DNA of 64,000 bases, taken from NCBI RefSeq assembly GCF_023238205.1, contig NZ_CP096663.1:1-64000 (forward strand), given 5' to 3'. Below the pieces are notes generated by a model. That model had not been told where the DNA came from. It was given only the letters and a program-made list of their open reading frames with translations, and made no database searches. Position 1 is the first letter of the stretch. Each line of letters opens with the position of its first letter. Shown piece after piece: positions 1 through 64,000 of the stretch. The position numbers and the translations under genes are program-made. This stretch comes from Halorussus limi (GTDB lineage Archaea; Halobacteriota; Halobacteria; Halobacteriales; Haladaptataceae).

Positions 1-29
1 ATATTGAAAGTGAACCATCTTCTGAGGTA

Positions 30-312
30 TATCGAATTGTACGAATCGTAGAAACTGTACGAGTCGAGGAGTTCGTACGAACTTTACGAGTTACAGACCA
101 ACAAGTAATAGAGATCCGTGCGAACTTTAGGATTCTCACAGTTCGTACAAGGTTCAAACCTCCTAAGATTCGTACAGTTCGTAAAGTTCGTGAGCTTCTC
201 GAGAACTTTTATTATCCCTGGTTGAGTTGAGTTGACCGACAGCGAACTTCGCAATCCCCCGAACTCTACGAATTGTACGAATCGTAAAGTTCGTACAGTT
301 CGTGAAGTTCCC
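30..312. repeat. GTACGAA-type iterated repeats (putative parS/operator)
   Basis: The stretch before parA is packed with short related words: GTACGAA, TTCGTAC, TTCGTAAAG and GTACGAATCG recur at about 38-52, 56-90, 118-131, 139-153, 167-194 and 268-309, in both orientations. The last cluster ends 27 nt before the parA start, so bound protein would cover the promoter. Partition operons usually carry a centromere and an autoregulatory operator in this position. The repeats are seen directly; the centromere and operator roles are inferred. Confidence 0.6.
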
Positions 313-336
313 ACAATTCCCTCATGGTGAAACACA

Positions 337-1311
337 ATGTCAGAAACGGAGATTTCCCCCGAACGTGAACCACGCGCAGTCTGCCTCCCGATGCTCAAAG
401 GTGGCTTCGGAAAGAGCATTTTCGCAAACACTCTCGGCGGTGTCCTCGGCGAACTACGGAACCACGATGTACTTGTCGCCGACCTCGATCCGGCCGGTCA
501 TCTTTCGACCGGACTCGGATACTACACGCGCGAAGACGAGGATACCCTCGACCTCGGCGATGTCCTCCTCGAAGACGCTAACCCAGGGGACATCATCAAG
601 CAACCCGGCTATGGGTTCGACTTCATCCCGAGCGTGAATCTCGAAACGGTGACCGAGGACCTTGCCCGTGACAGTGTGATGGCGAGCGATATGCGGCTTA
701 AACAGGATCTCGTCGATCCACTGCTCAGTGACGAATACGAATATATCTTGTTCGATATTCCAGGTAGTCGGAACAAACTGGTGAACAACGCAGTCGTTGC
801 AGCGCCGAACGCCATCCTGCCCTTGAAGCCAGTTCCGGAGGCCTTGAATGGAATGCGCGAGACTGCAACGAAGTTGGTTGGTGAAATCCGCCAGCACATC
901 GATTTCGAGATTTTGGCGGTCGTGCCTAACGACCTCCGGGCGCGTATCGACCAGCAGACGAAAGACCGCCGACTCCTTGAGGCAATGAATACCCAAGAGC
1001 AGTTCGCCGCCTATCTGCTCGCTGGCCGCGACGGTGTCGACCCTGATACTGGCACGCTCCCCGAGGACGTAGACGTCGGCGAAGTACTCGACAACCATAT
1101 CCCACCGTTTGCGCGAGTCACCGCAGACGAGTGGGCGGCAATCGACGAAGGCGAGATAGATCCGCCGAAGATACCGATTCGGCACTCTGCCGCGTTCGGC
1201 GATGCCTACGAGGAGCGTAAGCCAGTGACGACTTACGACCCCGAGTGTAGTCAAATCCAGCACTTCGAGGCATTGGCAGAGATCATCGAGCGGGGAGGCA
1301 TCTATCAATGA
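337..1311 (+). CDS. parA: ParA-family partition ATPase (copy 1)
   Basis: A 324-residue MinD/ParA-type P-loop ATPase. Residues about 21-27 read KGGFGKS, the deviant Walker A motif with the signature lysine. It is followed by DLDPAGHLSTG (Walker A', about residue 48) and a hydrophobic strand ending in DIPGS (about 145), the Walker B equivalent. ParA ATPases segregate low-copy replicons by binding DNA in the ATP form and being stimulated by a centromere-bound partner. The ATG lies just after the GTACGAA repeats, and the stop overlaps the next gene by 4 nt, so the two are an operon. It sits about 1.3 kb from orc1/cdc6 and is probably the partition gene of that replicon. Confidence 0.92.
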   Translation: MSETEISPEREPRAVCLPMLKGGFGKSIFANTLGGVLGELRNHDVLVADLDPAGHLSTGLGYYTREDEDTLDLGDVLLEDANPGDIIKQPGYGFDFIPSVNLETVTEDLARDSVMASDMRLKQDLVDPLLSDEYEYILFDIPGSRNKLVNNAVVAAPNAILPLKPVPEALNGMRETATKLVGEIRQHIDFEILAVVPNDLRARIDQQTKDRRLLEAMNTQEQFAAYLLAGRDGVDPDTGTLPEDVDVGEVLDNHIPPFARVTADEWAAIDEGEIDPPKIPIRHSAAFGDAYEERKPVTTYDPECSQIQHFEALAEIIERGGIYQ

Positions 1312-1733
1312 CCGGCTTCGACCTCGGTGAATCGGCCACCGACGACGAAACAGAACCGGACGAGAGGGACGCGACAGCAGACACGGACGCGACATCCGAG
1401 CGAGACGATAGTCGTCAAGACAAAGAAAAGGAGGAAGAAGAGGGACAAGAGAAGAATGAGGCGGAAGAGAAGACTGACCCCCGTGTAGAGCCTGCGTTCC
1501 CTTTCTCCGATGACCTCCGAGAGAGCTGGTACGTCCGCGACGAGACGGTGACAGAGTTCGAGGACGCGGTCGATTTCGAGGCGAAGCCGTTTCTTCGTGA
1601 ACATGGCGTCCGGAATGAGACCGGACGGGAGATTCAGGATGCCGCGATACAAGTGGCGAAGAACAATCCCGAGGAACTCGCTAAAGTCATTCTCGAAGAT
1701 CGTGGCGTCGATATCGAAGACGAGAAAACATAG
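1308..1733 (+). CDS. ParA partner (putative centromere-binding protein)
   Basis: A 141-residue protein translationally coupled to parA by an ATGA overlap. The first 55 residues are low-complexity and very rich in Asp, Glu, Thr and Arg. The ordered C-terminal part (about 60-141) contains SWYVRDETVTEFEDAVDFEA and a helical end. The gene order and architecture (acidic linker, then a roughly 80-residue domain) match the protein beside the second parA at 60.7-61.2 kb. I recognise no ParB or RHH domain by name. A partner or centromere-binding role is inferred from position and from the recurrence of the pair. Confidence 0.7.
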   Translation: MTGFDLGESATDDETEPDERDATADTDATSERDDSRQDKEKEEEEGQEKNEAEEKTDPRVEPAFPFSDDLRESWYVRDETVTEFEDAVDFEAKPFLREHGVRNETGREIQDAAIQVAKNNPEELAKVILEDRGVDIEDEKT

Positions 1734-1935
1734 AAATCGATTTCGCGTTCTCCAAAGATAGGAAACACGGATTAACGGAATATATCATCCCTCACTGCAA
1801 CAACGTCATTCGGTTATTCAGAGAACCAATTCTATGGCTCTTCGATGGTAATCAAGAAAGATTTTGTCCGTCAGGGCAGGGTTAGAAGCAGCGTCAAGGC
1901 TAGTCTACGGAATTCGGCCGGTGAAGAATACAGAC

Positions 1936-2547
1936 CCCCTTGTTCCAGTGCTCTGCCTATGGAGCGATGATACGTAGAGTCGAGAACCACCCCGCTGTTC
2001 CAGTGCTTTGTCCTTCTCAGTAACAAGAACGGAGGTCAAGACTACTCCACTGTTCCAGTGCTATCATCAGAGACTAGCTCATTCGAGGGATACCCCGCTG
2101 TTCCAGTGCTATTCGTCGAATTGTGAACTCGTTCGGAGAGACACCCGATAGTTCCAGTGCTTTCTCTGTTATCCGGGGATGGCAAGAAGATGGTCGATGG
2201 GGAGAACCCGCAGTCTCGTTTTGCTACGCGTGTGATGAGGGGGAGACCCCGTCGTTCCAGTGCTTTCGTAGGAGTCGATTAGTGCCGTAGTCCATTTGCG
2301 AACACCCACACCCCAGCGTTCCAGTGCTTTTTGCTGGAAGAACAAGATAGCGGGCGTGATTTGTACAATCACCTGCCAAAGAAAGCTCTCTATATTTGGA
2401 TGAGTTCTAGTACGGGTATCGTTTAACACATCCTATAATAAAACCATCGGTTATAATAGGGCAGTTATTTTGATGGTTTACCTTTTTGGGATAGCACTGG
2501 AACAGTGGGGTGTGGGGGTGATTTAAAGAACGAGTAGCACTGGAAGC
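1936..2547. other. ori: Replication origin with origin recognition boxes
   Basis: The core GTTCCAGTGCT occurs on the + strand at 1942, 1997, 2052, 2100, 2151, 2254 and 2318, usually after a C-rich run such as ACCCCGCT. Spacing is mostly 48-55 nt; a degenerate copy near 2211-2225 fills the double-length gap. Opposite-strand copies lie at 2493-2503 (with GTGGGGTGTGGGGG behind it, the G-string of an ORB) and, degenerate, at 2536-2547. An AT-rich stretch at about 2395-2490 between the two orientations is the likely unwinding element. The arrangement next to orc1/cdc6 is that of haloarchaeal origins. No gene is seen in 1734-2612. Confidence 0.88.
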
Positions 2548-2612
2548 ATTGGAAAGGGTGGTCCGATGATTTTATACTTCCCGAGTAAGACGTACTCAGC
2601 AACGACCGGCTC

Positions 2613-3860
2613 ATGACCGCGTACGAATTTAGTCCACAAGCGTTTCCATACGAAAACCGTGAAGCGTTACTGGACGACTACACCCCTGACACCCTTGTTG
2701 GCCGCGATAGCGAACTTGAAGAGTACCACGCTGCACTCCTTCCCGCGATCAACGGTGAACAACCCGATAATATCTTCCTCTACGGTAAGGCCGGTGTCGG
2801 GAAAACTGCCAGCACTAAATTCCTTCTTGACCGCCTTACCAGCGATGCTGACAGACACGACGTCTCAATCCACACCGAGTTCCTCAACTGCGACGGACTC
2901 AACACCTCCTACCGCGTCGGCGTCGAGCTCGTCAACAACTACCGTTCCGCCGACGAACAAATCAGCGAGTCTGGCTATCCCCGGTCCCAAGTGTACGACA
3001 TGCTCTGGGAGGAACTCGACAAACGCGGTGGCCTCCACATTATCGTCCTCGACGAAGTAGACCACCTCAACGACGACTCCATCCTCTACCAACTCTCCCG
3101 CGCTCGCGAAAACGACAACATCGAGACTGCCCGCATCGCCGTCATTGGCATCAGCAACGACCTCACCTTCCGTGATTCACTCTCTCCAAAAGTCCGATCA
3201 TCACTCTGTGAACGGCAGATCTCGTTCTCGACCTACGATGCGAATGAACTCCAAGATGTTCTCAATCAACGTCACGAAGTCGCCTTCCAAGACGGAGCTC
3301 TCTCTGATGACGTTATCCCACTCTGTGCAGCATATGGGGCACAGGAATCTGGCGACGCTCGCAAAGCCCTCGATCTACTACTTAAAGCTGGAGATAAGGC
3401 TCGAGAGGAACGCGAACAAGGTTCTAACAACGACCACCCTGATACGGTCACCGAGAAACACGTCAAAGAAGGCCGGAAGATGCTCGAACGAGAGGAAGTC
3501 CACCGCGGTATAATGGACCTTAGTGAGAACGAACAGATCGCGCTTTACGCGCTCGCAACACTTCACGCGGAAGGCGAAACGCCGATCCGATCACGCAAGC
3601 ATTACGAGCGGTACAAACTCCTCTCCGAACGTGCGAAAGACGACTCGTTCACTAGTCGCTGGATGCGCGACCAAATGGACGACCTCGCAATGCTTGGCCT
3701 GGTCAGCGTCGAGAAGAAAAACGAGGGACTGGATGGAGGTCAATATCGTGAACACGACCTCGCCCAAGACCTCTCCGTCGTCGTTGACGCACTATCCGAC
3801 GTTATTGACCTTGTCGGCGTCCACGATTCTATCCGAGAACACGTCGACCGTACAGAATAG
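2613..3860 (+). CDS. orc1: Orc1/Cdc6 replication initiator
   Basis: A 415-residue AAA+ initiator of usual length. Walker A is GKAGVGKT (about 58-65), Walker B is IIVLDEVD (about 143-150), and the Sensor/lid region follows with KALDLLLKAG. The C-terminal third (about 300-415) is the winged-helix DNA-binding domain (ALATLHAEGETPIRSRKHYE, then a recognition helix near SRWMRDQMDDLAMLGLV). The protein binds ORBs and opens the adjacent origin; here the ORB array ends 65 nt upstream. A TATA-like TTTATACTT at about 2571-2579 lies about 35 nt before the ATG. This is the only complete orc1 in the window; three decayed copies lie at 51-56 kb. Confidence 0.95.
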   Translation: MTAYEFSPQAFPYENREALLDDYTPDTLVGRDSELEEYHAALLPAINGEQPDNIFLYGKAGVGKTASTKFLLDRLTSDADRHDVSIHTEFLNCDGLNTSYRVGVELVNNYRSADEQISESGYPRSQVYDMLWEELDKRGGLHIIVLDEVDHLNDDSILYQLSRARENDNIETARIAVIGISNDLTFRDSLSPKVRSSLCERQISFSTYDANELQDVLNQRHEVAFQDGALSDDVIPLCAAYGAQESGDARKALDLLLKAGDKAREEREQGSNNDHPDTVTEKHVKEGRKMLEREEVHRGIMDLSENEQIALYALATLHAEGETPIRSRKHYERYKLLSERAKDDSFTSRWMRDQMDDLAMLGLVSVEKKNEGLDGGQYREHDLAQDLSVVVDALSDVIDLVGVHDSIREHVDRTE

Positions 3861-4023
3861 TTCGTCGTTTCTTTATCCCCCATTTCGATGTTCTATTGGC
3901 AATACTAGTGTAAGCACGTAGAACCCTGGAAGTCGTTCTCTGATGGTACAACTAGTCTCTGGCGTAGATCTGTGGTGTCAATACTATAGCGATATATCAA
4001 CACGTCTTAGCCGACAAGTAGCT

Positions 4024-4347
4024 CTACTCGTCTGGAGTGACAGGACCTTTGTATTGAGACCTTATTTTGTCCCCATCTCGCCACTGCCAGTAGTAGTAGC
4101 GGTTGTCATTTATTTCCTTAATTGTGATCGTCGCTTTTGCGGGGACATCGTCCGGTAAGTCATCTGGTCGTTCCTCCACCTTGTCTCGGTCCCCCTCTTC
4201 CTGGAGACGCGCCTCACGTTCTTTGTGTTCGGCCAGTTCTTCGGCGTACGTTGCAACGTCATGTAGTCGCTCCGGAGTGTACTCGTTGAGCGTGTTGACC
4301 AGATCCGTTGGGAGGCTTGACGGTGGGGTCGGTGGTTCGTAGGACAT
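4024..4347 (-). CDS. Small DUF6788-like protein
   Basis: A 107-residue protein with a Pro-rich start (SYEPPTPPSSLP), a charged helix (about 25-70) and an ending NRYYYWQWRDGDKIRSQYKG. The end resembles the short aromatic beta motif of haloarchaeal DUF6788 proteins, which are frequent on plasmids and proviruses; that assignment is from memory. It lies 72 nt downstream of the ArdC-like gene on the same strand and may be its operon partner. Function unknown. Confidence 0.7.
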   Translation of the reverse strand: MSYEPPTPPSSLPTDLVNTLNEYTPERLHDVATYAEELAEHKEREARLQEEGDRDKVEERPDDLPDDVPAKATITIKEINDNRYYYWQWRDGDKIRSQYKGPVTPDE

Positions 4348-4419
4348 CGGCCGCTCTTATCTTAACCAACTCGAACCGCCAATCCATAGTTTTGTTGGTT
4401 AATACAGAATCAGTAAAGT

Positions 4420-5346
4420 TCAATCCTTGATGGCCGTGATGATTTCCTGAGCGGTCGAACTGATTCGACCGAGGCGCTCCTGAACTACTCCCGAGTCATC
4501 GTCCCGCCATGCAGCGAGGTAGAACGCCGACCCACTAGTGTCAAGACCGCAGTACCGACCAACGATGTACGCGACAGCTTCTGCTTCGACCTCACGTTTC
4601 GCCCGCTCAGTCTCGTCAGTAACGTCTGCATGGAGGATCGCATGGGTATACTCATGGATGAGCGTCACGGCGAGGTCGGCCTGATTCGAGCGGGCTTTCG
4701 CCTCGACGACTGGTTGGAGATTACGCTTACTCCGATATCTGCAGACGCCCTTTGCGTCGCCATGCTCCCACGCGTCTGTATCGACAACACGAACTGTCAC
4801 GCCGATATCAGCGGCCGCATCCTTGAGTGCAGGTACAATGTCGTCGGCGTCGCCAACCGCCTCGGTCTCCAACTCGGGAAGCGGTTCACCTTCGGTCTGG
4901 GACACATCGAAGACTGCAGTTGGCTTGAAGCCGACAAGCCCTTTCGCCCACTCGTCTGGCGATGTCTCGTCGTATTCACAGTCACTTTGTTCGTGGTAGT
5001 TGGGCGAATTCTCGCATTCCGGGCACTGCTTGGTGATGATTGGGGCCCAGATCCAGATGGCCTGTTCGCCTTCCTGAACGTGCCGGTCGAACTTATTCCG
5101 CCACGTGTTGTAGCCTGCGACCTTCGTCGCCTCAGGATACTGGCGCTTAATCAGGAGTGTGTTCCGATACGAGTAGCCGTGGAACCGACTCTGGACGTCC
5201 AACCATTCTTGGAACTCCTCGCTTTCCTGCGCATCGTCAACGTGGTCAACGAGGTCGTCGATCCACGCTTCGATGGTACTGTGCATCTCATCACGTCGGG
5301 CATCGGTCTCCTCGAACGAGACCGACGAATCACTGGTCGTAGCCAT
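4420..5346 (-). CDS. ArdC-like ssDNA-binding protein with zincin domain
   Basis: A 308-residue, two-part protein. The N-terminal half (about 25-105) contains the SRFHGYSYRNTLLI and WRNKFDRHVQEGEQAIWIW motifs typical of the ssDNA-binding domain of ArdC/TraC-like antirestriction proteins. A Cys cluster at about 115-128 (CPECENSPN...C) may bind zinc. The C-terminal part has HEYTHAILH (about 230-238), an HExxH zinc-metallopeptidase motif, with a downstream EAEAVAYIVG helix, as in ArdC or ImmA-like zincins. In bacterial plasmids this family protects incoming DNA; the role here is inferred. The next gene upstream on the same strand, at 5430, is probably cotranscribed. Confidence 0.82.
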   Translation of the reverse strand: MATTSDSSVSFEETDARRDEMHSTIEAWIDDLVDHVDDAQESEEFQEWLDVQSRFHGYSYRNTLLIKRQYPEATKVAGYNTWRNKFDRHVQEGEQAIWIWAPIITKQCPECENSPNYHEQSDCEYDETSPDEWAKGLVGFKPTAVFDVSQTEGEPLPELETEAVGDADDIVPALKDAAADIGVTVRVVDTDAWEHGDAKGVCRYRSKRNLQPVVEAKARSNQADLAVTLIHEYTHAILHADVTDETERAKREVEAEAVAYIVGRYCGLDTSGSAFYLAAWRDDDSGVVQERLGRISSTAQEIITAIKD

Positions 5347-5429
5347 GATTTCAGTAAATCGTGTTCACGGCGACTGCGTCAGATTAGGACGCGTCGCACC
5401 CCTCGGGGCGCAAAAAAACACTCGTGGCG

Positions 5430-6431
5430 TCAGGCCGGTGGGAGGTAGACGCTCTGCTCACCAGCAAGTTCTTCGAGGTGATTCCGGTGCCGGTGCGAGA
5501 AGTAGCAGTCGTAGCTGCAGTAGCCACAGATGTCCCCCGTGTCGTACTCTGCGACGTAGGGACCGCGCTCGGTCGTCCACACGTTTGTGCCACACTCGGT
5601 ACACGCCGCACTCTCGATATCGCCCGGTGACGGACCCTGATACGCGATTTCGGGCTCGTCCTCCGGGGGTGTCGCCTCGGGCCAGACGCCCTGCGCCTGC
5701 CAGAACTCACGAACCCGAGCAAGGCCGTGGCGCACGGTCTTGCGAACAGTTACATGATCGGCGTCGCGACCGCTGTCGTCCCACCCGTCTGGCGTCCAGA
5801 ACTCGCCGAACTGCGCCCCGCGGTGGACACCGTTCCAGTCGAGGCCGACGATATCGGCCGGTGGGTCGCCCGTCAGCGTCGGGCGAGTAAGCTGGTCGAT
5901 CACGCTGAGTTGCTTGGGTGGGCTCCCACCGAGAATATGGACGCGACGGCCACGCCAATCCACAGGGTCAGAGAATTCGTGGGCGAGTCGATCAGCGTAG
6001 CCTCGCGAGTACCCGACAACGAGGTCATCGGGGACCGCGCGAATCGCGGCACGGCACTTCGGAACGATCACGAGATCTGCACCGGGGTAGCTTCCTTGGA
6101 TTTCGTGCGCGGCAGTAACGTATTCATCGACCTCGTCAACGTCGTAGGCGTCACCGATCACGCCGACCTGCGGTTCGTACTCGAAAAAGCATTCGACGTA
6201 CCGATCAAGGTCTGGATTTCGAAAATCGTTATCGAGCATTCCGACAGGCAACTCTAACGCTTTGAACTGCTGCTGTTGGTAGGTACAGTCCTCGCGAAAG
6301 CCTGTAAGAAAGCCGAGTCGGCGCGCGTCATATGCGAACGGAACTCGATGGAGGAACGCCACGTGGTCAGCCTGCCGAGCAGCTGCAATTTCGCTAGCTG
6401 CGTTGCTGGTCGTACTCGCAGTGAGTGCCAT
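5430..6431 (-). CDS. DUF6610-like plasmid protein with C-terminal zinc finger
   Basis: A 333-residue protein. The main body includes LGFLTGFREDCTYQQQQF (about 40-57) and VPKCRAAIRAVPDDLVVGYS (about 125-144), then a Gly-rich HILGGSPPKQLSV. This layout suggests an alpha/beta enzyme fold; it resembles the haloarchaeal plasmid/virus family I remember as DUF6610. The last 70 residues carry CTECGTNVW and CGYCSYDCYFSHRHRNH, two CxxC knuckles and a His cluster consistent with a zinc finger. It is upstream of the ArdC-like gene. No enzymatic activity can be assigned from the sequence alone. Confidence 0.7.
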   Translation of the reverse strand: MALTASTTSNAASEIAAARQADHVAFLHRVPFAYDARRLGFLTGFREDCTYQQQQFKALELPVGMLDNDFRNPDLDRYVECFFEYEPQVGVIGDAYDVDEVDEYVTAAHEIQGSYPGADLVIVPKCRAAIRAVPDDLVVGYSRGYADRLAHEFSDPVDWRGRRVHILGGSPPKQLSVIDQLTRPTLTGDPPADIVGLDWNGVHRGAQFGEFWTPDGWDDSGRDADHVTVRKTVRHGLARVREFWQAQGVWPEATPPEDEPEIAYQGPSPGDIESAACTECGTNVWTTERGPYVAEYDTGDICGYCSYDCYFSHRHRNHLEELAGEQSVYLPPA

Positions 6432-6507
6432 AATGAATCAACGCGGGAACTCGCCCCGCACCCCCTCCTGGGGGAGAAAAACTATCCCCAGCTGTTACCC
6501 TCCGACG

Positions 6508-7950
6508 TTAATCGGTGGTTCCACTCTCGAGAATGGCAACGATATCGGAGAGATCGAATAGCCGGAGATCATCACGCTCGTCTGCAGCTTCCTCGACGGA
6601 GCGTTTGAACCCAGAGCGGCTGAACAAGGCGAATTCATACGTCTGCTCACCACCTCCGGTGGGTGTCCAATCGATTTGCTCCACGTCGTCTTCGAGGTCC
6701 GCGAGCACGTCATAGCCGAGGGGGGTGTTGGTAAATTTCGCTTCGCCAGCGATCAGCGTTGACTCATCAGTTGGTGCGACGACATCTACTTCCTGGCCTT
6801 TGTACCACCACTGGCTTGGTACCTGTGTGAGCTGGTAGTCTGCATAGAGCGCCGGCACGGCCTGGTGACAGAGCGATTCGAACGTTTCGCTGACGAAGTC
6901 GGGCAATTCCGGTTCGATGAGATCCGCGTAGGCGTTCTCGCCGTAGAGTTCGTACTGTCCCCCGCGGCCGTAGAGATACCGGAAGTAAAACCGGAATACG
7001 GGATCTCGAATCCTGTATCGAGTCCGCTTGCTGCGCGCCGGATCGGCGAGTGCCGGATGATGTTTCTCGATGATCTGGAGGGTTTCCAGCCGGTCGAAGT
7101 AGTACGACGTGTTGGTGCTCTCGATGCCGGCCCCCTGAGCGATCTCGTTTCGACTGCGGTTCCCGCTGGCCATCGACTCCAGAACCGAAAAATACGTGTT
7201 CACCTCGTTGAGCTCCATCTGGAGGACGGTTTCGGGCTCGTCGTGGAGTGGGCCATCCGGGTCGCACAGCAGCCGCGTGATGTTCTCTCCGAGGCTCTGT
7301 GATGGATCGAGCGGGCTGAGATATCGGGGTGTGCCGCCGAAGACGCCATAGACGAACACCCGTTCTTCGGGATCGTACGTCGGCACAAACTCTTGGATGG
7401 AGCGAAACGGCAGCTGGGTGAGTTCGAGGCGGCCATTCGGTGTCTGGGATACCCGTCCGTAGAGTGGCGCACCGCCATCGAGGACGTGGGTATGGATCAT
7501 GCCGATTGCAGAGCCTGTGAGTACGAGCGTCGCCTGACTCTCGTCGATAGCTGTATCCCACAGATGTTGAATGACCGAGGGAAGTCCCTCGTTCGATTCG
7601 ATGAGGTACGGAAATTCGTCGATGACGATGACGGCGTCTCTGTCGGTAAGGTACGTTAAGAGCGGTTCCCACTCCTCTTTGACGGCCGTGATGTCTGGAT
7701 AGGTCGACGCTGCTGCCTCGACAAATCGCCTGAGCTGTGTCGTCGCTGTTCCTTGGACTGCCTGATAGTACACGGCATCGTCGCGATCAGCAATCGATTG
7801 GCGGACGAGTTCGCTTTTGCCGATCTGGCGGCGCCCATAGATAATTGCGAGTTCTGCAGCGTCACTCTCATAGAGGGTCTGCAACCGATCGAGTTCATCG
7901 ATACGATTGACGAACTGGTCCATACCTCCAGGTCGTGGCGGGAGATACAT
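6508..7950 (-). CDS. Archaeal AAA ATPase with DUF234 C-terminal domain
   Basis: A 480-residue member of the archaeal ATPase family (PF01637 type with a DUF234-like end). Near the N-terminus FVNRIDELDRLQTLYES precedes Walker A GRRQIGKSEL (about 40-49); Walker B is VIVIDEFPYL (about 108-117). A winged-helix segment follows (SRNEIAQGAGIESTNTSYYFDRLETL). The C-terminal DUF234 part has YKGQEVDVVAP and IAGEAKFTN, which look like the D...ExK residues of a nuclease-like fold. Function is unknown. An internal ATG at 7923 gives MDQFVNRIDELDRL, the usual family start, but the palindromic TATA region 23-37 nt upstream supports 7950 for a leaderless transcript. Confidence 0.85.
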   Translation of the reverse strand: MYLPPRPGGMDQFVNRIDELDRLQTLYESDAAELAIIYGRRQIGKSELVRQSIADRDDAVYYQAVQGTATTQLRRFVEAAASTYPDITAVKEEWEPLLTYLTDRDAVIVIDEFPYLIESNEGLPSVIQHLWDTAIDESQATLVLTGSAIGMIHTHVLDGGAPLYGRVSQTPNGRLELTQLPFRSIQEFVPTYDPEERVFVYGVFGGTPRYLSPLDPSQSLGENITRLLCDPDGPLHDEPETVLQMELNEVNTYFSVLESMASGNRSRNEIAQGAGIESTNTSYYFDRLETLQIIEKHHPALADPARSKRTRYRIRDPVFRFYFRYLYGRGGQYELYGENAYADLIEPELPDFVSETFESLCHQAVPALYADYQLTQVPSQWWYKGQEVDVVAPTDESTLIAGEAKFTNTPLGYDVLADLEDDVEQIDWTPTGGGEQTYEFALFSRSGFKRSVEEAADERDDLRLFDLSDIVAILESGTTD

Positions 7951-7972
7951 ATGTGCTCCGAAGTTAGGAACC

Positions 7973-7987
7973 AGACTATAATAGTCT
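7973..7987. promoter_or_regulatory. TATA-containing palindrome upstream of the AAA ATPase gene
   Basis: AGACTAT-A-ATAGTCT is a perfect 7-bp inverted repeat. It lies 23-37 nt before the ATPase start and overlaps where an archaeal TATA box for a leaderless mRNA is expected. A dimeric repressor binding here would block TBP. A partial echo (GAACTATAATATTC) follows at 7988-8001. The inverted repeat is seen; the operator role is inferred. Confidence 0.45.
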
Positions 7988-8076
7988 GAACTATAATATT
8001 CTAATCCCTAATACGGTGGGTCAATCATTCGATCCTTCATCTACTAAGGCTCCGACAGACATCCCCGAATGTACCG

Positions 8077-8358
8077 TTAGTCGTCCTGTGTGCGGATTTC
8101 GCTGGCCCGCTGTTCAAGTCGACGGAGGATCTGGATGCGCTGCTAATTCGCGTTCTCGTAGGCGACGCAGGCTCGGAACGTCGCCATGTCGTGAATCGTC
8201 GCGATACCAGCGTTGATGAGTCGGGGATTTGGCGGTTCGAGACGCTGCTCCGGTGTGAGATCGTCTGATTCGACGAGTCGCTCATTTTTGTTTGCCTCCG
8301 CTTTCTCAAGGCGATAATAAACCGCGGCTAGGCCACTCCTGGTCGAAGAAATTTCTTG
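8077..8358 (-). pseudogene. Broken small gene with in-frame TAG
   Basis: One reading frame codes for a plausible acidic haloarchaeal protein, SGLAAVYYRLEKAEANKNER...DLTPEQRLEPPNPRLINAG...ACVAYENAN, then TAG at 8143-8145, then QRIQILRRLEQRASEIRTQDD and a normal stop. No ATG was found in this frame at the 5' end, which overlaps the 3' end of the wHTH gene at 8306. The gene appears to have lost both its start and one codon by mutation. Product unknown. Confidence 0.55.
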
Positions 8359-9022
8359 TCATAACTCCAAGTAAGTTTGGACGGTAGTTCGCGTCAGTGT
8401 CGACGCTGTCGTACATGCGGCCAAGCATGTCGAGTGCTGACTGGAAGTGCGCGTAGTGCTCGTTTGCGAACGCTACGGTTTCTTGGAGAGAAATAACGGG
8501 CCGTCCGTCGACCATCTCGGCCTCGATCTGTGCCTCCGGCTCGAGGACCACCTGTATCGAACCATCGAAGTCGTCAGCGGGCAGGCGTTCTTCCGCAGTC
8601 GGGATTCCGAATCGATCGAAGAACGCCGTCCAGACATCGAGGTCGGGCTCGTGGACGGCGATGAACAGCGGATAGTCCTCTGGGTCGCGAGCGACATGGT
8701 AGCCACCGCCGGTCCAGACGTAGACCGCATCGATGCCAGTGTATGCATACTCCATTCCCGCGAACTGCGGGAGGACGTACGCCTCCGTTATGGATGGCGG
8801 CGAGATGTTTGCTGACGGCGTCAGGAACTCGAGACCGGCGTCTCGGAGCGTCTGATCGACGAGATGGAGCCCATCGTCGTACGCGACGTATCCCGCCTCC
8901 TCGAGGCGATTCACGACGCTCCGAATCGTCTCCCGGTTTTCGTCGATCTTCCGCGCGACGCCGGAGATGGAATCTCCTGGGTCAAGTGCGAGAATGATCT
9001 TGAGTTCCTTCTCACCGCACAC
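8306..9022 (-). CDS. wHTH protein, possible antitoxin or regulator
   Basis: A 238-residue protein. Residues 1-60 form a winged-helix domain (LALDPGDSISGVARKIDENRETIRSVVNRLEEAGYVAY). The remainder contains YVLPQFAGMEYAYTGIDAVYVWTGGGYHV and DYPLFIAVHEPDLDVWTAFFDRFG, which recalls the sensing or nucleotidyltransferase-like domains of AbiEi-type antitoxins; that is only a resemblance. It stands in a run of broken antitoxin-like genes. The last residues (WPSRGLLSP) overlap the decayed downstream gene in another frame, so the C-terminus may itself be altered. It appears intact otherwise. Confidence 0.65.
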   Translation of the reverse strand: MCGEKELKIILALDPGDSISGVARKIDENRETIRSVVNRLEEAGYVAYDDGLHLVDQTLRDAGLEFLTPSANISPPSITEAYVLPQFAGMEYAYTGIDAVYVWTGGGYHVARDPEDYPLFIAVHEPDLDVWTAFFDRFGIPTAEERLPADDFDGSIQVVLEPEAQIEAEMVDGRPVISLQETVAFANEHYAHFQSALDMLGRMYDSVDTDANYRPNLLGVMTRNFFDQEWPSRGLLSP

Positions 9023-9068
9023 TTCGTATATCCTATGGTTACACAGCTCTGTGCAACAGACAACAGAA

Positions 9069-9253
9069 TTACTCTTCGTGTGGATCTGCTGGCTGGATTT
9101 GGCGAGCGTCTTCGGCGAGGTCGTGGATGTACTCGCGAAGCGCGGTCACGAGGACGTCTGTTCGGTCTTCCCCGAGGACTGCGGCAAGTGCGTCGGCCCG
9201 ATCGATGAGCCGGTGGGGGCCCGAAACTGCACGCGCTTCTTATCGGTGCTCAT
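9069..9253 (-). pseudogene. Frameshifted ribbon-helix-helix antitoxin
   Basis: From the ATG the frame reads MSTDKKRVQFRAP and then, after a run of five C, shifts. Adding one base restores HRLIDRADALAAVLGEDRTDVLVTALREYIHDLAEDA and a stop. The result is a roughly 61-residue CopG/RHH protein with a beta strand (RVQFRAP) and two helices. The defect is one missing base in a homopolymer at about 9211-9215, so it may be a true frameshift or a sequencing error. Direct repeats just upstream (9257-9304) could be its operators. No partner toxin gene was found next to it. Confidence 0.7.
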
Positions 9254-9256
9254 GAT

Positions 9257-9304
9257 GTGTACATTGTGAGACGCACTTAGCCGTTTTCGTGTGTACGATG
9301 TGAG
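9257..9304. promoter_or_regulatory. Direct-repeat operators before the RHH gene
   Basis: GTGTACATTGTGAG (9257-9270) and GTGTACGATGTGAG (9291-9304) differ at two positions and are 34 bp apart, about three helical turns. They flank the expected promoter of the RHH gene. RHH antitoxins commonly bind paired short repeats at their own promoter. The repeats are seen directly; binding is inferred. Confidence 0.45.
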
Positions 9305-9321
9305 CCTCACTCGGCCAAGCG

Positions 9322-9648
9322 TCACCCGTCCACGAGATGCTCCTCGAGGTCGCGCGTCCAGTAGGTAGCTGGCCCACCGGGACTACACCGGGCGCAGAGT
9401 TGGAGTGGGCCTTCTAGGTGGCCGAGTTCCACTCGGAACCGCGTCAGCGCCGCGCTCGTGTCGACGACGAGGCCACAGCTGTCGCAGGCGTGGTGATCGC
9501 GCTCATCGGGATCCGGCTCCGTCTAAATGGCACAGCCGACGCAGATCGGGTGGGTGACCCGCTCGTCCTGGCCCCAGGTATGCGCCTCGCCAGTCTCGGT
9601 GCCAGGCGGGGCGTCGCAGAAGGCACAGCCAAAGAGCGTATGTTGCAT
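9322..9648 (-). pseudogene. Zinc-ribbon protein (DUF7558-like) with in-frame TAG
   Basis: The frame starts MQHTLFGCAFCDAPPG and runs to CVGCAI, then TAG at 9523-9525, then TEPDPDERDHHACDSCGLVV...LQLCARCSPGG and stops after 108 codons. Four paired-cysteine knuckles (CAFC, CVGC, CDSC, CARC) indicate two zinc ribbons. Similar haloarchaeal proteins, which I recall as DUF7558, have Gln where the stop lies, so a CAG-to-TAG change is the simplest explanation. Everything else in the frame is intact. Confidence 0.72.
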
Positions 9649-9683
9649 CACTGTCCTCTCGCGTCGGTGTCGCGAGCAGCAGT

Positions 9684-9963
9684 CTAGCCTCGATGAAAGA
9701 CCGCGAGTTGGAGAACTGAGTCGAATGCTTTGTCGCTTGGTTCGTGGAATGCTTTGTCGCTTGGTTCGTGGACAAGAACCCGTTCGTTGGGGATAGGAAT
9801 GACGACATCGTCGTCGACCAGGTCATTGACGAGGGAATGGGGCCCTCCCGTGGTCAATATCCGCTACTGCGACGCGGGCGGTATCTTGATTCTGTGCGAC
9901 GAGTTCCGCTTCAAACCGTTCGTGGTCGGTTGATGCATCGTTGAGTGCGTCTGTACTGGGCAT
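9684..9963 (-). pseudogene. Frameshifted small acidic protein with 24-bp tandem duplication
   Basis: The start MPSTDALNDASTDHERFE...VAVADIDHGRAP is followed by a one-base shift near 9840. The frame then continues LVNDLVDDDVVIPIPNERVL and HEPSDKAF twice, ending DSVLQLAVFHRG. The length of 280 nt (3n+1) fits one inserted base. The eight-residue word HEPSDKAF is duplicated exactly. It probably once formed a small operon with the zinc-ribbon gene downstream. Function unknown. Confidence 0.62.
9723..9770. repeat. 24-bp perfect tandem duplication
   Basis: Two identical 24-bp units (9723-9746 and 9747-9770), beginning GAATGCTTTGTCGC, lie side by side within the broken gene above. The unit is eight codons long, so the reading frame is kept. 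The perfect identity points to a recent slippage event. Confidence 0.85.
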
Positions 9964-10062
9964 GAGAATCACGTTGGCCTCTCAGATGTATACAAACTGC
10001 TCGCTGCCACTCCGTTAACCAACACCAGAAAGAGATACGGTTCTGTGTTGGTTAATCCTCGA

Positions 10063-11108
10063 CGCTCTTATGTAGAACTACGGAAAGACCCTGTAGTTAC
10101 ACTGAGCCAGCCATAATCTGGGAGTATGTCTTCTGCTCAGCCGGCGTTCGGCGCGATGTTTCGAGAGCTGATCGAGTTGGGCATCGTCGAGATCGACACC
10201 GAGCCGCTCGATGCGGCCATCGAGCGGCGACTCAAGGAATTCTGGGAGAATACGTCCTGTCCACGGTGCGGGCACAGCTCCGTTCAAACGTGGTCGCATC
10301 TCGACCGCGTGTGGTGCCGTGACTGCAACTTCAAGCCGGTCTACACCTACGGAACGCCATTTCATGAGAAGCACCTCACCTGCGGCGAGGTACTTCTCGC
10401 ATTCACGCTCTACGCCGATACATTGCTCAGTATCAACCAGATCGCGCCCTTCCTCGGGCGAGCCTACAAAACCGTTCACACGGCGATTCGGGAGGCGGAA
10501 GCCGCGATCCATCGCGGCTTCCCCGTCGTCTGGGGCCTCCTCGACCAGACCATCGCTGGACCGACGCAAGTCGACGAATCTGGCACAGTCTGCTCGGGCT
10601 ACAAGGGACAAGAGCCGCCGCGAAGCAGTCGTTCTCGCGGCGGTTCGTCCCAAACTGGCCGCTCACGCTGGCGGGGCCGCCACGGTGATCAGCTGACGCT
10701 CGTCGCGGCGTGCCGCGACTCGCTTCGCGTGATCCGCGGCCAGCTCGGCATCGACTTCAGCGGTGATCTGGAACCAGTGATTCAGGAGGCTGAAGACCTC
10801 TCCCAGCCACTAGGAGAGGTTTGGACAGACGGACTCCAAGCCTACAGAGAGATGGAGCGTGACCACCGAACAGTCGTACACAAAGAGAGATACGTATCCC
10901 CCGACGGCGTCCACATTAACCAGGCTGAGTGCCTCTTTTCGCTTGTTCAACCGTGGCTGCGGAAGTTCCGCGGCCTGTCCAAGCAGGGCTTGGAACAGGC
11001 CGCTCACACGTTCGGCCTTATTCGGTCGCTAAACCTTGCCGGCGCATCCGTCGATATCATCATCGACTGCCTTGTTATGGGGGCGTTCCGCAGTTCTACA
11101 TAAGAGCG
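10063..11108 (+). mobile_element. IS1595-type insertion sequence
   Basis: About 1046 bp bounded by near-perfect inverted repeats: left end 10063-10085 (CGCTCTTATGTAGAAC...) and its complement at 11086-11108, with one mismatch in 23 bp. It carries a single transposase gene whose stop codon lies inside the right repeat. I see no matching target duplication beside the ends. A third, degenerate copy of the end sequence follows at 11118. The structure suggests an intact and possibly active element. Confidence 0.85.
10126..11103 (+). CDS. IS1595-family transposase
   Basis: A 325-residue transposase. An N-terminal zinc ribbon (CPRCGHSSVQTW...VWCRDCNFKP, about 46-70) precedes a helical region and an ISXO2-like DDE domain. 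Candidate acidic residues are in TQVDES (about 150), VWTDGLQAY (about 243) and INQAECLFS (about 270). The insert rich in Arg and Ser (about 163-188) is a usual variable spot. The start is the first ATG after the left repeat, and the reading frame is unbroken. Confidence 0.88.
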   Translation: MSSAQPAFGAMFRELIELGIVEIDTEPLDAAIERRLKEFWENTSCPRCGHSSVQTWSHLDRVWCRDCNFKPVYTYGTPFHEKHLTCGEVLLAFTLYADTLLSINQIAPFLGRAYKTVHTAIREAEAAIHRGFPVVWGLLDQTIAGPTQVDESGTVCSGYKGQEPPRSSRSRGGSSQTGRSRWRGRHGDQLTLVAACRDSLRVIRGQLGIDFSGDLEPVIQEAEDLSQPLGEVWTDGLQAYREMERDHRTVVHKERYVSPDGVHINQAECLFSLVQPWLRKFRGLSKQGLEQAAHTFGLIRSLNLAGASVDIIIDCLVMGAFRSST

Positions 11109-11117
11109 AGATCACCC

Positions 11118-11143
11118 GCTCTTATATAGAGTTGCGGAAAGAC
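11118..11143. repeat. Extra degenerate copy of the IS left end
   Basis: CGCTCTTATATAGAGTTGCG plus GAAAGAC matches the left terminal repeat of the adjacent IS with four differences over about 26 bp, in the same orientation, and lies 10 bp beyond its right end. It looks like the remaining end of a second related element, or an older insertion at the same spot. No transposase sequence follows; 11144-11407 holds nothing else recognisable apart from a TATA-like CTATTTATCG at 11389. Confidence 0.6.
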
Positions 11144-11407
11144 GATCTAATATGAACTCACCCATCGCCTGCCTCCCCACCCACTGCTCCGTGTTCGCTC
11201 GGTGAGACGAACGCGTTCATCTCACCGCTTCTCGTAAGCGAAGCGAATGAGAACATCGCTGCTCGAGCAACCACAACCATTGTTCGACAAATGAAGGAGG
11301 GTACTAGAGGGGTAAACCACGCCTATCCGGAGTGAAATCTTCACGGGAGGTCACAATCACCATTAGAGACTTAACGGACGGGCGCACTATTTATCGTAGA
11401 GATCCGT

Positions 11408-12247
11408 ATGGCGGCAACCGAGAAGAACTTCGAGTCCGGTCAGGGACCGTTCGAGCGACTCTCGACTGAGTATCGGTCCGTTCTCTCCCTTCTTGAGAGT
11501 GCCGCCGACGTCTTTGACCTCCCGAGCTTCGTCGCGACAGCCAAGGAGGTCGTGGACAAGCCAGCTAAAGAACGCTTCCGAATGTCCCCAGAGGAGGTCG
11601 GCGAGACCTATGGTTTCGGCGACGGGGACAAGCAGTCCTTCGTGAACCGGGCTGCGTGGTTGATCGGCGATTTAGGCGGGGCGAAGGTCCTCGGCAAGTT
11701 GATGGGCATCGTCGAGCGGCCCCTGACCGAGATGCGCGAGCAAGCACTAGAGCAACTCCTTGAGGGCCGGAACCAGGAGCGTGAGGCGTTGATTCTCGGG
11801 CTGTACTTCGATAAGGTCCTTGACGTGCAGCATGAACTGGAGCGGCGTCTCGACCGCTCGACCGACACCGACAGCCTGTTTGTCTGCTGGCACGCCCTCA
11901 TGAGTCGCGTCGTCCTCATCGGTGGGGGCGAGCAGAACCGCGTGACCGACGATATGCTCTTGGACATCGCCTTTGCGGACTACTGTCTGGCTGAAGCTAG
12001 CGGTGAGGATCCCGGTGTATACCCGCCGGAGCGATCCATCGACGCCATCGGCGAAGGGGTCAAGCACGAAGGCGCGGTCCTCGCCTACGAGAAGTTGGAC
12101 ATCTCGGTGAGCCGTGGCGCAGAACTCGCGGACGTCCGCGTTGAGGAGTTCGAGGAGTTGTTGGCCGACCACGGCATCCGGCCGCGGTACGGTCCTGACG
12201 ACCCGAGTGAGTTGTTCGAGGGAACGGAGGTCTTCGACTCCGAGTGA
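11408..12247 (+). CDS. Unrecognised protein coupled to a PIN-domain gene
   Basis: A 279-residue, mostly helical soluble protein with no signal peptide or membrane segment. Visible features are SLLESAADVFDLPSFVATAK, MSPEEVGETYGFGDGDKQSF (a possible helix-turn-helix) and a long charged helix at about 115-155 (REQALEQLLEGRNQEREAL). A TATA-like CTATTTATCG lies about 19 nt before the ATG. The broken PIN gene begins 2 nt after its stop, so this is probably the antitoxin or partner of a toxin-antitoxin-like pair. I do not recognise the family. Confidence 0.6.
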   Translation: MAATEKNFESGQGPFERLSTEYRSVLSLLESAADVFDLPSFVATAKEVVDKPAKERFRMSPEEVGETYGFGDGDKQSFVNRAAWLIGDLGGAKVLGKLMGIVERPLTEMREQALEQLLEGRNQEREALILGLYFDKVLDVQHELERRLDRSTDTDSLFVCWHALMSRVVLIGGGEQNRVTDDMLLDIAFADYCLAEASGEDPGVYPPERSIDAIGEGVKHEGAVLAYEKLDISVSRGAELADVRVEEFEELLADHGIRPRYGPDDPSELFEGTEVFDSE

Positions 12248-12249
12248 GC

Positions 12250-12720
12250 ATGCCGTTCGTACTGGACAACGTGATTCTCAGCTCCTTCTACAGCGCTGGC
12301 TGGTTCGATTCGCTGGCGTTCTACTCACCGGAGAACAAACTTCGAGTACCGGAACGCATCTAGACGGCCGAGTTCCTACCGGGTCGCGACGTTGACAGCA
12401 CCCCGGAATGGCTGACGGTCCAGTCAATGACTGAGCTCCCCGAGACCGGCGTTCCCGGAGCGCTCAGCGAGGCCGACAAGACGTGTCTAGCGCTGGCCGA
12501 ACGGCACTCAGATGTGCTGGTGACCAACGATAAGAAACTCGTTGAGACAGCCAAGGAAAGAGATGTCGCGACCAAGTGGGGGACGCGGTTCGTCATTGAG
12601 ACGTTCGAGCAGTGTGGCATCTCGCAAACGGCGTTCGACGCTGGCGTCGAGGCCTACCGAGACGACGTCTACCTGCCCGATGTCGTTGCCGAGAAGCTGA
12701 TGCAAGCCGAGAAACCCTGA
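12250..12720 (+). pseudogene. PIN-domain toxin gene with in-frame TAG
   Basis: The frame begins MPFVLDNVILSSFYSAGWFD, where D6 would be the first PIN acidic residue. It continues to RVPERI and meets TAG at 12361-12363 before TAEFLPGRDV. The second half holds LSEADKTCLALAER and DVLVTNDKKLVETAKE, the conserved PIN core with its second and third acidic positions. Related proteins have Trp before TAEF, so TGG-to-TAG is likely. The intact reading frame after the stop suggests recent loss. It follows the 279-residue gene by 2 nt. Confidence 0.72.
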
Positions 12721-13496
12721 GCAATCAGTCTGCAACCGCGAACCGCCTGAACTCGATCTCCGACTCTTTTCCCTTAACTTGCGCCATCTTTATTTACCGG
12801 CTGTCGATTCCGCTCCCGGCTTCCGCTAGGTAGCCCCAACCACTTCACTAGTTGTATTCACTATAAATCTCAAAGCTACTGTACTGCGACAACACGAAGC
12901 CCTAGTGAGTTGCATGCGTAGTCGATGATGGAATCTCGTTGATTACTCAGGAGGATTTGTTCGTCAACCGTCCAGCCATAGTCCTCCTCACATCCGCTGT
13001 ATTCAGCACGTTGGCCCCTCATTTGCCGAGGATTTCAACAGACTCCCCGAGAACAGCACCATACACCAGTACAACCCTCCTCGGGGACGTTCCGCCCCGG
13101 CCACAGACGCTGTTGGCGGTCACTCTCCCAGCCCACCCCCTCCGTATCTACCGCTGGAACTGAGAGACGTACGAGTAAGCGTACGGTGTCACCGCCACGA
13201 GGATCCACCGTTGAGGGTGGTCTACACGTCGTGACGGATCCAGTTCGGTGCCGACCGAGCTAGTCTGGGCTAGAGATACGTCCCTCTCGGGGTATGGTTG
13301 AGTCCGGCCACTCCGTTATCCGGCCACCTCGTCTGTGGCCGGACCATCCGAGTCACCGAGCGACGGCTCGCCCGGTAGCTCTGCATCTTCGGTCAACAAG
13401 GAGACGATGGGATTTGAACACAGGAGAGAAGAACTACTGGCTGGGAATCATAATAGAGTAGGTACTTAAGGATAGGGCGGATTTCAAGTTAGACTG
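12721..13496. other. Gene-free stretch with a duplicated segment
   Basis: There is no convincing gene over 776 bp. The segment from about 13072 to 13350 is an inverted, diverged copy of 40478-40745, described separately. The last 60 bp before 13497 are AT-richer (TAATAGAGTAGGTACTTAAGG) and probably hold the promoter of the next gene. Confidence 0.6.
13072..13350. repeat. Duplicated segment, copy A (inverted relative to 40478-40745)
   Basis: Read on the opposite strand, this matches 40478-40745 over about 270 bp at roughly 80-85% by eye. Shared landmarks are CCTCTCGGG with GATACGTCC, the palindromic ACGTACGAGTAAGCGTACG, ACGTCGTGACGGATCC and CCGTTATCCGG. Copy B overlaps the 3' end of a wHTH gene; here that coding part is degraded. 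Either copy could be a remnant of a mobile element end or a structured RNA. Confidence 0.7.
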
Positions 13497-13994
13497 ATGT
13501 CTCGAACGGGCCCCGAATACGTTGAGTCGGAGGAAGAGTTGCTAACTGATCTCGATCTCAAACAGGACACTGGTGAAATCTCTAGTAGAACGGCTAATTC
13601 CTTCAAGGAACTCTACGAGTTTGCGAGAGAAATCGGAGACGATGTCACTATAGGCGAGGCCAAGAACGCCAACTTCCAATGCAAGGTTGATGCACACTTG
13701 GGGGACTATCACGGAGATCCCAGTGTTTTCACTGCGAGTATCAACAGGGAAGTGCAAGTCTGGCCCGCGAGGATGCCGATGGACCACGATTCGGACCTCG
13801 ATGCAGTGCCGTGGGCCGCGGAGGACTACCACGAATACGAGAGAAACTTCCAGACACTTCGGGGAATTCCTCAAGGAGCAACGGCTGTGAACTTCAAAAC
13901 GTTTGCCTCGAAAGTGGATATCGAGGAATTCAAATCTGTCGTAGAAGAGTTCGTCGCCACCTGCCGAGAGAAAGACCGACAGACCACTGAATAA
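13497..13994 (+). CDS. Hypothetical acidic protein
   Basis: A 165-residue soluble protein starting MSRTGPEYVESEEELLTDLD. Its middle (about 50-125) has alternating strands: TIGEAKNANFQCKVDAHLGD, PSVFTASINREVQVWPARM and TAVNFKTFA. It lacks signal peptide, membrane helix or recognised catalytic motif. A short helical end follows. A TATA-like TAATAGAGTA lies some 45 nt upstream. It lies among decayed toxin genes, but nothing in the sequence gives a function. Confidence 0.6.
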   Translation: MSRTGPEYVESEEELLTDLDLKQDTGEISSRTANSFKELYEFAREIGDDVTIGEAKNANFQCKVDAHLGDYHGDPSVFTASINREVQVWPARMPMDHDSDLDAVPWAAEDYHEYERNFQTLRGIPQGATAVNFKTFASKVDIEEFKSVVEEFVATCREKDRQTTE

Positions 13995-14062
13995 CCGACG
14001 GAGTCGTGATACTGGATTTGAGAGAAATCCATCAGCAGCATAACGGAGTTGCCGACGGATAA

Positions 14063-14284
14063 TCAGTCTGCGAACGCGAACTGCTCCGCTTCTACCTCGC
14101 AATCAATCGAAACGCTGTCCTTCTTACGGATGATCTTGAGGCTCGAGACGCTGCAAAGGAAGCCGACGTCGAAGTCCACGGGTCAGTCGGTATAGACGAT
14201 ATTGAGGGAGTTCGGGCTCAGCGTGACGAGACCCGGCGTCTCGTCGAAGATTTCTTTGATCGAATCGGGCTGTCGAACGAGTAA
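14063..14284 (+). pseudogene. C-terminal fragment of a PIN-domain (DUF3368-like) protein
   Basis: An open frame without a start reads ERELLRFYLAINRNAVLLTDD, then ARDAAKEADVEVHGSVG and a helical tail ending in SNE and TAA. AVLLTDD...ARDAAK...GSVG is the recognisable end of PIN proteins of the DUF3368 type. The N-terminal two thirds, with the first acidic residues, are missing. This is a second decayed PIN gene about 1.4 kb from the first. Confidence 0.68.
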
Positions 14285-14301
14285 CTATTGAATCAGTACC
14301 A

Positions 14302-15643
14302 ATGAGTCAAGAACGAGTCTCGGTCGAAGCGGAAGAGACGACACCCCTGGATACGTTCCGTCAGTTCTTCGCGCTCGAACGGGACGTACTGGTGCTCTCG
14401 TTGGCGATGTTCGCGTTCAGTCTGGGCTTCCAGATGACCAGCCGGTACCTGCCCGAGTACATCGTCGCACTCGGTGCGTCTGGCTTCGTCGTCGGACTGT
14501 TTGGAACGGTCGGGAACATCATCTCGGCCGTCTACCCGTACCCTGGCGGGGCGGTATCCGACCGCATTGGGTCGCGGTACGCGCTCACTATCTTCGGTCT
14601 GCTCTCGACAGCAGGTTTCGGGTTCTGGTTGCTTGCACCCACCATCGGGACGATCGAACTCGCGGGCGTTGCTATCCAGCCTTGGATCTGGATCCTCGTC
14701 GGACTGTTCCTCGCACAAGCGTGGAAGTCGTTCGGTCTCGGCGCGACCTTCGCGGTCGTCAAGCAAGCGACCGACCCGTCGCGGCTGGCCGCGGGCTTCG
14801 CCAGCACCGAGACCTTCCGCCGGACCGCGTTCCTGATCGGTCCGGTGCTGGCCGCCGTCCTCATCGGCTTCCACCCCGACTTCACCGTCAGCTTCCAATA
14901 CGTTCTCGGGGTCGCGGTCGTATTCGGGGCCGTCGGTACCATCGTGCAGCACATCCTCTACGACTCCAGTTCAGACACCATCGGGGACTCCTTCGAGGGT
15001 CTCGACCAGATCCGGCGGGACCTCCGGGACATGCCCGAAGAACTCCGTCCGCTACTCGTCGGCGACCCTCGTCCGGTTCGCCAACGGCATGGTCTACGTA
15101 TTCTTCGTCCTCGTAATCACTCGGTTCCTTAGCGTGGGCCTCGAAACGACTGTAGGTGTCGGCGGGTTTACGTACGCGCTCGATCTTTCACCCGAGGCAT
15201 TCTTCGGCTACCTGCTGGGCGTCGAGATGCTAGTCGCACTGCTCGTGATGGCTTCCGCCGCCAAGGCAGCCGAGTATGTGGGACTCAAGCCCGTCGTCGC
15301 ACTTGGGTTCGCTGTCTACGCTATTTTCCCGATTGTGCTCATCAACACCCCGGAGAGTGCACTTGCGTTGATCCTTGTGTTTGCGTTCTCGGGACTCCGT
15401 TTCGCTGGCCTGCCCTCGCATAAGGCACTAATCGTCGGGCCCGCTGAGCAGGATACCGGCGGCCGCGTTACGGGCACATACTACCTGCTCCGGAACACGG
15501 TGGTTATCCCCAGTGCTGTCCTCGGTGGCTATCTCTGGGATTTCGTCAGTCCCGAGATCGCCTTCACGGTCGCCTCTGTCATTGGTCTCGTCGGAACTGG
15601 CTACTTCCTACTTTTTGGCAAGGAGTTCGACGCGTACCGCTAA
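14302..15643 (+). pseudogene. Frameshifted MFS transporter, paralogue of the gene at 33736
   Basis: The first frame codes for MSQERVSVEAEETTPLDTFR and about 250 residues of a 12-helix MFS transporter, up to ELRPLLVGD. Next to 15065 two bases are missing relative to the intact paralogue, where GDTLVRF is encoded. The remainder (MVYVFFVLVITRF to FDAYR) continues in another frame to 15643. The total, 1342 nt, equals 448 codons minus 2 nt. The protein is about 85% identical by eye to the 33736 gene throughout. It lies upstream of, and convergent with, the ars operon. Confidence 0.85.
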
Positions 15644-15810
15644 CCCACTTCGAATTGGGCTACAAGATACGCAGCCCTACTGATTTGGTGTTTCACCGAA
15701 TCGGTCTCTGGGTAGAATACGAATTTCCGATTCTGCACCGAGAAGTGGACTCTCTGTGGATTGATCAATATAGTAGATAGAGACAGCAGTTCTGTCAGCG
15801 GTGTCTCCGT

Positions 15811-16257
15811 TCAGGGTGCATCGCTGAACTCGTCGAACAGAGCAGTGACACGCTGTTCAATTTCATTACGAATCTCACGCACTCGGTCAAGATCCTCTCC
15901 ATCAGGATCGTCCAGAGCCCAGTCGTGGATATCTACATCTTCTCCCACCTCGCCAACGTCAAGGGTCGAACAGCCCATCGTGGCAACGTAGTCGCAAGAC
16001 TGCAACTCTTCCAAGGAGATCTCTCGCGGTGTTCGATCGGAGAGGTCGAACCCTACTTCGTCCATTACCTCAATGACTTCATCGTGGACGTGGTCGGCTG
16101 GATGGGTGCCGCCGGTCAGAATCTCGACGTCGTCGCCGAGTCCCCGGCGATCCCGCTCGCGCTCGGCGAACGCGGTGGACATCTGGGAGCGCCCGGCGTT
16201 CTGGACACACATGAAGGCGATGCGAATCGGGTCGGTTGCGTCAGTATCTATGGACAT
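15811..16257 (-). CDS. arsC: Arsenate reductase, low-molecular-weight phosphatase type
   Basis: A 148-residue ArsC of the LMW protein tyrosine phosphatase fold, which reduces arsenate to arsenite in the cytosol. The P-loop is CVQNAGRSQMS (about 17-27), with nucleophilic Cys and Arg in CX5R. A second cysteine is in ATMGCSTLD (about 92) and the aspartate loop is DWALDDPDG (about 112). The segment RVREIRNEIEQRV is the usual C-terminal helix. It starts 8 nt after the ACR3 gene, as the last gene of the operon. The product would feed arsenite to the pump. Confidence 0.9.
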   Translation of the reverse strand: MSIDTDATDPIRIAFMCVQNAGRSQMSTAFAERERDRRGLGDDVEILTGGTHPADHVHDEVIEVMDEVGFDLSDRTPREISLEELQSCDYVATMGCSTLDVGEVGEDVDIHDWALDDPDGEDLDRVREIRNEIEQRVTALFDEFSDAP

Positions 16258-16265
16258 GGTTTGAA

Positions 16266-17429
16266 TTAGTCGTCAGTCGTCGTTTCGCGTGCGGTTACGT
16301 CAAGATTCGCTGCTCCGTCGCTACTCCAGTCGAACTTTCGCTGGAAGTACAGTGCGACGTTGACCAGCGCAAGCAGGACGGGTACTTCGATGAGCGGGCC
16401 GACGACGGTCGTGAACGCGACGCCGGAGCCGACGCCGAACACCGCAACGGCGACCGCGATTGCGAGTTCGAAGTTGTTCGAGGCGGCGGTGAACCCGATG
16501 GCCGTCGTCGTCGAGTAGTCCGCGCCGATGCCCTTGCCCATCCCGAAGCTCACGAGGAACATCACGACGAAGTAGATCGTCAACGGAACGGCGATCAGGA
16601 GCACGTCACCCGGCGAGGCGACGATGTTCTCGCCCTGCGTGGCGAACATCACGATGACCGTAAAGAGGAGCGCGACGAGCGTAAGCGGGTCGATCTTCGG
16701 GACCAACGTCTCGTCGTACCACTCCTCGCCCTTAGTTCGCGTGCCGATATATCGCGTGAGGAACCCGCCGACGAACGGGATGCCGAGGAAGACAACGATC
16801 GCTTGGAACACCTGCATCGGCGTCACGTTGAACGTCTGGATGCCCGCGACGAGTGTCTCCATCCCGAGTAGTGGCGGGAGGAACAGCCCAAAGAACCAGA
16901 CGTACACCCCATACGTGATGATCTGGAAGAGGCTGTTGAACGCGACCAGCCCGGTAACGTACTCAGTCGATCCCTCTGCAAGTTCGTTCCAAACGAGCAC
17001 CATGGCGATACAGCGGGCCATCCCGATGAACACGAGGCCGAGGAAGAACTCGGGGCGAGCGGGCAGGCCGGGAACCAGTCCGCTGAAGAAGACCACGGCG
17101 AGCCCGAACATAAGCGTCGGCCCAATCAACCAGTTCTGAACGAGGCTCAACCCGAGGACGCGCCAGTTACTGAATACCGCGCGAAGTTGCGAGTAATCGG
17201 CCTTCGCCAGCGGCGGATACATCATCGCGATGAGCCCGATTTCGACGAGGTGGAAGTCCTGAATGGGTTGGGTCACCGACGGGGCGACGAATCCGAGTCC
17301 CACACCGACGACCATCGCACCGAGAATCCAGACGGTGAGGTACTTATCGAGGAAGTCCATTGACCGCGGGTCGCCACAGCTCTCACAGTCGCAGTTCGGG
17401 CCGTGATCGTGGGCGTCGGCGTTACTCAT
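16266..17429 (-). CDS. acr3: ACR3-type arsenite efflux permease
   Basis: A 387-residue, ten-helix permease of the ACR3 family. The conserved GMARCIAMVLVWN (about 145-157) with its essential Cys is clear, as are the MMYPPLAKADY and TAASNNFELAIAVA motifs. The N-terminal 25 residues carry HDHGPNCDCESCGDP, a His/Cys-rich cytosolic patch not needed for the fold and perhaps metal binding. It overlaps arsR by 8 nt and is followed by arsC, so the three are cotranscribed from an arsR promoter near 17824-17880. Confidence 0.93.
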   Translation of the reverse strand: MSNADAHDHGPNCDCESCGDPRSMDFLDKYLTVWILGAMVVGVGLGFVAPSVTQPIQDFHLVEIGLIAMMYPPLAKADYSQLRAVFSNWRVLGLSLVQNWLIGPTLMFGLAVVFFSGLVPGLPARPEFFLGLVFIGMARCIAMVLVWNELAEGSTEYVTGLVAFNSLFQIITYGVYVWFFGLFLPPLLGMETLVAGIQTFNVTPMQVFQAIVVFLGIPFVGGFLTRYIGTRTKGEEWYDETLVPKIDPLTLVALLFTVIVMFATQGENIVASPGDVLLIAVPLTIYFVVMFLVSFGMGKGIGADYSTTTAIGFTAASNNFELAIAVAVAVFGVGSGVAFTTVVGPLIEVPVLLALVNVALYFQRKFDWSSDGAANLDVTARETTTDD

Positions 17430-17823
17430 CGGCGTTCACGCTCCCCTCGAGGACGGTGACAAGCGCGACAGCCCGGTTCGTTGCACGGTACTTCTTCCAT
17501 CGGCCGTCCTTTCGGCTCTCAGCTAGTCCTGCATCGACGAGCTTCGAGAGCGCGTGGCTGAGGCCGCTTTCGGTCACGTCGACGACCGCATTCAGTTCAC
17601 AGACGCAGAGTTCCTCCCGCGCAGCGACGAGGACGCGGACGAGTGTATACCTCGTGTCGTTGGAGAGTGCCGAGAGCACATCGAGTTCAGCATCCACTTG
17701 CGCTGTCCCGATTGCGGCTTCGAGAGTGCTGAGTTCGTCGAGGCGGCGCTCGACATCCTCGTTGCGACACTCCCCGAGTTCATCATCGAGATACCGCCGA
17801 AGTCGGTCCGTAGCTTGTGCCAT
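17422..17823 (-). CDS. arsR: ArsR-family metalloregulator
   Basis: A 133-residue winged-helix repressor. The core begins DVLSALSNDTRYTLVRVLVAA, followed by the metal-binding motif ELCVCEL (about 72-78), whose paired Cys sense arsenite. TESGLSHALSKLVDAGLAE is the recognition helix and RKDGRWKKYRAT the wing. An N-terminal helical extension of about 40 residues precedes the domain, as in other haloarchaeal ArsR proteins. It is first in the arsR-acr3-arsC operon and should repress it in the absence of arsenite. The divergent RidA-like gene shares the 141-bp promoter region. Confidence 0.9.
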   Translation of the reverse strand: MAQATDRLRRYLDDELGECRNEDVERRLDELSTLEAAIGTAQVDAELDVLSALSNDTRYTLVRVLVAAREELCVCELNAVVDVTESGLSHALSKLVDAGLAESRKDGRWKKYRATNRAVALVTVLEGSVNADE

Positions 17824-17940
17824 CGGTTTTGATTTGAATAGAGACTCAATTAACGGTTTCGGATGAGAGGGCTAGTTAGCATATAGAGAAAGAACATAAG
17901 GGTATAACCCCACTATCTGGGAAAAGTGGAAAGGACTATA

Positions 17941-17958
17941 GTTTAGTAAATACTAAAC
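17941..17958. promoter_or_regulatory. Palindrome overlapping the start of the RidA-like gene
   Basis: GTTTAGTA-AA-TACTAAAC is an 8-bp perfect inverted repeat with a 2-bp centre, 6 nt before the ATG at 17965. In a leaderless promoter this covers the transcription start, a good place for a repressor. It lies between divergent arsR and RidA genes, but I cannot say which regulator binds. TATA-like GGACTATAG lies just upstream at about 17934. Confidence 0.5.
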
Positions 17959-17964
17959 TCAGAT

Positions 17965-18384
17965 ATGGAATCAAACTCACGGGGCGACGCACAGTTAGCT
18001 CGGGCCAGTATGACCAGCCGAAAACAGCGTGACGGAACGGAGTTCATTGCCGGATACGGGAAGAAAACTGGTGAGTCAGACCTCCTCTTTATTGAGGGAC
18101 AACTCCCAGAAGATGGAGATCGAGTTATGAGCGATGAGCCGCCTACCCGACAGCTGGAACGGTGCTTACAGAATCTTGAATCGCAACTGGAACGCCACAG
18201 TAGAGAGATGAACGACGTTCTCCAACTCACTCTGTATCTCGCCGAGATGGACGCGTACGAACAGGTGAACGACACCTACGAGCAGTACTTCGATGAGACG
18301 TATCCGGCACGCACGACTGTCGGTGTTTGCGAATTACTCGGCGGTGCCGCAGTAACCGTCGACGCCGTTGTCGCTATCGAATAG
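17965..18384 (+). CDS. RidA/YjgF/YER057c-family protein
   Basis: A 139-residue protein with the Rid fold. LLFIEGQLPEDGDRV (about 40-54) is the first strand and loop, VLQLTLYLAEMDAYEQVNDTYEQYF the central helix region, and PARTTVGVCELLGGAAVTVDAVVAI the end. The Arg in PARTTV is the carboxylate-binding residue of active Rid deaminases, which hydrolyse reactive enamine/imine intermediates. The first 30 residues are an unusual polar extension. It is divergent from the ars operon; whether it is coregulated is unknown. Confidence 0.82.
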   Translation: MESNSRGDAQLARASMTSRKQRDGTEFIAGYGKKTGESDLLFIEGQLPEDGDRVMSDEPPTRQLERCLQNLESQLERHSREMNDVLQLTLYLAEMDAYEQVNDTYEQYFDETYPARTTVGVCELLGGAAVTVDAVVAIE

Positions 18385-18834
18385 TTTCTGAGAACCGATA
18401 CCGCTAGTTCAAACGAATGTCGGTATCCTCGGTATTGAGTCCTTCTTCGAGCTTTGCTTTCCATTGATCCGGAAGAAACCTATTTATCCGGGCTGTTGAA
18501 AGCCTCAATCGGTGATAGATTTTAGTTGCCTTGGTAAATACCGTGCGTGGGCCGTGTTTAGACGATGTGAATACGTCGATCGGTGGCTCTGGAGGGTGAA
18601 TAGAATTAGGCCGAGAGTGTCTCTCTATCCAATCTCGTTTTTTTCTGCAAAGACCGTAATGGCGATCTGCATCACGTCTAAACAAGGCCAGTGCGCGAAT
18701 GTGGCATGAGGTGGAGGCCGACTACGAGAATCGCTAATCGTTAGTACAGACAAAGTATTTTGTGAACGAAGAAGCCATTAGAAGAGTATTTGACCTTCCA
18801 CAGGGATTTTGATATTCTCCACAAATCTTGAAAT
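18385..18834. other. Gene-free stretch before the lipoprotein
   Basis: No convincing gene in 450 bp. A 93-codon frame on the minus strand (18404-18685) lacks the acidic composition of its neighbours and has no visible family motif. It might be a transposase relic, but I cannot support that. The segment before 18835 is AT-rich (GAAGAGTATTTGACC, TTTTGATATTCTCC), consistent with a promoter. Confidence 0.4.
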
Positions 18835-19386
18835 ATGAGACGCCGTCAGGTACTCCGACTTAGCGGTCTTGCATTAACTGTCCCGTTTGCTGGCTGTACT
18901 TCGGTAGTAGGAACAGAAGAGAAATCAGAGTTTACGGTGACAAAAACGAGTGGAATACCAGTCAAAAAACGTATAAGTGAATTTGCTCGCTCATACCCCG
19001 GTCAAGCGCCCTTTACCGAGGTCGTTTTGGGTGAGAAGTCAAAAACAGCCGATAATTCGCATGGAGTAGAGATTTATAACGATTGCGAGAATCCGGTCGA
19101 GATCTCGCTAACGGTCAATAGAGGGTCGGATGAAGGAACACTAGTATTTGAGGGCGAGGGGACCATTTTAAATGGCGAATACCTGGTGATTGTTATTTCG
19201 GACCCTACGACGTACATCCACAAACTCGAGACAAGTGGAGAAGGTGTGAACCTTCAGAAAACCTTTGACGTGCCACAGAGCGCGTGGAATACAGCCCCGA
19301 AAGAGAATAAAGGGATCAGTCCAGAACATAACATCCATATCAATAAGGGCAAAATCGATGTAAGATTCGTCGGGGAGGAGAGATGA
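18835..19386 (+). CDS. Secreted lipoprotein, unknown function
   Basis: A 183-residue protein with a short Tat-like signal (MRRRQVLRLSG, hydrophobic core LALTVPF) and lipobox FAGC, so Cys21 would be lipidated at the outer face of the membrane. The mature part resembles a beta-rich domain: FTEVVLGEKS, HGVEIYNDCENPVEISLTVN, EGTILNGEYLVIVISDPTTY. NDCENPVEISLTVN recalls haloarchaeal proteins with a small Ig-like fold. It overlaps the next start by 4 nt, but that next frame is probably spurious before 19500. Lower GC than the neighbours suggests acquisition. Confidence 0.72.
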   Translation: MRRRQVLRLSGLALTVPFAGCTSVVGTEEKSEFTVTKTSGIPVKKRISEFARSYPGQAPFTEVVLGEKSKTADNSHGVEIYNDCENPVEISLTVNRGSDEGTLVFEGEGTILNGEYLVIVISDPTTYIHKLETSGEGVNLQKTFDVPQSAWNTAPKENKGISPEHNIHINKGKIDVRFVGEER

Positions 19387-19499
19387 ACGTAGCGGTCTCA
19401 GCGGAATACGAGATATCGACGGGGAAAGTCCAGGAAGTGATATTCGAGAGTATCAAACTGACTCGAACATCCATCACTCAGTCGGGGAGTGGGTCCGTT

Positions 19500-19682
19500 A
19501 TGAAGCGACGTAAGGTCCTATCTGTAACGCTTTCATCCGTCTTCTCTGGCTGTTTCGAGAGAGACAGCCGACCAGACGTGCGTCTCGATTGGATTCGAGA
19601 AGTCAAACGCGATTATCGATCTACACGTGACGACGACCAGAAAATTCGCGCGTCAGCCCGTGACGGGATGTTCGTCCGGTGA
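19500..19682 (+). pseudogene. Truncated second lipoprotein
   Basis: From ATG 19500 the frame reads MKRRKVLSVTLSSVFSGC, a signal with lipobox, then FERDSRPDVRLDWIREVKRDYR and stops after 60 residues. The normal mature domain is missing, and its 3' end overlaps in another frame with a transposase fragment beginning at 19664. The gene therefore seems to have been cut by insertion. The upstream in-frame extension to 19383 does not look like a natural N-terminus. Confidence 0.55.
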
Positions 19683-19888
19683 TCAAGCATCGATACTTTT
19701 CGCCGCTCCACGAGGCGTGGAACTCTCGGCTCGACGCCGACCGCTACGGGTAACGTAGTCAGAGCGAGACGGTGAACTCTCATCTCAAACAGAAATACGG
19801 CACATTCGTCCGCCCCCGACGCTCGTGGAGGTAGTTCCGTGAACTCGCTATTGGCTGTCTCACCTACGACATCGACGAGGTGTTCTGA
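19664..19888 (+). pseudogene. C-terminal transposase fragment
   Basis: The frame reads RDVRPVIKHRYFSPLHEAWN, SRLDADRYG, stop (TAA), RSQSETVNSHLKQKYGTFVR, RRSW, stop (TAG), FRELAIGCLTYDIDEVF and a final TGA. SQSETVNS...KQKYG is the glutamate-containing end of IS4/IS5-like transposases of haloarchaea. Two internal stops and the absence of the N-terminal part show an old remnant. Confidence 0.72.
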
Positions 19889-20052
19889 ACGTCAGATAGA
19901 GAGCAGATAATCGGGACTGAACTGGCGTTGAGTTCATCATAGTGATGCTGCACGGAGGTCGCGTCGAAGAGGTCTGCTCGATGCGTGGCTGGCTTGCGCC
20001 CTATAATTTCTATTACCAAATTCTATATGATTAGACTCATCTTCTGGTATTC

Positions 20053-20196
20053 ATGGCCCCTCTCGGAACCATCGCCCTCGGAATCACTGTCTTGTATATG
20101 GTGACTACCTTCGTTATGAGTCAGGACATTCGTGACAACACCCGAGAGATGGTTGAGCTACTGGAACAGACGGGTGAGGATACTGCTGACAGTTGA
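20053..20196 (+). CDS. Small membrane protein
   Basis: A 47-residue frame, MAPLGTIALGITVLYMVTTF, then VMSQDIRDNTREMVELLEQT and an acidic end. One membrane helix is followed by an amphipathic cytosolic helix. An AT-rich promoter-like stretch (CCCTATAATTTC, TTCTATATGATTAG) lies 15-50 nt upstream. The codon use and layout fit a real small gene, but I do not recognise it. The flanks 19889-20052 and 20197-20389 hold nothing else visible. Confidence 0.5.
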   Translation: MAPLGTIALGITVLYMVTTFVMSQDIRDNTREMVELLEQTGEDTADS

Positions 20197-20389
20197 CTGC
20201 ACCGTCGATACCGAGTCCGATGCTGTGTCTACCAATCAAGTGTCTCGCCAGACGAGCCACTGACCGATTCGCACGGTGTTTCTTCCACGAATGCAGGCGA
20301 CCTATCCAAATCTTGTCAGCTGTGCCGTGACCGACTCAGAGAATAGATGCAGCAGTCACCTCTGCATATGTAGACGTGTGCTGTCTATC

Positions 20390-20764
20390 TCATTCTGGAT
20401 GCTGCTTCCCGACACCATAGTGACCGGCCTTCAGAAGAAAGTACACCGTCGTCCCGCCCATCACAGTTGCTGGAATTTGCTTACCAAGGAACAAAAACAT
20501 CATCATCGTCACGGCACCGAACAAGAGCGTGCTCATCCACGCCCACGTCCATCGCTTTAGGAGGCAGATCAGCAGAAGGCCCCACAAAATCGGAACCCCG
20601 AAACCCCACAACCACAAATTGACACCACCACCTACTACTGAACGTAATACGTCGTCCAATTTGAGCCAGCCCCAGAAGACCGCACCGTACATAACTAGTG
20701 CGACAACGGCGTGATTGCTTGTCTCAGTTTCTTCAGCACCCCTCGACGTGGCCAACTCAGTCAT
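20390..20764 (-). CDS. Membrane protein, last gene of the ECF operon
   Basis: A 124-residue protein with about four membrane helices (AVVALVMYGAVFWGWL, LWLWGFGVPILWGLLLICLL, WMSTLLFGAVTMMMFLFLG, TVMGGTTVYFLLKAG) and short polar ends. It lies 88 nt downstream of another small membrane gene in the same direction as the ECF transporter genes. I do not recognise the family. It may be an accessory subunit or an unrelated passenger. Confidence 0.6.
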   Translation of the reverse strand: MTELATSRGAEETETSNHAVVALVMYGAVFWGWLKLDDVLRSVVGGGVNLWLWGFGVPILWGLLLICLLKRWTWAWMSTLLFGAVTMMMFLFLGKQIPATVMGGTTVYFLLKAGHYGVGKQHPE

Positions 20765-20852
20765 ATTTGGAAGTAGCCCTTTGGCGTAAAAAGATGGGTG
20801 TTCCCCGTCTGGTGACCCGAAATAACAGTCGTATCCGACACCGTTTCCTGTA

Positions 20853-21299
20853 TCATTCGTCAGCCGTTTTCTCGGTTACTGGCAGGTACTTCGACTGTGC
20901 GGCCATATGAAGTAGTCCGAACCCGAGTCCCGCGACTGCGAACGACCAGAAGAACGATGCCTCACCGGGTCCGTAACGGGCGTAGCTATAGTTCAGTAGC
21001 AAGCCGACCACAGTCAGGGCGAGGAGTATCCACGACGCGGAAAGTTTCACCTGTTCGGCACGGGGGATTGAGAGGCTCCAGTAGTGGGCGAGTTTCCCAG
21101 CAGTATTGAGGGTGAATGCGCCAGCGATCATGACGGTTCCACCCCAAACGACTGCGACCATCTCAAGGAGATTACCAATGGCGAAAAATCCCATGCCGAA
21201 AAACAGGCCAAGTCGGCTCCATCCTTCAGCAGTGCTCGGATTGACGTACGTACGCGAATCGTTTTCCGGCTGTCGTGTAGTTGGTTCTGTATTCGTCAT
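20853..21299 (-). CDS. Membrane protein coupled to EcfT
   Basis: A 148-residue protein starting MTNTEPTTRQPENDSRTYVN at ATG 21299, only 2 nt after the ecfT stop; an in-frame GTG at 21305 would overlap it. Four hydrophobic segments are seen: LGLFFGMGFFAIGNLLEMVA, GGTVMIAGAFTLNTAG, WILLALTVVGLLLNYSYA and FFWSFAVAGLGFGLLHMAA. Tight spacing implies cotranslation with the transporter. Function unknown. Confidence 0.68.
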   Translation of the reverse strand: MTNTEPTTRQPENDSRTYVNPSTAEGWSRLGLFFGMGFFAIGNLLEMVAVVWGGTVMIAGAFTLNTAGKLAHYWSLSIPRAEQVKLSASWILLALTVVGLLLNYSYARYGPGEASFFWSFAVAGLGFGLLHMAAQSKYLPVTEKTADE

Positions 21300-21301
21300 G
21301 G

Positions 21302-22093
21302 TCACGCTCCAGATGCTGGCAAAAACGGGACGGTCAGCAAGCCGAAGTTGACAGCTCCGGTGACAGTGAGAACCGCTACTGCCGCCACCACGAGCATAGT
21401 GTCTCCACCGTCGAATTGCAGGTCGTGGCGGAGCTCCCGTCCCTCGTTCGAGAACGAGTACCCGCGCATCGTCAGCACCGACATCATCGTGTTCGACCGT
21501 TGGAGGACCGTCATGAACATCGGGACTGCCAAACTCGGCACGTTCTTGGCGAACTTGAGTGGGTTCCGCGTCTCGATCTCAAGGCCTTTGACCTTCATGC
21601 CGTCCATTATACGGAAGAGATCACTGATGGTGACGTAGAATAGCAGGAAGACGTACTCTAACGTGAAGCAGAGGAGTTCAGGAACGCTGAGCTTCCGCAG
21701 GCCGTCGGTAATCTCGGTGAGTTCCATCGTGGTGAAGAGGCTGGCGCTGACGAGGAGTGCGGACTGCCAGGACAGTGCGAGTTTGAGTCCAAAGTCGAAG
21801 TTGCCACCGAAGGCCGTGCCGCCGGCTACCATGCGCTGGATGGCCGGAAACGCCAGGATTCCGAGCACGTTCACCAGTTGCAGAGCCAAGAGCGCGCCGA
21901 TCCACTTGGGGGGAACGCGAGCGAGTGCGACCATCCCGAGGCCGATGCCGACCGACACCACCATCCACTCCCAGGTCGGTGCAACGTACATATACAGGAG
22001 CATCGCCACGAACACGCCGAGTTTCGCCCGCGGGTCACGGCGGTGGAGCCACGTATCGCGGTCGTTGTAGACGACCGGCACGCGCCGCTTCAT
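21302..22093 (-). CDS. ecfT: ECF transporter transmembrane component EcfT
   Basis: A 263-residue T component that couples the ATPases to a substrate-binding S subunit. The N-terminal DRDTWLHRRDPRAKLGVFVAM, with its conserved D-PRaKL pattern, starts helix 1. The cytosolic coupling helices contain RIMDGMKVKGLEIETRN (about 175-191) and a later MMSVLTMRGYSF with an Ala/Met-Arg-Gly motif, the typical ATPase-contact signature. Its ATG overlaps the stop of the ATPase gene. Gene order S, A-A', T matches group I ECF modules. Confidence 0.9.
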   Translation of the reverse strand: MKRRVPVVYNDRDTWLHRRDPRAKLGVFVAMLLYMYVAPTWEWMVVSVGIGLGMVALARVPPKWIGALLALQLVNVLGILAFPAIQRMVAGGTAFGGNFDFGLKLALSWQSALLVSASLFTTMELTEITDGLRKLSVPELLCFTLEYVFLLFYVTISDLFRIMDGMKVKGLEIETRNPLKFAKNVPSLAVPMFMTVLQRSNTMMSVLTMRGYSFSNEGRELRHDLQFDGGDTMLVVAAVAVLTVTGAVNFGLLTVPFLPASGA

Positions 22094-23829
22094 CCTGACA
22101 CCTCCACGCGCGAAGCAAATTGTTCGACGAATTCATCGGCGGTTAACGCCTCGATACCGACCTGCCGTGCGAGCCGGGCGGGACGAGGCGGAAGCAGATG
22201 CCGACTTGTCAGCCACTCCCAGTTATCGCGGTCGAACACTTCTTTCGTCGGTCCCTGCATCGCGATAGACCCATCATCAAGAACCGTGATCGTATCGGCC
22301 ACCTCACAGACGAAGTCCATATCGTGGTCGATGACGACGACTCCTTTCCCTTGGTCAGTCAATCGGGAGATCGTCTGCTCGACGTGGCGATGAGCTGTGG
22401 CGTCTACACCGGCAACTGGTTCGTCGAGAACCAGCACGTCCGGGTCGGGCATCAACGCGCTCGCCATGTTCACCTGCCGCCGCTGGCCGCGTGGCAAGAA
22501 CATGGGGTCCTCGTCGAGTTGCTCCTCGTCTAACCCGACAAGGCGACGCACGTCCTCCACGCGGGAATCGATGAATTCCTTGTCGTAACGTTCACGCTTC
22601 GAGAGGCCCAGCAGCCCGGTTTTTTCGTACTGGCGCTTTTCGAGCGGAAAACGGAGTTCCGCTTCGACGGTCTGTTCGGAGAGTTGTTCGTCGGGGTTCT
22701 GGAGGGCGATGCCGACCGTTTCTGCAACGTTGCGCGCAGTACGGCCCTCAGTCGAGTCGCCGTCAACGGACACCGTCCCTGCCGTCGGCTCGAACAGGCC
22801 AGCGAGAAGTTTGCTGAACGTCGTCTTCCCGGCACCGTTGCCACCGATGACCGCATGAACCTCCCCCTCGTGGACGGTGAAGTCCACTTCATCCACTGCC
22901 ACCTCGTCGGTACCGTACTCGTACCTGGCACCTTCGACGCGGACGAGCGGTTCGCCGAAGTCCGCTGCTTTAGGGATGCCCCCATCCGGTGCTTGCACCG
23001 TTACATCCGATCCTCGTGAATTAGCGGTGCGATGACGCTCAGACGCGTCGAGGAACTCGCCCGGCGTCAGCGGGTTCCCAGCTAACCCGACATCGTTCGC
23101 AATCTCACAGCAGACCGGTGGAGCGACCCCGATCCGCTCGAAGAGTTCCTGGTCTCGAAGGAGGTCGTCAGCAGGGCCGAATGCGACGCGCTGACCGTCG
23201 TTGAGGACGAGCAGTTTGTCGGCAATGCCGACCAGCGCGTCAGGGTCATTTTCTGTGACAACGAGCGTCTTCTCACCGGCAAGCGACGCGACGAGGTTCC
23301 CGACATCGTCGCGGCCCTCAGGATCAAGCATGTCCCGTGCGGTGTCGAATATCATTACCTCGGGGTCGATGGCGAGTGCGGCAGCGATGGCCAGCCGCTG
23401 CTGTTGGCCGCCAGAGAGTTCCCAGGTGAACTTGTCTTCGGTGTCGGCCATGCGGACCCGTTCGAGCAGGTCACGCGCATGCTCGGTCGCCTCGTCGCGC
23501 GGAATGCCGCGGTTCACCAGCGGTGCGATGACTTCGTCGATGACCCGAACCTGGGTGAGTTGGGCGGCGTAGTCCTCGAACACCATTGCGACCTTGTTGT
23601 CGTCGGCCTCGCGTGGGTCGCGTCCGGCGACAGAGATGTCACCACTGGTCGTCCCCCCGGTGTTTTGGGGTGCGAAACTGGCGAGACTCATCGCCAGGGT
23701 CGTCTTCCCGGCTTCGACCGGCCCGACGACACCGAGTACCTCACCCTCGTCGACCTGGACCGTCAGGTCCGACAATGCAGGGTCGTCCTGCGTCGGGTAC
23801 GTGAACGTGAACGAATCTACGCTAAGCAT
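22090..23829 (-). CDS. ecfA: ECF transporter fused ATPase EcfA-EcfA'
   Basis: A 579-residue tandem ABC ATPase. Domain 1 has Walker A VGPVEAGKTTLA (about 36-47; Val-Glu replaces the usual small residues), signature [12 protein letters not shown] (about 138) and Walker B VMIFDTARDMLDP, in which the catalytic Glu after Asp is not present. Domain 2 (about 300-545) has GGNGAGKTTFSK, LPRGQRRQVNMASAL and VLVLDEPVAGVDA with a full catalytic Glu. So one site is probably degenerate, as is common in asymmetric ECF ATPases. It energises vitamin or metal uptake with the EcfT and S proteins beside it. Confidence 0.9.
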   Translation of the reverse strand: MLSVDSFTFTYPTQDDPALSDLTVQVDEGEVLGVVGPVEAGKTTLAMSLASFAPQNTGGTTSGDISVAGRDPREADDNKVAMVFEDYAAQLTQVRVIDEVIAPLVNRGIPRDEATEHARDLLERVRMADTEDKFTWELSGGQQQRLAIAAALAIDPEVMIFDTARDMLDPEGRDDVGNLVASLAGEKTLVVTENDPDALVGIADKLLVLNDGQRVAFGPADDLLRDQELFERIGVAPPVCCEIANDVGLAGNPLTPGEFLDASERHRTANSRGSDVTVQAPDGGIPKAADFGEPLVRVEGARYEYGTDEVAVDEVDFTVHEGEVHAVIGGNGAGKTTFSKLLAGLFEPTAGTVSVDGDSTEGRTARNVAETVGIALQNPDEQLSEQTVEAELRFPLEKRQYEKTGLLGLSKRERYDKEFIDSRVEDVRRLVGLDEEQLDEDPMFLPRGQRRQVNMASALMPDPDVLVLDEPVAGVDATAHRHVEQTISRLTDQGKGVVVIDHDMDFVCEVADTITVLDDGSIAMQGPTKEVFDRDNWEWLTSRHLLPPRPARLARQVGIEALTADEFVEQFASRVEVSG

Positions 23830-23885
23830 CTATTCCCCCGTTCGCTCGGTTTGTCGGATTCATGGTACAGAAAACTGCTATCGCG

Positions 23886-24479
23886 TCAGTTGGATTGCTG
23901 TGCGGCGGGTGCCATCATGCGCTTCATGCGACCCTGAAGCGCGGAGACGACGGGGATGAGCGGAATCGCACCGAGGATAATACCGTGGGTGACCGTGTTG
24001 CCGGCGAGTGCCGTCAGATACACGGACATCGCGTCGCCCGAGACAAGGATTAGACTCAGCCCCTCGATGGCAAACTGTATGAACGCGCCGAGCACGGCAC
24101 CAATGGTGAGCTTCACCTTGTTACTCGGGTCTTTCATGAAGTATCCCGCGACCGTGAAGCCGACAACGTAGCCGGTCCAGCCGAACGGTTCGTCCGGTTC
24201 GATGCCCTCGAAGAAGTCGAGGATACCTTCTGCGAGGGTTGCGCCGACAGCCGCCGCGATGGTCGGCGTCCCCCATGGGACGAACGCGATGACCGTGTAT
24301 ACGACGAAGAACGCCTTCCAGTCGATGTCCGGAGGAATCTCGCCCAGACCCTCACCGATTGCTAATGCCCCTGCGAACAGTACCGCCGTGAGCCCCGCGA
24401 TGACCACGAGATTCGTCAGTTCCACGTCGGTCGTGAACGCGGTGGATTTGCCCCGCGTCGACTCCGTTGTTTGAGCCAT
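23886..24479 (-). CDS. ECF transporter substrate-binding S component
   Basis: A 197-residue integral membrane protein with about six helices, starting MAQTTESTRGKSTAFTTDVE at ATG 24479 (a GTG precedes it). It is first in the S-(A-A')-T operon and 56 nt before the ATPase gene. Features include WKAFFVVYTVIAFVPWGTPT, FGWTGYVVGFTVAGYF and LAGNTVTHGIILGAIPL. The substrate cannot be read from the sequence; vitamins, cobalt or nickel are typical for such modules. The last helix ends with a basic QGRMKRMM tail. Confidence 0.8.
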   Translation of the reverse strand: MAQTTESTRGKSTAFTTDVELTNLVVIAGLTAVLFAGALAIGEGLGEIPPDIDWKAFFVVYTVIAFVPWGTPTIAAAVGATLAEGILDFFEGIEPDEPFGWTGYVVGFTVAGYFMKDPSNKVKLTIGAVLGAFIQFAIEGLSLILVSGDAMSVYLTALAGNTVTHGIILGAIPLIPVVSALQGRMKRMMAPAAQQSN

Positions 24480-24688
24480 CACCGGGTAGTCACTTGGTGA
24501 ATAAAAAGAGCATTGCTATGAGGGATTAGTTCCTTGCCGTACCCAGACATAACGAACAGAACCGAACGTACCGATATATAGTATCGTTTACTCCTACCAT
24601 TTACTATTTGACTTCCCGCAATCCCACGCAAATTTTCTAGACTGAAACTGGACGATAGTTTTTAGTGTACATCGCAGATTGGGACAAA

Positions 24689-24880
24689 ATGGAGGCGGAG
24701 CTACCAGTATCTTCTTTAGATATGACCCCGTCGAAATACGATATGCCATTTGAGGCAGTTGGACAAGTGATTCTTACGGTAACGGTTCTTGGAGGTCTTG
24801 CCTTCCGTGAACAAATCGCGACACGACTTGCGTCACTTGAGGGCGCTCATAGTTCAAGTGACTTCGAATACAGTGAGTAA
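24689..24880 (+). CDS. Small hydrophobic protein
   Basis: A 63-residue protein from ATG 24689: MEAELPVSSLDMTPSKYDMP, then a membrane-like VGQVILTVTVLGGLAF and a polar tail ending EYSE. A GTG at 24665 would add eight residues. It is divergent from the ECF operon. The acidic tail fits a halophile. Not recognised, and 24881-25049 downstream holds nothing visible. Confidence 0.45.
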   Translation: MEAELPVSSLDMTPSKYDMPFEAVGQVILTVTVLGGLAFREQIATRLASLEGAHSSSDFEYSE

Positions 24881-25049
24881 TGTCTTATCCATCCGGAGTT
24901 GTACGCCCAACTCTAACTGCCCTCAACAGAATTGAACATCCATTAGGACTGACAAGGTACAACTGAATGAGATTGACCACTATAGTCGGGGTTTTGACGC
25001 TGTAGGTTACTGACCGTCATCAACAAGGCCAAGGATACTGCGATTTCAC

Positions 25050-25331
25050 CTACTGCCACTCCGAGAGTGCAACAAACGCAGACATATTTGCGGTCAACCA
25101 GGTCTCCATCCGATTACTTCCGGTCAACTCCGGCGGATGTATCGTTCCCCGATCTGGTTGCTCGTGGTATTTCACGATGGTTAGACGCAGGTCTAGAGTC
25201 GGTTGTGCCGAGACTGATTTTACCGGATCTCTCGTAGTGTTGGCGTAATCGTCCGTGGAGCCGGACCAATCGTCGGTCGTGAGAGGACGTTCACTCATTG
25301 GGTGACTTGACTGGAAAACTGGTTGTTTCAT
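25050..25331 (-). CDS. DUF7511-like small protein
   Basis: A 93-residue frame (or 82 from ATG 25298, MSERPLTTDD). The C-terminal half, LTIVKYHEQPDRGTIHPPEL then RMETWLTANMSAFVALSEWQ, has the pattern of the haloarchaeal DUF7511 domain: strand with YxxxPD, TI.P, then a W-[LI]-[ST]-A helix. The family is common and often found as single small genes. This copy has GSNRM where most have more acidic residues. Function is unknown. Confidence 0.6.
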   Translation of the reverse strand: MKQPVFQSSHPMSERPLTTDDWSGSTDDYANTTRDPVKSVSAQPTLDLRLTIVKYHEQPDRGTIHPPELTGSNRMETWLTANMSAFVALSEWQ

Positions 25332-25420
25332 AAATAGCTGCTGCTAATTGCTCATTGTACCACTATATTGCCGAAGGGAATTGGACAACTTTGTTGGATT
25401 ATTTGAGTGGAGCGCTTTTT

Positions 25421-25576
25421 TCAGTGCCGTGGAGAGCAACCATGCAGGACGACATGTTGGTGGAGCGTGAACCGCTTCCATGAATAGCGTGTCGAGAATC
25501 GTAGTGCAGCACGGCGAGCCAGCATCATAGCCCGTTCAACGAACCGAAGGAATCGTGACATCGACAGAGCATCCAT
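25421..25576 (-). pseudogene. N-terminal transposase fragment
   Basis: The frame starts MDALSMSRFLRFVERAMMLA and continues RRAALRFSTRYSWKRFTLHQ, HVVLHG, then ends after 51 residues. This is the recognisable N-terminus of haloarchaeal IS4/IS5-like transposases (LLRFVERAMMLARRA...K[RH]YTLHQHVVL). The rest is absent. It lies just upstream of the phosphate locus and may mark its insertion boundary. Confidence 0.7.
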
Positions 25577-25685
25577 TTTCTTCAGCTACTCACCAGTCAT
25601 ATTTGTCAGCAAGGGCTTAAACAAGGCCAGTTATCCAGAGATTTGTCGCCAGTAGCGATTGCAAGAGTCGTTTCGGCGATTTACT

Positions 25686-25831
25686 TCTGTTTTCGCTCAG
25701 AGCGTATTATACTCGGACCACAATATACGACTATATATCCGTCATTCTTAGTATACCGGTATAACCAAGACTATAGGCCCTCGTACAACTCATATAAAGA
25801 CGCTTATTTACTATCCACCCTGTTCCAGTTG
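25686..25831 (+). promoter_or_regulatory. Promoter region of pstS1
   Basis: This AT-rich stretch holds several TATA-like words: GTATTATACT, CAATATACGACTATATATCC, AGTATACCGGTATAACC, CATATAAAG (25790) and CTTATTTACT (25801). The last one lies about 25-31 nt before the pstS1 ATG, fit for a leaderless mRNA. The clustered TATAT/GTATA words resemble the region before pstS2 at 27106-27175 and may include phosphate-responsive elements. No regulator site is proven. Confidence 0.5.
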
Positions 25832-26914
25832 ATGGCACAAGATTCGGAGCAGTTCTCAGATGTCGTATCGCGTCGGAAATTCCTGCTCACGTCTGGAGTG
25901 GCTGGGGTCGCTGGCCTCGCTGGATGTACCGGTAATAGCGACACGTCGGACTCGTCTGGCAGCGAGAGCAACAATGGGGGTAACGAAGGCAATGATGGGA
26001 GCACTGACGGGAACGACAAAACCACCGAGTCGCAGACTTTGTCCGGCGATATCCGCATCTCCGGTAGTAGTACGGTTTACCCGGTGGCCCAGGAGGTTAG
26101 TCGTCAATTCCAGCAGGATCACTCGGAGGTCGGTTTCAACCTGACTCGGGACGGGAGCTCCGGTGGGTTCAAGAACGTCTTCATCCCCGGCGATAGCGAC
26201 ATCAATAACTCGAGTCGTCCCATCGCAGACAAAGAGGTACAGCAGTGTCGGGACAACGGTTTTGAGCCCGTGGAGTTCTTCATCGCGCAGGACGCGCTCA
26301 CTATCATCGTCAACAACGAGGCCGACTTCATCGACTCGATAAGCCTCGAAGACCTCAAGACAATCTGGTCGCCGGATACTGCCCCGAAGATGTGGTCGGA
26401 CGTCAACTCCGACTGGCCGAACGAGCCGCTCGACCTCTACGGCGCTGCGACCACCTCCGGCACCTTCGACTACTTCACAGAAGCGGTCGTCGGCAAGGAG
26501 GGCAAGATCCGCGGGGACTTCGAAGGTACTGAGGAAGACGACCTAATCGCGCAGGGCGTGCAGGGCAATAAGTACGCGATGGGCTACCTCCCGTTCGCCT
26601 ACTATACGAACAATCCCGACTCGGTGAAAGCACTCAGTGTCAGCGAAGGCGGGAGCAAGCCGGTCGAACCGAGCCTCAAAGCTGCACAGAGCGGGAATTA
26701 CCCGCTAGCCCGACCGCTGTTCTTCTACGCCAACATGAACAAACTCCAGCAGAAGAACCATCTACAGGAATTCGTCCGGTTCTACGTCAACGAGGCCGAC
26801 GAGGACTACATCGCCAACGAGATCGGCTACGTCCCGAGCAGCAAGCAGATGGTCGAAGATAACCTGAACAACCTCGAAGCTGCGATCGCCGGTGAGTACG
26901 AGTTCAGCCGATAA
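25832..26914 (+). CDS. pstS: Phosphate-binding lipoprotein PstS (copy 1)
   Basis: A 360-residue periplasmic-type binding protein. ATG 25832 gives MAQDSEQFSDVVSRRKFLLT with a Tat motif (SRRKFL) and lipobox LAGC, then a Ser/Gly/Asn-rich linker. The mature domain has ISGSSTVYPVAQEVSRQF and LTRDGSSGGFKNV, the phosphate-contacting loops, and ATTSGTFDYFTEAVV further on. It captures phosphate for the PstCAB importer. An upstream in-frame extension to 25643 lacks signal character. It stands alone before copy 2 and has its own promoter. Confidence 0.93.
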   Translation: MAQDSEQFSDVVSRRKFLLTSGVAGVAGLAGCTGNSDTSDSSGSESNNGGNEGNDGSTDGNDKTTESQTLSGDIRISGSSTVYPVAQEVSRQFQQDHSEVGFNLTRDGSSGGFKNVFIPGDSDINNSSRPIADKEVQQCRDNGFEPVEFFIAQDALTIIVNNEADFIDSISLEDLKTIWSPDTAPKMWSDVNSDWPNEPLDLYGAATTSGTFDYFTEAVVGKEGKIRGDFEGTEEDDLIAQGVQGNKYAMGYLPFAYYTNNPDSVKALSVSEGGSKPVEPSLKAAQSGNYPLARPLFFYANMNKLQQKNHLQEFVRFYVNEADEDYIANEIGYVPSSKQMVEDNLNNLEAAIAGEYEFSR

Positions 26915-27105
26915 CTGTATCCGACGTTTTTCTCCAAATAACCGAACGACCGCAGATTTCGATGTGAAGTTTTTACCGCTGAACACGCACTCCGGTCCTC
27001 ACAGCATCCTTTATCGTCCTGAAGAGTCGATTTGTCGAAGGGGATTAGTCTACGACAGACACCATTGTATGGTTAGTCGCAAGAGTCCCATACAGGCCCT
27101 TCGGG

Positions 27106-27199
27106 AGTATATAGTGATATATAGAGTAATATAGTCAAACGGGAAAAGATATAGGGGTCATACTAAGAGATATATTTGTCCTCAGTCTTGGCTCAAGTG
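27106..27199 (+). promoter_or_regulatory. Promoter region of pstS2-pst operon
   Basis: The 285 bp between the pstS copies carry GAGTATATAGTGATATATAG, AGTAATATAG, AGATATAGGGG and AGATATATTTG. The last (about 27166-27175) is 25-34 nt before the pstS2 ATG. The repeating ATATAG words are a likely mix of TATA box and phosphate-control element. They are similar to, but not the same as, those before pstS1, so the two genes may respond differently. Confidence 0.5.
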
Positions 27200-28243
27200 A
27201 TGGCACAAAACTCGGGGAATTTCTCCGGCAATGTATCACGACGGAAATTCCTTCTTACTGCTAGTACTGTCGGAACTGTAGGTGTCGCTGGATGTACAAG
27301 AGGCAGCGATACAAACGGAACGACGACCGACAGTAATGGAAACAACGGTACTAGTGAATCAGAAGCCCTATCTGGGGATATCCGAATTTCGGGGAGCAGT
27401 ACCGTTTACCCGATTGCCCAAGAGGTTAGTCGACAGTTTCAACAGGATCACTCGGAGGTCGGTTTCAACCTGACTCGAGACGGGAGCTCCGGTGGTTTCA
27501 AGAACGTCTTCATCCCCGGCGATAGCGACATTAACAACTCGAGTCGTCCCATCGCAGATAAAGAGGTACAGCAGTGTCGGGACAACGGTTTCGAGCCCGT
27601 GGAGTTCTTCATCGCGCAGGACGCCCTCACCATCGTCGTCAACAATGAGGCCGACTTCATCGACTCGATAAGCCTCAAAGAGCTACAAACGATTTGGTCG
27701 CCGGATACGGCACCCAAGACCTGGTCGGACGTCAACTCCGATTGGCCGGACGAGCCGCTCGACCTCTACGGCGCTGCGACTACTTCCGGCACCTTCGACT
27801 ACTTCACCGAAGCCGTCGTCGGCGAGGAGGGCAAGATCCGCGGGGACTTCGAAGGTACCGAAGAAGACGACCTCATCGCGCAAGGGGTTGCAGGAAGCAA
27901 ATATGCGATGGGGTATCTCCCGTTCGCCTACTACACAAACAACCCTGACACGGTGAAAGCGCTTAGTGTCAGCGAAGGCGGGAGCGAGCCCGTTGAACCG
28001 AGTCTCAAAGCTGCGCAGAGCGGGAACTACCCGCTGGCTCGACCACTGTTCTTCTACGCTAACATGAACAAACTCCAGCAGAAGAACCACCTGCAGGAGT
28101 TCATCCGGTTCTACATCAACGAGGCCGACGAGGACTACATCGCCAACGAAATCGGCTACGTCCCGAGTAGCAAGCAGATGGTCGAAGATAACCTGAACAA
28201 CCTCGAAGCTGCGATCGCCGGTGAATACGAGTTCAGCAGGTGA
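27200..28243 (+). CDS. pstS: Phosphate-binding lipoprotein PstS (copy 2)
   Basis: A 347-residue paralogue of copy 1. The signal (MAQNSGNFSGNVSRRKFLLT, lipobox VAGC) and linker differ, with the linker shorter. From LSGDIRISGSSTVYP onward the two are almost identical, with only scattered changes such as KELQTIW for EDLKTIW and VAGSKY for VQGNKY. Many silent positions are also shared in the core, so the duplication is recent or maintained by gene conversion. It is the first gene of the pstSCAB operon, 51 nt before pstC. Confidence 0.93.
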   Translation: MAQNSGNFSGNVSRRKFLLTASTVGTVGVAGCTRGSDTNGTTTDSNGNNGTSESEALSGDIRISGSSTVYPIAQEVSRQFQQDHSEVGFNLTRDGSSGGFKNVFIPGDSDINNSSRPIADKEVQQCRDNGFEPVEFFIAQDALTIVVNNEADFIDSISLKELQTIWSPDTAPKTWSDVNSDWPDEPLDLYGAATTSGTFDYFTEAVVGEEGKIRGDFEGTEEDDLIAQGVAGSKYAMGYLPFAYYTNNPDTVKALSVSEGGSEPVEPSLKAAQSGNYPLARPLFFYANMNKLQQKNHLQEFIRFYINEADEDYIANEIGYVPSSKQMVEDNLNNLEAAIAGEYEFSR

Positions 28244-28294
28244 TAGGCGATCGGTCGTCTGTAACGGAATAACCGACCAATACACCATCTCAAA

Positions 28295-29296
28295 ATGAGT
28301 AACGAAATGCAACCGGACACCAATTCATTACAACGGAATGAGTTTGTTGTCCGGAAGGAGCAACTGTATAGGGCATTGATAGCGGGGTGTGGGATTTTGA
28401 CGATTCTCGTAACGGTCGGAATCGTTCTCTCGCTTTCTGGGAAGGCGTTTACGTTCTGGGCGAACGTCTCACCGATCGAGTTCTTTACCGGCACGAAGTG
28501 GAGTCCGATTATTAGCCAGTCGTACGGGGTACTTCCGCTCGTCAGCGGAACACTCATCGTGACGTTCTTTTCCGCATTGATCGCACTGCCAGTTGGTCTG
28601 GCTGCCGCGATATATCTAAGTGAGTACGCGAGCGAGCGAGCGCGATCAATCCTCAAACCGGCGCTCGAGATTCTCGCTGGCGTTCCGACGGTAATCTACG
28701 GCTATATGGCACTCGTGTACATCACACCGCTGGTAGACAGCGTGCTTCCGCTTTCAGTTCGGGTACTTCCGCCCGGACTCCCAGTCGTACCGGAGTTCAC
28801 GTTCATCATGCCGTCGCTACGCACGTTCAACGCGCTATCTGCAAGTATCGTCGTCGGGATCATGATAATCCCGATGGTCTCCTCGATTAGTGAGGACGCT
28901 CTCAGTTCGGTTCCGGATAGTCTTCGGGAGGCCGCTTACGGTCTCGGTTCGACTAAGTTCGACGTCTCGACGAAAGTAGTCGTTCCCGCAGCAACCTCCG
29001 GAGTCGTCGCATCGTACGTCCTCGCGCTCTCGCGAGCGATCGGTGAAACGATGGCCGTAACGATGGCGATGGGCATGAGTCCACAAATGCCCTACTTCCC
29101 GAACGTACTCCGTAACTTAGCCGAGTCCAGTCAGACGATGACTGCCGCGATCGTCCAGATTGCGGGAGCCGACCAGACGCCCGGAGCGACGTACGAGGCG
29201 ATGTTTGCCATCGCCATGACGCTGTTCGTCATCACGCTGGGGATGAACGTCCTCGCCGAGCTAGTCCGACGACACTTCAGGGAGGTGTACGAATAA
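28295..29296 (+). CDS. pstC: Phosphate ABC transporter permease PstC
   Basis: A 333-residue permease with six membrane helices. The EAA-type coupling loop is DALSSVPDSLREAAYGLGST (about 205-224), followed by SYVLALSRAIGETMAVTMA. The N-terminal 25 residues are polar and variable. GVLPLVSGTLIVTFFSALIA and LEILAGVPTVIYGYMALVYI are standard PstC segments. Its stop overlaps the pstA ATG by 1 nt (ATAATGG). With PstA it forms the phosphate channel. Confidence 0.92.
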   Translation: MSNEMQPDTNSLQRNEFVVRKEQLYRALIAGCGILTILVTVGIVLSLSGKAFTFWANVSPIEFFTGTKWSPIISQSYGVLPLVSGTLIVTFFSALIALPVGLAAAIYLSEYASERARSILKPALEILAGVPTVIYGYMALVYITPLVDSVLPLSVRVLPPGLPVVPEFTFIMPSLRTFNALSASIVVGIMIIPMVSSISEDALSSVPDSLREAAYGLGSTKFDVSTKVVVPAATSGVVASYVLALSRAIGETMAVTMAMGMSPQMPYFPNVLRNLAESSQTMTAAIVQIAGADQTPGATYEAMFAIAMTLFVITLGMNVLAELVRRHFREVYE

Positions 29297-30918
29297 TGGC
29301 GGCCGAAGAAGACACGGCGAGTCAGTTGCGCCAGACCTCCCGTCTACGTTTCGAACACCTGAAAGGGCGGCTCTTCGAGGCGGGACTGGTCGGTGCGACG
29401 CTACTCGGTATCGTATCGCTACTCGTACTGTTCGGATACATCGCGTTCGACGCGTTCAGACCCTTGACGGCATCTGTCCGGTGGTACCTCCTCTACTTCG
29501 GGACGCTCGTCACACCGACCGCCGCGTTCACCCTTTACGCACGCCGTCGTCCGGCAGTGCGGGCCGCGAATGCGAGAGCGTTCGCAGTCATCCTCGGCGG
29601 TCTCACCGTGAGTTGCGTTTCGTACGTGGTGGCTGAAGCACTAAGCCCGTACGACATCTTCGTCTACGCGCTCTTTGGCGGTGTTCCCCCGATTCTAGTA
29701 GCACTCTACGGTCGGACCACGGACGATAACAGCTACATCGGGCCTGCGATTCCCGTCTCGATACTCGTCGGTTTCGGGGTCGCAAACCTCTTCTACGGAA
29801 CGATTCGTCCGCTTGTCGACATCCTCGCGCGATGGATCACGTACTTCGGCGTGGTCACCGTCCCAGTCGCCGTGATTATGGGAGTCGTCGTGTCGCGTCG
29901 CTGGTCTCGTCAGCGTGGTCTCTACGCTGCCGGGGCCGTAATCGTGACATCCCTTCTCGTCGCTGTCGGTGGAATCGCGCTCGGCATCGACCCGTCGTTC
30001 TGGATCGTTCTCTCCTCGGCGTTGGTCCTCCCGACTGTTTACGTCGTCGGCGAAACTGTCGCAACGGACCCTGAGGGGCGAATTGGTGTCCTCGGTCCCT
30101 TCGTCGTCATCGGTGGAATCGTCGTGGGGGCAGTCCTTGAACGCCAACTCGGAATCGAGGGACTCGAGAGTTACGTGACGCCCACGCTCCTGTTGACTTC
30201 GTGGAACGGACTCGATGCCGGTCAAGCAGGAGTCTATCCGCAAATCGTCGGCTCGATCATCATCGTGGGTTTCATGGCGCTCTTAGCGTTCCCAGTTGGT
30301 GTCGGCGCTGCGGTTTACCTCGAAGAGTACGCAGCGAGTACTGGTTGGAGCGGGCGACTCGCAGCACTTCTCGAAGTGAACATCTCGAATCTTGCTGGTG
30401 TCCCCTCGGTCGTCTACGGGATTCTGGGACTGGCGCTGTTCAGGAACACGCTCGGATTTGGTACCGGTGTCGTCATCTCTGCGGCAGGGACACTCGGCTT
30501 GCTCATCCTGCCGATTGTCGTCGTGTCCGCACAGGAAGCGCTCCGATCGGTTCCGGATTCGCTACGTCAAGCCTCCTACGGCATGGGCGCCAGTCGGTGG
30601 CAGACGCTCCGGAACGTCGTACTTCCGGAAGCAGTTCCGGGGATACTCACCGGGACGATTCTCGCACTTGCTCGGGCTATCGGCGAGACAGCACCACTAG
30701 TCATCATCGCCGTCGCAACGACGAAGTACTCACCGCCAGAGGGCATATTCTCGTCCGCGACGGCACTCCCACTGCAAATCTTCGCCGCTCGCAGTAACGT
30801 TAGTGCAGCGTTTAGACATGGCGTGGTTCCAGCAACTGCCGTGGTGCTGCTTACCCTGATGCTGGTGATGAATACCGCTGCAATCGTAATTCGAAACCGA
30901 TACGAAAGTGACAACTGA
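29296..30918 (+). CDS. pstA: Phosphate ABC transporter permease PstA, long form
   Basis: A 540-residue protein, nearly twice the usual bacterial PstA length. The C-terminal 270 residues are the permease, with [38 protein letters not shown], the coupling loop [20 protein letters not shown] and [18 protein letters not shown]. The N-terminal 270 residues add about seven hydrophobic segments ([53 protein letters not shown] and others). Haloarchaeal PstA proteins often have such extra helices; their role is unknown. Confidence 0.9.
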
Positions 30919-30928
30919 GGAAACTACA

Positions 30929-31768
30929 ATGAGTGATACCGACACGACTCCGACGATATCGACAGACGTAGAGGATTCGACTTCCGAACGAGAAACCCGA
31001 CCGACACCGGACTCAGATGAAGCGGTTATCGAGTCTCGGAATCTGAGCGTCCATTACGGAGATGTACAGGCACTTCAGAGTATCGACCTCCAAATACCGA
31101 ACCGACAAGTGACCGCAATCATCGGGCCATCTGGTTGCGGGAAATCGACGTTCCTCCGATGTATCAATCGGATGAACGACCTTGTCGAGGCTGCAACAAT
31201 CGACGGTAAACTACTCTTCAATGGGACCGACGTGTACGAGGAGGATATTGACCCCGTCGCACTGCGACGTCGGATTGGAATGGTCTTCCAGCATCCAAAT
31301 CCGTTCCCGAAGAGTATTTACGATAACGTCGCCTACGGCCTCCGAATTCAAGGTATCACGGACGACATGGACGAACGGGTCGAACAGGCGCTCAAGCGTG
31401 CAGCGCTCTGGGACGAAGTCAAAGACCAACTCGATAAAAGCGCACTCGACCTCTCCGGTGGCCAACAACAACGTCTCTGTATTGCTCGGGCGATTGCAGT
31501 CGATCCCGACGTCCTCCTCATGGACGAACCGGCATCTGCGCTGGACCCGATAGCCACCTCGAAAATCGAAGACCTCATTGAGGAACTCGCCGAGGAATAC
31601 ACGGTCGCCATCGTCACCCACAACATGCAACAGGCCGCTCGAATCTCCGATAAGACGGCTGTCTTCCTCACCGGTGGTGAACTCGCCGAGTTCGGCGATA
31701 CACAGAAGATCTTCGAGAATCCCGACAGCCAGCGTGTTGAGGACTACATTACCGGCAAATTCGGATAA
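30929..31768 (+). CDS. pstB: Phosphate ABC transporter ATPase PstB
   Basis: A 279-residue ABC ATPase from ATG 30929; a frame extension to 30908 overlaps pstA and is unlikely. After a polar Thr/Asp-rich lead of 40 residues come Walker [16 protein letters not shown] (about 71), [20 protein letters not shown], the Q-loop [17 protein letters not shown], signature [14 protein letters not shown] (about 181), Walker [14 protein letters not shown] and switch [13 protein letters not shown]. These are diagnostic for PstB. It energises PstCA. Confidence 0.95.
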
Positions 31769-31773
31769 TAGCT

Positions 31774-32028
31774 GTGTCACGCCCAATACACCAGCGATCT
31801 CTCGGTGAATTCAGAGGTGACGTTCGAGAGCTTGAACCACTCGGGTTACGCCAACTGCACCGCAGTTTAATGTCTCTCAGCGTGGCAGAGACAGTCTCAA
31901 GCTCGGAGATTGTCGGCAGTAGTGAGGGGACTAAACGGCGATGTCTCGAACAAGAGATTAGCCACGAGGCTAACATTGCCGTAAAGACCGCCTACCTAGC
32001 CGGAAATGGTTCGGACTTGATTCACTGA
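31774..32028 (+). pseudogene. PhoU N-terminal remnant
   Basis: Five nt after pstB an 84-codon frame starting with GTG reads MSRPIHQRSLGEFRGDVREL, EPLGLRQLHRSLMSLSVAET and VGSSEGTKRRCLEQEISHEA. It matches the start of classical PhoU (QRxLxEFRDDVREL...LxxLHRSLxALS...D.E.N.RCLEIE), then loses similarity and ends at 84 residues instead of about 220. It lies where phoU belongs in pst operons. It is either a decayed phoU or a strongly shortened one. Confidence 0.55.
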
Positions 32029-32029
32029 T

Positions 32030-33025
32030 ATGGAAGCACGAAAGGTCCAAAAAGTCGGTGGTGGCACGTATACGGTCTCGATGCCCGTCGACTGGGCAGA
32101 CGAACACGACATCGAAGCGGGTGACTTATTGTATCTCTATCCGCATCTTGATGGATCACTCACCATTCGACGGAATGAGAAGGACCAGAGTGAACTTTCG
32201 AACGTCGAGATTGTCCTGACGGATTCAGAAGTATCGACAGCTAAGCGGATGTTCCAGGCTGCTTACACTGCGGGTTTCGATAAAATTACTCTGTATCCAG
32301 AAGATATCTTTGCGAGGAAACAACGGCAAGCGGTTATTTCTCTCTCACGAGAACTCACTGGTATCGAAGTTGCTGAGGAATCAGAGTCTCAGATAACCGT
32401 TCAAGGGCTATTGGATGCGAGTGAAGTCTCGATCCGCCAGTCAGTTATCCAGCTCCGATTCAACACACTGTCGATGCACGAGGCAGCTATTGCCGCCTTC
32501 GCTGGAGACGCTACTGAAGTAGAGTATATTTCACGGCGGGATGACGAAGCGGACCGTGTCTTCCAGCTAATCACCCGTCACTTCAACCGCTCTCTCAAGG
32601 ATTTCGACGAGCTAAATCAACTCGGGCTCTCCCGACGGGAGTTGTTTGCGTATTATTTCACGGCTCGTCAGCTCGAACGGGTAGCGGATCACGCCGTCAA
32701 AATTGCGAATGTGGCGAGTCGCTATGATGGCGAGATCGACGAAGAACTACGGTCAGAGGTCCGGTCCCTTGGGTCCGACTCTCGACAAATCGTCGAAGAC
32801 TCCACAGATGCTGTGATCAACGATTACTCTGCCGGGGAAATCCATTCTACTCTCAACTTCTGTAACCGAGTTACCGAGGACGTATCTGTCATAGACGAGG
32901 CTCTAGTAGACCGAACGCCGAAAGAAGCATTCGTCGTTACTCGCGTCCTTGATAGCATAGATCGAACAGCGAAATACGGAAAGAACATCGCCGAATGTGC
33001 GCTACAAAATTCCCTTTGGTCGTAA
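32030..33025 (+). CDS. PhoU-domain regulator with N-terminal AbrB-like domain
   Basis: A 331-residue protein beginning 1 nt after the preceding stop. Residues 1-50 (MEARKVQKVGGGTYTVSMPV, then DWADEHDIEAGDLLYLYPHL) form a SpoVT/AbrB swapped-hairpin DNA-binding domain. Two PhoU-like three-helix bundles follow: LRFNTLSMHEAAIAAFAGD, DDEADRVFQLITRHFNRSL and RQLERVADHAVKIANVAS, with the E/D-x-x-D metal-binding pattern, and DRTAKYGKNIAECAL near the end. Such haloarchaeal proteins are thought to sense phosphate status at the Pst transporter and regulate transcription. It is the last pst-operon gene. Confidence 0.88.
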   Translation: MEARKVQKVGGGTYTVSMPVDWADEHDIEAGDLLYLYPHLDGSLTIRRNEKDQSELSNVEIVLTDSEVSTAKRMFQAAYTAGFDKITLYPEDIFARKQRQAVISLSRELTGIEVAEESESQITVQGLLDASEVSIRQSVIQLRFNTLSMHEAAIAAFAGDATEVEYISRRDDEADRVFQLITRHFNRSLKDFDELNQLGLSRRELFAYYFTARQLERVADHAVKIANVASRYDGEIDEELRSEVRSLGSDSRQIVEDSTDAVINDYSAGEIHSTLNFCNRVTEDVSVIDEALVDRTPKEAFVVTRVLDSIDRTAKYGKNIAECALQNSLWS

Positions 33026-33735
33026 CACAAATATAACATATAAATTAGGGGCGCGAGGAAGCCTAACTCACTCGGGGGTCATCCGTCCCGAATACTCTAC
33101 TTCAATTTGAGCAGCCGAATTACTGAGCAAGCCCGGCGCTCATTCTTATCTTGACCACACCAAACGCGACGGCCAGCAACGAGGCGACCGTCTGGAACCA
33201 GCCGCAATGTCGAGAGCTTTCTCCATCTCACCTATCCCCGGATAGAGCGACTTCGCTTCTGGACGAAATGGTTGATCGTCTCCCATCTCACTTCAAACTG
33301 GTAGCAGTAGACCATCACCGAGGCTATTGGAAGTTTGACTTTGACTGTAATTAGACTCTCATCGTATTCTTGGGAGAAAGATCTATAGAGATTTCCGTCG
33401 CGGGGGATACTCCTTAATCTCCTGTAGTATCTTTTCTTCATCCGGTATACGACGATTCAAGTCGCCGGTACAGGCACGAACCCTCGCCCACAAGTTCGCC
33501 GCCTGCGAGCGCGTTACTGCTCATCCAGTGGACGGTGAAGACGCTTTTGACGATCTCAGCATTGGTGATGAGCTCACTGTCGCAAGCATAGTGAAGAATC
33601 CAATGTAAGTCGAGTATTTCGTTCGCGTATTCGGCTAGGACGTATCGTAGTTCCCCACGTCTCTTGAACCGCCATGAGACTGCTACCAGACCATTCTCCG
33701 ATAACAGTTTAAGTCAAACCTACACACGTCTGAAC
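33026..33735. other. Stretch without a confident gene between PhoU and MFS
   Basis: Over 710 bp I see two short coding-like pieces: 33151-33354 (+), ending LLDEMVDRLPSHFKLVAVDH, with only a TTG start, and 33453-33604 (+), SPVQARTLAHKFAACERVTA then DLSIGDELTVASIVKNPM, without a start. Both could be ends of small lost genes. A TATA-like GTTTAAG lies at about 33707, 25-30 nt before the next gene. Confidence 0.4.
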
Positions 33736-35067
33736 ATGGCGCAGGAACAGGCAGAGGCGGCAGGACCAATTGATGCGTTCCGGCAGTTTTTCGCACTTCA
33801 GCGGGACGTGTTGGTACTCTCGCTGGCGATGTTCGCATTTAGCTTGGGCTTTCAGATGACCAGCCGGTTTCTCCCTGAGTACATTGTCTCTCTGGGTGCG
33901 TCCGGGTTCGTCGTCGGACTGTTCGGAACCGTCGGTAACATTATCTCTGCGGTTTATCCCTATCCCGGCGGCGCAGTGTCAGACCGCATCGGCTCACGGT
34001 ACGCGCTCACCGTCTTCGGACTCCTCTCGACGCTCGGATTCGCCTTCTGGTTACTCGCACCGAACATCGGAACAATAGCGATTGCCAGCATCACAATCGA
34101 ACCCTGGATTTGGATTTTCGTCGGCCTCCTCCTCGCGCAGGCGTGGAAATCGTTCGGCCTCGGTGCCTCCTTCGCCGTCGTCAAACAGGCCACCGACCCC
34201 TCGCAGTTGGCGTCGGGATTCGCGAGCACGGAAACGTTCCGACGGACGGCGTTCCTGATCGGTCCTGTGCTGGCGGCGGTCCTCATCGGCTTCCACCCCG
34301 AGTTCACCGTCAGCTTCCAGTACGTCCTCGGGGTGGCAGTCATCTTTGGAGCACTCGGAACGATCGTCCAGCATATCCTCTACGACGCCAGTTCCGATAC
34401 CATTGGTGACTCCTTCGAAGGTATCGACCAGATTCGGCAGGACCTACGAGATATGCCGGATGAACTCCGGCCACTCCTCGTTGGCGACACGCTCGTTCGA
34501 TTCGCTAACGGAATGGTCTACGTGTTCTTCGTCCTCGTCGTCACTCAGTTCCTCCAAATCGGCTTCGAGACCTCCCTCTCACTTGGCGGACTCACCTACG
34601 GCATCGACCTCTCGCCGGAGGCGTTCTTCGGGTATCTGCTTGGCGTGGAGATGCTCGTCGCACTTCTCGTGATGGCTCCAGCAGCCAAGGTAGCCGAGTA
34701 CGTGGGGCTCAAACCTGTCGTCGCACTCGGGTTCGCAGTCTACGCTATCTTCCCGATCCTGTTGATAAACGTCCCTGCGAGCTCACTCGTATTGATTCTC
34801 GTGTTCGCGTTCTCCGGACTCCGGTTTGCAGGGTTACCCTCTCATAAGGCACTGATTGTCGGACCCGCCGAACAGGGCGCCGGAGGACGAGTGACAGGGG
34901 CGTACTATCTGCTCCGGAATACAATCGTCATCCCGAGTGCAGCGCTGGGCGGGTATCTGTGGGAGTTCGTCAGCCCGGAGATCGCGTTCACCATTGCCAC
35001 TGTGATCGGCGGAATTGGCACCGTCTACTTCCTGCTATTCGGTGAGGACTTCGAGGCGTACCGGTAA
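33736..35067 (+). CDS. MFS transporter next to the phosphate operon
   Basis: A 443-residue major facilitator with 12 predicted helices. ATG 33736 (MAQEQAEAAGPIDAFRQFFA) is preceded by a leaderless-style promoter; the extension to 33664 uses TTG. The loop after helix 2 holds the MFS-type GGAVSDRIGSRYALTVFGLL (about 82-101). Other parts are LAQAWKSFGLGASFAVVKQA, FASTETFRRTAFLIGPVLAA and GLPSHKALIVGPAEQGAGGR. The substrate is not evident; both paralogues lie next to oxyanion genes (pst here, ars at 14.3 kb), which suggests phosphate, arsenate or organic derivatives. It is intact where its sister is frameshifted. Confidence 0.88.
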   Translation: MAQEQAEAAGPIDAFRQFFALQRDVLVLSLAMFAFSLGFQMTSRFLPEYIVSLGASGFVVGLFGTVGNIISAVYPYPGGAVSDRIGSRYALTVFGLLSTLGFAFWLLAPNIGTIAIASITIEPWIWIFVGLLLAQAWKSFGLGASFAVVKQATDPSQLASGFASTETFRRTAFLIGPVLAAVLIGFHPEFTVSFQYVLGVAVIFGALGTIVQHILYDASSDTIGDSFEGIDQIRQDLRDMPDELRPLLVGDTLVRFANGMVYVFFVLVVTQFLQIGFETSLSLGGLTYGIDLSPEAFFGYLLGVEMLVALLVMAPAAKVAEYVGLKPVVALGFAVYAIFPILLINVPASSLVLILVFAFSGLRFAGLPSHKALIVGPAEQGAGGRVTGAYYLLRNTIVIPSAALGGYLWEFVSPEIAFTIATVIGGIGTVYFLLFGEDFEAYR

Positions 35068-35156
35068 CCGACAGAATCGCCTTCCTCATCGTGGTCGCCC
35101 GAATGTTCGGCACCAGTCAGGTCTGACCGAGATGTGAAATCAAAAACGCGCGGAGG

Positions 35157-36056
35157 TTAGACTATCCGCTCGCCGAGAAGCGGCGCACCGACGGCGCCCC
35201 CGGCGGCAGTTGCTGCGCCGACGAACGTCACTACGAGGGGAGGCTCCAGCGCATAGATCACGCCGAAGACGGCAGCTGTCACTCCGAGAACGAGAAATCC
35301 GGTGACCACTTCTTGGCGATTGGTAGGATGTGCTGGCGTCGAATCGGCGATGCCGCGCCAGACCAGCCATCCGCCGACCGCACCGCCGACCGCTGTCACA
35401 CTGTCAAACGTAACTCCGAGAAGCAGCCCGACTACACCAATTACGACCGCCACGAGGAGAACCCTTCCGGGATCAACACCGTTGTCGGCCAGTCGGTAGA
35501 GAACCCAGAGTACGACCACACCGATCGCAGCGCCGACGACGATGTCGACCAAATAGTGAACGCCGAGTGCGAGTCGTGAGAAGGATACAAGCGCAACGAC
35601 GGCTCCAGCGATGCTCAGTCGTGTGCGGTATGACCCCCAGTTAAGCACGAGGGCCAGTCCGCCCCAAACCATCGTGCTCCCGAGTGCATGACCGCTCGGG
35701 AATCCCGGTCCGTAGGCAGTCGCCGTGCTGTGGAATATTGGTTCGATTACGGACGGAATCCATGCGATTTCAGGCGGTTCAGCGGCGCCCGGGGGACGGG
35801 GAAGCACGAAGATGTTTTTGAGGACACCGATGAGGGCGACGTACGTGAGGGCGAGCGCGAGCACGAACAGCCCCCGTCGCCGATCGATTCCCAATCGGGG
35901 CATCTCCTCTCCGGCGACGTAGAGGGTCCCGCCAAGGAGAAAGATGAACCAGACATCGGCCAGTTGGGTAGTCAACGCGAAGAAGACCACTATCGGTCCC
36001 TCTCGGTACGCTTGAAGCATCTCCGTGATTCCGAGACTTCGCCCGTTCCAAAACAT
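35157..36056 (-). CDS. PAP2-family membrane phosphatase
   Basis: A 299-residue protein of six or more helices from ATG 36056 (MFWNGRSLGITEMLQAYREG), 11 nt after the upstream stop; a GTG at 36101 would overlap the upstream gene. The three PAP2 motifs are present: KNIFVLPRPPG (K-x6-RP, about 100), FPSGHALGS (about 135) and SFSRLALGVHYLVD (SR-x5-H-x3-D, about 184). The family dephosphorylates lipid or isoprenoid pyrophosphates at the outer face. A further hydrophobic pair at the C-terminus (about 235-299) extends the usual core. It is in an operon with the broken ASST-like gene. Confidence 0.88.
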   Translation of the reverse strand: MFWNGRSLGITEMLQAYREGPIVVFFALTTQLADVWFIFLLGGTLYVAGEEMPRLGIDRRRGLFVLALALTYVALIGVLKNIFVLPRPPGAAEPPEIAWIPSVIEPIFHSTATAYGPGFPSGHALGSTMVWGGLALVLNWGSYRTRLSIAGAVVALVSFSRLALGVHYLVDIVVGAAIGVVVLWVLYRLADNGVDPGRVLLVAVVIGVVGLLLGVTFDSVTAVGGAVGGWLVWRGIADSTPAHPTNRQEVVTGFLVLGVTAAVFGVIYALEPPLVVTFVGAATAAGGAVGAPLLGERIV

Positions 36057-36067
36057 CGATGTGAGAG

Positions 36068-37468
36068 TTATCGTCTCCACTTGAGTTCCAGTATCGCCCA
36101 CCCGATACCCGTTATGGCTGCTATTAGGAGGGCAAATAACTGACTGACACCCAACCAGATCGGGGTGATGTACATCAGTCCGTTCAGGTACTTCCCTGGA
36201 AGCACGTCCTTGACGCCGATCCAGAACTGGTCGGCGAGTCCGCCGGTGCGGGAGTCAAGGTTCGCCCGTACCGCACTCGGTCCGCCGGTGCTCTCGTCGC
36301 CCGTACCGAGCCGTTCAGCTTCGTACGGGAACCCCACATGCGTGCTCCAGACTATCTCGCCCTGCTTGTTCACCTCGAAGACGCGGTTGCCGTTCGAGTC
36401 GGATATTAGGGTGTGACCGTTCGGCAGGCGGTCGGCATCGCGGACCCACTGTAACCGTGCGCCCTGCCATGTCCACGTCTGTTCCCACTCTCCATTCCGT
36501 CGCTGATACTCGACGACTCGGTTGTTCTCCGAATCGGCAACTAAGACAGCGGGGCCGCCGTTTTCTCTGGGAATGTAGTCCGGGTTGTGTTGCTCATTGA
36601 GTATTTCGTAGTTGTCCTCCTCGCCGAGCGTCCAACTCTCGTTGATCCGTCCCGTATCGCGGTCGATGAAGGCGACACGGTCGTTGTTCCGGACGCTAAC
36701 CATGATCTGCTCCCCGTCGTTCACGAGTTCGACGTCGTTGATGTGTGTCCAGTCATCGGGGAACGGACCACCTGTTTTGCTCGCGTTGAACGTATTGGAC
36801 GCGTTCCACATCCAGACGGTTTCTCCGCTCGTCTGGTTGACGATGAAGATACGGTCCAGATAGATGTCAGCGACAACGAAGTGCGACTGATTGATTCGGT
36901 CGATGTCGTGATACCGAGTTGCTTCTTTACCGGGAGTCTTCTGCGACCAAATTGGCGTGACTTCACCGGTGGTGAGGTTGACTCGTTCGACGCCATTCTG
37001 TGTGCAGGCGTTCGCCTCCTTGTGGTGAGCGTAGTACTCGTTCCATCTCTCCTCGCTCACGCCATACTTGGTGTAGTTCCACTTTCCGGCAGTCGGACAG
37101 TTCTTTCCCTTAATGTGGTCTGCGTATGCAGCCTCAACTGTTGCTCTTGTCCCGGAGACGGGGTCGACGTCCCAGTACCGGGTGTGGGTATCGTTGTAGT
37201 AGAGGATACTGCCATTCGACCCGTACGCGACGAGTTCGGCACGTCCCCGGGGACCATCGCCTTCGGCACCGAGCCACGAGTTTGAGTCCATCCCGATGAC
37301 GGTGCCGTTGTCACGGTCGGGGACGACCTGCTCAGATCCATCGAGTACCTCTGTCTATGACCTCCCTTCGAATCCGTTATCTCCCGAAGATCCGGCCACG
37401 TAGGCGCTCGCGACGACGATCAAACATGCGACGATTACGACCGCGAACACTGCCCTGTAGGTTTTCAT
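36068..37468 (-). pseudogene. Arylsulfotransferase-like beta-propeller protein with in-frame TAG
   Basis: The full frame starts at ATG 37468 with a signal or anchor (MKTYRAVFAVVIVACLIVVA). It meets TAG at 37355-37357 (codon 38), then continues TEVLDGSEQVVPDRDNGTVI and on for about 400 residues. Repeated blades such as VWMWNASNTF, HINDVELVNDGEQIMVSVRN, ADRLPNGHTLISDSNGNRVF and VNKQGEIVWSTHVGFPYEAE are typical of the ASST/PQQ-like propeller family. A membrane helix (FALLIAAITGIGWAILEL) ends the protein. A shorter product could start at ATG 37291, but would lack the signal. Confidence 0.75.
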
Positions 37469-37622
37469 AGTTACCATTGTCTGAAGCTCAGCACTCCCAC
37501 CTATGGCGAATTGACCCGTACGGCACTCCGAAGTCGATTCAGTAGCTCACGGTTCACGGTACTGATAGTTGAAGACTGTGGCCCTGTCGGTGAATGCTGG
37601 TGTTTTTCGCATCCCAGAACTG

Positions 37623-38338
<716 letters not shown>

Positions 38339-39376
38339 CCCGTAAAGTCGAGATCAACCTTCGATTCGATAGCTCGACGTTCGTGCAGATCGACCTCGTA
38401 GTATCCCTCTGTCCGCGTGATACAGTCGAGGAAGAACGTTTGTTTGAGTACGCGTTCGACTTCTCTCTCGAATCCACGGGTCGTCTCAAGCGAGTGCTCG
38501 AACCCCGTCTCAGTAACGATACACGGGCTATCACCTTCAACCACTTTGGCTCCGAGGTAGTACGCGAGTGGAGCAGCGACATAGATAGCCTGATGCGTCG
38601 CTGGAATCTCAATTCGAATTCCGGTGTCGGGAACTTCCAGGCCCGCAGGGATATCGAGAGACTCACCGAGTTCGATAGTCGGCGGATGGCCGCGAAGTGA
38701 CGGGTACGACCGTTCGCAACTCGTTGTCTTTAGGGCAGACCCGAACGTGGAGATGGCCGCCATCATGTCTTCCGGGTCGGACGTCGTGGTGACGGTCGCC
38801 GCGGGCTTCTCGTGATGAGATCGGGCACCCAACAGTATCTCCGTCTCCTCGGCGAACTCGAGTCGAGTACGTTCCGTATCTGATGCAACTGTGAACGGAT
38901 CGTTTACTCGGAGATAGAGTTTGATCGGTGCACCGAGTTCGATACTGTAGACTCCAGCCCCGAACTCCTCGTAGGCGAAGTGCTCTGCCTCGGCAAGCAT
39001 CTCACCCGTCTGATCACGTACGTAGACCGGGACGACCGTTGGCAGAGTGAGCGTTCCCGTGGTAATGGAGATGCCCTTGTCCGCAGGAAAGAGAAAGTTG
39101 TCTGCACCGACTGGTGTCGGAGTGACTGGGCAAGAGGTTTGAACCGAGTACCGCTGTCGTTCGATCGAGTCGATGATAGTGATACCGGTACCGTCCGAAT
39201 CGGCATCAAAGGAGAGTGTACCAACCGAATCCTCGCTGGTTGACTCGACTCGTTCGCTACCCAGACTGTTCATTACAGTAGGCGTCTCTCAGAGTAGTAG
39301 CAAAAAACTATCGGGTTCTTAAACAAAAGCCTCCAAACATAAACGAACGACAAGTGCGGGGATTGCAGTTGTCTTC

Positions 39377-40111
39377 CTACGAGCCGGGCGGAGTAAGCCA
39401 TCCAGACGTAATATCTGCTTCACGAAGATGCCACCGCTGTTCTGGCTGACCGTCCGCGATTTGGAGTTCGACCGTCGCGTCGAAGAGGGGAGCGAACTGC
39501 TTGACGTGCTTCGAGTCGTATTCGACCGGGAAGTGGAAGTGCGCCATCCCCCGGACGCTCTGAATGCGGCCAATCAGGATGTGAAGAAACTGAAGGACTT
39601 TCTGCTGGTCGTACTCCGCTGACAGTGCCGTGAGAGAGTCGAAGCAGACACGAAGTTCCGAGGGGGAAAGCTCGCCAGCAATCTCCTCGAACGCCTCAAT
39701 CTCTCGGGAGATAGCGATGCCGAGTTCTGCGAGTTTGTCACTCTCGACGTGACTCGGGTCAACCCCTTCGTACGGTAGTTGCGGAGGCCGAACTGGCGAG
39801 GCCGTGGTGGCACTCCGTGATTTAGCTGTCCACGTGACGAGTTTGGTGGTCTCAGGGTGTAATCGGTCGGGTGAGGTGGAGAGTCGTTCACTGATATCCG
39901 GTAAGTCCGGAGACGTCGAGACGAAGAGCCGACGCCGGTCCTGTACCGTCTCATCACCGAGCATCCAGTGACAGGCTTTCACCGCCGCCGCGTCGGGAAC
40001 GTCGCCAACGACGAGGAGAGACGAACCGTATTCCTTCAGTTCCTGAAGTTCTCTGACGAACGTCTCCCGGTTGGTGTCCGAAAGTCCAGTATCAGCTTCC
40101 TGAGACACCAT
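39377..40111 (-). CDS. DUF7504-like protein (copy 1)
   Basis: A 244-residue RecA-like-fold protein without Walker motifs. VRELQELKEYGSSLLVVGDV at the start resembles the strand-loop of KaiC-like proteins. A middle piece, LSPSELRVCFDSLTALSAEY and LQFLHILIGRIQSVRGMAHF, leads to HVKQFAPLFDATVELQIADG and QRWHLREADITSGWLTP. This is the pattern I remember as haloarchaeal DUF7504. It has a homologue at 42559 that is also followed by a CHAT-related gene, so the pairing is conserved. It is divergent from a wHTH gene by only 26 nt. Confidence 0.75.
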   Translation of the reverse strand: MVSQEADTGLSDTNRETFVRELQELKEYGSSLLVVGDVPDAAAVKACHWMLGDETVQDRRRLFVSTSPDLPDISERLSTSPDRLHPETTKLVTWTAKSRSATTASPVRPPQLPYEGVDPSHVESDKLAELGIAISREIEAFEEIAGELSPSELRVCFDSLTALSAEYDQQKVLQFLHILIGRIQSVRGMAHFHFPVEYDSKHVKQFAPLFDATVELQIADGQPEQRWHLREADITSGWLTPPGS

Positions 40112-40137
40112 TACCCCACTCTATTTAGACAGTATAA

Positions 40138-40551
40138 ATGAATGTTTTGATTAAGATTAGCGGCAAGCGAGGTGATGGACTAAACGACGGCCTGGGAGAG
40201 TACCACGGTCGGTCGAGGCGAGAGGAACTGCATCGAGAATTAGAAGCGCTCGGCCAGACTAACACCGAGGACGGCCAATTCTCCCCCTGCCTCAATGAGC
40301 TAGTCGAGCGAGGCCTCGTTACCAAGACTGACCACCCGGACGACGCACGCGGGTTTACGTGCGACCTCACTGACGAGGGCAAAACCGTACTCACGCAGTT
40401 GTTCGTGGGGAACGCCATCTCGCTCGACATCGACTTTCCCGAGTCCTACTTGCCTGCCGAGCCGCCGCGCCCCGGAAGACGAGGTGTCCGGATAACGGGG
40501 TGGTCGGACCCAAACACGACCCGAGAGGGACGTATCTCTAGCCTAAACTAG
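40138..40551 (+). CDS. wHTH regulator divergent from the DUF7504-like gene
   Basis: A 137-residue protein. The middle (about 28-90) is a winged helix: REELHRELEALGQTNTEDGQ, CLNELVERGLVTKTDHPDD, ARGFTCDLTDEGKTVLTQ, with the recognition helix and wing visible. The C-terminal 45 residues (FPESYLPAEPPRPGRRGVRI) are Pro/Arg rich and lie in the segment repeated at 13 kb, so this tail may be borrowed sequence. The 26-nt divergent spacer CTATTTAGACAGTATAA can hold TATA boxes for both genes, so it may regulate the DUF7504/CHAT module. Confidence 0.68.
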   Translation: MNVLIKISGKRGDGLNDGLGEYHGRSRREELHRELEALGQTNTEDGQFSPCLNELVERGLVTKTDHPDDARGFTCDLTDEGKTVLTQLFVGNAISLDIDFPESYLPAEPPRPGRRGVRITGWSDPNTTREGRISSLN

Positions 40552-40745
40552 CACGGTCGGCCCCGAACTGGATCCGTCACGACGTGTAGACCACCCCTGT
40601 GGGTGGCTCCTCGTGGCGGTGACATCGTACGCTTACTCGTACGTCTATCAGTTCCAGCGGTGTCCAGCGGTAGACACGGACGGGGTGAGCTGGGAGGGCT
40701 ACCGCCAACAGCGTTTGTGGTCGGGGAACGTACACGAGGAGGATT
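40478..40745. repeat. Duplicated segment, copy B (inverted relative to 13072-13350)
   Basis: This segment matches copy A on the other strand. It contains GATACGTCC on the complement, the palindromic CGTACGCTTACTCGTACG, and CCACCCCTGTGGGTGG, a short stem. Copy B has a roughly 12-bp direct duplication (TCCAGCGGTGTCCAGCGG) absent from A. It overlaps the last 25 codons of the wHTH gene and fills most of the gap to 40806. Confidence 0.7.
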
Positions 40746-40805
40746 CTTTTATCGCAGTTGTGCTATTCAGGGAAGAGAAAATTATTACGAGGGCAATTCT
40801 GACGG

Positions 40806-41108
40806 TCATCCGAGTAAGAACCCGGGAAGGAAGACGGTAGCGATGAGGCTACACAGGTACACAAGTATCGCCGTGAGACGAAGTACACCGGCTGTCTGTC
40901 GCTGGCTCTCCGGCCGTGATTCGGCGATGCCCTGCAGCGTGAATCCGACCCCCAGTATGAGTAGAAACAAGCTTGAATCCTCACTAGTGAGGATCCATGC
41001 GAGATATACGTACTGGCTCAGCAAGACGAGTGCTAGACCAAAATAGACGAGCGACACGGGACGGCCGTCCGGCTCACTGAACACGCGTTTCTTTATTGTA
41101 GCGCGCAT
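40806..41108 (-). CDS. Small three-helix membrane protein
   Basis: A 100-residue protein from ATG 41108 (MRATIKKRVFSEPDGRPVSL). It has helices LVYFGLALVLLSQYVYLAWI, FLLILGVGFTLQGIAES and LTAILVYLCSLIATVFLP, plus the polar loop ESRPESQRQTAG. I remember similar haloarchaeal membrane proteins with this loop, but no named family. It lies between the two DUF7504/CHAT copies. Confidence 0.62.
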   Translation of the reverse strand: MRATIKKRVFSEPDGRPVSLVYFGLALVLLSQYVYLAWILTSEDSSLFLLILGVGFTLQGIAESRPESQRQTAGVLRLTAILVYLCSLIATVFLPGFLLG

Positions 41109-41392
41109 GACATTCGAGTATTCGTTCAATCTGTAAGTCATTTTCTAGTTTCCCCTGAATGGTCCGTTGTTCGACTGTGAATCATTCTATGACACGCCCA
41201 TTACGGCATGTCGTTCGTACAGGTTGGGCGCAAGGATTGTATCTGGTCGGCGGTGAAGAATCAGAGATATGGAGGGGGCGAGTAGAAATGGTCTCCTTTT
41301 GCAAAGTCTTGGGGTAGACTCGGACGATGTCGCCCATCACCAACCAATGCAGAGGTCGTTGAATTCACTCTATTGGTTAGCTTGATGGGGTA

Positions 41393-41435
41393 GTCACCCT
41401 CAGTAGTAGTTAGATTTTATAGAGCTTAGGGTGAC
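41393..41435. promoter_or_regulatory. Inverted repeat flanking a TATA box
   Basis: GTCACCCT (41393-41400) and AGGGTGAC (41428-41435) are a perfect 8-bp inverted pair around TAGATTTTATAGAG. The TATA word is about 40-47 nt before ATG 41461. Such half sites on both sides of a TATA box suggest a repressor that closes the promoter of the secreted-protein gene. The remaining 41109-41392 holds no gene. Confidence 0.45.
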
Positions 41436-41460
41436 GGTCTAGTTTGGGGAATGGTAACAT

Positions 41461-42258
41461 ATGGCTCGATACAAGGCACTGACGGCTATTTTTCTCGTGG
41501 TAGTAATCTCTGGGACAGCTACGCCACAGATGGGCCAGTCACAAGCCACGCCGGAACTGTACTCGTCGTGTAAGCGTCCGACAGCAGACGGTACGGCCGT
41601 ACAGAATGATACACCAACGACGCCAGCGGACATCACCGTACGTGTGCTTCCCGACGAGCGGCAGATCGACGCAGACACCGAGCAGACATTGACGATTTGC
41701 GTCGTAAACCACTCGAACCAGACGATGTCGGGTCTCCTTGGCGTCTGGCATGCTGGCGATTCACCCACGATGCTGTATCTACTCGGCCCAGACGACTGTA
41801 TCAAGAACGATAATTCGATTGGGGTCCGGCCAATCGGGCGCAGTGAGACTGAGGAGTGTGACGGCAGGTCGAAACGGGAGAAAGGAGTTGACGGGATTGA
41901 AGACGGCAACGTCATCTACAGCTATGACAATGGATTGCAACCGACTGACGTCGCCCAGTATACTGTGATCATGAACATCTCGAAGACGGGGACCTATCTT
42001 GTTCGCGCTAAGTATGGTCCCTCAGACGTTTCCGGAATCAAGCCCATGGATAGGGACGTCTCGCGAGTAACCGTCTACTGCTCCCCCGGATGCCTCTTCG
42101 ACCGCCACCGCAACCTAATACTCACCGGGAGCGGTCTTCTCATCGGACTGATCGGCATTATTCCGTCCTCCAATCGTGCCCGCACTAGCTTACACCACGG
42201 TATCGTCCACGTCCACAACAGGCTCTGCAACACGCTCTGTGGCGACACCAATGAGTAA
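41461..42258 (+). CDS. Exported, membrane-anchored Ig-like protein
   Basis: A 265-residue protein. Residues 1-30 are a Sec-type signal (KALTAIFLVVVISGTATPQM). The external part is beta-rich, with DITVRVLPDERQIDADTEQT, LTICVVNHSNQTMSGLLGVW and VIMNISKTGTYLVRAKYGP, an Ig/CARDB-like fold. It has several N-x-S/T sites. Helix LILTGSGLLIGLIGIIP (about 222-238) anchors it, with a basic tail inside. It is upstream of the second DUF7504/CHAT pair, but separated by 300 bp and its own promoter. Confidence 0.7.
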   Translation: MARYKALTAIFLVVVISGTATPQMGQSQATPELYSSCKRPTADGTAVQNDTPTTPADITVRVLPDERQIDADTEQTLTICVVNHSNQTMSGLLGVWHAGDSPTMLYLLGPDDCIKNDNSIGVRPIGRSETEECDGRSKREKGVDGIEDGNVIYSYDNGLQPTDVAQYTVIMNISKTGTYLVRAKYGPSDVSGIKPMDRDVSRVTVYCSPGCLFDRHRNLILTGSGLLIGLIGIIPSSNRARTSLHHGIVHVHNRLCNTLCGDTNE

Positions 42259-42558
42259 CCAACCCGGTACAGACTTTCGGTAGTCGAGTTATCGTACGTC
42301 CACCACGCGACTTCGAGAGCGAGAACAGCAACTCTCATACCAAGACGGAATCGGTCGTAGATACCCGAATTGGGGAAAGGCGCCCATAGAATCTCGCCAC
42401 TTGAGTGGGGTTGGAATGTATCAAACACATCGAAGAGGGGGAGTGGTGCCACGATGAACCAGTAAACTGTTCTCAACGCACCCGAGTTGGAGAGTACTTC
42501 GAGCGTATTCGACAAATAGAATATATAAGATTAAGTTATAGAGTTTGGATTCCGTAGT
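42259..42558. other. Intergenic stretch before DUF7504-like copy 2
   Basis: A minus-strand frame (TTG start at 42515 to 42075) has hydrophobic segments (RTVYWFIVAPLPLFDVFD, RVAVLALEVAWWTYD) but no ATG and overlaps the exported-protein gene, so I leave it unassigned. An ATATATAAG at 42524-42532 is 27-35 nt before ATG 42559, the expected TATA of a leaderless DUF7504/CHAT operon. Confidence 0.4.
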
Positions 42559-43233
42559 ATGAAACTAACCCGTGGTAGCTGCCGGTTGTTTCGTGGGGGT
42601 GGTGAGGAAACTGCGCGAGTGTTTGCACAGCGTCTTGAGGAATTGAAGCAGACAGGGTGCAGTATTCTTGTCACGGGGACAGTGGACTCAGCGGGGTTTG
42701 CCGAACAGTTGTCGCTGTCGCTCGGAAATCAGACGTGCAAGCAGGTGTTGGTGTCGCCGTATCAGCTGTCAACTCCCGGCCAACTGCTGCCTGCAGGTAT
42801 CTCGCCAGCTATGGACTCGGTTCGCGTGGTAACCGGCGAGCAAGCGCGGAGTACTGCATCGGCAGGACGTGCTGGTAGTGCGGACGACCTCGCGACGCTA
42901 CGGGAGGCTGTTCTCGACGCGATCACCGACTTAAGTGACGAGTTCGAGTTAGCGGATAACGATCTTCGTGTTGGGGTGCAATCGCTCGGCCAGTTTAGTG
43001 ACTGGGCGGATGGGCGTGGTGTGCGGCGGTTTGTGCAGGCGGTCTCGAAGTACGTCGGGCTTGTGAATGGGACGTTGTACTGTCAGCTCCGAGGTGACAG
43101 CACGCGCGCCAGTGAACTGCTTGATGTCGGACTGTTCGATGCACATATCGAGTTGCGGTCACAGCAAGAGTGTGTCGAGCAACGGTGGCACCTTCCCGAT
43201 GAGGAGATTACGACGAAGTGGGTGTCGTTGTAG
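42559..43233 (+). CDS. DUF7504-like protein (copy 2)
   Basis: A 224-residue homologue of the 39377 protein. Shared parts are the N-terminal RLEELKQTGCSILVTGTVDS, a middle LSDEFELADNDLRVGVQSLG, YVGLVNGTLYCQLRGDST and the end LLDVGLFDAHIELRSQQE, RWHLPDEEITTKWVSL. The first ten residues (MKLTRGSCRLF) are basic and unusual. No Walker A lysine is seen, so it is probably not an ATPase. It is 2 nt upstream of the CHAT gene and probably translated together with it. The codons prefer G/T ends, unlike the main set of genes here. Confidence 0.75.
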   Translation: MKLTRGSCRLFRGGGEETARVFAQRLEELKQTGCSILVTGTVDSAGFAEQLSLSLGNQTCKQVLVSPYQLSTPGQLLPAGISPAMDSVRVVTGEQARSTASAGRAGSADDLATLREAVLDAITDLSDEFELADNDLRVGVQSLGQFSDWADGRGVRRFVQAVSKYVGLVNGTLYCQLRGDSTRASELLDVGLFDAHIELRSQQECVEQRWHLPDEEITTKWVSL

Positions 43234-43235
43234 GT

Positions 43236-45308
43236 ATGGCGCCGACGGTGACGGCGTTGGACGACAGGCCGGGCGTTCGAGTTGTCGATCCGATTGAGAG
43301 CGCACAGTTTGATCTGTGGACGGCGTCGCCAGTGAAGCCGGTGTCAGTCTCGCCGGACGTGTTCCGGTTTCCGGTTGGGAATGCAGTCGAGATATCGACG
43401 AGTCGGGTGGTGGTGCCGGAGTTGACGAGTATCTACCTACATGGCGAGGATGGGTTGGCGGAGACGTTTGACCCGTCGGATGGACGGCTTCGGGTTGAGG
43501 GAGCGCGGACACTCGAAATCAATAGTGCGCCGACGAAGCTCTATCTGCGGGTTGGGTGTCCGCTGGTAGTTACGCGAGAGGATTCACGGGTGGTGGTTCG
43601 GTTTGACGGGGTGGTTGCTGTACAGGTTGGGGTGCGGTCGTTGCATGACCAGCCAGCGGGAACGATTACGACGCCAGAGCGTCCGGAGGCTATGATGCGG
43701 GCGGTGTCGTTGTTGGGGTCGGCGTTGAAGACGACATCGCCGGAGCGGTCGTTTCCGACGTTGCGTGGGCACCCGCCATTGATCGAGACGGGGGACGTGT
43801 TTGCAGTGCCGGACGGCATCGAGCGGCCAGAAACGGGGGTTCGGGTGGAGATGCCTCCCGAGTATGAGTACGTGTATCCGGCGGTATCGCTGGCGTACTA
43901 TCTCGGCGCGGAGGTCGTGCCGGGCACCCACCCACAACTGGTGACAGAGAATGGGTTCACGTATGATTTAGCGGGAGATATCGGGTATGAGCGGCGGGTT
44001 GGGCGTGTCCTCCGACAGGTGTTCGTATTGGATTGTGTGGTGCGGACGGAAGGCTACTACCAGATTGCGCTGCATGAACGCCACCGACTGGAGGAGCGAC
44101 TGGACGTGGATGTTGGCTGGCTCTACGAACTGCCGCTGGCAGCGCGGCTTGAACAGTATCTCGACGTGCCGTATGACGCGGTCGCGGATGTGATTCCGGC
44201 GTGGCCGTTAACCGTCGATGTCGATCCGTCTATATCGAGTCTCGACGCGATGCCGTTTCTCGCTAACGAGTTAGCCGTTGTCCGGACGACTCCTGACCAG
44301 TCGGGATCAGCGACGCCGACACCGGACGTGATTACGGACTTCCAACGCACCGACTCCAACGCTGGTTCGGGGTCAGGGTCAGAGGGTGTGTCGAGTAGGT
44401 TTGTGACGCCGGAGCCGGTGTCGTTCGACTCGGTTGGTCGGGCATGGGTCGGAGATGGGGTACCGGTTGGCGTGAACAAACTCACGTCTGGGTCACTCCA
44501 CCGCAGTCTCGACGTTGACCCAGACCCGTCACCAATCCAGATTCACGTCGTCTGCAACGATTCCGCGATGCAGGCCGAACGCGCTGTCTCAGAGTACTAC
44601 CAATTGAACGAACGACACCAGTTCGATATCACCGTCCACACCGATGTTGAAACGGGGGAGTTACGGGCATTGCTCGAACAGGATGCGGACTTCCTCCACT
44701 ACATCGGCCACGTCACCGACAACGGTATTGTTTGTCCAGACGACCACCTTGACACAGAGGTGCTTTCGAGTGTCTCGGTGAAAGCGTTCCTCTTGAACGC
44801 GTGCGACTCCTACGAGCAAGGCCTCCAGCTCGTCGAGGCCGGAAGCCTCGGCGGAATCATCACGCTCTCCGACGTTGCCGACACCGTCGCCACACGCGCC
44901 GGCACCCAACTCGCCCGCCTCCTCGCCGCAGGCCACACCCTCCACACCAGCACTACCGTCCTCCAAACCCACCTCCTCTCCGGCACCAACTGGCTCACCA
45001 TCGGCAACGCCACACTCTCACTCTGCAACTCACAAAGCGGGGTTCCACTTTATCTCCGTATCTTGGAAGTTGAAGATGGCATATTCAAATCGGAGGTTTC
45101 TACGTTCGTATCACCGAGCCATGGACTTGGTTCTGCTATAAAATTACGTATCGACTCAAAGACTCGCTATTTAGTAAGCGGCAAACTTGACACGTTCGAC
45201 CTCTCTAAGTCAGAACTCGACAAAATACTGGAAGGGGACATCATACCTGTTGATTACGACGAAGAGCGGTACTGGAGCGACGAAATTTCAGCGTCTGATT
45301 TGATTTAG
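43236..45308 (+). CDS. CHAT-domain caspase-like protease (copy 2)
   Basis: A 690-residue protein starting MAPTVTALDDRPGVRVVDPI. The N-terminal module (about 10-310) has GSALKTTSPERSFPTLRGHP, VSLAYYLGAEVVPGTHPQLV and VVRTEGYYQIALHERHRLEE. A Ser/Thr-rich linker (about 345-395) leads to the CHAT domain (about 430-610): DFLHYIGHVTDNGIV with the catalytic His and VKAFLLNACDSYEQGLQLV with the catalytic Cys, then ADTVATRAGTQLARLLAAGH. A roughly 85-residue beta tail follows. CHAT proteases are clan CD cysteine peptidases that act in signalling, cell death or defence. The substrate is unknown. Codon use changes near 44.7 kb. Confidence 0.82.
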   Translation: MAPTVTALDDRPGVRVVDPIESAQFDLWTASPVKPVSVSPDVFRFPVGNAVEISTSRVVVPELTSIYLHGEDGLAETFDPSDGRLRVEGARTLEINSAPTKLYLRVGCPLVVTREDSRVVVRFDGVVAVQVGVRSLHDQPAGTITTPERPEAMMRAVSLLGSALKTTSPERSFPTLRGHPPLIETGDVFAVPDGIERPETGVRVEMPPEYEYVYPAVSLAYYLGAEVVPGTHPQLVTENGFTYDLAGDIGYERRVGRVLRQVFVLDCVVRTEGYYQIALHERHRLEERLDVDVGWLYELPLAARLEQYLDVPYDAVADVIPAWPLTVDVDPSISSLDAMPFLANELAVVRTTPDQSGSATPTPDVITDFQRTDSNAGSGSGSEGVSSRFVTPEPVSFDSVGRAWVGDGVPVGVNKLTSGSLHRSLDVDPDPSPIQIHVVCNDSAMQAERAVSEYYQLNERHQFDITVHTDVETGELRALLEQDADFLHYIGHVTDNGIVCPDDHLDTEVLSSVSVKAFLLNACDSYEQGLQLVEAGSLGGIITLSDVADTVATRAGTQLARLLAAGHTLHTSTTVLQTHLLSGTNWLTIGNATLSLCNSQSGVPLYLRILEVEDGIFKSEVSTFVSPSHGLGSAIKLRIDSKTRYLVSGKLDTFDLSKSELDKILEGDIIPVDYDEERYWSDEISASDLI

Positions 45309-45543
45309 GGGCCGGGGTGCGTATCCGCTAGTGGGCTGATATCGGTGGTTAGCAGGAATTGCGCTATCAGAAGGAACGCTGTGAATATGGTACTCATTAC
45401 TTTTGGGTGGTTCCGTCCGAGTGTGGCTAGTTTCGATTGCATTGCACACGGAGTATACTCACCTACTGTAATACTATTAATGCATGAAATATGGAATTTG
45501 ACAGCAGTTAGTGAAAACCCTCACCGAATTCCCCCGAATCTAT
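45309..45543. other. AT-richer gap after the CHAT gene
   Basis: No gene is seen in 235 bp. The sequence is AT-richer than the surroundings (TACTGTAATACTATTAATGC, ATGAAATATGGAATTTG) and looks like an abandoned promoter or a junction. The convergent wHTH gene ends at 45544. Confidence 0.4.
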
Positions 45544-45888
45544 TTATGATTCTGCGATGCCGTAGAAGTCCTCGATGGCGGTTTCGGTGTCGTTTTCGAG
45601 GGCGTTGAGTCGATCGTGATGGAGGTCTCGCCATTCTTGACCGACCCGAGCAAGCCCCGAGTCAGCTAGCTGGTAGCCGTCGATGCGGCCGAGGGACACG
45701 CGGTCGAGGATGCCGAGATCAACGAGGAAGTCTTTGTGTTGATGGACGGTTGACTCGTCGAGGTCGGACTCAGTGGCGAGTTCGCGGACGTTGAAAGCTT
45801 GGTCGGGATGGGCTAGCGCCGTCTCGACGATTCTAAGTCGTGCTGGATGGCCGTAGGTCTTCGTTAGCGGGCCAGCGTCACCAGTCAT
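45544..45888 (-). CDS. Winged-helix regulator
   Basis: A 114-residue ArsR/TrmB-like wHTH protein. TYGHPARLRIVETALAHPDQ starts the domain, AFNVRELATESDLDESTVHQ is the HTH and HKDFLVDLGILDRVSLGRID the following helix and wing, with YQLADSGLARVGQEWRDLHH as the last helix. The gene and its upstream region (45759-45931) recur as a truncated copy at 48014-48186. The palindrome at 46026 may belong to its control. Confidence 0.75.
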   Translation of the reverse strand: MTGDAGPLTKTYGHPARLRIVETALAHPDQAFNVRELATESDLDESTVHQHKDFLVDLGILDRVSLGRIDGYQLADSGLARVGQEWRDLHHDRLNALENDTETAIEDFYGIAES

Positions 45889-45931
45889 ATCCGTTTCTGG
45901 TCACTCACCGCGACTAACCCTTGGGTTCTCC
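45759..45931. repeat. 173-bp duplicated segment, copy 1
   Basis: This segment covers the first 43 codons of the wHTH gene and its upstream region. It recurs at 48014-48186 at about 93% by eye, in the same orientation, with equal length. The boundaries are sharp: AGGTCGG starts and GGGTTCTCC ends both copies. Confidence 0.85.
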
Positions 45932-46243
45932 TACCGAGGGGCGAAGAGACTGCTGGAGTTGGAGATAGCGTCGGTAGTGGCCACCTCGGGGACGAGTACA
46001 GGCGAGAGCCTTAGCGATAAGTACTAACCTGTTCTGTTTATCGAGACAGGTTCTCGCCTATGATTTCTCTGTTACGTACTCTGCATTGGGTGTGTCACCG
46101 GCGAGTACCCATACGACATCGAGGGCGAGGAGACCGACCGCGACGTGACCCGGCCCCAAGTCGGCGAACCCGCGAGCGCCGGACTCGGGGACTGAAGCAA
46201 CCGCTGGATCCATGGTCGAAGAGCGGTGGGGCCGCAGTTCGCG
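45932..46243. other. Stretch with a palindrome and a coding-like fragment
   Basis: About 310 bp between the wHTH promoter and the YqcI-like gene. AACCTGT (46026-46032) and ACAGGTT (46046-46052) form an inverted pair around TTTATCGAG. A plus-strand piece ending at about 46193 reads GCVTGEYPYDIEGEETDRDV and QVGEPASAGLGD with typical acidic codons, but has no start. It may be the end of a lost gene. Confidence 0.4.
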
Positions 46244-46984
46244 TCAGGCGGTCCAGTCGGAGACGGGAAATTCGTCAAACCGCTCGTCGTTCGAGTCCGG
46301 AAGCACGTACTGCTCCCACTCGTGGACGTCCGGGTCGCCGTAGTCGCCGATGTCCGGGTGTCGAGGAACGTCGTCGTAGTCGGCGAGTTGCTCGCGGATG
46401 ATTCGGCGGGCGCGTTGACCCGCCTCGGTGTCACCCCCGAGTCCGTCGAACACCCACCTCGGCTGCACCGTGAGTTCGAGACCGTGGGGCGTGTACCTGC
46501 TGTGACGCCGCTCGTAGGCCGGCGTGCGGGCCACCACGAACATCGGTTCGCCAGCGTAACAGAACTCCCATCTGGTGTCGGTGGGGTCGCTCGGTACGTC
46601 CTCGGGCCACGGCTCCGGGTCGTGACGGTGGAGGTACGCGAGAAGCTCCCAAACCTCGTCTCGGTACTCCGCGACCGAGTGCTCTTCCTCCTGCGGTTCG
46701 AAAAAGATGGCCAGCGCGGTGACGTCGGCGATGTCCGGCGCTTCGTCGAGGTAGTCTGCGAGTCCGTCGGCAACCGTTTCCTTCCCGGCCTCCGTGGTCG
46801 CGGCGGGCGCGAACAGGTACCGGAGGTCGCCTTCTTGGTGGGCGTCGACCGCGAAGTAGCAGGGATACGGCATCTCCTCGTCGGTCATCGTCTCGTGAAA
46901 CGCGCGGTAGCGTCGGGTCTTCCACTCCGCGAGTCCGTCGTCGATGGCGGACTCGATCTGAGATTTCGTCTGGAGACTGCTCAC
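46244..46984 (-). CDS. YqcI/YcgG-family protein (heme N-hydroxylase-like)
   Basis: A 246-residue protein with YPCYFAVDAHQEGDLRYLFA (about 40-59), WEFCYAGEPMFVVARTPAYE, RRHSRYTPHGLELTVQPRWV and DYGDPDVHEWEQYVLPDSND, motifs of the YqcI/YcgG family. Known members include GntA-type, heme-dependent enzymes that hydroxylate a guanidine nitrogen, with Cys and His near these motifs. The start is GTG 46984. It is 67 nt downstream of the DUF1989 gene on the same strand. These two families are often paired, so a common pathway is likely; the substrate here is unknown. Confidence 0.8.
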   Translation of the reverse strand: MSSLQTKSQIESAIDDGLAEWKTRRYRAFHETMTDEEMPYPCYFAVDAHQEGDLRYLFAPAATTEAGKETVADGLADYLDEAPDIADVTALAIFFEPQEEEHSVAEYRDEVWELLAYLHRHDPEPWPEDVPSDPTDTRWEFCYAGEPMFVVARTPAYERRHSRYTPHGLELTVQPRWVFDGLGGDTEAGQRARRIIREQLADYDDVPRHPDIGDYGDPDVHEWEQYVLPDSNDERFDEFPVSDWTA

Positions 46985-47051
46985 AACCGTACTAGAGTCG
47001 GCGACTGAATCAAACTCCCGGCCCGTCGAACCGGGCCGCGAGGACGATGGC

Positions 47052-47687
47052 TTACGGCCGGTCGTCGTGGACGGAAGCGAGGTCGACCACGGTTCCGTCG
47101 GGGGTTCGCAGGTCGATGGGCGTGAGCGTGGTTCCGCTGGCGACGCCCTTCGCCGAACACGCCGAGACCGCGACTATCGCGTCCCGCTCTGCTCGGAACG
47201 TCACCGCGTCGCCAGCCTCGGCGGGACTCTCGCGCACGTCGAAATACACTTGATCGGTGACCGTCGAGTGCTGGAAGAGGTTCATCGTATCGGGGACCGA
47301 TGTGTCGAGGCCGTAGGCGTCGAGCGCTAGCGAGAGGTTTTCCCGACAGCCGCCGGGTTCGTTCTGATACCCTTCGCTGGTCGGGCGGTCGGTGAGCATC
47401 CAGTCGGTGCAGGGGCCGAACATGATGTCGTGGACGCCGCAGTCGTCTTCGGTGATGGTAAGCAACTTCTCGCCCGCCGTCGTGTAGAGCGCGTCTCCGG
47501 TCGAGATGCGGAGCTTGCCGTTGCAGTCGCGGGTGTACGACTGGGCGAACCTCTCCGCGGGGTCGTCGCGGACGAACGCCACGAGGTCGGCGACCTGTCG
47601 CGATTCCGGCGTGACGACCTCGAACGTCTCCCCGGCGTTGACCGCGAACGCACTCCCGCTCTTCGGTGGGATTCGATGGGTCTCCAC
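47052..47687 (-). CDS. DUF1989 (urea carboxylase-associated) protein
   Basis: A 211-residue DUF1989 protein beginning with GTG 47687. Typical pieces are ESRQVADLVAFVRDDPAERF, LYTTAGEKLLTITEDDCGVH, HDIMFGPCTDWMLTDRP and NEPGGCRENLSLALDAYGLD. CGVHD and CRENL hold the conserved Cys, His and Glu that probably bind a metal. In bacteria such proteins lie beside urea or guanidine breakdown genes. It precedes the YqcI/YcgG gene in a two-gene operon. The role is inferred from family and context. Confidence 0.85.
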   Translation of the reverse strand: METHRIPPKSGSAFAVNAGETFEVVTPESRQVADLVAFVRDDPAERFAQSYTRDCNGKLRISTGDALYTTAGEKLLTITEDDCGVHDIMFGPCTDWMLTDRPTSEGYQNEPGGCRENLSLALDAYGLDTSVPDTMNLFQHSTVTDQVYFDVRESPAEAGDAVTFRAERDAIVAVSACSAKGVASGTTLTPIDLRTPDGTVVDLASVHDDRP

Positions 47688-47845
47688 GAGTGGGCCGACG
47701 GTCGCCTGAGTGAAAAATCACCGCCCGCCGGTCGCGTCGGTCGTTCATTCTAAGTCGTATATTTGTGTACACGGGGGTTCGCAAGACGTGTGCAATTCTC
47801 GGCAAGCGCTGGCGTTGACGCCTGACCAAGTGGCTACACCGAACT

Positions 47846-48013
47846 ATGGTTTCACTGACGGCATTGGACGGGACTATAGAAACGGATGCTCTCTTGTCTC
47901 AAGCAGACTGTTCCCTTCTTGAGGCGAGCGACCCGAAATGGAAGCTGTGGATTCGCTTCCAGCTGCGGAGAATACGCTTGCCCGCGTCCAGAGTGCGGGA
48001 GCATCCAAGACAG
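47846..48013 (+). pseudogene. Possible transposase N-terminal fragment
   Basis: The frame begins MVSLTALDGTIETDALLSQA, DCSLLEASDPKWKLWIRF. In another frame it reads EYACPRPECGSIQDS, a zinc-ribbon-like piece with CPRPEC. The frame change and the abrupt end at 48013, where the duplicated wHTH segment begins, suggest a cut and shifted gene. IS1595-like N-termini have such ribbons, but the match is weak. Confidence 0.35.
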
Positions 48014-48186
48014 CGAGGTCGGACTCAGTGGCGAGTTCACGGACGTTGAAAGCCTGGTCGGGATGGGCGAGCGCCGTCTCGACGATTCTAAGTCGTGCTG
48101 GATGACCGTAGGTCTTCGTGAGCGGTCCAGCGTCGCCAGTCAGGTCCGTTTCTGGCCACTCACCACGACTAACCCTTGGGTTCTCC
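48014..48186. repeat. 173-bp duplicated segment, copy 2 (truncated wHTH gene)
   Basis: This carries a minus-strand start MTGDAGPLTKTYGHPARLRI...ATESDL and its upstream region, as at 45759-45931. After ESDL the frame runs into unrelated sequence, so it is a broken copy. Copies are in the same orientation, 2255 bp apart, and enclose the YqcI/DUF1989 pair. Confidence 0.85.
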
Positions 48187-48924
48187 CACTGACGGTCGAC
48201 CGCCGGAGGCGGGGACAGCGTCGTTGATAGCGTCACTAGTGGTCGCTACTTTTTAGCCGACATCTGAGAGGACCTCGTCGGCGAGCGTGGCGAACGGCGA
48301 ACCTGATGAACACCGAGGCACCCTCGTCAATCTCGGCTCTATGGCCTGCATGCTACTCCAGAGCTGAATCAGGTCAATATCCGCTTCCCAGAGGGATTGA
48401 CAACTGTGTTTTCCACTAATGGGGGATGCCACAATGGTTTGGCGGTTGGATAGCGACGTGAAGTACCGTGCTCACGATTAACGAACGGCCGGCGATGAAC
48501 TCCTGGCAAGAAACGTTCAGGGTTTTCTGAACAGCCCCGGCCAGGGTCGAGGTTGGTTGGTAGAAGACATGGTCGATATCGAACGACCGTAATTGCGGCA
48601 CTGAACAGAGCAACAATTCGGGGGAATGTCGATTGTCTCCTGCAACAAGTGGGCTTAGATTAGTGGAGTAGTCAAGAACGACGAGCAATCTCGACAGCGT
48701 TTATAAGTAGTATGATAATGTGATTCCGGTGCGGGGTTAATCGAGAAATAACCGGTACAAGATTGGATTCTCTGTCAATTCCGCTGGTAGGTGTCTCGAA
48801 AACGTTGATTTCCAACTGACTCCGGTTCCACCACGTTTAATTGAAATCTATTAGACAGTACTGCGAAACGTCCTTTAGTGTTACAGGCTTGAATCTCAAT
48901 CGTCGGCAAGTTGTCCACGTTTCA
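48187..48924. other. Gene-free stretch
   Basis: No supported gene over about 740 bp. A minus-strand frame (48416-48688) has no acidic character and no motif. AT-rich words occur at 48700-48730 (TTTATAAGTAGTATGATAATG) and 48836-48850. The stretch probably consists of worn remains between insertions. Confidence 0.4.
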
Positions 48925-49840
48925 CTACTTTATGCGAGGAACGATAATCGACTCCATCACGTCCGAGTATTGCATCAGCGTTGTCCCGACAACACTCATA
49001 ACGAGCACATAACCAACGGTAAAGGCATATATCATCTAGGATACATCATCAGCTAGCGTTGCACCTGAAAGAGCTAACGTGGCTATAATGAGTGAGAATT
49101 CTCCGCGTGTGGTCATTCCAAGGCCTACTCGTGTCGAACAACGTGCATCTAACTCGTAGATTCGGCCTCCCAAATAGCCACTGAGGAGCTTTGTCGGTGT
49201 TGTCACGAGAACGGCACCGAGAATGAGTATAATTACATCGCCGAACAGTAGCGGATTGGTTACTAACCCGATCCAGAAGAAGAACACTGCGGCAAAGACG
49301 TCGCGAATCGGCTCAAGGAGCTGTTCAAGCTGTTGAACGTGATCGGTTGAAGAAAACGCCATTCCGACGAAGAACGCGGCAACCGCTTCGCTCACTCCAA
49401 GCGCAAGAGCCGCGCCGGCAATCACGACAGTAATCCCGACGGCGCGGAGAACAACAAATTCGTTGGAGTCCGCGTCGAGGATCCATTGGAAAAACGGAGT
49501 ACCGAAGTAAACGACAAGAACTAGCGCGACGATGAATCCCACTGCGATTCCCATTGACTGAATCGCCTCAGTTACATCGCCACCACCGAGGAGAAGTGCG
49601 GAAACGATAACGAGGTAAATTGCGATGACAAGGTCTTCGTAGACGAGTGTACCGAGTAAGGGACCAGCCTCATCGTTAGCAATCCAGCCAAGGTCAATCA
49701 GGGACTTGGAGATGATTGCTGACGAGGAAATGTACACGATTCCTGCGACAAGAAAGGCTGGAAGAAACGACCGGAAGAGCGCGTAGCCCAACACGAGGCC
49801 GACACCAAAATTGATCACTAAATCGACTGTTCGGCACCGT
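48925..49840 (-). pseudogene. CPA2-type cation/proton antiporter, truncated and with in-frame TAG
   Basis: The minus-strand frame enters from the IS6-type end and reads VDLVINFGVGLVLGYALFRS, YISSSAIISKSLIDLGWIAN, LGTLVYEDLVIAIYLVIVSA, GVSEAVAAFFVGMAF and RVGLGMTTRGEFSLIIATLA. It meets TAG at 49036-49038 and continues MIYAFTVGYVLVMSVVGTTL to the true stop at 48925. These are NapA/KefB-like transporter helices with the acidic EDLVIA motif. The first two or three helices are missing at the IS junction. Loss of the 5' end makes it nonfunctional regardless of the TAG. Confidence 0.82.
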
Positions 49841-50573
49841 CTAGTTAGCGTGGTTTGAGAAGTGAGCAGGTTGTAGCGGTTGTGTCCATGCAAGCCGCAA
49901 ACCTGCTCAAAGAGACGTTAGATACGGCTACTCTTGAATGTTGGCAGCGGGAGCGGACGGCGAACGCCCTGACGGGCGTCGCCGTCCGTCTCCACGCTGC
50001 TGGCTGTTCGCTCAGAGAAACAGCAGCAATTCTTGGACTTCTCGGCGTTGAACGGACGCATGGAGCGGTTTGGAACTGGGTACATCGGCTGGCTGACAGC
50101 GTTGGCGACCCGCCGTCGGCGACGCCGACGCGGGTCGCGGTCGACGAGACCGCTGTCCGGATTAACGGCGAGTGGTCTTGGGTGTACGCTGCAATTGACC
50201 TCGACACGAAGGTGCTGCTCGATGTTGCCTTGTTTGGACGACGAGGCACCGATCCGGCGGCTGCGTTCCTCCACGGCCTCACCCAGAAACACGACTGTTC
50301 ACAGGCTGTGTTTCTAGTTGATGGCTTTGGCTATCTGACTGCCCTCCCTCGATTAGGATTGAGCGGTCGGCTCGACTACACCGACCGAAACCAGATCGAA
50401 AAGTGGTTTCATACCCTCAAAATGCGGATCGACCGCTTCCATGCGTCGTGGGTGGGCAGTCGGCGGAGCGTCCGCCAGTGGCTTGCGTCGTTCGTCCATT
50501 ACTATAATTTCCAGCGACCGCACCAAGCACTCGATGAACGCACGCCAGCTGAAGAGGAAAACTAGACAGTGCC
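49833..50573 (+). mobile_element. IS6-family insertion sequence
   Basis: 741 bp with 14-bp inverted ends GGCAC[CT]GTCTAGTT (49833-49846 and complement at 50560-50573). One transposase gene fills it. The flanking 8 bp (GACTGTTC and ACAAAAAC) do not match, so no target duplication is left. IS6 elements move by cointegrates and often delete neighbours; the cut antiporter on the left fits this. Confidence 0.88.
49888..50565 (+). CDS. IS6-family transposase
   Basis: A 225-residue DDE transposase from ATG 49888 (MQAANLLKETLDTATLECWQ). An N-terminal HTH (HAAGCSLRETAAILGLLGVE, RTHGAVWNWVHRL) precedes the catalytic domain with D in VAVDETAVRI (about 90), D in LVDGFGYL (about 146) and E in RNQIEKWFHTLKMR (about 175). 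FHASWVGSRRSVRQWLASFV and YYNFQRPHQALDERTP are standard. The frame is intact, so the element may be active. Confidence 0.9.
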   Translation: MQAANLLKETLDTATLECWQRERTANALTGVAVRLHAAGCSLRETAAILGLLGVERTHGAVWNWVHRLADSVGDPPSATPTRVAVDETAVRINGEWSWVYAAIDLDTKVLLDVALFGRRGTDPAAAFLHGLTQKHDCSQAVFLVDGFGYLTALPRLGLSGRLDYTDRNQIEKWFHTLKMRIDRFHASWVGSRRSVRQWLASFVHYYNFQRPHQALDERTPAEEEN

Positions 50574-50625
50574 ACAAAAACTCAAACCTCCTGCAACACA
50601 CATATATTCTAGATTTCAATTAGAT

Positions 50626-50907
50626 GTGCTGGATGAGTTAGATCTCTCGACGATTGGTGATCAAACTGTTTCACAGTATACCTGTCAGACGTTCACTGAG
50701 GATGAGATCGTATACGAATGGGAGCGAGAAACTGAGACGTTTATTGTAGAATTCCAGAAAGAGGGAGGTGTATTCCAAGCTAAATGGTTCTCCGATTCTG
50801 AGGAGAAACCATTTCGGTCGGAATACTACGAACAGAAAGATGGTGCTGTGAAGGCTCTAACCCGATGGGCCTATCGTCCTCCAGAATCCGCATATTCGTC
50901 TTATTAG
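50626..50907 (+). CDS. Hypothetical protein after the IS
   Basis: A 93-residue frame from GTG 50626 (MLDELDLSTIGDQTVSQYTC); a longer frame would begin in the IS end. TATA-like ACATATATTC lies about 23 nt upstream, which fits a leaderless GTG start. The rest, TFTEDEIVYEWERETETFIV, EFQKEGGVFQAKWFSD and DGAVKALTRWAYRPPES, looks like one alpha/beta domain with typical acidic composition. Not recognised. Confidence 0.5.
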   Translation: MLDELDLSTIGDQTVSQYTCQTFTEDEIVYEWERETETFIVEFQKEGGVFQAKWFSDSEEKPFRSEYYEQKDGAVKALTRWAYRPPESAYSSY

Positions 50908-51029
50908 TACAGGACTCAAGAAATCCAAGCAATAGACTCCTATGGCCTACAGTACCAGGAAAACATCCCCCGCTTCCGCCCGACCTACTCGACCAATTCG
51001 TACCGTTCTAACGATTACAGATATCGCCG

Positions 51030-51150
51030 TTACGTCGTCGGCCGCGTCGTGATGTTCGGCTCCTCGTGTCGCTCTACGAGGAGGTCGCGGTCGGCCAGCA
51101 CGTCCACCCCGTTGATGACGAACACCAGATGCTTGACTAACTTACGCCCA
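51030..51150 (-). pseudogene. Orc1/Cdc6 fragment 1
   Basis: The minus strand reads VKHLVFVINGVDVLADRDLL and VERHEEPNIT. It matches the Walker B region of orc1 copies (LDEVDVLADRDLLVALYE.PNIT) with Asp-Glu changed to Asn-Gly. It is a small isolated piece. Upstream, 51141-51260 codes for YNAFKRDIYFLLTDYADLS, which resembles the start of small haloarchaeal wHTH regulators, also without a complete frame. Confidence 0.6.
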
Positions 51151-51269
51151 AGGCGTACAGCTCGTCAAGCGCGTCGTCGAGGCCGTGGTTCGAAAGGTCG
51201 GCGTAGTCGGTGAGCAGAAAGTAAATATCGCGTTTGAAGGCGTTGTAGCCGTGGAGAGTAGGATTTCTA

Positions 51270-51623
51270 CTATTCAGAAGTTGGTTGTTCGCTCAGTTTA
51301 CTCCGTAATGTATCACCGCAGTTAGCGCACATCCGACTGAGATCCTCCCTCTCAAGTTCTTCCACCGATACCAATTCCCCTTCGGTAGGGTCGAGTGTCC
51401 GATTACAGACCACCCGCACCGTCTTTTCGTCTTCGTATCCCTCGGTCCAGCGAACGTGGACGAGATGGTTTTTATATTGGACTTGTTCGTTGCTTATAAC
51501 GTCGGTATACGTATCGTCCCGGAATTGAACGTACCACTCCTCGTGCGTGGGTTTAGCTTGTCTCTTTTTAAATTTCTGAACCCAGTCTACTTCGCCATCG
51601 GGTTCACTATCGTCTACCATCAT
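51270..51623 (-). CDS. Hypothetical protein with a CxxC ending
   Basis: A 117-residue protein. The middle, EEWYVQFRDDTYTDVISNEQ, YKNHLVHVRWTEGYEDEKTV and RVVCNRTLDPTE, is beta-rich; the end holds MCANCGDTLRSKL, a half zinc knuckle. AGTATTTATACTGG on the minus strand lies 20-35 nt before the start, so the mRNA is leaderless (MM start, ATG 51623 or 51620). Not recognised. Confidence 0.62.
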   Translation of the reverse strand: MMVDDSEPDGEVDWVQKFKKRQAKPTHEEWYVQFRDDTYTDVISNEQVQYKNHLVHVRWTEGYEDEKTVRVVCNRTLDPTEGELVSVEELEREDLSRMCANCGDTLRSKLSEQPTSE

Positions 51624-51713
51624 TGAATCTCCAACAAAGAACCAGTATAAATACTCTGGTTGAGGGTCCGACGCTTCGGACGATTTTTCTGCCTTCTACG
51701 TGATGCTCTCGAC

Positions 51714-51890
51714 ATGACCGACCAAACTCAGATATTTCTCGCACCTGTCTCGAACGACAACGCCTAAAAACACCTCCAACAGACGGTCATTCAGGGCGTC
51801 TCGGCCGGTCTCTATGAGGACTACACTGATGGTGACCACGGTGATCTCGCGGCGATTTGGGGAATCTCACGCGGCGGCGCGGACGGTTAG
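51714..51890 (+). pseudogene. Broken small protein gene
   Basis: From ATG 51714 the frame reads MTDQTQIFLAPVSNDNA, then TAA, then KHLQQTVIQGVSAGLYEDYT, DGDHGDLAAIWGISRGGADG and a stop. QIFLAPVSNDN...GV...IWGI recalls the N-terminal region of EVE/PUA-like restriction proteins, but the match is only by eye. On the minus strand 51893-52010 codes for KLTLAEVGEEYADLEQDLLE without a start. Both are remains. Confidence 0.45.
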
Positions 51891-52013
51891 TGTACGTGTC
51901 TCACTCGTTCTCAACCTCCGGCAGGTTGCACATCAGCGCCGCGACCTCCAAGAGGTCCTGCTCTAGGTCGGCGTACTCCTCGCCGACTTCGGCCAGCGTC
52001 AATTTACCCAAGC

Positions 52014-52382
52014 CTATGGGAGTAGCCTACAAGATGTCCGCATCCTCAGAAGACTTGATCTCCCATCCCAGTCCTGTGCCGCTCGACGAATCCCGTATTT
52101 CCGGTCGGCGATACTGAGCATTCGACTTTCGAGACTGTCGATGTACTCTTTCAATTCGTCCTCGGTCTCAATTACATAGTAGCCGTTTCCTCCAGAAGCA
52201 ATCGGGATGTTGTCTTCGAGAACGAGTTCTCGGATGATCGCTCGGGTATTCGGAAACGAACCGATATCGTCGACTCCGATCTGGTCGTTTATCTCTCGGG
52301 ACGAGATTTGGTCGTCTGACCCTCGATGGTCAAGGATGATGTCTTTGACTTCCTCTTTGGCATCCTGCTCACTTGCCGACAT
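52014..52382 (-). CDS. wHTH-like protein
   Basis: A 122-residue protein. ISSREINDQIGVDDIGSFPN, TRAIIRELVLEDNIPIASGG and GYYVIETEDELKEYIDSLES give a winged helix with wing strand and a long C-terminal helix (MLSIADRKYGIRRAAQDWDG). Such proteins are common on haloarchaeal plasmids. The tail RSSLLRMRTSCRLLP is not acidic and may come from a frameshift near the end. It is 75 nt downstream of the 52458 gene. Confidence 0.7.
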   Translation of the reverse strand: MSASEQDAKEEVKDIILDHRGSDDQISSREINDQIGVDDIGSFPNTRAIIRELVLEDNIPIASGGNGYYVIETEDELKEYIDSLESRMLSIADRKYGIRRAAQDWDGRSSLLRMRTSCRLLP

Positions 52383-52457
52383 GGAGAGCGGTAGTATCTC
52401 CTTACTAATAAAAATCTAGCGGATTAAATATGAGAATCAGACTTCGAGATCGACGCT

Positions 52458-52655
52458 TCACCGAGTTTCGTAATAGTGAGACTTCAGTTCCTTCCGGAGT
52501 AACTGAGCGAGGAACTCGTTCTCTGCATCCTCTGCTCGGTGAACAGCCTCGACGAGTGCCCCGTCTAGCTCAGCGTCCTCAGGACGTTCGTATTCCCGAT
52601 CACTCGGAAGGTCAATCTTGAGGCATGTATCGTCTGCCGTAGCGGTGATGGCCAT
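52458..52655 (-). CDS. Small acidic protein
   Basis: A 65-residue protein from ATG 52655 (MAITATADDTCLKIDLPSDR), with an earlier ATG at 52676. EYERPEDAELDGALVEAVHR and AEDAENEFLAQLLRKELKSH form helices. It may be an operon partner of the wHTH gene that follows it. Function unknown. Confidence 0.55.
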   Translation of the reverse strand: MAITATADDTCLKIDLPSDREYERPEDAELDGALVEAVHRAEDAENEFLAQLLRKELKSHYYETR

Positions 52656-52679
52656 ATCAGTAATAAAATATTCCACCTA

Positions 52680-53627
52680 CTAGTTCTTTCGGTTATTTAT
52701 CACTAGTTTGGATTGCCCGATTCCCGCAAGAAGCCCAACGAAGTGCGACAACGTATTCATCCCACCCTCAAACCACGGAAACGCCAACAATCCTTGCGTT
52801 ACCCAGACCGCGGCGAAGAACCCTACCACGAGTAGCCCAACCGTCACGGTCTGCCCGCGTAGCCAGCACCTGTTTGCATCCCATCCAGGATATCGTACTG
52901 TCGCTTGACCTTCTTGACGAGTCAGACTGCGTACACCGTTGGGAGGAGGGCCAGCAACACAATCAGCGGACTTACCAAATACTGGCAACGCGATACCAAA
53001 GCGCGCGTCCCCGGCCGCGAGGTCCGCAATGCAGTGCATCATCGCGTCATCAGCCCCACCATGCTGGAGGCCCGCCTCGACGCGGCCGCGAATGATGTCC
53101 ACGCGTTCGCCGTACTGGTACTTGGCGAGGCGAATCTTCGTCGCGGTCCGTATCCATGATTGTACACGGCTTTCCGCGTCGCGAGGAAGTCGTCTTCGTC
53201 CACGCAGACCGTGAGCATCGTAATGTTCGGCTACTCGTAGAGCGACACGAGGAGGGTCGCGGTCGGCCAGCACGTCCACTTCGTCGAGGTATGGGAGTCG
53301 AGCGAGGTACCGACTGGTCGAGGCGGACGTGAGCAACATGTCCCGACCGATTCCGGCGTCCCGAAGCAGGGCGTGCATTGCGCCGGTCCGAAATGCAGTT
53401 GACGTAGCCGGTCCGGACGTCGAGCGTGGTGCTTTGAGCTGGCCGACGTTGTACTGGGCGAGCGTGGTCTTGCCCGACCTCAAGGGGCTGGTGATGAGCG
53501 CGTTCTCGTCAGAGAGGCTCATCCGAATTGGCTTGAGGTAACTCGACAAGTGTTCAAGTTCGCCGTCACGGTGATGTAGTTCCGACAGGACGAAGATCAG
53601 GCGGAGCGCACGGGCGTCGGTAATCAT
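52680..53627 (-). pseudogene. Chimeric open frame: decayed Orc1/Cdc6 joined to a membrane-protein tail
   Basis: From ATG 53627 (MITDARALRLIFVLSELHHR) one frame stays open for 315 codons. Residues 1-220 are an orc1 relic: Walker A is degraded to SPLRSGKTT, the region before LDEVDVLADRD is deleted, and ESRVQSWIRTATKIRLAKYQ, IRGRVEAGLQHG and IADLAAGDARFGIAL remain. After about residue 225 a different gene follows, partly in a shifted frame, with TVTVGLLVVGFFAAVWVTQG and LSHFVGLLAGIG helices. The winged-helix domain is absent, so it cannot work as an initiator. The ATG overlaps the small zinc-protein gene upstream. Confidence 0.72.
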
Positions 53628-53830
53628 GGGTCGGCGCTCGCCTCGCGGAGGTCGAGGAGTTCTTCTTCGGGGAAGCGTAGCCTGCAAGTCTTGCACTTGT
53701 ACTCGTCCGAGGTGGCTAACCCCACCCACGAGAAGTGGACGTTGGGGCAGCGGTAGCGCCACGGGTCGCCGGTCGGCGACTTCTTTTCACTCGGTTCGAC
53801 ACTCTTAGTAGTGGTCGGTTCCGTTGACAT
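53624..53830 (-). CDS. Small zinc-ribbon protein upstream of the orc1 relic
   Basis: A 68-residue protein: a polar Thr/Ser/Glu-rich start (MSTEPTTTKSVEPSEKKSPT), then YRCPNVHFSWVGLATSDEYK, CKTCRLRFPEEELLDLREA. CPNVH and CKTC form a probable zinc site (C-x3-H, CxxC). It overlaps the ATG of the orc1 relic by 4 nt (ATGA), so the two once formed an operon. Its frame is intact though its partner has decayed. Confidence 0.65.
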   Translation of the reverse strand: MSTEPTTTKSVEPSEKKSPTGDPWRYRCPNVHFSWVGLATSDEYKCKTCRLRFPEEELLDLREASADP

Positions 53831-53934
53831 ACTGTCTGCTCTCCGGGTGTGTGAGTTGCCGCGAGGGCGGACGCTGTCTCGGTGCTGGACCCATCGGGGC
53901 GTTTTCGCGGTCAGTATCTCCCCCGCGCCACATC

Positions 53935-54138
53935 GCTACAGTGAGACGCTCGCGGATAGTGATCTAATCTTCTCTCCTACAGAGATTGTTATCAATGCAT
54001 GATGTACACGGAATTACGCCAATAAGCGAGTTGCTGCACTCCTTGTGAACGGCCTCGTTGAATACGCCCAAGAGGGATGTTACAAATTCACGAATAAAGG
54101 TTGGAAGTATCTTGCTGTCGGGGTTGAGGTGAATTAAT
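53935..54138 (+). pseudogene. Phage-repressor-like wHTH remnant
   Basis: The plus-strand frame reads RYSETLADSDLIFSPTEIVI, NA, TGA, then CTRNYANKRVAALLVNGLVE, YAQEGCYKFTNKGWKYLAVG and a final TAA. YANKRVAALLVNGLVEY...YKFTNKGWKYL is the recognition helix and wing of PhiH1-repressor-like haloarchaeal proteins. The TGA and the missing start show decay. The 54139-54293 gap is AT-rich and holds a promoter-like run. Confidence 0.55.
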
Positions 54139-54293
54139 GGGAGAACAACGATAGTTGAACAAAATTATAGGACGGGAGTAGCAGTCGCACAAATCAAGTT
54201 TTGCTATGCGAATAACCGTGCTAAGTATTGGTATTCTAGGGGAGGAGAGGGATGCTGAGAGTTTAGTAAATCTACATTGATAGTATAGCTGTT

Positions 54294-54779
54294 ATGGCCT
54301 CCGAAGATGGAAGAGCGGGGGACATTGAGACTGCACAAGAGCTTGAGACCGAGATATACACCTGTGCGGTCGATATCTTTCAAAGACAACGGGAAATGTA
54401 TTGGACGAGAAACTCCATTGCCATTTTTCTTCAAGCAACGCTGGCGAGCGCTTTAACATTAAGTGATTTGGATCCGATATTCGTTTTAGTTTTTGGTGTT
54501 TTTGGGACTTTCTTTTCCATGACGTGGGCATACATAAACATAAAGGCGTACAGGACGATCACTTGGTGGAAAGAAACAATTCTGACCTTAGAAGAAAATC
54601 TGAGTGACCATAGCTGTATTCTCGGTATTTATTCTGCAAACTCAGAAGTAAAGGAGAGCCAACAAGAGGGATATCTACATTTCCTTGGATATCGTTTACC
54701 GGTGGATCTTCCATTACCTATCCTCACAGGTCTATTTTGGTCTCTGACCTTCTTGTACGGTGTTCGTCTGGTTCTATAG
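54294..54779 (+). CDS. Membrane protein with RipA/SLATT-like layout
   Basis: A 161-residue protein. A helical N-terminal part with FQRQREMYWTRNSIAIFLQA leads into two close membrane helices (IAIFLQATLASALTL and IFVLVFGVFGTFFSMTWAYI), then NIKAYRTITWWKETILTLEE, and a last helix LPILTGLFWSLTFLYGVRL. The layout resembles RipA or SLATT-type membrane proteins, some of which work as effectors in defence or conflict systems. The gene is AT-rich for this window, which suggests transfer. The link to defence is only by resemblance. Confidence 0.58.
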   Translation: MASEDGRAGDIETAQELETEIYTCAVDIFQRQREMYWTRNSIAIFLQATLASALTLSDLDPIFVLVFGVFGTFFSMTWAYINIKAYRTITWWKETILTLEENLSDHSCILGIYSANSEVKESQQEGYLHFLGYRLPVDLPLPILTGLFWSLTFLYGVRLVL

Positions 54780-54988
54780 TATAAATTAATGAGGGATCCT
54801 GTAGTCATCAGCAGACTTTATAGCCATCCCCGGCTCCGACTTACTCCGTAAGCCCGTTAATCATCTCAATTTTCTATATTTCCCGCCTACATACCCCTTT
54901 ATGCCAGCAGCAAGGCTTTGGTGAGGAACCTGAAATTCCTCTACGAGAGTCGCTGAGGATGAGACCGCGAAATCTTCGCTGAGTGTGT

Positions 54989-55471
54989 CTATGACCGGAG
55001 TTTCTCGGAGTCGATCTTCCGCTGAGTAGGCAAGTACCAGAGGATCTCCTTGATGTCGGTCCCCTTCGAGATTTCGACGGAGAGGTTTTTCCCACCCGAA
55101 ATGTGTAGTTCGAGAACCTGCGGTCGACGGAATATGGCAAGGAGTATAATTAGGACTCCAATGAGGATCGGGGCGGTCACGATTCCGAGGGCCAGCGTCT
55201 GGAGGTCTATTTTCCGACCGTACTCGACAGACGTGATGTTCTCGAGGGGGACTTCTCGAAATCCGAATCCACCGGCGATCTTGTCGTGTTTGAGTAGCCG
55301 GTCGTTCGTCACGTACCAGTGACTCTCACCGTATCCGAACAGGGATTTCAGCCACGGGATAAGCCCGGTCGGACGGTGTTTGAAGGAGTATGACACCTCC
55401 TCACCTTTCAGCATATAGTCCTCGATATCCCTTCCAGCGGTCTCTTGCGTTTTCTCTGCTGTTGCCATCAA
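54989..55471 (-). CDS. Bacterial-type PH domain membrane protein
   Basis: A 160-residue protein. After an acidic lead (GRDIEDYMLKGEEVSYSFKH) comes ESHWYVTNDRLLKHDKIAGG, FGFREVPLENITSVEYGRKI, the usual strands of the PH_2 (DUF304-like) domain. One pair of membrane helices is in LALGIVTAPILIGVLIILLA, then LELHISGGKNLSVEISKGTD returns to the fold. Such proteins are envelope-linked, with unknown ligand. Start ATG 55471 or 55468. 54780-54988 contains no gene. Confidence 0.75.
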   Translation of the reverse strand: MMATAEKTQETAGRDIEDYMLKGEEVSYSFKHRPTGLIPWLKSLFGYGESHWYVTNDRLLKHDKIAGGFGFREVPLENITSVEYGRKIDLQTLALGIVTAPILIGVLIILLAIFRRPQVLELHISGGKNLSVEISKGTDIKEILWYLPTQRKIDSEKLRS

Positions 55472-55589
55472 TCAGTCGTCACAGGTTTACTACTTATAAC
55501 CCATGTGCGATTATCAATAGACACGTCTCGGAAATTCCTAGGCTATTCTGTTGATTCTTTTCTCCTGCAGTTCATCCTTTAACTCTTCA

Positions 55590-55805
55590 ATTGTCTTCAG
55601 GCCTACCGTTCATCGGGCGCGTTGCCGCGGCCGCGCCATGCAGCAGCCCCGCCTCAACGCGCCCCCGGATGATGTCCACCAACCCGTGGTTCCGGTACTT
55701 GTCGAGGCGAATCGTCGTCGCGGTCCGCACCCATGATTGAACCTGACTCTCGGCCGCCGCGGGGAAGTCGTCTTCGTCCACGCAGACCGTGAGCATCGTA
55801 TCCGA
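55590..55805 (-). pseudogene. Orc1/Cdc6 fragment 3
   Basis: The minus-strand frame reads MLTVCVDEDDFPAAAESQVQ, SWVRTATTIRLDKYRNHGLV and DIIRGRVEAGLLHGAAAA. This corresponds to the sensor region of the orc1 relic at 53.1 kb (ESRVQSWIRTATKIRLAKYQ, IIRGRVEAGL). Both ends are cut. Together with 51.0 and 52.7-53.6 kb, three pieces of related orc1 genes lie within 5 kb. Confidence 0.68.
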
Positions 55806-55818
55806 GAAGGGATTCCAG

Positions 55819-56583
55819 TTAGAGTACGTCTTTCCCGGTTCCTGCTGTTACTGTTTGCAGTATCTCTACAGCGTCGGAGAGTTCCGCTGTCGATTCAAAG
55901 CGGAGCGTGTCTGGTCGTGTCAAACCGATCTTTGAAGCAGCCCAACTAATTGCCTGCCCGAGTTGGCCTTGTTCTGACTCGTACCATCGTAGGTCGATTT
56001 CCAACTGCTCCGGACGCGGTTCGACCGATGCGAGTCGAGAGAGGCCATAGCAGACGTTCCCAACACAGAGAGATGGTGGAGAAATACTATATTCCGTACC
56101 GGTGACTTCCCATTCCACCAGTAGGTGATTCGGGAGAACCACTGCCGGTTCGACGTCAATCGCGTTTTGGACTGCATCAATGATTTCATCGGACGAATCG
56201 CCATTCATCGTGAAAGCTTCGTGTTCGGGAACATACCGAAGACACGGTTCGGAGTCGCGTACGAGTTCAATTTTCCGTATACCAAAGATGCGGGCACCCC
56301 CAGACATCTCCAGAAGTGATTTGATCACTTCTAGTGACCTCTCAGACACGTGAGCGTCATACCGTACAGCATCACTGCCACCGGTTTGCGAGAAGGTGTC
56401 GTCCAACTCCTGGATAATTGACGGGTAGTCGTCGGCTACTGTTCCCGTCTCGATCGATAGGACGATTCGGTCCGCGAAGGACGACGCTGCTTGGATGACC
56501 GCAAATAGTACCTCCTCATGACGTGGTGTACCCTCTATCGGATAGCTCACGATGAGAGTGTGAGTGGGTTGGTACTGGGTCAA
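55819..56583 (-). CDS. Hypothetical cytosolic protein
   Basis: A 254-residue protein: THTLIVSYPIEGTPRHEEVL, FAVIQAASSFADRIVLSIET, SLEVIKSLLEMSGGARIFGI, then a second half with VVLPNHLLVEWEVTGTEYSI and PEQLEIDLRWYESEQGQLGQ. Alternating strands and helices point to an alpha/beta fold, but no motif is known to me. No signal or membrane segment. It stands alone; 56584-56773 upstream holds only promoter-like AT words (CACATTTATTTTTCTGC). Confidence 0.6.
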   Translation of the reverse strand: MTQYQPTHTLIVSYPIEGTPRHEEVLFAVIQAASSFADRIVLSIETGTVADDYPSIIQELDDTFSQTGGSDAVRYDAHVSERSLEVIKSLLEMSGGARIFGIRKIELVRDSEPCLRYVPEHEAFTMNGDSSDEIIDAVQNAIDVEPAVVLPNHLLVEWEVTGTEYSISPPSLCVGNVCYGLSRLASVEPRPEQLEIDLRWYESEQGQLGQAISWAASKIGLTRPDTLRFESTAELSDAVEILQTVTAGTGKDVL

Positions 56584-56773
56584 GATATCTAGTAGACAGG
56601 AAGGCCGACCGGGGGCTTAATAGTTAATCCTCCCAAGATGTAGTCGTTCGAGAGATGTAGTCTTTCGTGACGCTATAGAAGATCGGTTCTTTTATCTCAA
56701 TCACATTTATTTTTCTGCATATTGAACGGTATCTCCCGAACCTATTTCCGCGACAATAGCTGGTGAGTATCAG

Positions 56774-57253
56774 ATGGAACCCGATCGATCAAACCACTCC
56801 ACTCCGTCTTCAGCATCCAAGAAGGCAACTCGAAATCCGCCAACGAAGCGAGCAGCACTCGTTGGTGGGATTGTCGGGATATGTCTCGGCCTATGCTCGC
56901 ATTTTCTGATACTGGATTATTCTGTAGTCTCTATTACCATCTGTCTCCTGTACTTCATCGGGGTTACGCTCATGATCGACTATGTCAGTGTCCTCCGACA
57001 GACCCCCTACGATGGCGGGAGTTGGTGGACCATTGCCTTCGGTGCCACCACCGGACTCGTTATGATGGTCGCACAGTTGGTCTACCACCCGATCGTTACA
57101 GATAAGATCGCAGTAAAGCGCGTCCTCCCCGAGGGAGTGAGGACTGTTCCGTTTAACCTCATCCTTATCTTGTGGCTTCTCATGTTCGGTGTCGCGTTAG
57201 TCTCACTGACATATGGAATCGGAATGGCAGTAACGGACATGTCCGAAGGCTAA
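56774..57253 (+). CDS. Four-helix membrane protein
   Basis: A 159-residue protein. The first 25 residues are polar (SNHSTPSSASKKATRNPPTK). Four helices follow: AALVGGIVGICLGLCSHFLI, VVSITICLLYFIGVTLMIDY, TIAFGATTGLVMMVAQLVYH and NLILILWLLMFGVALVSLTY. Loops are short. Not recognised. The next gene starts 163 nt later. Confidence 0.65.
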   Translation: MEPDRSNHSTPSSASKKATRNPPTKRAALVGGIVGICLGLCSHFLILDYSVVSITICLLYFIGVTLMIDYVSVLRQTPYDGGSWWTIAFGATTGLVMMVAQLVYHPIVTDKIAVKRVLPEGVRTVPFNLILILWLLMFGVALVSLTYGIGMAVTDMSEG

Positions 57254-57415
57254 TCCTCTCTGTCAGCCTCCCGCTGGCTGGTACGAATCTGCGCCATCCT
57301 TCCAAGCAGCCTCCTTTCTGCCGTGATAAATAGCTGCTGAGTCACTTGGACTATCGGCCGAATTCATTCGGGAGAGAACCTATTGGCGGACGGTTCGACC
57401 TCCTCAGTAGAGACG

Positions 57416-58465
57416 ATGGTATCCGAAATCGACGTTCGCGAGCGGACGGCCGACGAGTGCCGTGAGCAAATCCGGGAGGACCTGCGGGACATCCCCACCG
57501 GTGAGACGGTGACTATCGTGGCCCACCACGATGTCGAGGCGGCACTGTACCAGTACCAAATCAAACGTGGCGAGACGCTAGATTGGCAGTACGAGAATGC
57601 AGGACCGGAGGTATGGGAGATTCGCGTGAGTAAATCGGAGCGCGCTGGGGGAGGAACTGCCCTGACCGAGTTCGACGTGCGGGAGATGCCGCCGCGAAAG
57701 CGCCACTCGGTACTCCTCGAAACCTTCGAGCTACTCGACCCGGAAGAAGGGTTCGTCCTGGTGAACGACCACGACCCGAAGCCGCTCTACCACGAACTTC
57801 GCTCTACCCGCGGCGACATCTTCGAGTGGGAGTACACGAACCGCGACTCCCAAGAGTGGACGGTCGAGATACGCAAGACCGACGAAGGTGAGGTGGAAGA
57901 CGACGACGAGGTACAGGCGAAATTCGACGTTCGTGAAATCCCAAAACAGGAGCGACATCCGACGATTCATCACCGGTACGGGAACCTCGAAGACGGCAAC
58001 GCGATGGAGATAACCGCCCCGCACGAACCCCGTCCGCTCCACCGGGAGTTCCGACAGCGATACGGACAGTCGTTCTCGTGGGAGGTCCGAGACAAAGAGC
58101 CGGGCCGCTGTCGCGTCCGTATCACGAAAGGAGGCCAGTCGAGTACCGACGACGAAGCTCCGTCGCAGTCAACCGACGAGTCGATGGACGTGACGGAGGA
58201 ACTGGACGTTCGGGACCTGCCGCCCGCCCAGCGCCACCAACAGATTTTCGAGGCGTACGAGCAACTTCAGTCGGGTGAGGCGTTCGTCTTGGTGAACGAC
58301 CACGACCCGAAACCGCTCTATCACCAGTTCGAAGCGGAAACCGGGAGCGAGTTCCGATGGGAGTACCGGCAGCAAGAACCCGGCGAGTTCAGAGTCCTAA
58401 TCGGGAAGGCGGACGTTATCGAGAACGACTCCTCGACATCCGAGACCACGAAAGCGCCGTTTTGA
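57416..58465 (+). CDS. Protein of four DUF2249 domains
   Basis: A 349-residue protein from ATG 57416 (MVSEIDVRERTADECREQIR); a TTG extension is unlikely. Four DUF2249 units of about 75 residues are separated by acidic linkers. Units 2 and 4 keep the canonical start FDVREMPPRKRH or LDVRDLPPAQRH, the loop FVLVNDHDPKPLYH and EWEY or RWEY. Units 1 and 3 have VAHHDVEAALYQ and EITAPHEPRPLHR in the same place. DUF2249 is related to TusA-like folds and often lies near denitrification and RIC genes. It precedes the RIC gene. Confidence 0.88.
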   Translation: MVSEIDVRERTADECREQIREDLRDIPTGETVTIVAHHDVEAALYQYQIKRGETLDWQYENAGPEVWEIRVSKSERAGGGTALTEFDVREMPPRKRHSVLLETFELLDPEEGFVLVNDHDPKPLYHELRSTRGDIFEWEYTNRDSQEWTVEIRKTDEGEVEDDDEVQAKFDVREIPKQERHPTIHHRYGNLEDGNAMEITAPHEPRPLHREFRQRYGQSFSWEVRDKEPGRCRVRITKGGQSSTDDEAPSQSTDESMDVTEELDVRDLPPAQRHQQIFEAYEQLQSGEAFVLVNDHDPKPLYHQFEAETGSEFRWEYRQQEPGEFRVLIGKADVIENDSSTSETTKAPF

Positions 58466-58586
58466 ACGTTCGGGTCCGGATGTCCCAGCTACGGATTCGG
58501 AGGGAGACGTGACGGCCTCGGAGTTGTTCGGGTGAATTCCTATGTCACCCCGAGAGAACAGTACGAGTACAGGAGAGGTGATTCGA

Positions 58587-59300
58587 ATGACTACGACAAC
58601 AATTGATGCGGAACGGAGTCTCGCCGACCTCGTCGAGGAGAACCCGGAGTTCGCCCGCGTTTTCGAGTCCTTCGACATCGATTTCTGTTGTGGGGGAGAC
58701 GCCTCCCTCGAAACCGCGTGTGCAGGATCGGGACTCGAACTGTCCGCGGTTCGTGACGAACTGGCGGCAGTGAAGGACAGCGACGGCAAACAGGACTGGG
58801 AAACGATGTCGGACCTCGTCGACTACATCGTCTCCGAACACCACGAGTATCTCCGCGAGGAGCTTCCAGCACTGGAGGACCTCGTTCGGAAGGTCGTGAG
58901 CGTCCACGGGGAGAATCACCCGGAACTGCAGCGAGTCGGGGAGGAGTTCTCCGACCTCGCCGAGGCGATGCAGACGCACATCTCCGAGGAGGAAGACGAG
59001 GCGTTTTTGCTCGTCGAGAAACTCGACCGCGGCGAGCCACTCACAGAGTCGGAAGCGGCGACGCTCCGGGAGGAGATAGATGACTTCGAGGACGACCACG
59101 AGGAGACCGCGGCACGTCTCGAGCAGATCGAGGCGTTGACCGACGGATACGCGGTCCCGGACGACGCCTGTCCGAGTTACCGCAACATGCTCGCCCGTCT
59201 CGAAGAACTCGAACGAGACACCCACATGCACGTCCATCGAGAGAACAACATATTGTTCTCCAGAGCCGAGCAGGAGCTATCGACCGCGACCCGGAGTTGA
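58587..59300 (+). CDS. Iron-sulfur cluster repair di-iron protein (RIC/ScdA type)
   Basis: A 237-residue RIC protein. ATG 58587 is preferred over 58542 because GGAGAGGTG lies 7 nt before it and the protein begins at the domain (MTTTTIDAERSLADLVEENP). The N-terminal ScdA_N part has FDIDFCCGGDASLETAC, with the vicinal Cys pair. The hemerythrin-like part has IVSEHHEYLREELPALEDL, HGENHPEL, HISEEEDEAF and HMHVHRENNILF, which give the His and Glu ligands of the di-iron site. The family repairs Fe-S clusters harmed by nitric oxide or oxidants. Confidence 0.92.
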   Translation: MTTTTIDAERSLADLVEENPEFARVFESFDIDFCCGGDASLETACAGSGLELSAVRDELAAVKDSDGKQDWETMSDLVDYIVSEHHEYLREELPALEDLVRKVVSVHGENHPELQRVGEEFSDLAEAMQTHISEEEDEAFLLVEKLDRGEPLTESEAATLREEIDDFEDDHEETAARLEQIEALTDGYAVPDDACPSYRNMLARLEELERDTHMHVHRENNILFSRAEQELSTATRS

Positions 59301-59359
59301 GTTTCGCTGGCTGATCTATTCGTTCCATCGCGCCACGCCGCCCCCGACACGAGTTCTCC

Positions 59360-59554
59360 GTGGGGAACTACCTCGGCAATCCTGTGGGGCTTGCCGTCCT
59401 CGCCAAGATCGGGTGCATCGGTCTACTGGTCGTCATCTTCGAGCTCTGCCCGATGTGGCGGGCCTGCTCGCCTATCGACGGCGTCTGCGAACTCGAAGAC
59501 CTCGGGAACGGACGACCGTCGGGCGGTTCGGCGGAGGGCGAAGCCGATGACTGA
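59360..59554 (+). CDS. Small one-helix membrane protein
   Basis: A 64-residue frame with GTG start: GNYLGNPVGLAVLAKIGCIG, LLVVIFELCPMWRACSPIDG, VCELEDLGNG and an acidic end. One membrane helix and several Cys are visible. Its stop overlaps the start of the TusA-like gene, so they are coupled. I remember similar small proteins with this opening in haloarchaea. Role unknown. Confidence 0.6.
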   Translation: MGNYLGNPVGLAVLAKIGCIGLLVVIFELCPMWRACSPIDGVCELEDLGNGRPSGGSAEGEADD

Positions 59555-59831
59555 GTCCGAAGTCCCCGAGACGGGTCCGGACGTCGAACCCGACACGACT
59601 GTCGACAATCGGGGACGCGGCTGTGCGAGCGGAATTGCTCGCGTCCAGCGCGCACTGGAGGACCTCGAAGACGGTGCGATACTGCGAATTCAAAGTACGG
59701 ACAAGCGGGCGAAACAGGAGTACCCTCAACTGGCGGCACAGACTGGTCACGAACTTCTGGGAATCGAGACGAACCGGAGCGGTCTCCTCAGAAAGGAGTA
59801 CACGACGTACCTCGAAATCCACCACGAGTGA
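59547..59831 (+). CDS. TusA/SirA-like protein
   Basis: A 94-residue protein with an acidic lead (MTESEVPETGPDVEPDTTVD). NRGRGCASGIARVQRALEDL then matches the TusA start (strand, Cys-x-x-P-like loop, helix), though the Pro after Cys is not kept (CASG). ILRIQSTDKRAKQEYPQLAA, QTGHELLGIET and EYTTYLEIHHE complete the beta-alpha-beta-alpha-beta-beta fold. TusA proteins pass sulfur as persulfide at this Cys. It overlaps the small membrane gene by 8 nt and belongs to the RIC/DUF2249 cluster. Confidence 0.8.
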   Translation: MTESEVPETGPDVEPDTTVDNRGRGCASGIARVQRALEDLEDGAILRIQSTDKRAKQEYPQLAAQTGHELLGIETNRSGLLRKEYTTYLEIHHE

Positions 59832-59881
59832 CCGACAGCCGACCGCAGAACGCACCCTACAGTGCATAGAACACCGACCGA

Positions 59882-60112
59882 ATGCAGCGGGAGCGACTGG
59901 CCGACGGTGATTCTCTCGACACTTTCGACCTGCTGGTGACGGCGCTCGCCGTCGTCGAGCCGAGTGAGTCGTTCTACGGCACGTCTCTCGATGTGGTCAG
60001 GCCTGCAGACACATTCGGTATCGCGCAGGTCGGCACAGACGTACGGAGGTACGTCGGACGACTCCACTACGTCACGGGTACGGCCGAAATAGAAATCGGA
60101 TTCTGTCCGTGA
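59882..60112 (+). CDS. Possible small protein of the RIC cluster
   Basis: A 76-residue frame from ATG 59882: MQRERLADGDSLDTFDLLVT, ALAVVEPSESFYGTSLDVVR and a beta-like end RLHYVTGTAEIEIGFCP. It has plausible codon use and spacing (50 nt after the TusA-like gene), but no recognised motif. It may be a real small gene or chance. Confidence 0.4.
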   Translation: MQRERLADGDSLDTFDLLVTALAVVEPSESFYGTSLDVVRPADTFGIAQVGTDVRRYVGRLHYVTGTAEIEIGFCP

Positions 60113-60151
60113 GGGTCGCAGACGGCGTCGTGTCGCCGCATCGGGCCGCTG

Positions 60152-60386
60152 TCACTCTTTGCGCAGCGTGGCGATGAACTGGTCGGGTCCGATCTTATCG
60201 ACGACGTATTCGTCCGCGTCGAACGACTCGACTTCGGTCTGCATCTGGTAGTACAGCGGTTTCGGGTCGTGGTCGTTGACGAGCGTGAGGGCCTCACCGC
60301 TGTCGAGTTCGTCGAACGCGTCGAAAACCTTCGGGGTGGCGTTCCGGCGGCGGCACGTCGCGGAGGTCGAGTGTCTCTCCGGTCAT
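60152..60386 (-). pseudogene. Frameshifted single DUF2249 gene
   Basis: From ATG 60386 it reads MTGETLDLRDVPPPERHP, then one extra base shifts the frame. Removing it gives KVFDAFDELDSGEALTLVND, HDPKPLYYQMQTEVESFDAD and IGPDQFIATLRKE. The start LDLRDVPPPERH, the NDHDPKPLYY loop and the length of about 77 codons are those of one DUF2249 unit. The length of 235 nt is 3n+1. It may be a true lesion or a read error. Confidence 0.75.
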
Positions 60387-60670
60387 GTGGACGGAACTGG
60401 ACACGCTCGTCACGAAACTCTTGTCACGAACAGGTTCGCGGACGACTGTACTGATGTCACCGCGTCCGTCACGGCGGTTCTCCTATCGTGACGACGGAGT
60501 TCTGGCGGTGGTGCGCCGTCGGTGGGTCGAGAGAACCTTCGCGTTCTTCATCGTCGCCGGTGGCAGTCTCAGACCCGCCAGCATCTGACTGCTTCGGCGT
60601 CGGTCGGGGGAGAGAGCGGTACTGTTCGAGGCGCTGGCTCTCGTCCCATTGGCCCTCCCCTCTCCGGGGG
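60387..60670. other. Gap between DUF2249 gene and the second par locus
   Basis: About 280 bp with no supported gene. It probably contains the promoter of the DUF2249 gene on the right of 60386 and a terminator for the parA operon. A C/T-rich run (CCCATTGGCCCTCCCCTCTC) lies at about 60646. Confidence 0.35.
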
Positions 60671-61195
60671 TCACTCGAGGGTGCCGAATCCCTCGTCTTC
60701 CATCAACTCGGCGATGCGCTCGGGGTTCTGGAACGCCGCGAGAAGCGCGAACTCCCGTGCGTCCGTCTTCGAGACTTCGCTCGTTCCGAGCAGGTCGGCG
60801 AGTTCACCCCGGAACTCCGCCTCCCGGTCGGCGACCTTGTCCCGGACGTGGATCTCGAGACGCGTGTCCCGTTCGTCGCCGACGTTACTCCGCCGGACGA
60901 AGTACGGATACTCGTCCGCGGAGGCAGCAGACTCACCGGACTCCCGCGCTGAAACTCGCCCGGTCGTCGATTGCTCGGACCTGTCCTCGCTCTCCGACGA
61001 CGTTCCACTCGGCGACGTTGTCGAGGACCTGCCCGACGATGTCGACGCGGACTGTTCGGTCGGAGTCGATTTGGACTCGCCGTCTTCCTCTTCACGTGTC
61101 TCTGCCGTTTCCGCAGTGGTGTCGTCTTCGTCGCCGTTCTCGTCGTCGTCACCGCCGAAATCGAGGTTTCCGGAGCCGGATTTGAAGTTGCTCAT
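60671..61195 (-). CDS. ParA partner (copy 2)
   Basis: A 174-residue protein. Residues 1-95 are low complexity (Asp, Glu, Ser, Thr; e.g. SGSGNLDFGGDDDENGDEDD). The ordered part has YPYFVRRSNVGDERDTRLEI, HVRDKVADREAEFRGELADL and KTDAREFALLAAFQNPERIA, predicted helical. It overlaps parA2 by 4 nt (ATGA). The layout equals that of the 1308 gene, where the C-terminal part also begins YV/YF-R and ends with helices. A centromere-binding role is inferred from context. Confidence 0.7.
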   Translation of the reverse strand: MSNFKSGSGNLDFGGDDDENGDEDDTTAETAETREEEDGESKSTPTEQSASTSSGRSSTTSPSGTSSESEDRSEQSTTGRVSARESGESAASADEYPYFVRRSNVGDERDTRLEIHVRDKVADREAEFRGELADLLGTSEVSKTDAREFALLAAFQNPERIAELMEDEGFGTLE

Positions 61196-62184
61196 GCGGT
61201 CGCCTCCGTTTCCTCGTCCTCTCGGAGGTCGATGGTTCGGTTCTCGAACTCCTGAATGTCGAGTTCTAACACCGGATCGACGTCGGTGTCGAACGTGTCC
61301 ACTGCGACGAATCGGGCGAGTTCGTACAGTCTCTCCAGCGTCTCGATCTCTCTATCGCGTACTCGCCGTTGGCTCGGTTCACTCACCATCTCGCCGTCTC
61401 GCTCGAAGGTCTTCCAACGCTCTTCGACGACTTTGAACGCCGACCCCCTCGCCTCCCACATCGCGTCCATGAGGCTCTCCCGGTTCCCGATGGTAACTGG
61501 CGTGGCGAACGCCTCCGTGTCCTCGAACTGCTGCTGGTACTGGCGGTGAGCGTTCGTTTGGCCGACGCCCGAGGGGACGACGCAGGAGAGCCCGATTTCG
61601 ATGTCCAGTTGGGTCTCCATGTTGCCGACGAGTTCTTCGAGTCCTTCCAGACTCAGGTTGCCTTTTCCGGCGGGCTTGACGGGCGCGACGAGCGTCCGCA
61701 GTGCGAAAATCGCGTTGTAGAGCAGGTCTTCCGCCCGCGCGTTGGGGTCGATGAGAACCGCGTCGTACTCCTGATGGAGTTCCTGTTTCTCCCAGAGTAA
61801 CTCGTGGAGGAGTTCGAACCGGGGGTACTCGTCGCGACTCATGTTCTGCATGCCGGTTTCGTAGGATATCTTCTGCTCCAGATTCGAGGTGAAGTCCCCG
61901 AGCATGTCGTGGCTCGGGACGATATCGACGCCTTCGGCCGTCGTCTCGATCAAGTCGTCGAAGTCACCGTCCGGCATGTCGAGGATGTGCTTGACAAGAT
62001 TGTCCGCATCCCGTTCGCTTCGGTGTTCGCCAGCGTCGAACAGACTCGTCAGGTTCCCCTCTTGGGGGTCGAGATCTATCACGAGGGTATTTTGACCCAT
62101 TCGCTCCAACGCGACGGCGAGGTTAGCCGTCATCGTCGTCTTGTACGTCCCGCCCGACTCGGAGTAGATTACAGTCGTTATCAT
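61192..62184 (-). CDS. parA: ParA-family partition ATPase (copy 2)
   Basis: A 330-residue ParA-like ATPase from ATG 62184 (MITTVIYSESGGTYKTTMTA); the GTG at 62205 is less likely. Its P-loop is ESGGTYKTT, which keeps the second Lys but lacks the signature Lys of KGGxGKT. LVIDLDPQEGNLTSLFD (about 41) and AVLIDPNARAEDLLYNAI (about 125) are Walker A' and B. RPSQRRVRDREIETLERLYE-like helices end the protein. It overlaps its partner gene and is preceded by the CTGTAA repeats, so it is a second complete par locus. Confidence 0.9.
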   Translation of the reverse strand: MITTVIYSESGGTYKTTMTANLAVALERMGQNTLVIDLDPQEGNLTSLFDAGEHRSERDADNLVKHILDMPDGDFDDLIETTAEGVDIVPSHDMLGDFTSNLEQKISYETGMQNMSRDEYPRFELLHELLWEKQELHQEYDAVLIDPNARAEDLLYNAIFALRTLVAPVKPAGKGNLSLEGLEELVGNMETQLDIEIGLSCVVPSGVGQTNAHRQYQQQFEDTEAFATPVTIGNRESLMDAMWEARGSAFKVVEERWKTFERDGEMVSEPSQRRVRDREIETLERLYELARFVAVDTFDTDVDPVLELDIQEFENRTIDLREDEETEATA

Positions 62185-62213
62185 ATGCCGCCGGATTTCT
62201 CCCACTGTACTAT

Positions 62214-62757
62214 AAATCTGTGTCAGACGACCGGGGCAGATATCTGTAATACTTTTCTGTCATATACATCTGTAATAGACCTCTGTAACCCGCCACGTAT
62301 GGCGATTGTAGTAGCCCTCACGGAATTAAAACCATCTAGTACAGACATCTATTACAGGCACCTATTACAGAAGTCTGTGACACAGTTCTGTATTCGGTGA
62401 GTGTCCACTAAACTGACGCACGTCGTCTGGTAGAGAACACTGTCACGGAACATCGTCATTGGAATTCGGTACTCAATTCTGTAACAGACACCTGTAACGG
62501 ACGTCTGTTATAGACGCTCGCCACATGCAGTAAATACAGACATATACCACGGAAGGCTGTAACACAGTGCTGTATTCGGTGAGTGTACACTGAGTTGGCG
62601 CAGGTCACCTGGTATAGAACACTGTCACGGAACATCGTCATTGAAATCCGCCACTCATATCTGTAACAGATGTCTGTAACGGGCGCCTGTTATAGACGCT
62701 CGCCACATCCACTAGATACAGACATATACCACGGAAGGCTGTGACAGAAGCTCTGTC
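62214..62757. repeat. CTGTAA-type iterons and 182-bp tandem repeat (putative centromere)
   Basis: The words TCTGTAATA, CTGTAACAGA, CTATTACAG and TCTGTTATAG occur in both orientations from about 62214. From 62395 a unit of 182 bp (starting CGGTGAGTGT) is followed by a second copy (62577-62757) at about 85% by eye; both hold AACACTGTCACGGAACATCG and TATAGACGCTCGCCACATCC-like runs. Position just upstream of parA2 marks it as a probable centromere or operator, or as replication iterons. The repeats are seen; the role is inferred. 62758-62971 holds no gene. Confidence 0.75.
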
Positions 62758-62971
62758 GAACGTGGAGTAAGACAGTCGGAGCGCGGTGAAAGCTGTCGGT
62801 ATCCGTCCGCGCCGGAATCTCCTGAAAATATGTTCGCGAGGTGTAAAATGCGTTCACTCCACGAGCGTCCTGCTACGTGAATGGTTCATCGCGGTGACGC
62901 GCGCCGGTCCGTGTGAAGTCGAACTGCACGCCCGACCCATCTTTATGATTCGGCCGCCCGATTCATGTTCT

Positions 62972-64000
62972 GTGCCAACGTTCGTCGTCGTCGGCGGCGA
63001 TGCCGCCGGAATGTCAGCGGCCAGTAAAGCGAAACGGGACGACCCGGATCTCGACGTCGTCGTCTTCGAACAGGGGGAGTGGGTTTCGTACGGCGCCTGC
63101 GGACTCCCGTATTATATCAAAGGTGAGATCGACTCCCTCGAAGATCTCGTCTCGGTCACGCCCGAGGAGTTCCGTCAGGAACGGGATATCGATCTCCGAA
63201 CCGGACACGAAGTCGTCGATATCGACCCCTCGAAGCGGGTCGTCACAGCACGGAGTGACGATGGAGCGGTGAGACAGGAGTACGATCACCTACTCGTTGC
63301 GACGGGCGCAGAGGCAATAACGCCGCCGATCGACGGGGTAGACCACACGGGCGTCTACACGCTCGGGTCGATGTCAGACGGGAAAGACCTCCGTGACTAC
63401 GTGGGGCGGGCGCGTGCCGACGGCAATCTGCAGCAACCCGACAGGGGACCTGCGTGCCAGTTCCTCGAAACGTGTACCGGACCTGTCGGCATCGTCGGTG
63501 GTGGATACATCGGTATCGAGATGGCGGAAGCGCTCGCGGCCAACGGATTCGAGGTCCACCTCTTCCAGCGCGGCGACCGTATTCTGAAGCAGTTCAGCGA
63601 GGCCACGAGTGAGACTGTCCTCGACCACCTCGCCGACCGAGACGTTGCGGTCTACCTCGGGGCGGAAGTAGAGACGCTCGCGGGCGACGACAGGGTCGAA
63701 GCGGTCGTCACCGACGACGTACGCGTCCCTGTCGAAATGGTACTCGTCGGGACCGGCGTCCGCCCGCGAACAGCCCTCGCCGAGGACGCGGGCGTTCAAT
63801 TAGGCGAAACGGGGGCCATCGCGACCGACACGTACCGAGAGACGAACCTCCCGGACGTGTACGCGGCAGGCGACTGTGCGGAGACCGAACACGTCGTCAC
63901 GGGCGAGCCAGCGTACGTGCCCTTGGCGTTGACCGCCAACCGCCACGGCCGGGCAATCGGACAGACTGTCGCAGGAGAACCGACGGAGGGCGGCGGTACC
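62972..64000 (+). CDS. CoA-disulfide reductase/NADH oxidase-like flavoprotein (partial)
   Basis: An open frame of 343 codons from GTG 62972 runs off the window. The start (TFVVVGGDAAGMSAASKAKR) is the FAD-binding Rossmann motif. WVSYGACGLPYYIKGEI holds the single redox Cys of the CoA-disulfide reductase/Nox class. VGIVGGGYIGIEMAEALAAN (about 169-188) binds NAD(P)H, and YAAGDCAETEHVVTGEPAYV is the second FAD motif. Such enzymes reduce CoA or protein disulfides or oxygen. An unusual Cys pair, GPACQFLETCTG, lies just before the NAD motif. The C-terminal end is not visible. Confidence 0.9.
   Translation, partial: MPTFVVVGGDAAGMSAASKAKRDDPDLDVVVFEQGEWVSYGACGLPYYIKGEIDSLEDLVSVTPEEFRQERDIDLRTGHEVVDIDPSKRVVTARSDDGAVRQEYDHLLVATGAEAITPPIDGVDHTGVYTLGSMSDGKDLRDYVGRARADGNLQQPDRGPACQFLETCTGPVGIVGGGYIGIEMAEALAANGFEVHLFQRGDRILKQFSEATSETVLDHLADRDVAVYLGAEVETLAGDDRVEAVVTDDVRVPVEMVLVGTGVRPRTALAEDAGVQLGETGAIATDTYRETNLPDVYAAGDCAETEHVVTGEPAYVPLALTANRHGRAIGQTVAGEPTEGGGT

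Follow-up and report, generated by a model that had tools for sequence, protein, structure and literature searches.

An interchangeable C-terminal domain on a predicted caspase-like protease of haloarchaea

A caspase-like (CHAT-like) protease, predicted from its fold and encoded in most of the haloarchaeal genomes examined, keeps its putative catalytic part nearly unchanged between related species, whereas its last 90 or so amino acids are exchanged by recombination as a cassette, which suggests a protease with an interchangeable recognition end. The gene was studied in a window of 64,000 nucleotides (positions 1 to 64,000 of contig NZ_CP096663.1, Halorussus limi, assembly GCF_023238205.1), which is the start of a 150,469-base replicon where reading of the frames suggests ParA-like and Orc1/Cdc6-like replication genes and a phosphate-uptake cluster. 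Handles beginning with G denote genomes and those beginning with L members of the family; all coordinates refer to the window.

The gene occupies 43236-45308 (+), an intact frame of 691 codons encoding 690 amino acids. The family was found in 129 of 146 related genomes and is colinear over its full length; in addition, 535 candidate stretches of a collection of named records encode a relative, of which 80 were kept. The AlphaFold2 model had a pLDDT of 91. An N-terminal module conserved in the family (43236-44198, +; residues 1-321) is followed by a caspase-clan region (44199-45029, +; residues 322-598), which aligned best to SAVED-CHAT (8tl0_B; Z 18.6, rmsd 2.4 Å, 169 aligned residues), gingipain (Z 16.3), separase (Z about 15), Craspase and caspases. 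His492 (CAC, 44709-44711, +) and Cys523 (TGC, 44802-44804, +) are invariant in 188 of 188 homologues, their catalytic role being inferred from the fold. The protein had no Pfam hit at E up to 1, and a search of the genome with the Pfam CHAT profile (PF12770) gave only signals below the curated cut-off, at 44571-44990 of this gene (E 0.17) and at four paralogues of the same genome (best E 8.1e-5), hence the designation CHAT-like. The C-terminal domain (45030-45305, +; residues 599-690; GC3 0.45), modelled alone, folded confidently (pLDDT 88) into a small beta-rich domain, with Pro671 and Trp680 invariant in 30 of 30 aligned tails (5 of 35 chosen tails were left out of this alignment). No PDB match to the tail was obtained with E <= 0.001, and the best structural alignment of the tail-alone model reached only Z 4.6, to an unrelated protein, which does not show that the fold is new. 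L208 (1 of 80) was left out of the structure alignment because its frame has stops, and a sequence search of solved structures with the family profile returned one chance hit at E 1.1.

The preliminary description of this gene reported that its first two thirds prefer G- and T-ending codons, that the CHAT core at about 44750-45020 is full of C-ending codons, and that the last 270 bp are AT-richer again. This compositional pattern was confirmed. Third-position (G-C)/(G+C) skew is +0.5 to +0.9 at 43236-43900, mostly 0 to +0.5 up to about 44480, -0.2 to -0.5 at 44480-44800 and -0.7 to -0.93 at 44800-45030, after which GC3 falls from 0.83-0.86 to 0.38-0.55. Segmentation on synonymous codon choice, given the protein, placed breaks at 44208, 44802 and 45030, each exceeding the maximum obtained by permuting synonymous codons within its own segment (30.9 against at most 6.1 in 60 permutations; 10.3 against 5.9 and 7.6 against 7.1 in 30 permutations each), so that the tail break is the weakest of the three when this single gene is considered. 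Two corrections apply: the shift to C-ending codons starts at about 44480 (44481-45029) rather than 44750, and the G/T-rich block begins inside the upstream DUF7504 gene (42559-43233, +; skew +0.36).

The same description interpreted these breaks as evidence that both the protease domain and the tail had been exchanged by recombination on a fixed N-terminal module, as in polymorphic effectors; this reading is only partly supported, since tail exchange is strongly supported and exchange of the protease domain is not supported for this gene. The two composition changes have different causes. Among 188 homologues, an N-part skew of +0.53 to +0.60 combined with a core skew of -0.82 to -0.90 occurs only in the window gene and three close orthologues, in G004, G008 and G014, the four being Halorussus plasmid orthologues (family means -0.08, sd 0.14, and -0.17, sd 0.22, respectively). 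By contrast, the low tail GC3 is family-wide (0.592 against 0.799 in the body, lower in the tail in 168 of 188), and over 144 homologues tail GC3 correlates with body GC3 at 0.42, whereas core GC3 does so at 0.88. The strong third-position flip from G/T to C/A is not a trace of exchange, while the AT-rich step at 45030 is.

The AT-rich tail is an exchanged cassette. Against the orthologue in G004 (the record of Halorussus aquaticus plasmid NZ_CP100402.1), DNA identity is 98% in the two 60-nt blocks at 44887-45006, falls to 66, 68, 65 and 58% in the four blocks at 45007-45246 (+), and returns to 86, 83, 88, 96 and 80% in the five blocks at 45247-45541, whereas against G014 the tail remains at 90-98%. 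Of 188 distinct full-length proteins (L049 and L050 being excluded), 76 pairs have bodies 84-99.5% identical, of which 38 are independent; this set replaced an initial one of 30 pairs that included a frameshift artefact (L049/L050). Mean identity over the 38 pairs was 0.905 for the body, 0.935 for the core (residues 501-590) and 0.627 for the tail (residues 600-682), the tail lying below the core in all 38 (Wilcoxon statistic 0) and more than 0.15 below the body in 30. Synonymous divergence (pS) was 0.260 in the body, 0.320 in the core and 0.647 in the tail, with seven control windows of the same length at 0.237-0.327, and the corresponding pN values were 0.049, 0.035 and 0.233. Tail pS exceeded body pS in 36 of 38 pairs (Wilcoxon p 1e-10), so synonymous sites jump too, which positive selection on point mutations alone would not produce. 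Tail pS was bimodal, with four pairs close to the body (less than 1.3 times body pS) and most near saturation, and was uncorrelated with body pS (Spearman 0.14, p 0.39), whereas core pS was correlated (0.58, p 0.0002), as discrete replacement predicts and gradual evolution does not.

A two-breakpoint fit placed the 5' break at residues 592-608 (45010-45059, +, in the window gene, with the GC3 step at 45030) in 25 of 38 pairs. In 18 of 38 the sequence after the second break was at least 0.78 identical over 120 nt or more, for example 0.94 in the body, 0.49 in the cassette and 0.98 downstream for L132/L225, while in the other 20 the downstream DNA was different, too divergent or too short to be decisive. 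For the window gene and the G004 orthologue (L001/L045) the fit put the second break far downstream, although the 60-nt blocks show the return to similarity at 45247. In a few other lineages the break lies inside the core (L123/L149 at 471, L143/L129 at 513, L135/L144 at 545), as expected if crossovers use any stretch of conserved core. Since breakpoints were placed by a drop in identity, with a resolution of several codons, strong constraint on the core could hide earlier crossovers.

In three genomes of one genus (G077, G091 and G105) two loci, A and B, are present. G077 and G105 carry A-tails on A-bodies and B-tails on B-bodies, whereas G091 shows a reciprocal swap: its A-body (0.88-0.90 to A, 0.79-0.81 to B) carries a B-tail (0.95 to B, 0.39-0.40 to A), and its B-body (residues 300-430 at 98-100% to B, 64-66% to A) carries an A-tail (74-80% to A, 40-43% to B), the latter gene being frameshifted. 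In G002, two full genes are each followed on the same strand by an orphan core-plus-tail frame lacking the N-terminal module (306 and 261 amino acids); core DNA of parent and orphan is 89% identical over 622 nt and 95% over 413 nt, with different tails, and in the second case the match stops at the GDGGL codons. Recombination between these direct repeats would load the orphan tail onto the full gene, although that this happens is inferred. Moreover, seven Haloarcula-group bodies 0.91-0.96 alike carry tails 0.39-0.80 alike, and 93 of 188 proteins have different best body and best tail partners.

The congruence of individual parts with the body tree was also assessed, using the 121 of 188 proteins with a close relative. 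AU tests rejected the body tree for all six windows, controls included, because each window's own tree is favoured, and a congruence index was therefore used. The index was 0.897 for the tail against 0.971-0.992 for five control windows of like length, core residues 510-592 being as congruent as the other controls (0.977). The tail thus remains largely congruent with the body, so exchange is mostly among relatives. For the window gene, the nearest relatives of residues 10-323, 324-430, 431-521 and 522-597 are the same three orthologues followed by the same two G002 proteins, at similar identities (0.64-0.72 for the latter), and there is no sign that the core was exchanged against the N-terminal part.

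A local reservoir does not appear to be the usual donor. Orphan modules were found in only 1 of 40 genomes searched for them (28 and 12 in two rounds). Other short frames carrying tails were frameshifted, truncated or deleted genes (L248, L249, L250, L255, L257, L258, L259 and L260), a near-complete gene with one stop (L261), or a tail-like stretch in an unrelated 200-aa frame (L251). No silent copy of the core DNA was found in the gene's own genome, the core occurring once per genome in four of the five genomes with a match and four times in G002. Most donors are therefore probably other cells or other loci. Tail switching among the four G002 plasmid copies was considered and rejected, as L047/L050 and L048/L049 are 99.9% identical segmental duplicates of the locus carried on two plasmids, each pair with one frameshifted tail, which could be real or an assembly matter. 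Fifteen stretches matched a pattern for virus or phage carriers but none was confirmed, no phage record matched, no PADLOC model matched (although that library need not contain such a system), and no RNA family was detected at 42000-46500.

Taken together, the explanation favoured here, with fairly good confidence, is that the gene encodes a caspase-clan cysteine protease, presumably cytosolic, of an old, mostly haloarchaeal family, whose C-terminal domain is replaced as a cassette by homologous recombination across the conserved core. The analysis shows that crossovers enter at the end of the core (residues ~592-608) and leave near the stop codon or just downstream, and that tails move between species and between paralogous loci of one genome and exist as orphan core-plus-tail modules downstream of a full gene. 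It is inferred, on the other hand, that the protein is proteolytically active and not exported, that the incoming tail keeps the same fold with a different surface, and that the protease and its catalytic dyad stay fixed while what the tail binds changes, with binding governing the protease. In this view, the tail is most likely a recognition or trigger module (for a virus or other non-self protein, or a partner) diversified by an arms race, and the protease is the effector.

Among the alternatives, it is possible, though less likely, that the tail varies to escape inhibitors made by viruses or plasmids, or to set self identity between strains, rather than to sense a trigger. The same data apply, variation being confined to one domain while the catalytic-type residues are invariant, but no inhibitor or partner gene is known and no co-varying neighbour was found, the upstream DUF7504 gene being uniformly similar (85-98% per 60-nt block) between the window and G004. 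It is unlikely that the caspase-clan domain cleaves off the tail and that the tail is itself a variable effector or toxin, as in polymorphic toxins with a peptidase before the toxin. The order of N-terminal module, peptidase and variable C-terminus, and the G002 orphans, resembling those described for CdiA-CT (PMC3150448), would fit this reading; however, tails of very different bodies keep the same length and motifs rather than showing unrelated toxin folds, no partner gene is exchanged with the tail in at least 18 of 38 pairs, no toxin match was found in the Pfam, PADLOC and PDB searches, and no secretion signal is apparent by eye at the N-terminus. Fast evolution of a weakly constrained or positively selected tail by point mutation alone is very unlikely: the almost gapless alignment of tails in most pairs, the partial congruence of the tail tree and the proportionally greater rise of pN than of pS would be compatible with it, but it is contradicted by the reciprocal swap, and also by the uncoupled jump in synonymous divergence, the orphan modules and the return of identity downstream in 18 of 38 pairs. 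Equally improbable is the import of the CHAT core from another lineage at the codon-skew flip, since, extreme as the flip is, the nearest relatives are the same on both sides and the sister protein L048 from G002 already has the C-rich core (-0.74) without the G-rich N-part.

Exchange of a C-terminal domain by recombination is already known for secreted bacterial toxins and for one archaeal Ig protein predicted to be secreted; what differs here is that it is seen, across a whole archaeal class, on a caspase-fold protein whose catalytic part is almost frozen. In CDI/Rhs polymorphic toxins (PMC3150448) a conserved body likewise precedes a C-terminus that varies beyond a fixed boundary, and orphan C-terminal fragments sharing body sequence upstream of the boundary sit directly downstream and could be loaded by recombination. 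In the present family, however, the exchanged piece is one predicted fold with conserved positions, no immunity gene travels with it in the testable pairs, orphans are rare, and the fixed part is a caspase-fold protein rather than a secreted delivery protein; the comparison with polymorphic effectors is thus a good analogy, but the family is not assigned to them. VARTIG of Thermococcales (PMC8416519) is an archaeal protein whose C-terminal domain is hypervariable through recombination between species, and a self/non-self role is discussed for it, but it is a large, predicted-secreted Ig-domain protein with variable downstream genes, and the survey of other archaea in that study looked for Ig/CARDB proteins and so would not have covered this family. 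SAVED-CHAT/CalpL and Craspase TPR-CHAT (PDB 8tl0, 7y85; PMC11417357) share the CHAT peptidase fold joined to other domains, with a protease as effector of a recognition event; no SAVED or TPR domain was identified here, and recognition would sit in the exchangeable C-terminal domain. In type I restriction systems, swapping of HsdS target-recognition domains by recombination across conserved segments changes specificity while the catalytic partner is fixed, though the proteins and chemistry differ.

If the tail is the recognition module, the family would be an archaeal analogue of a variable receptor joined to a protease effector, and tail swaps would give a direct way to find ligands. More tentatively, haloarchaea may possess a repertoire of intracellular, caspase-fold immune receptors, with several paralogous CHAT-like proteases per cell, each with a hypervariable sensor domain reshuffled by recombination between loci and species. 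The family could also supply candidate genes for the strong caspase-like activity measured in Haloferax volcanii extracts, for which the authors stated that archaeal genomes lack clear homologues (PMC3615174); it occurs in H. denitrificans, H. sulfurifontis and H. mucosum, while the plasmid records gave no Haloferax hit. No paper on this family was found among open-licence PMC articles on CHAT domains or peptidases in haloarchaea (including their defence, hypervariability and caspase activity) or on DUF7504.

A DUF7504-like gene lies directly upstream in 39 of 80 named loci, making it a frequent but not obligate neighbour, and DUF7504 occurs 20 times in the H. limi genome, also next to several CHAT-like genes. 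Elsewhere in the window, 38299-39273 (-) is an N-terminal-only copy of a CHAT-like paralogue (about residues 1-310), for which G004 has an intact 708-aa version at the matching place, 100% identical over 877 nt, so that the window copy has lost its CHAT part. Finally, two HTH-like frames at 45544-45888 (-) and 47874-48236 (-) share an almost identical stretch of about 40 residues, a local duplication.
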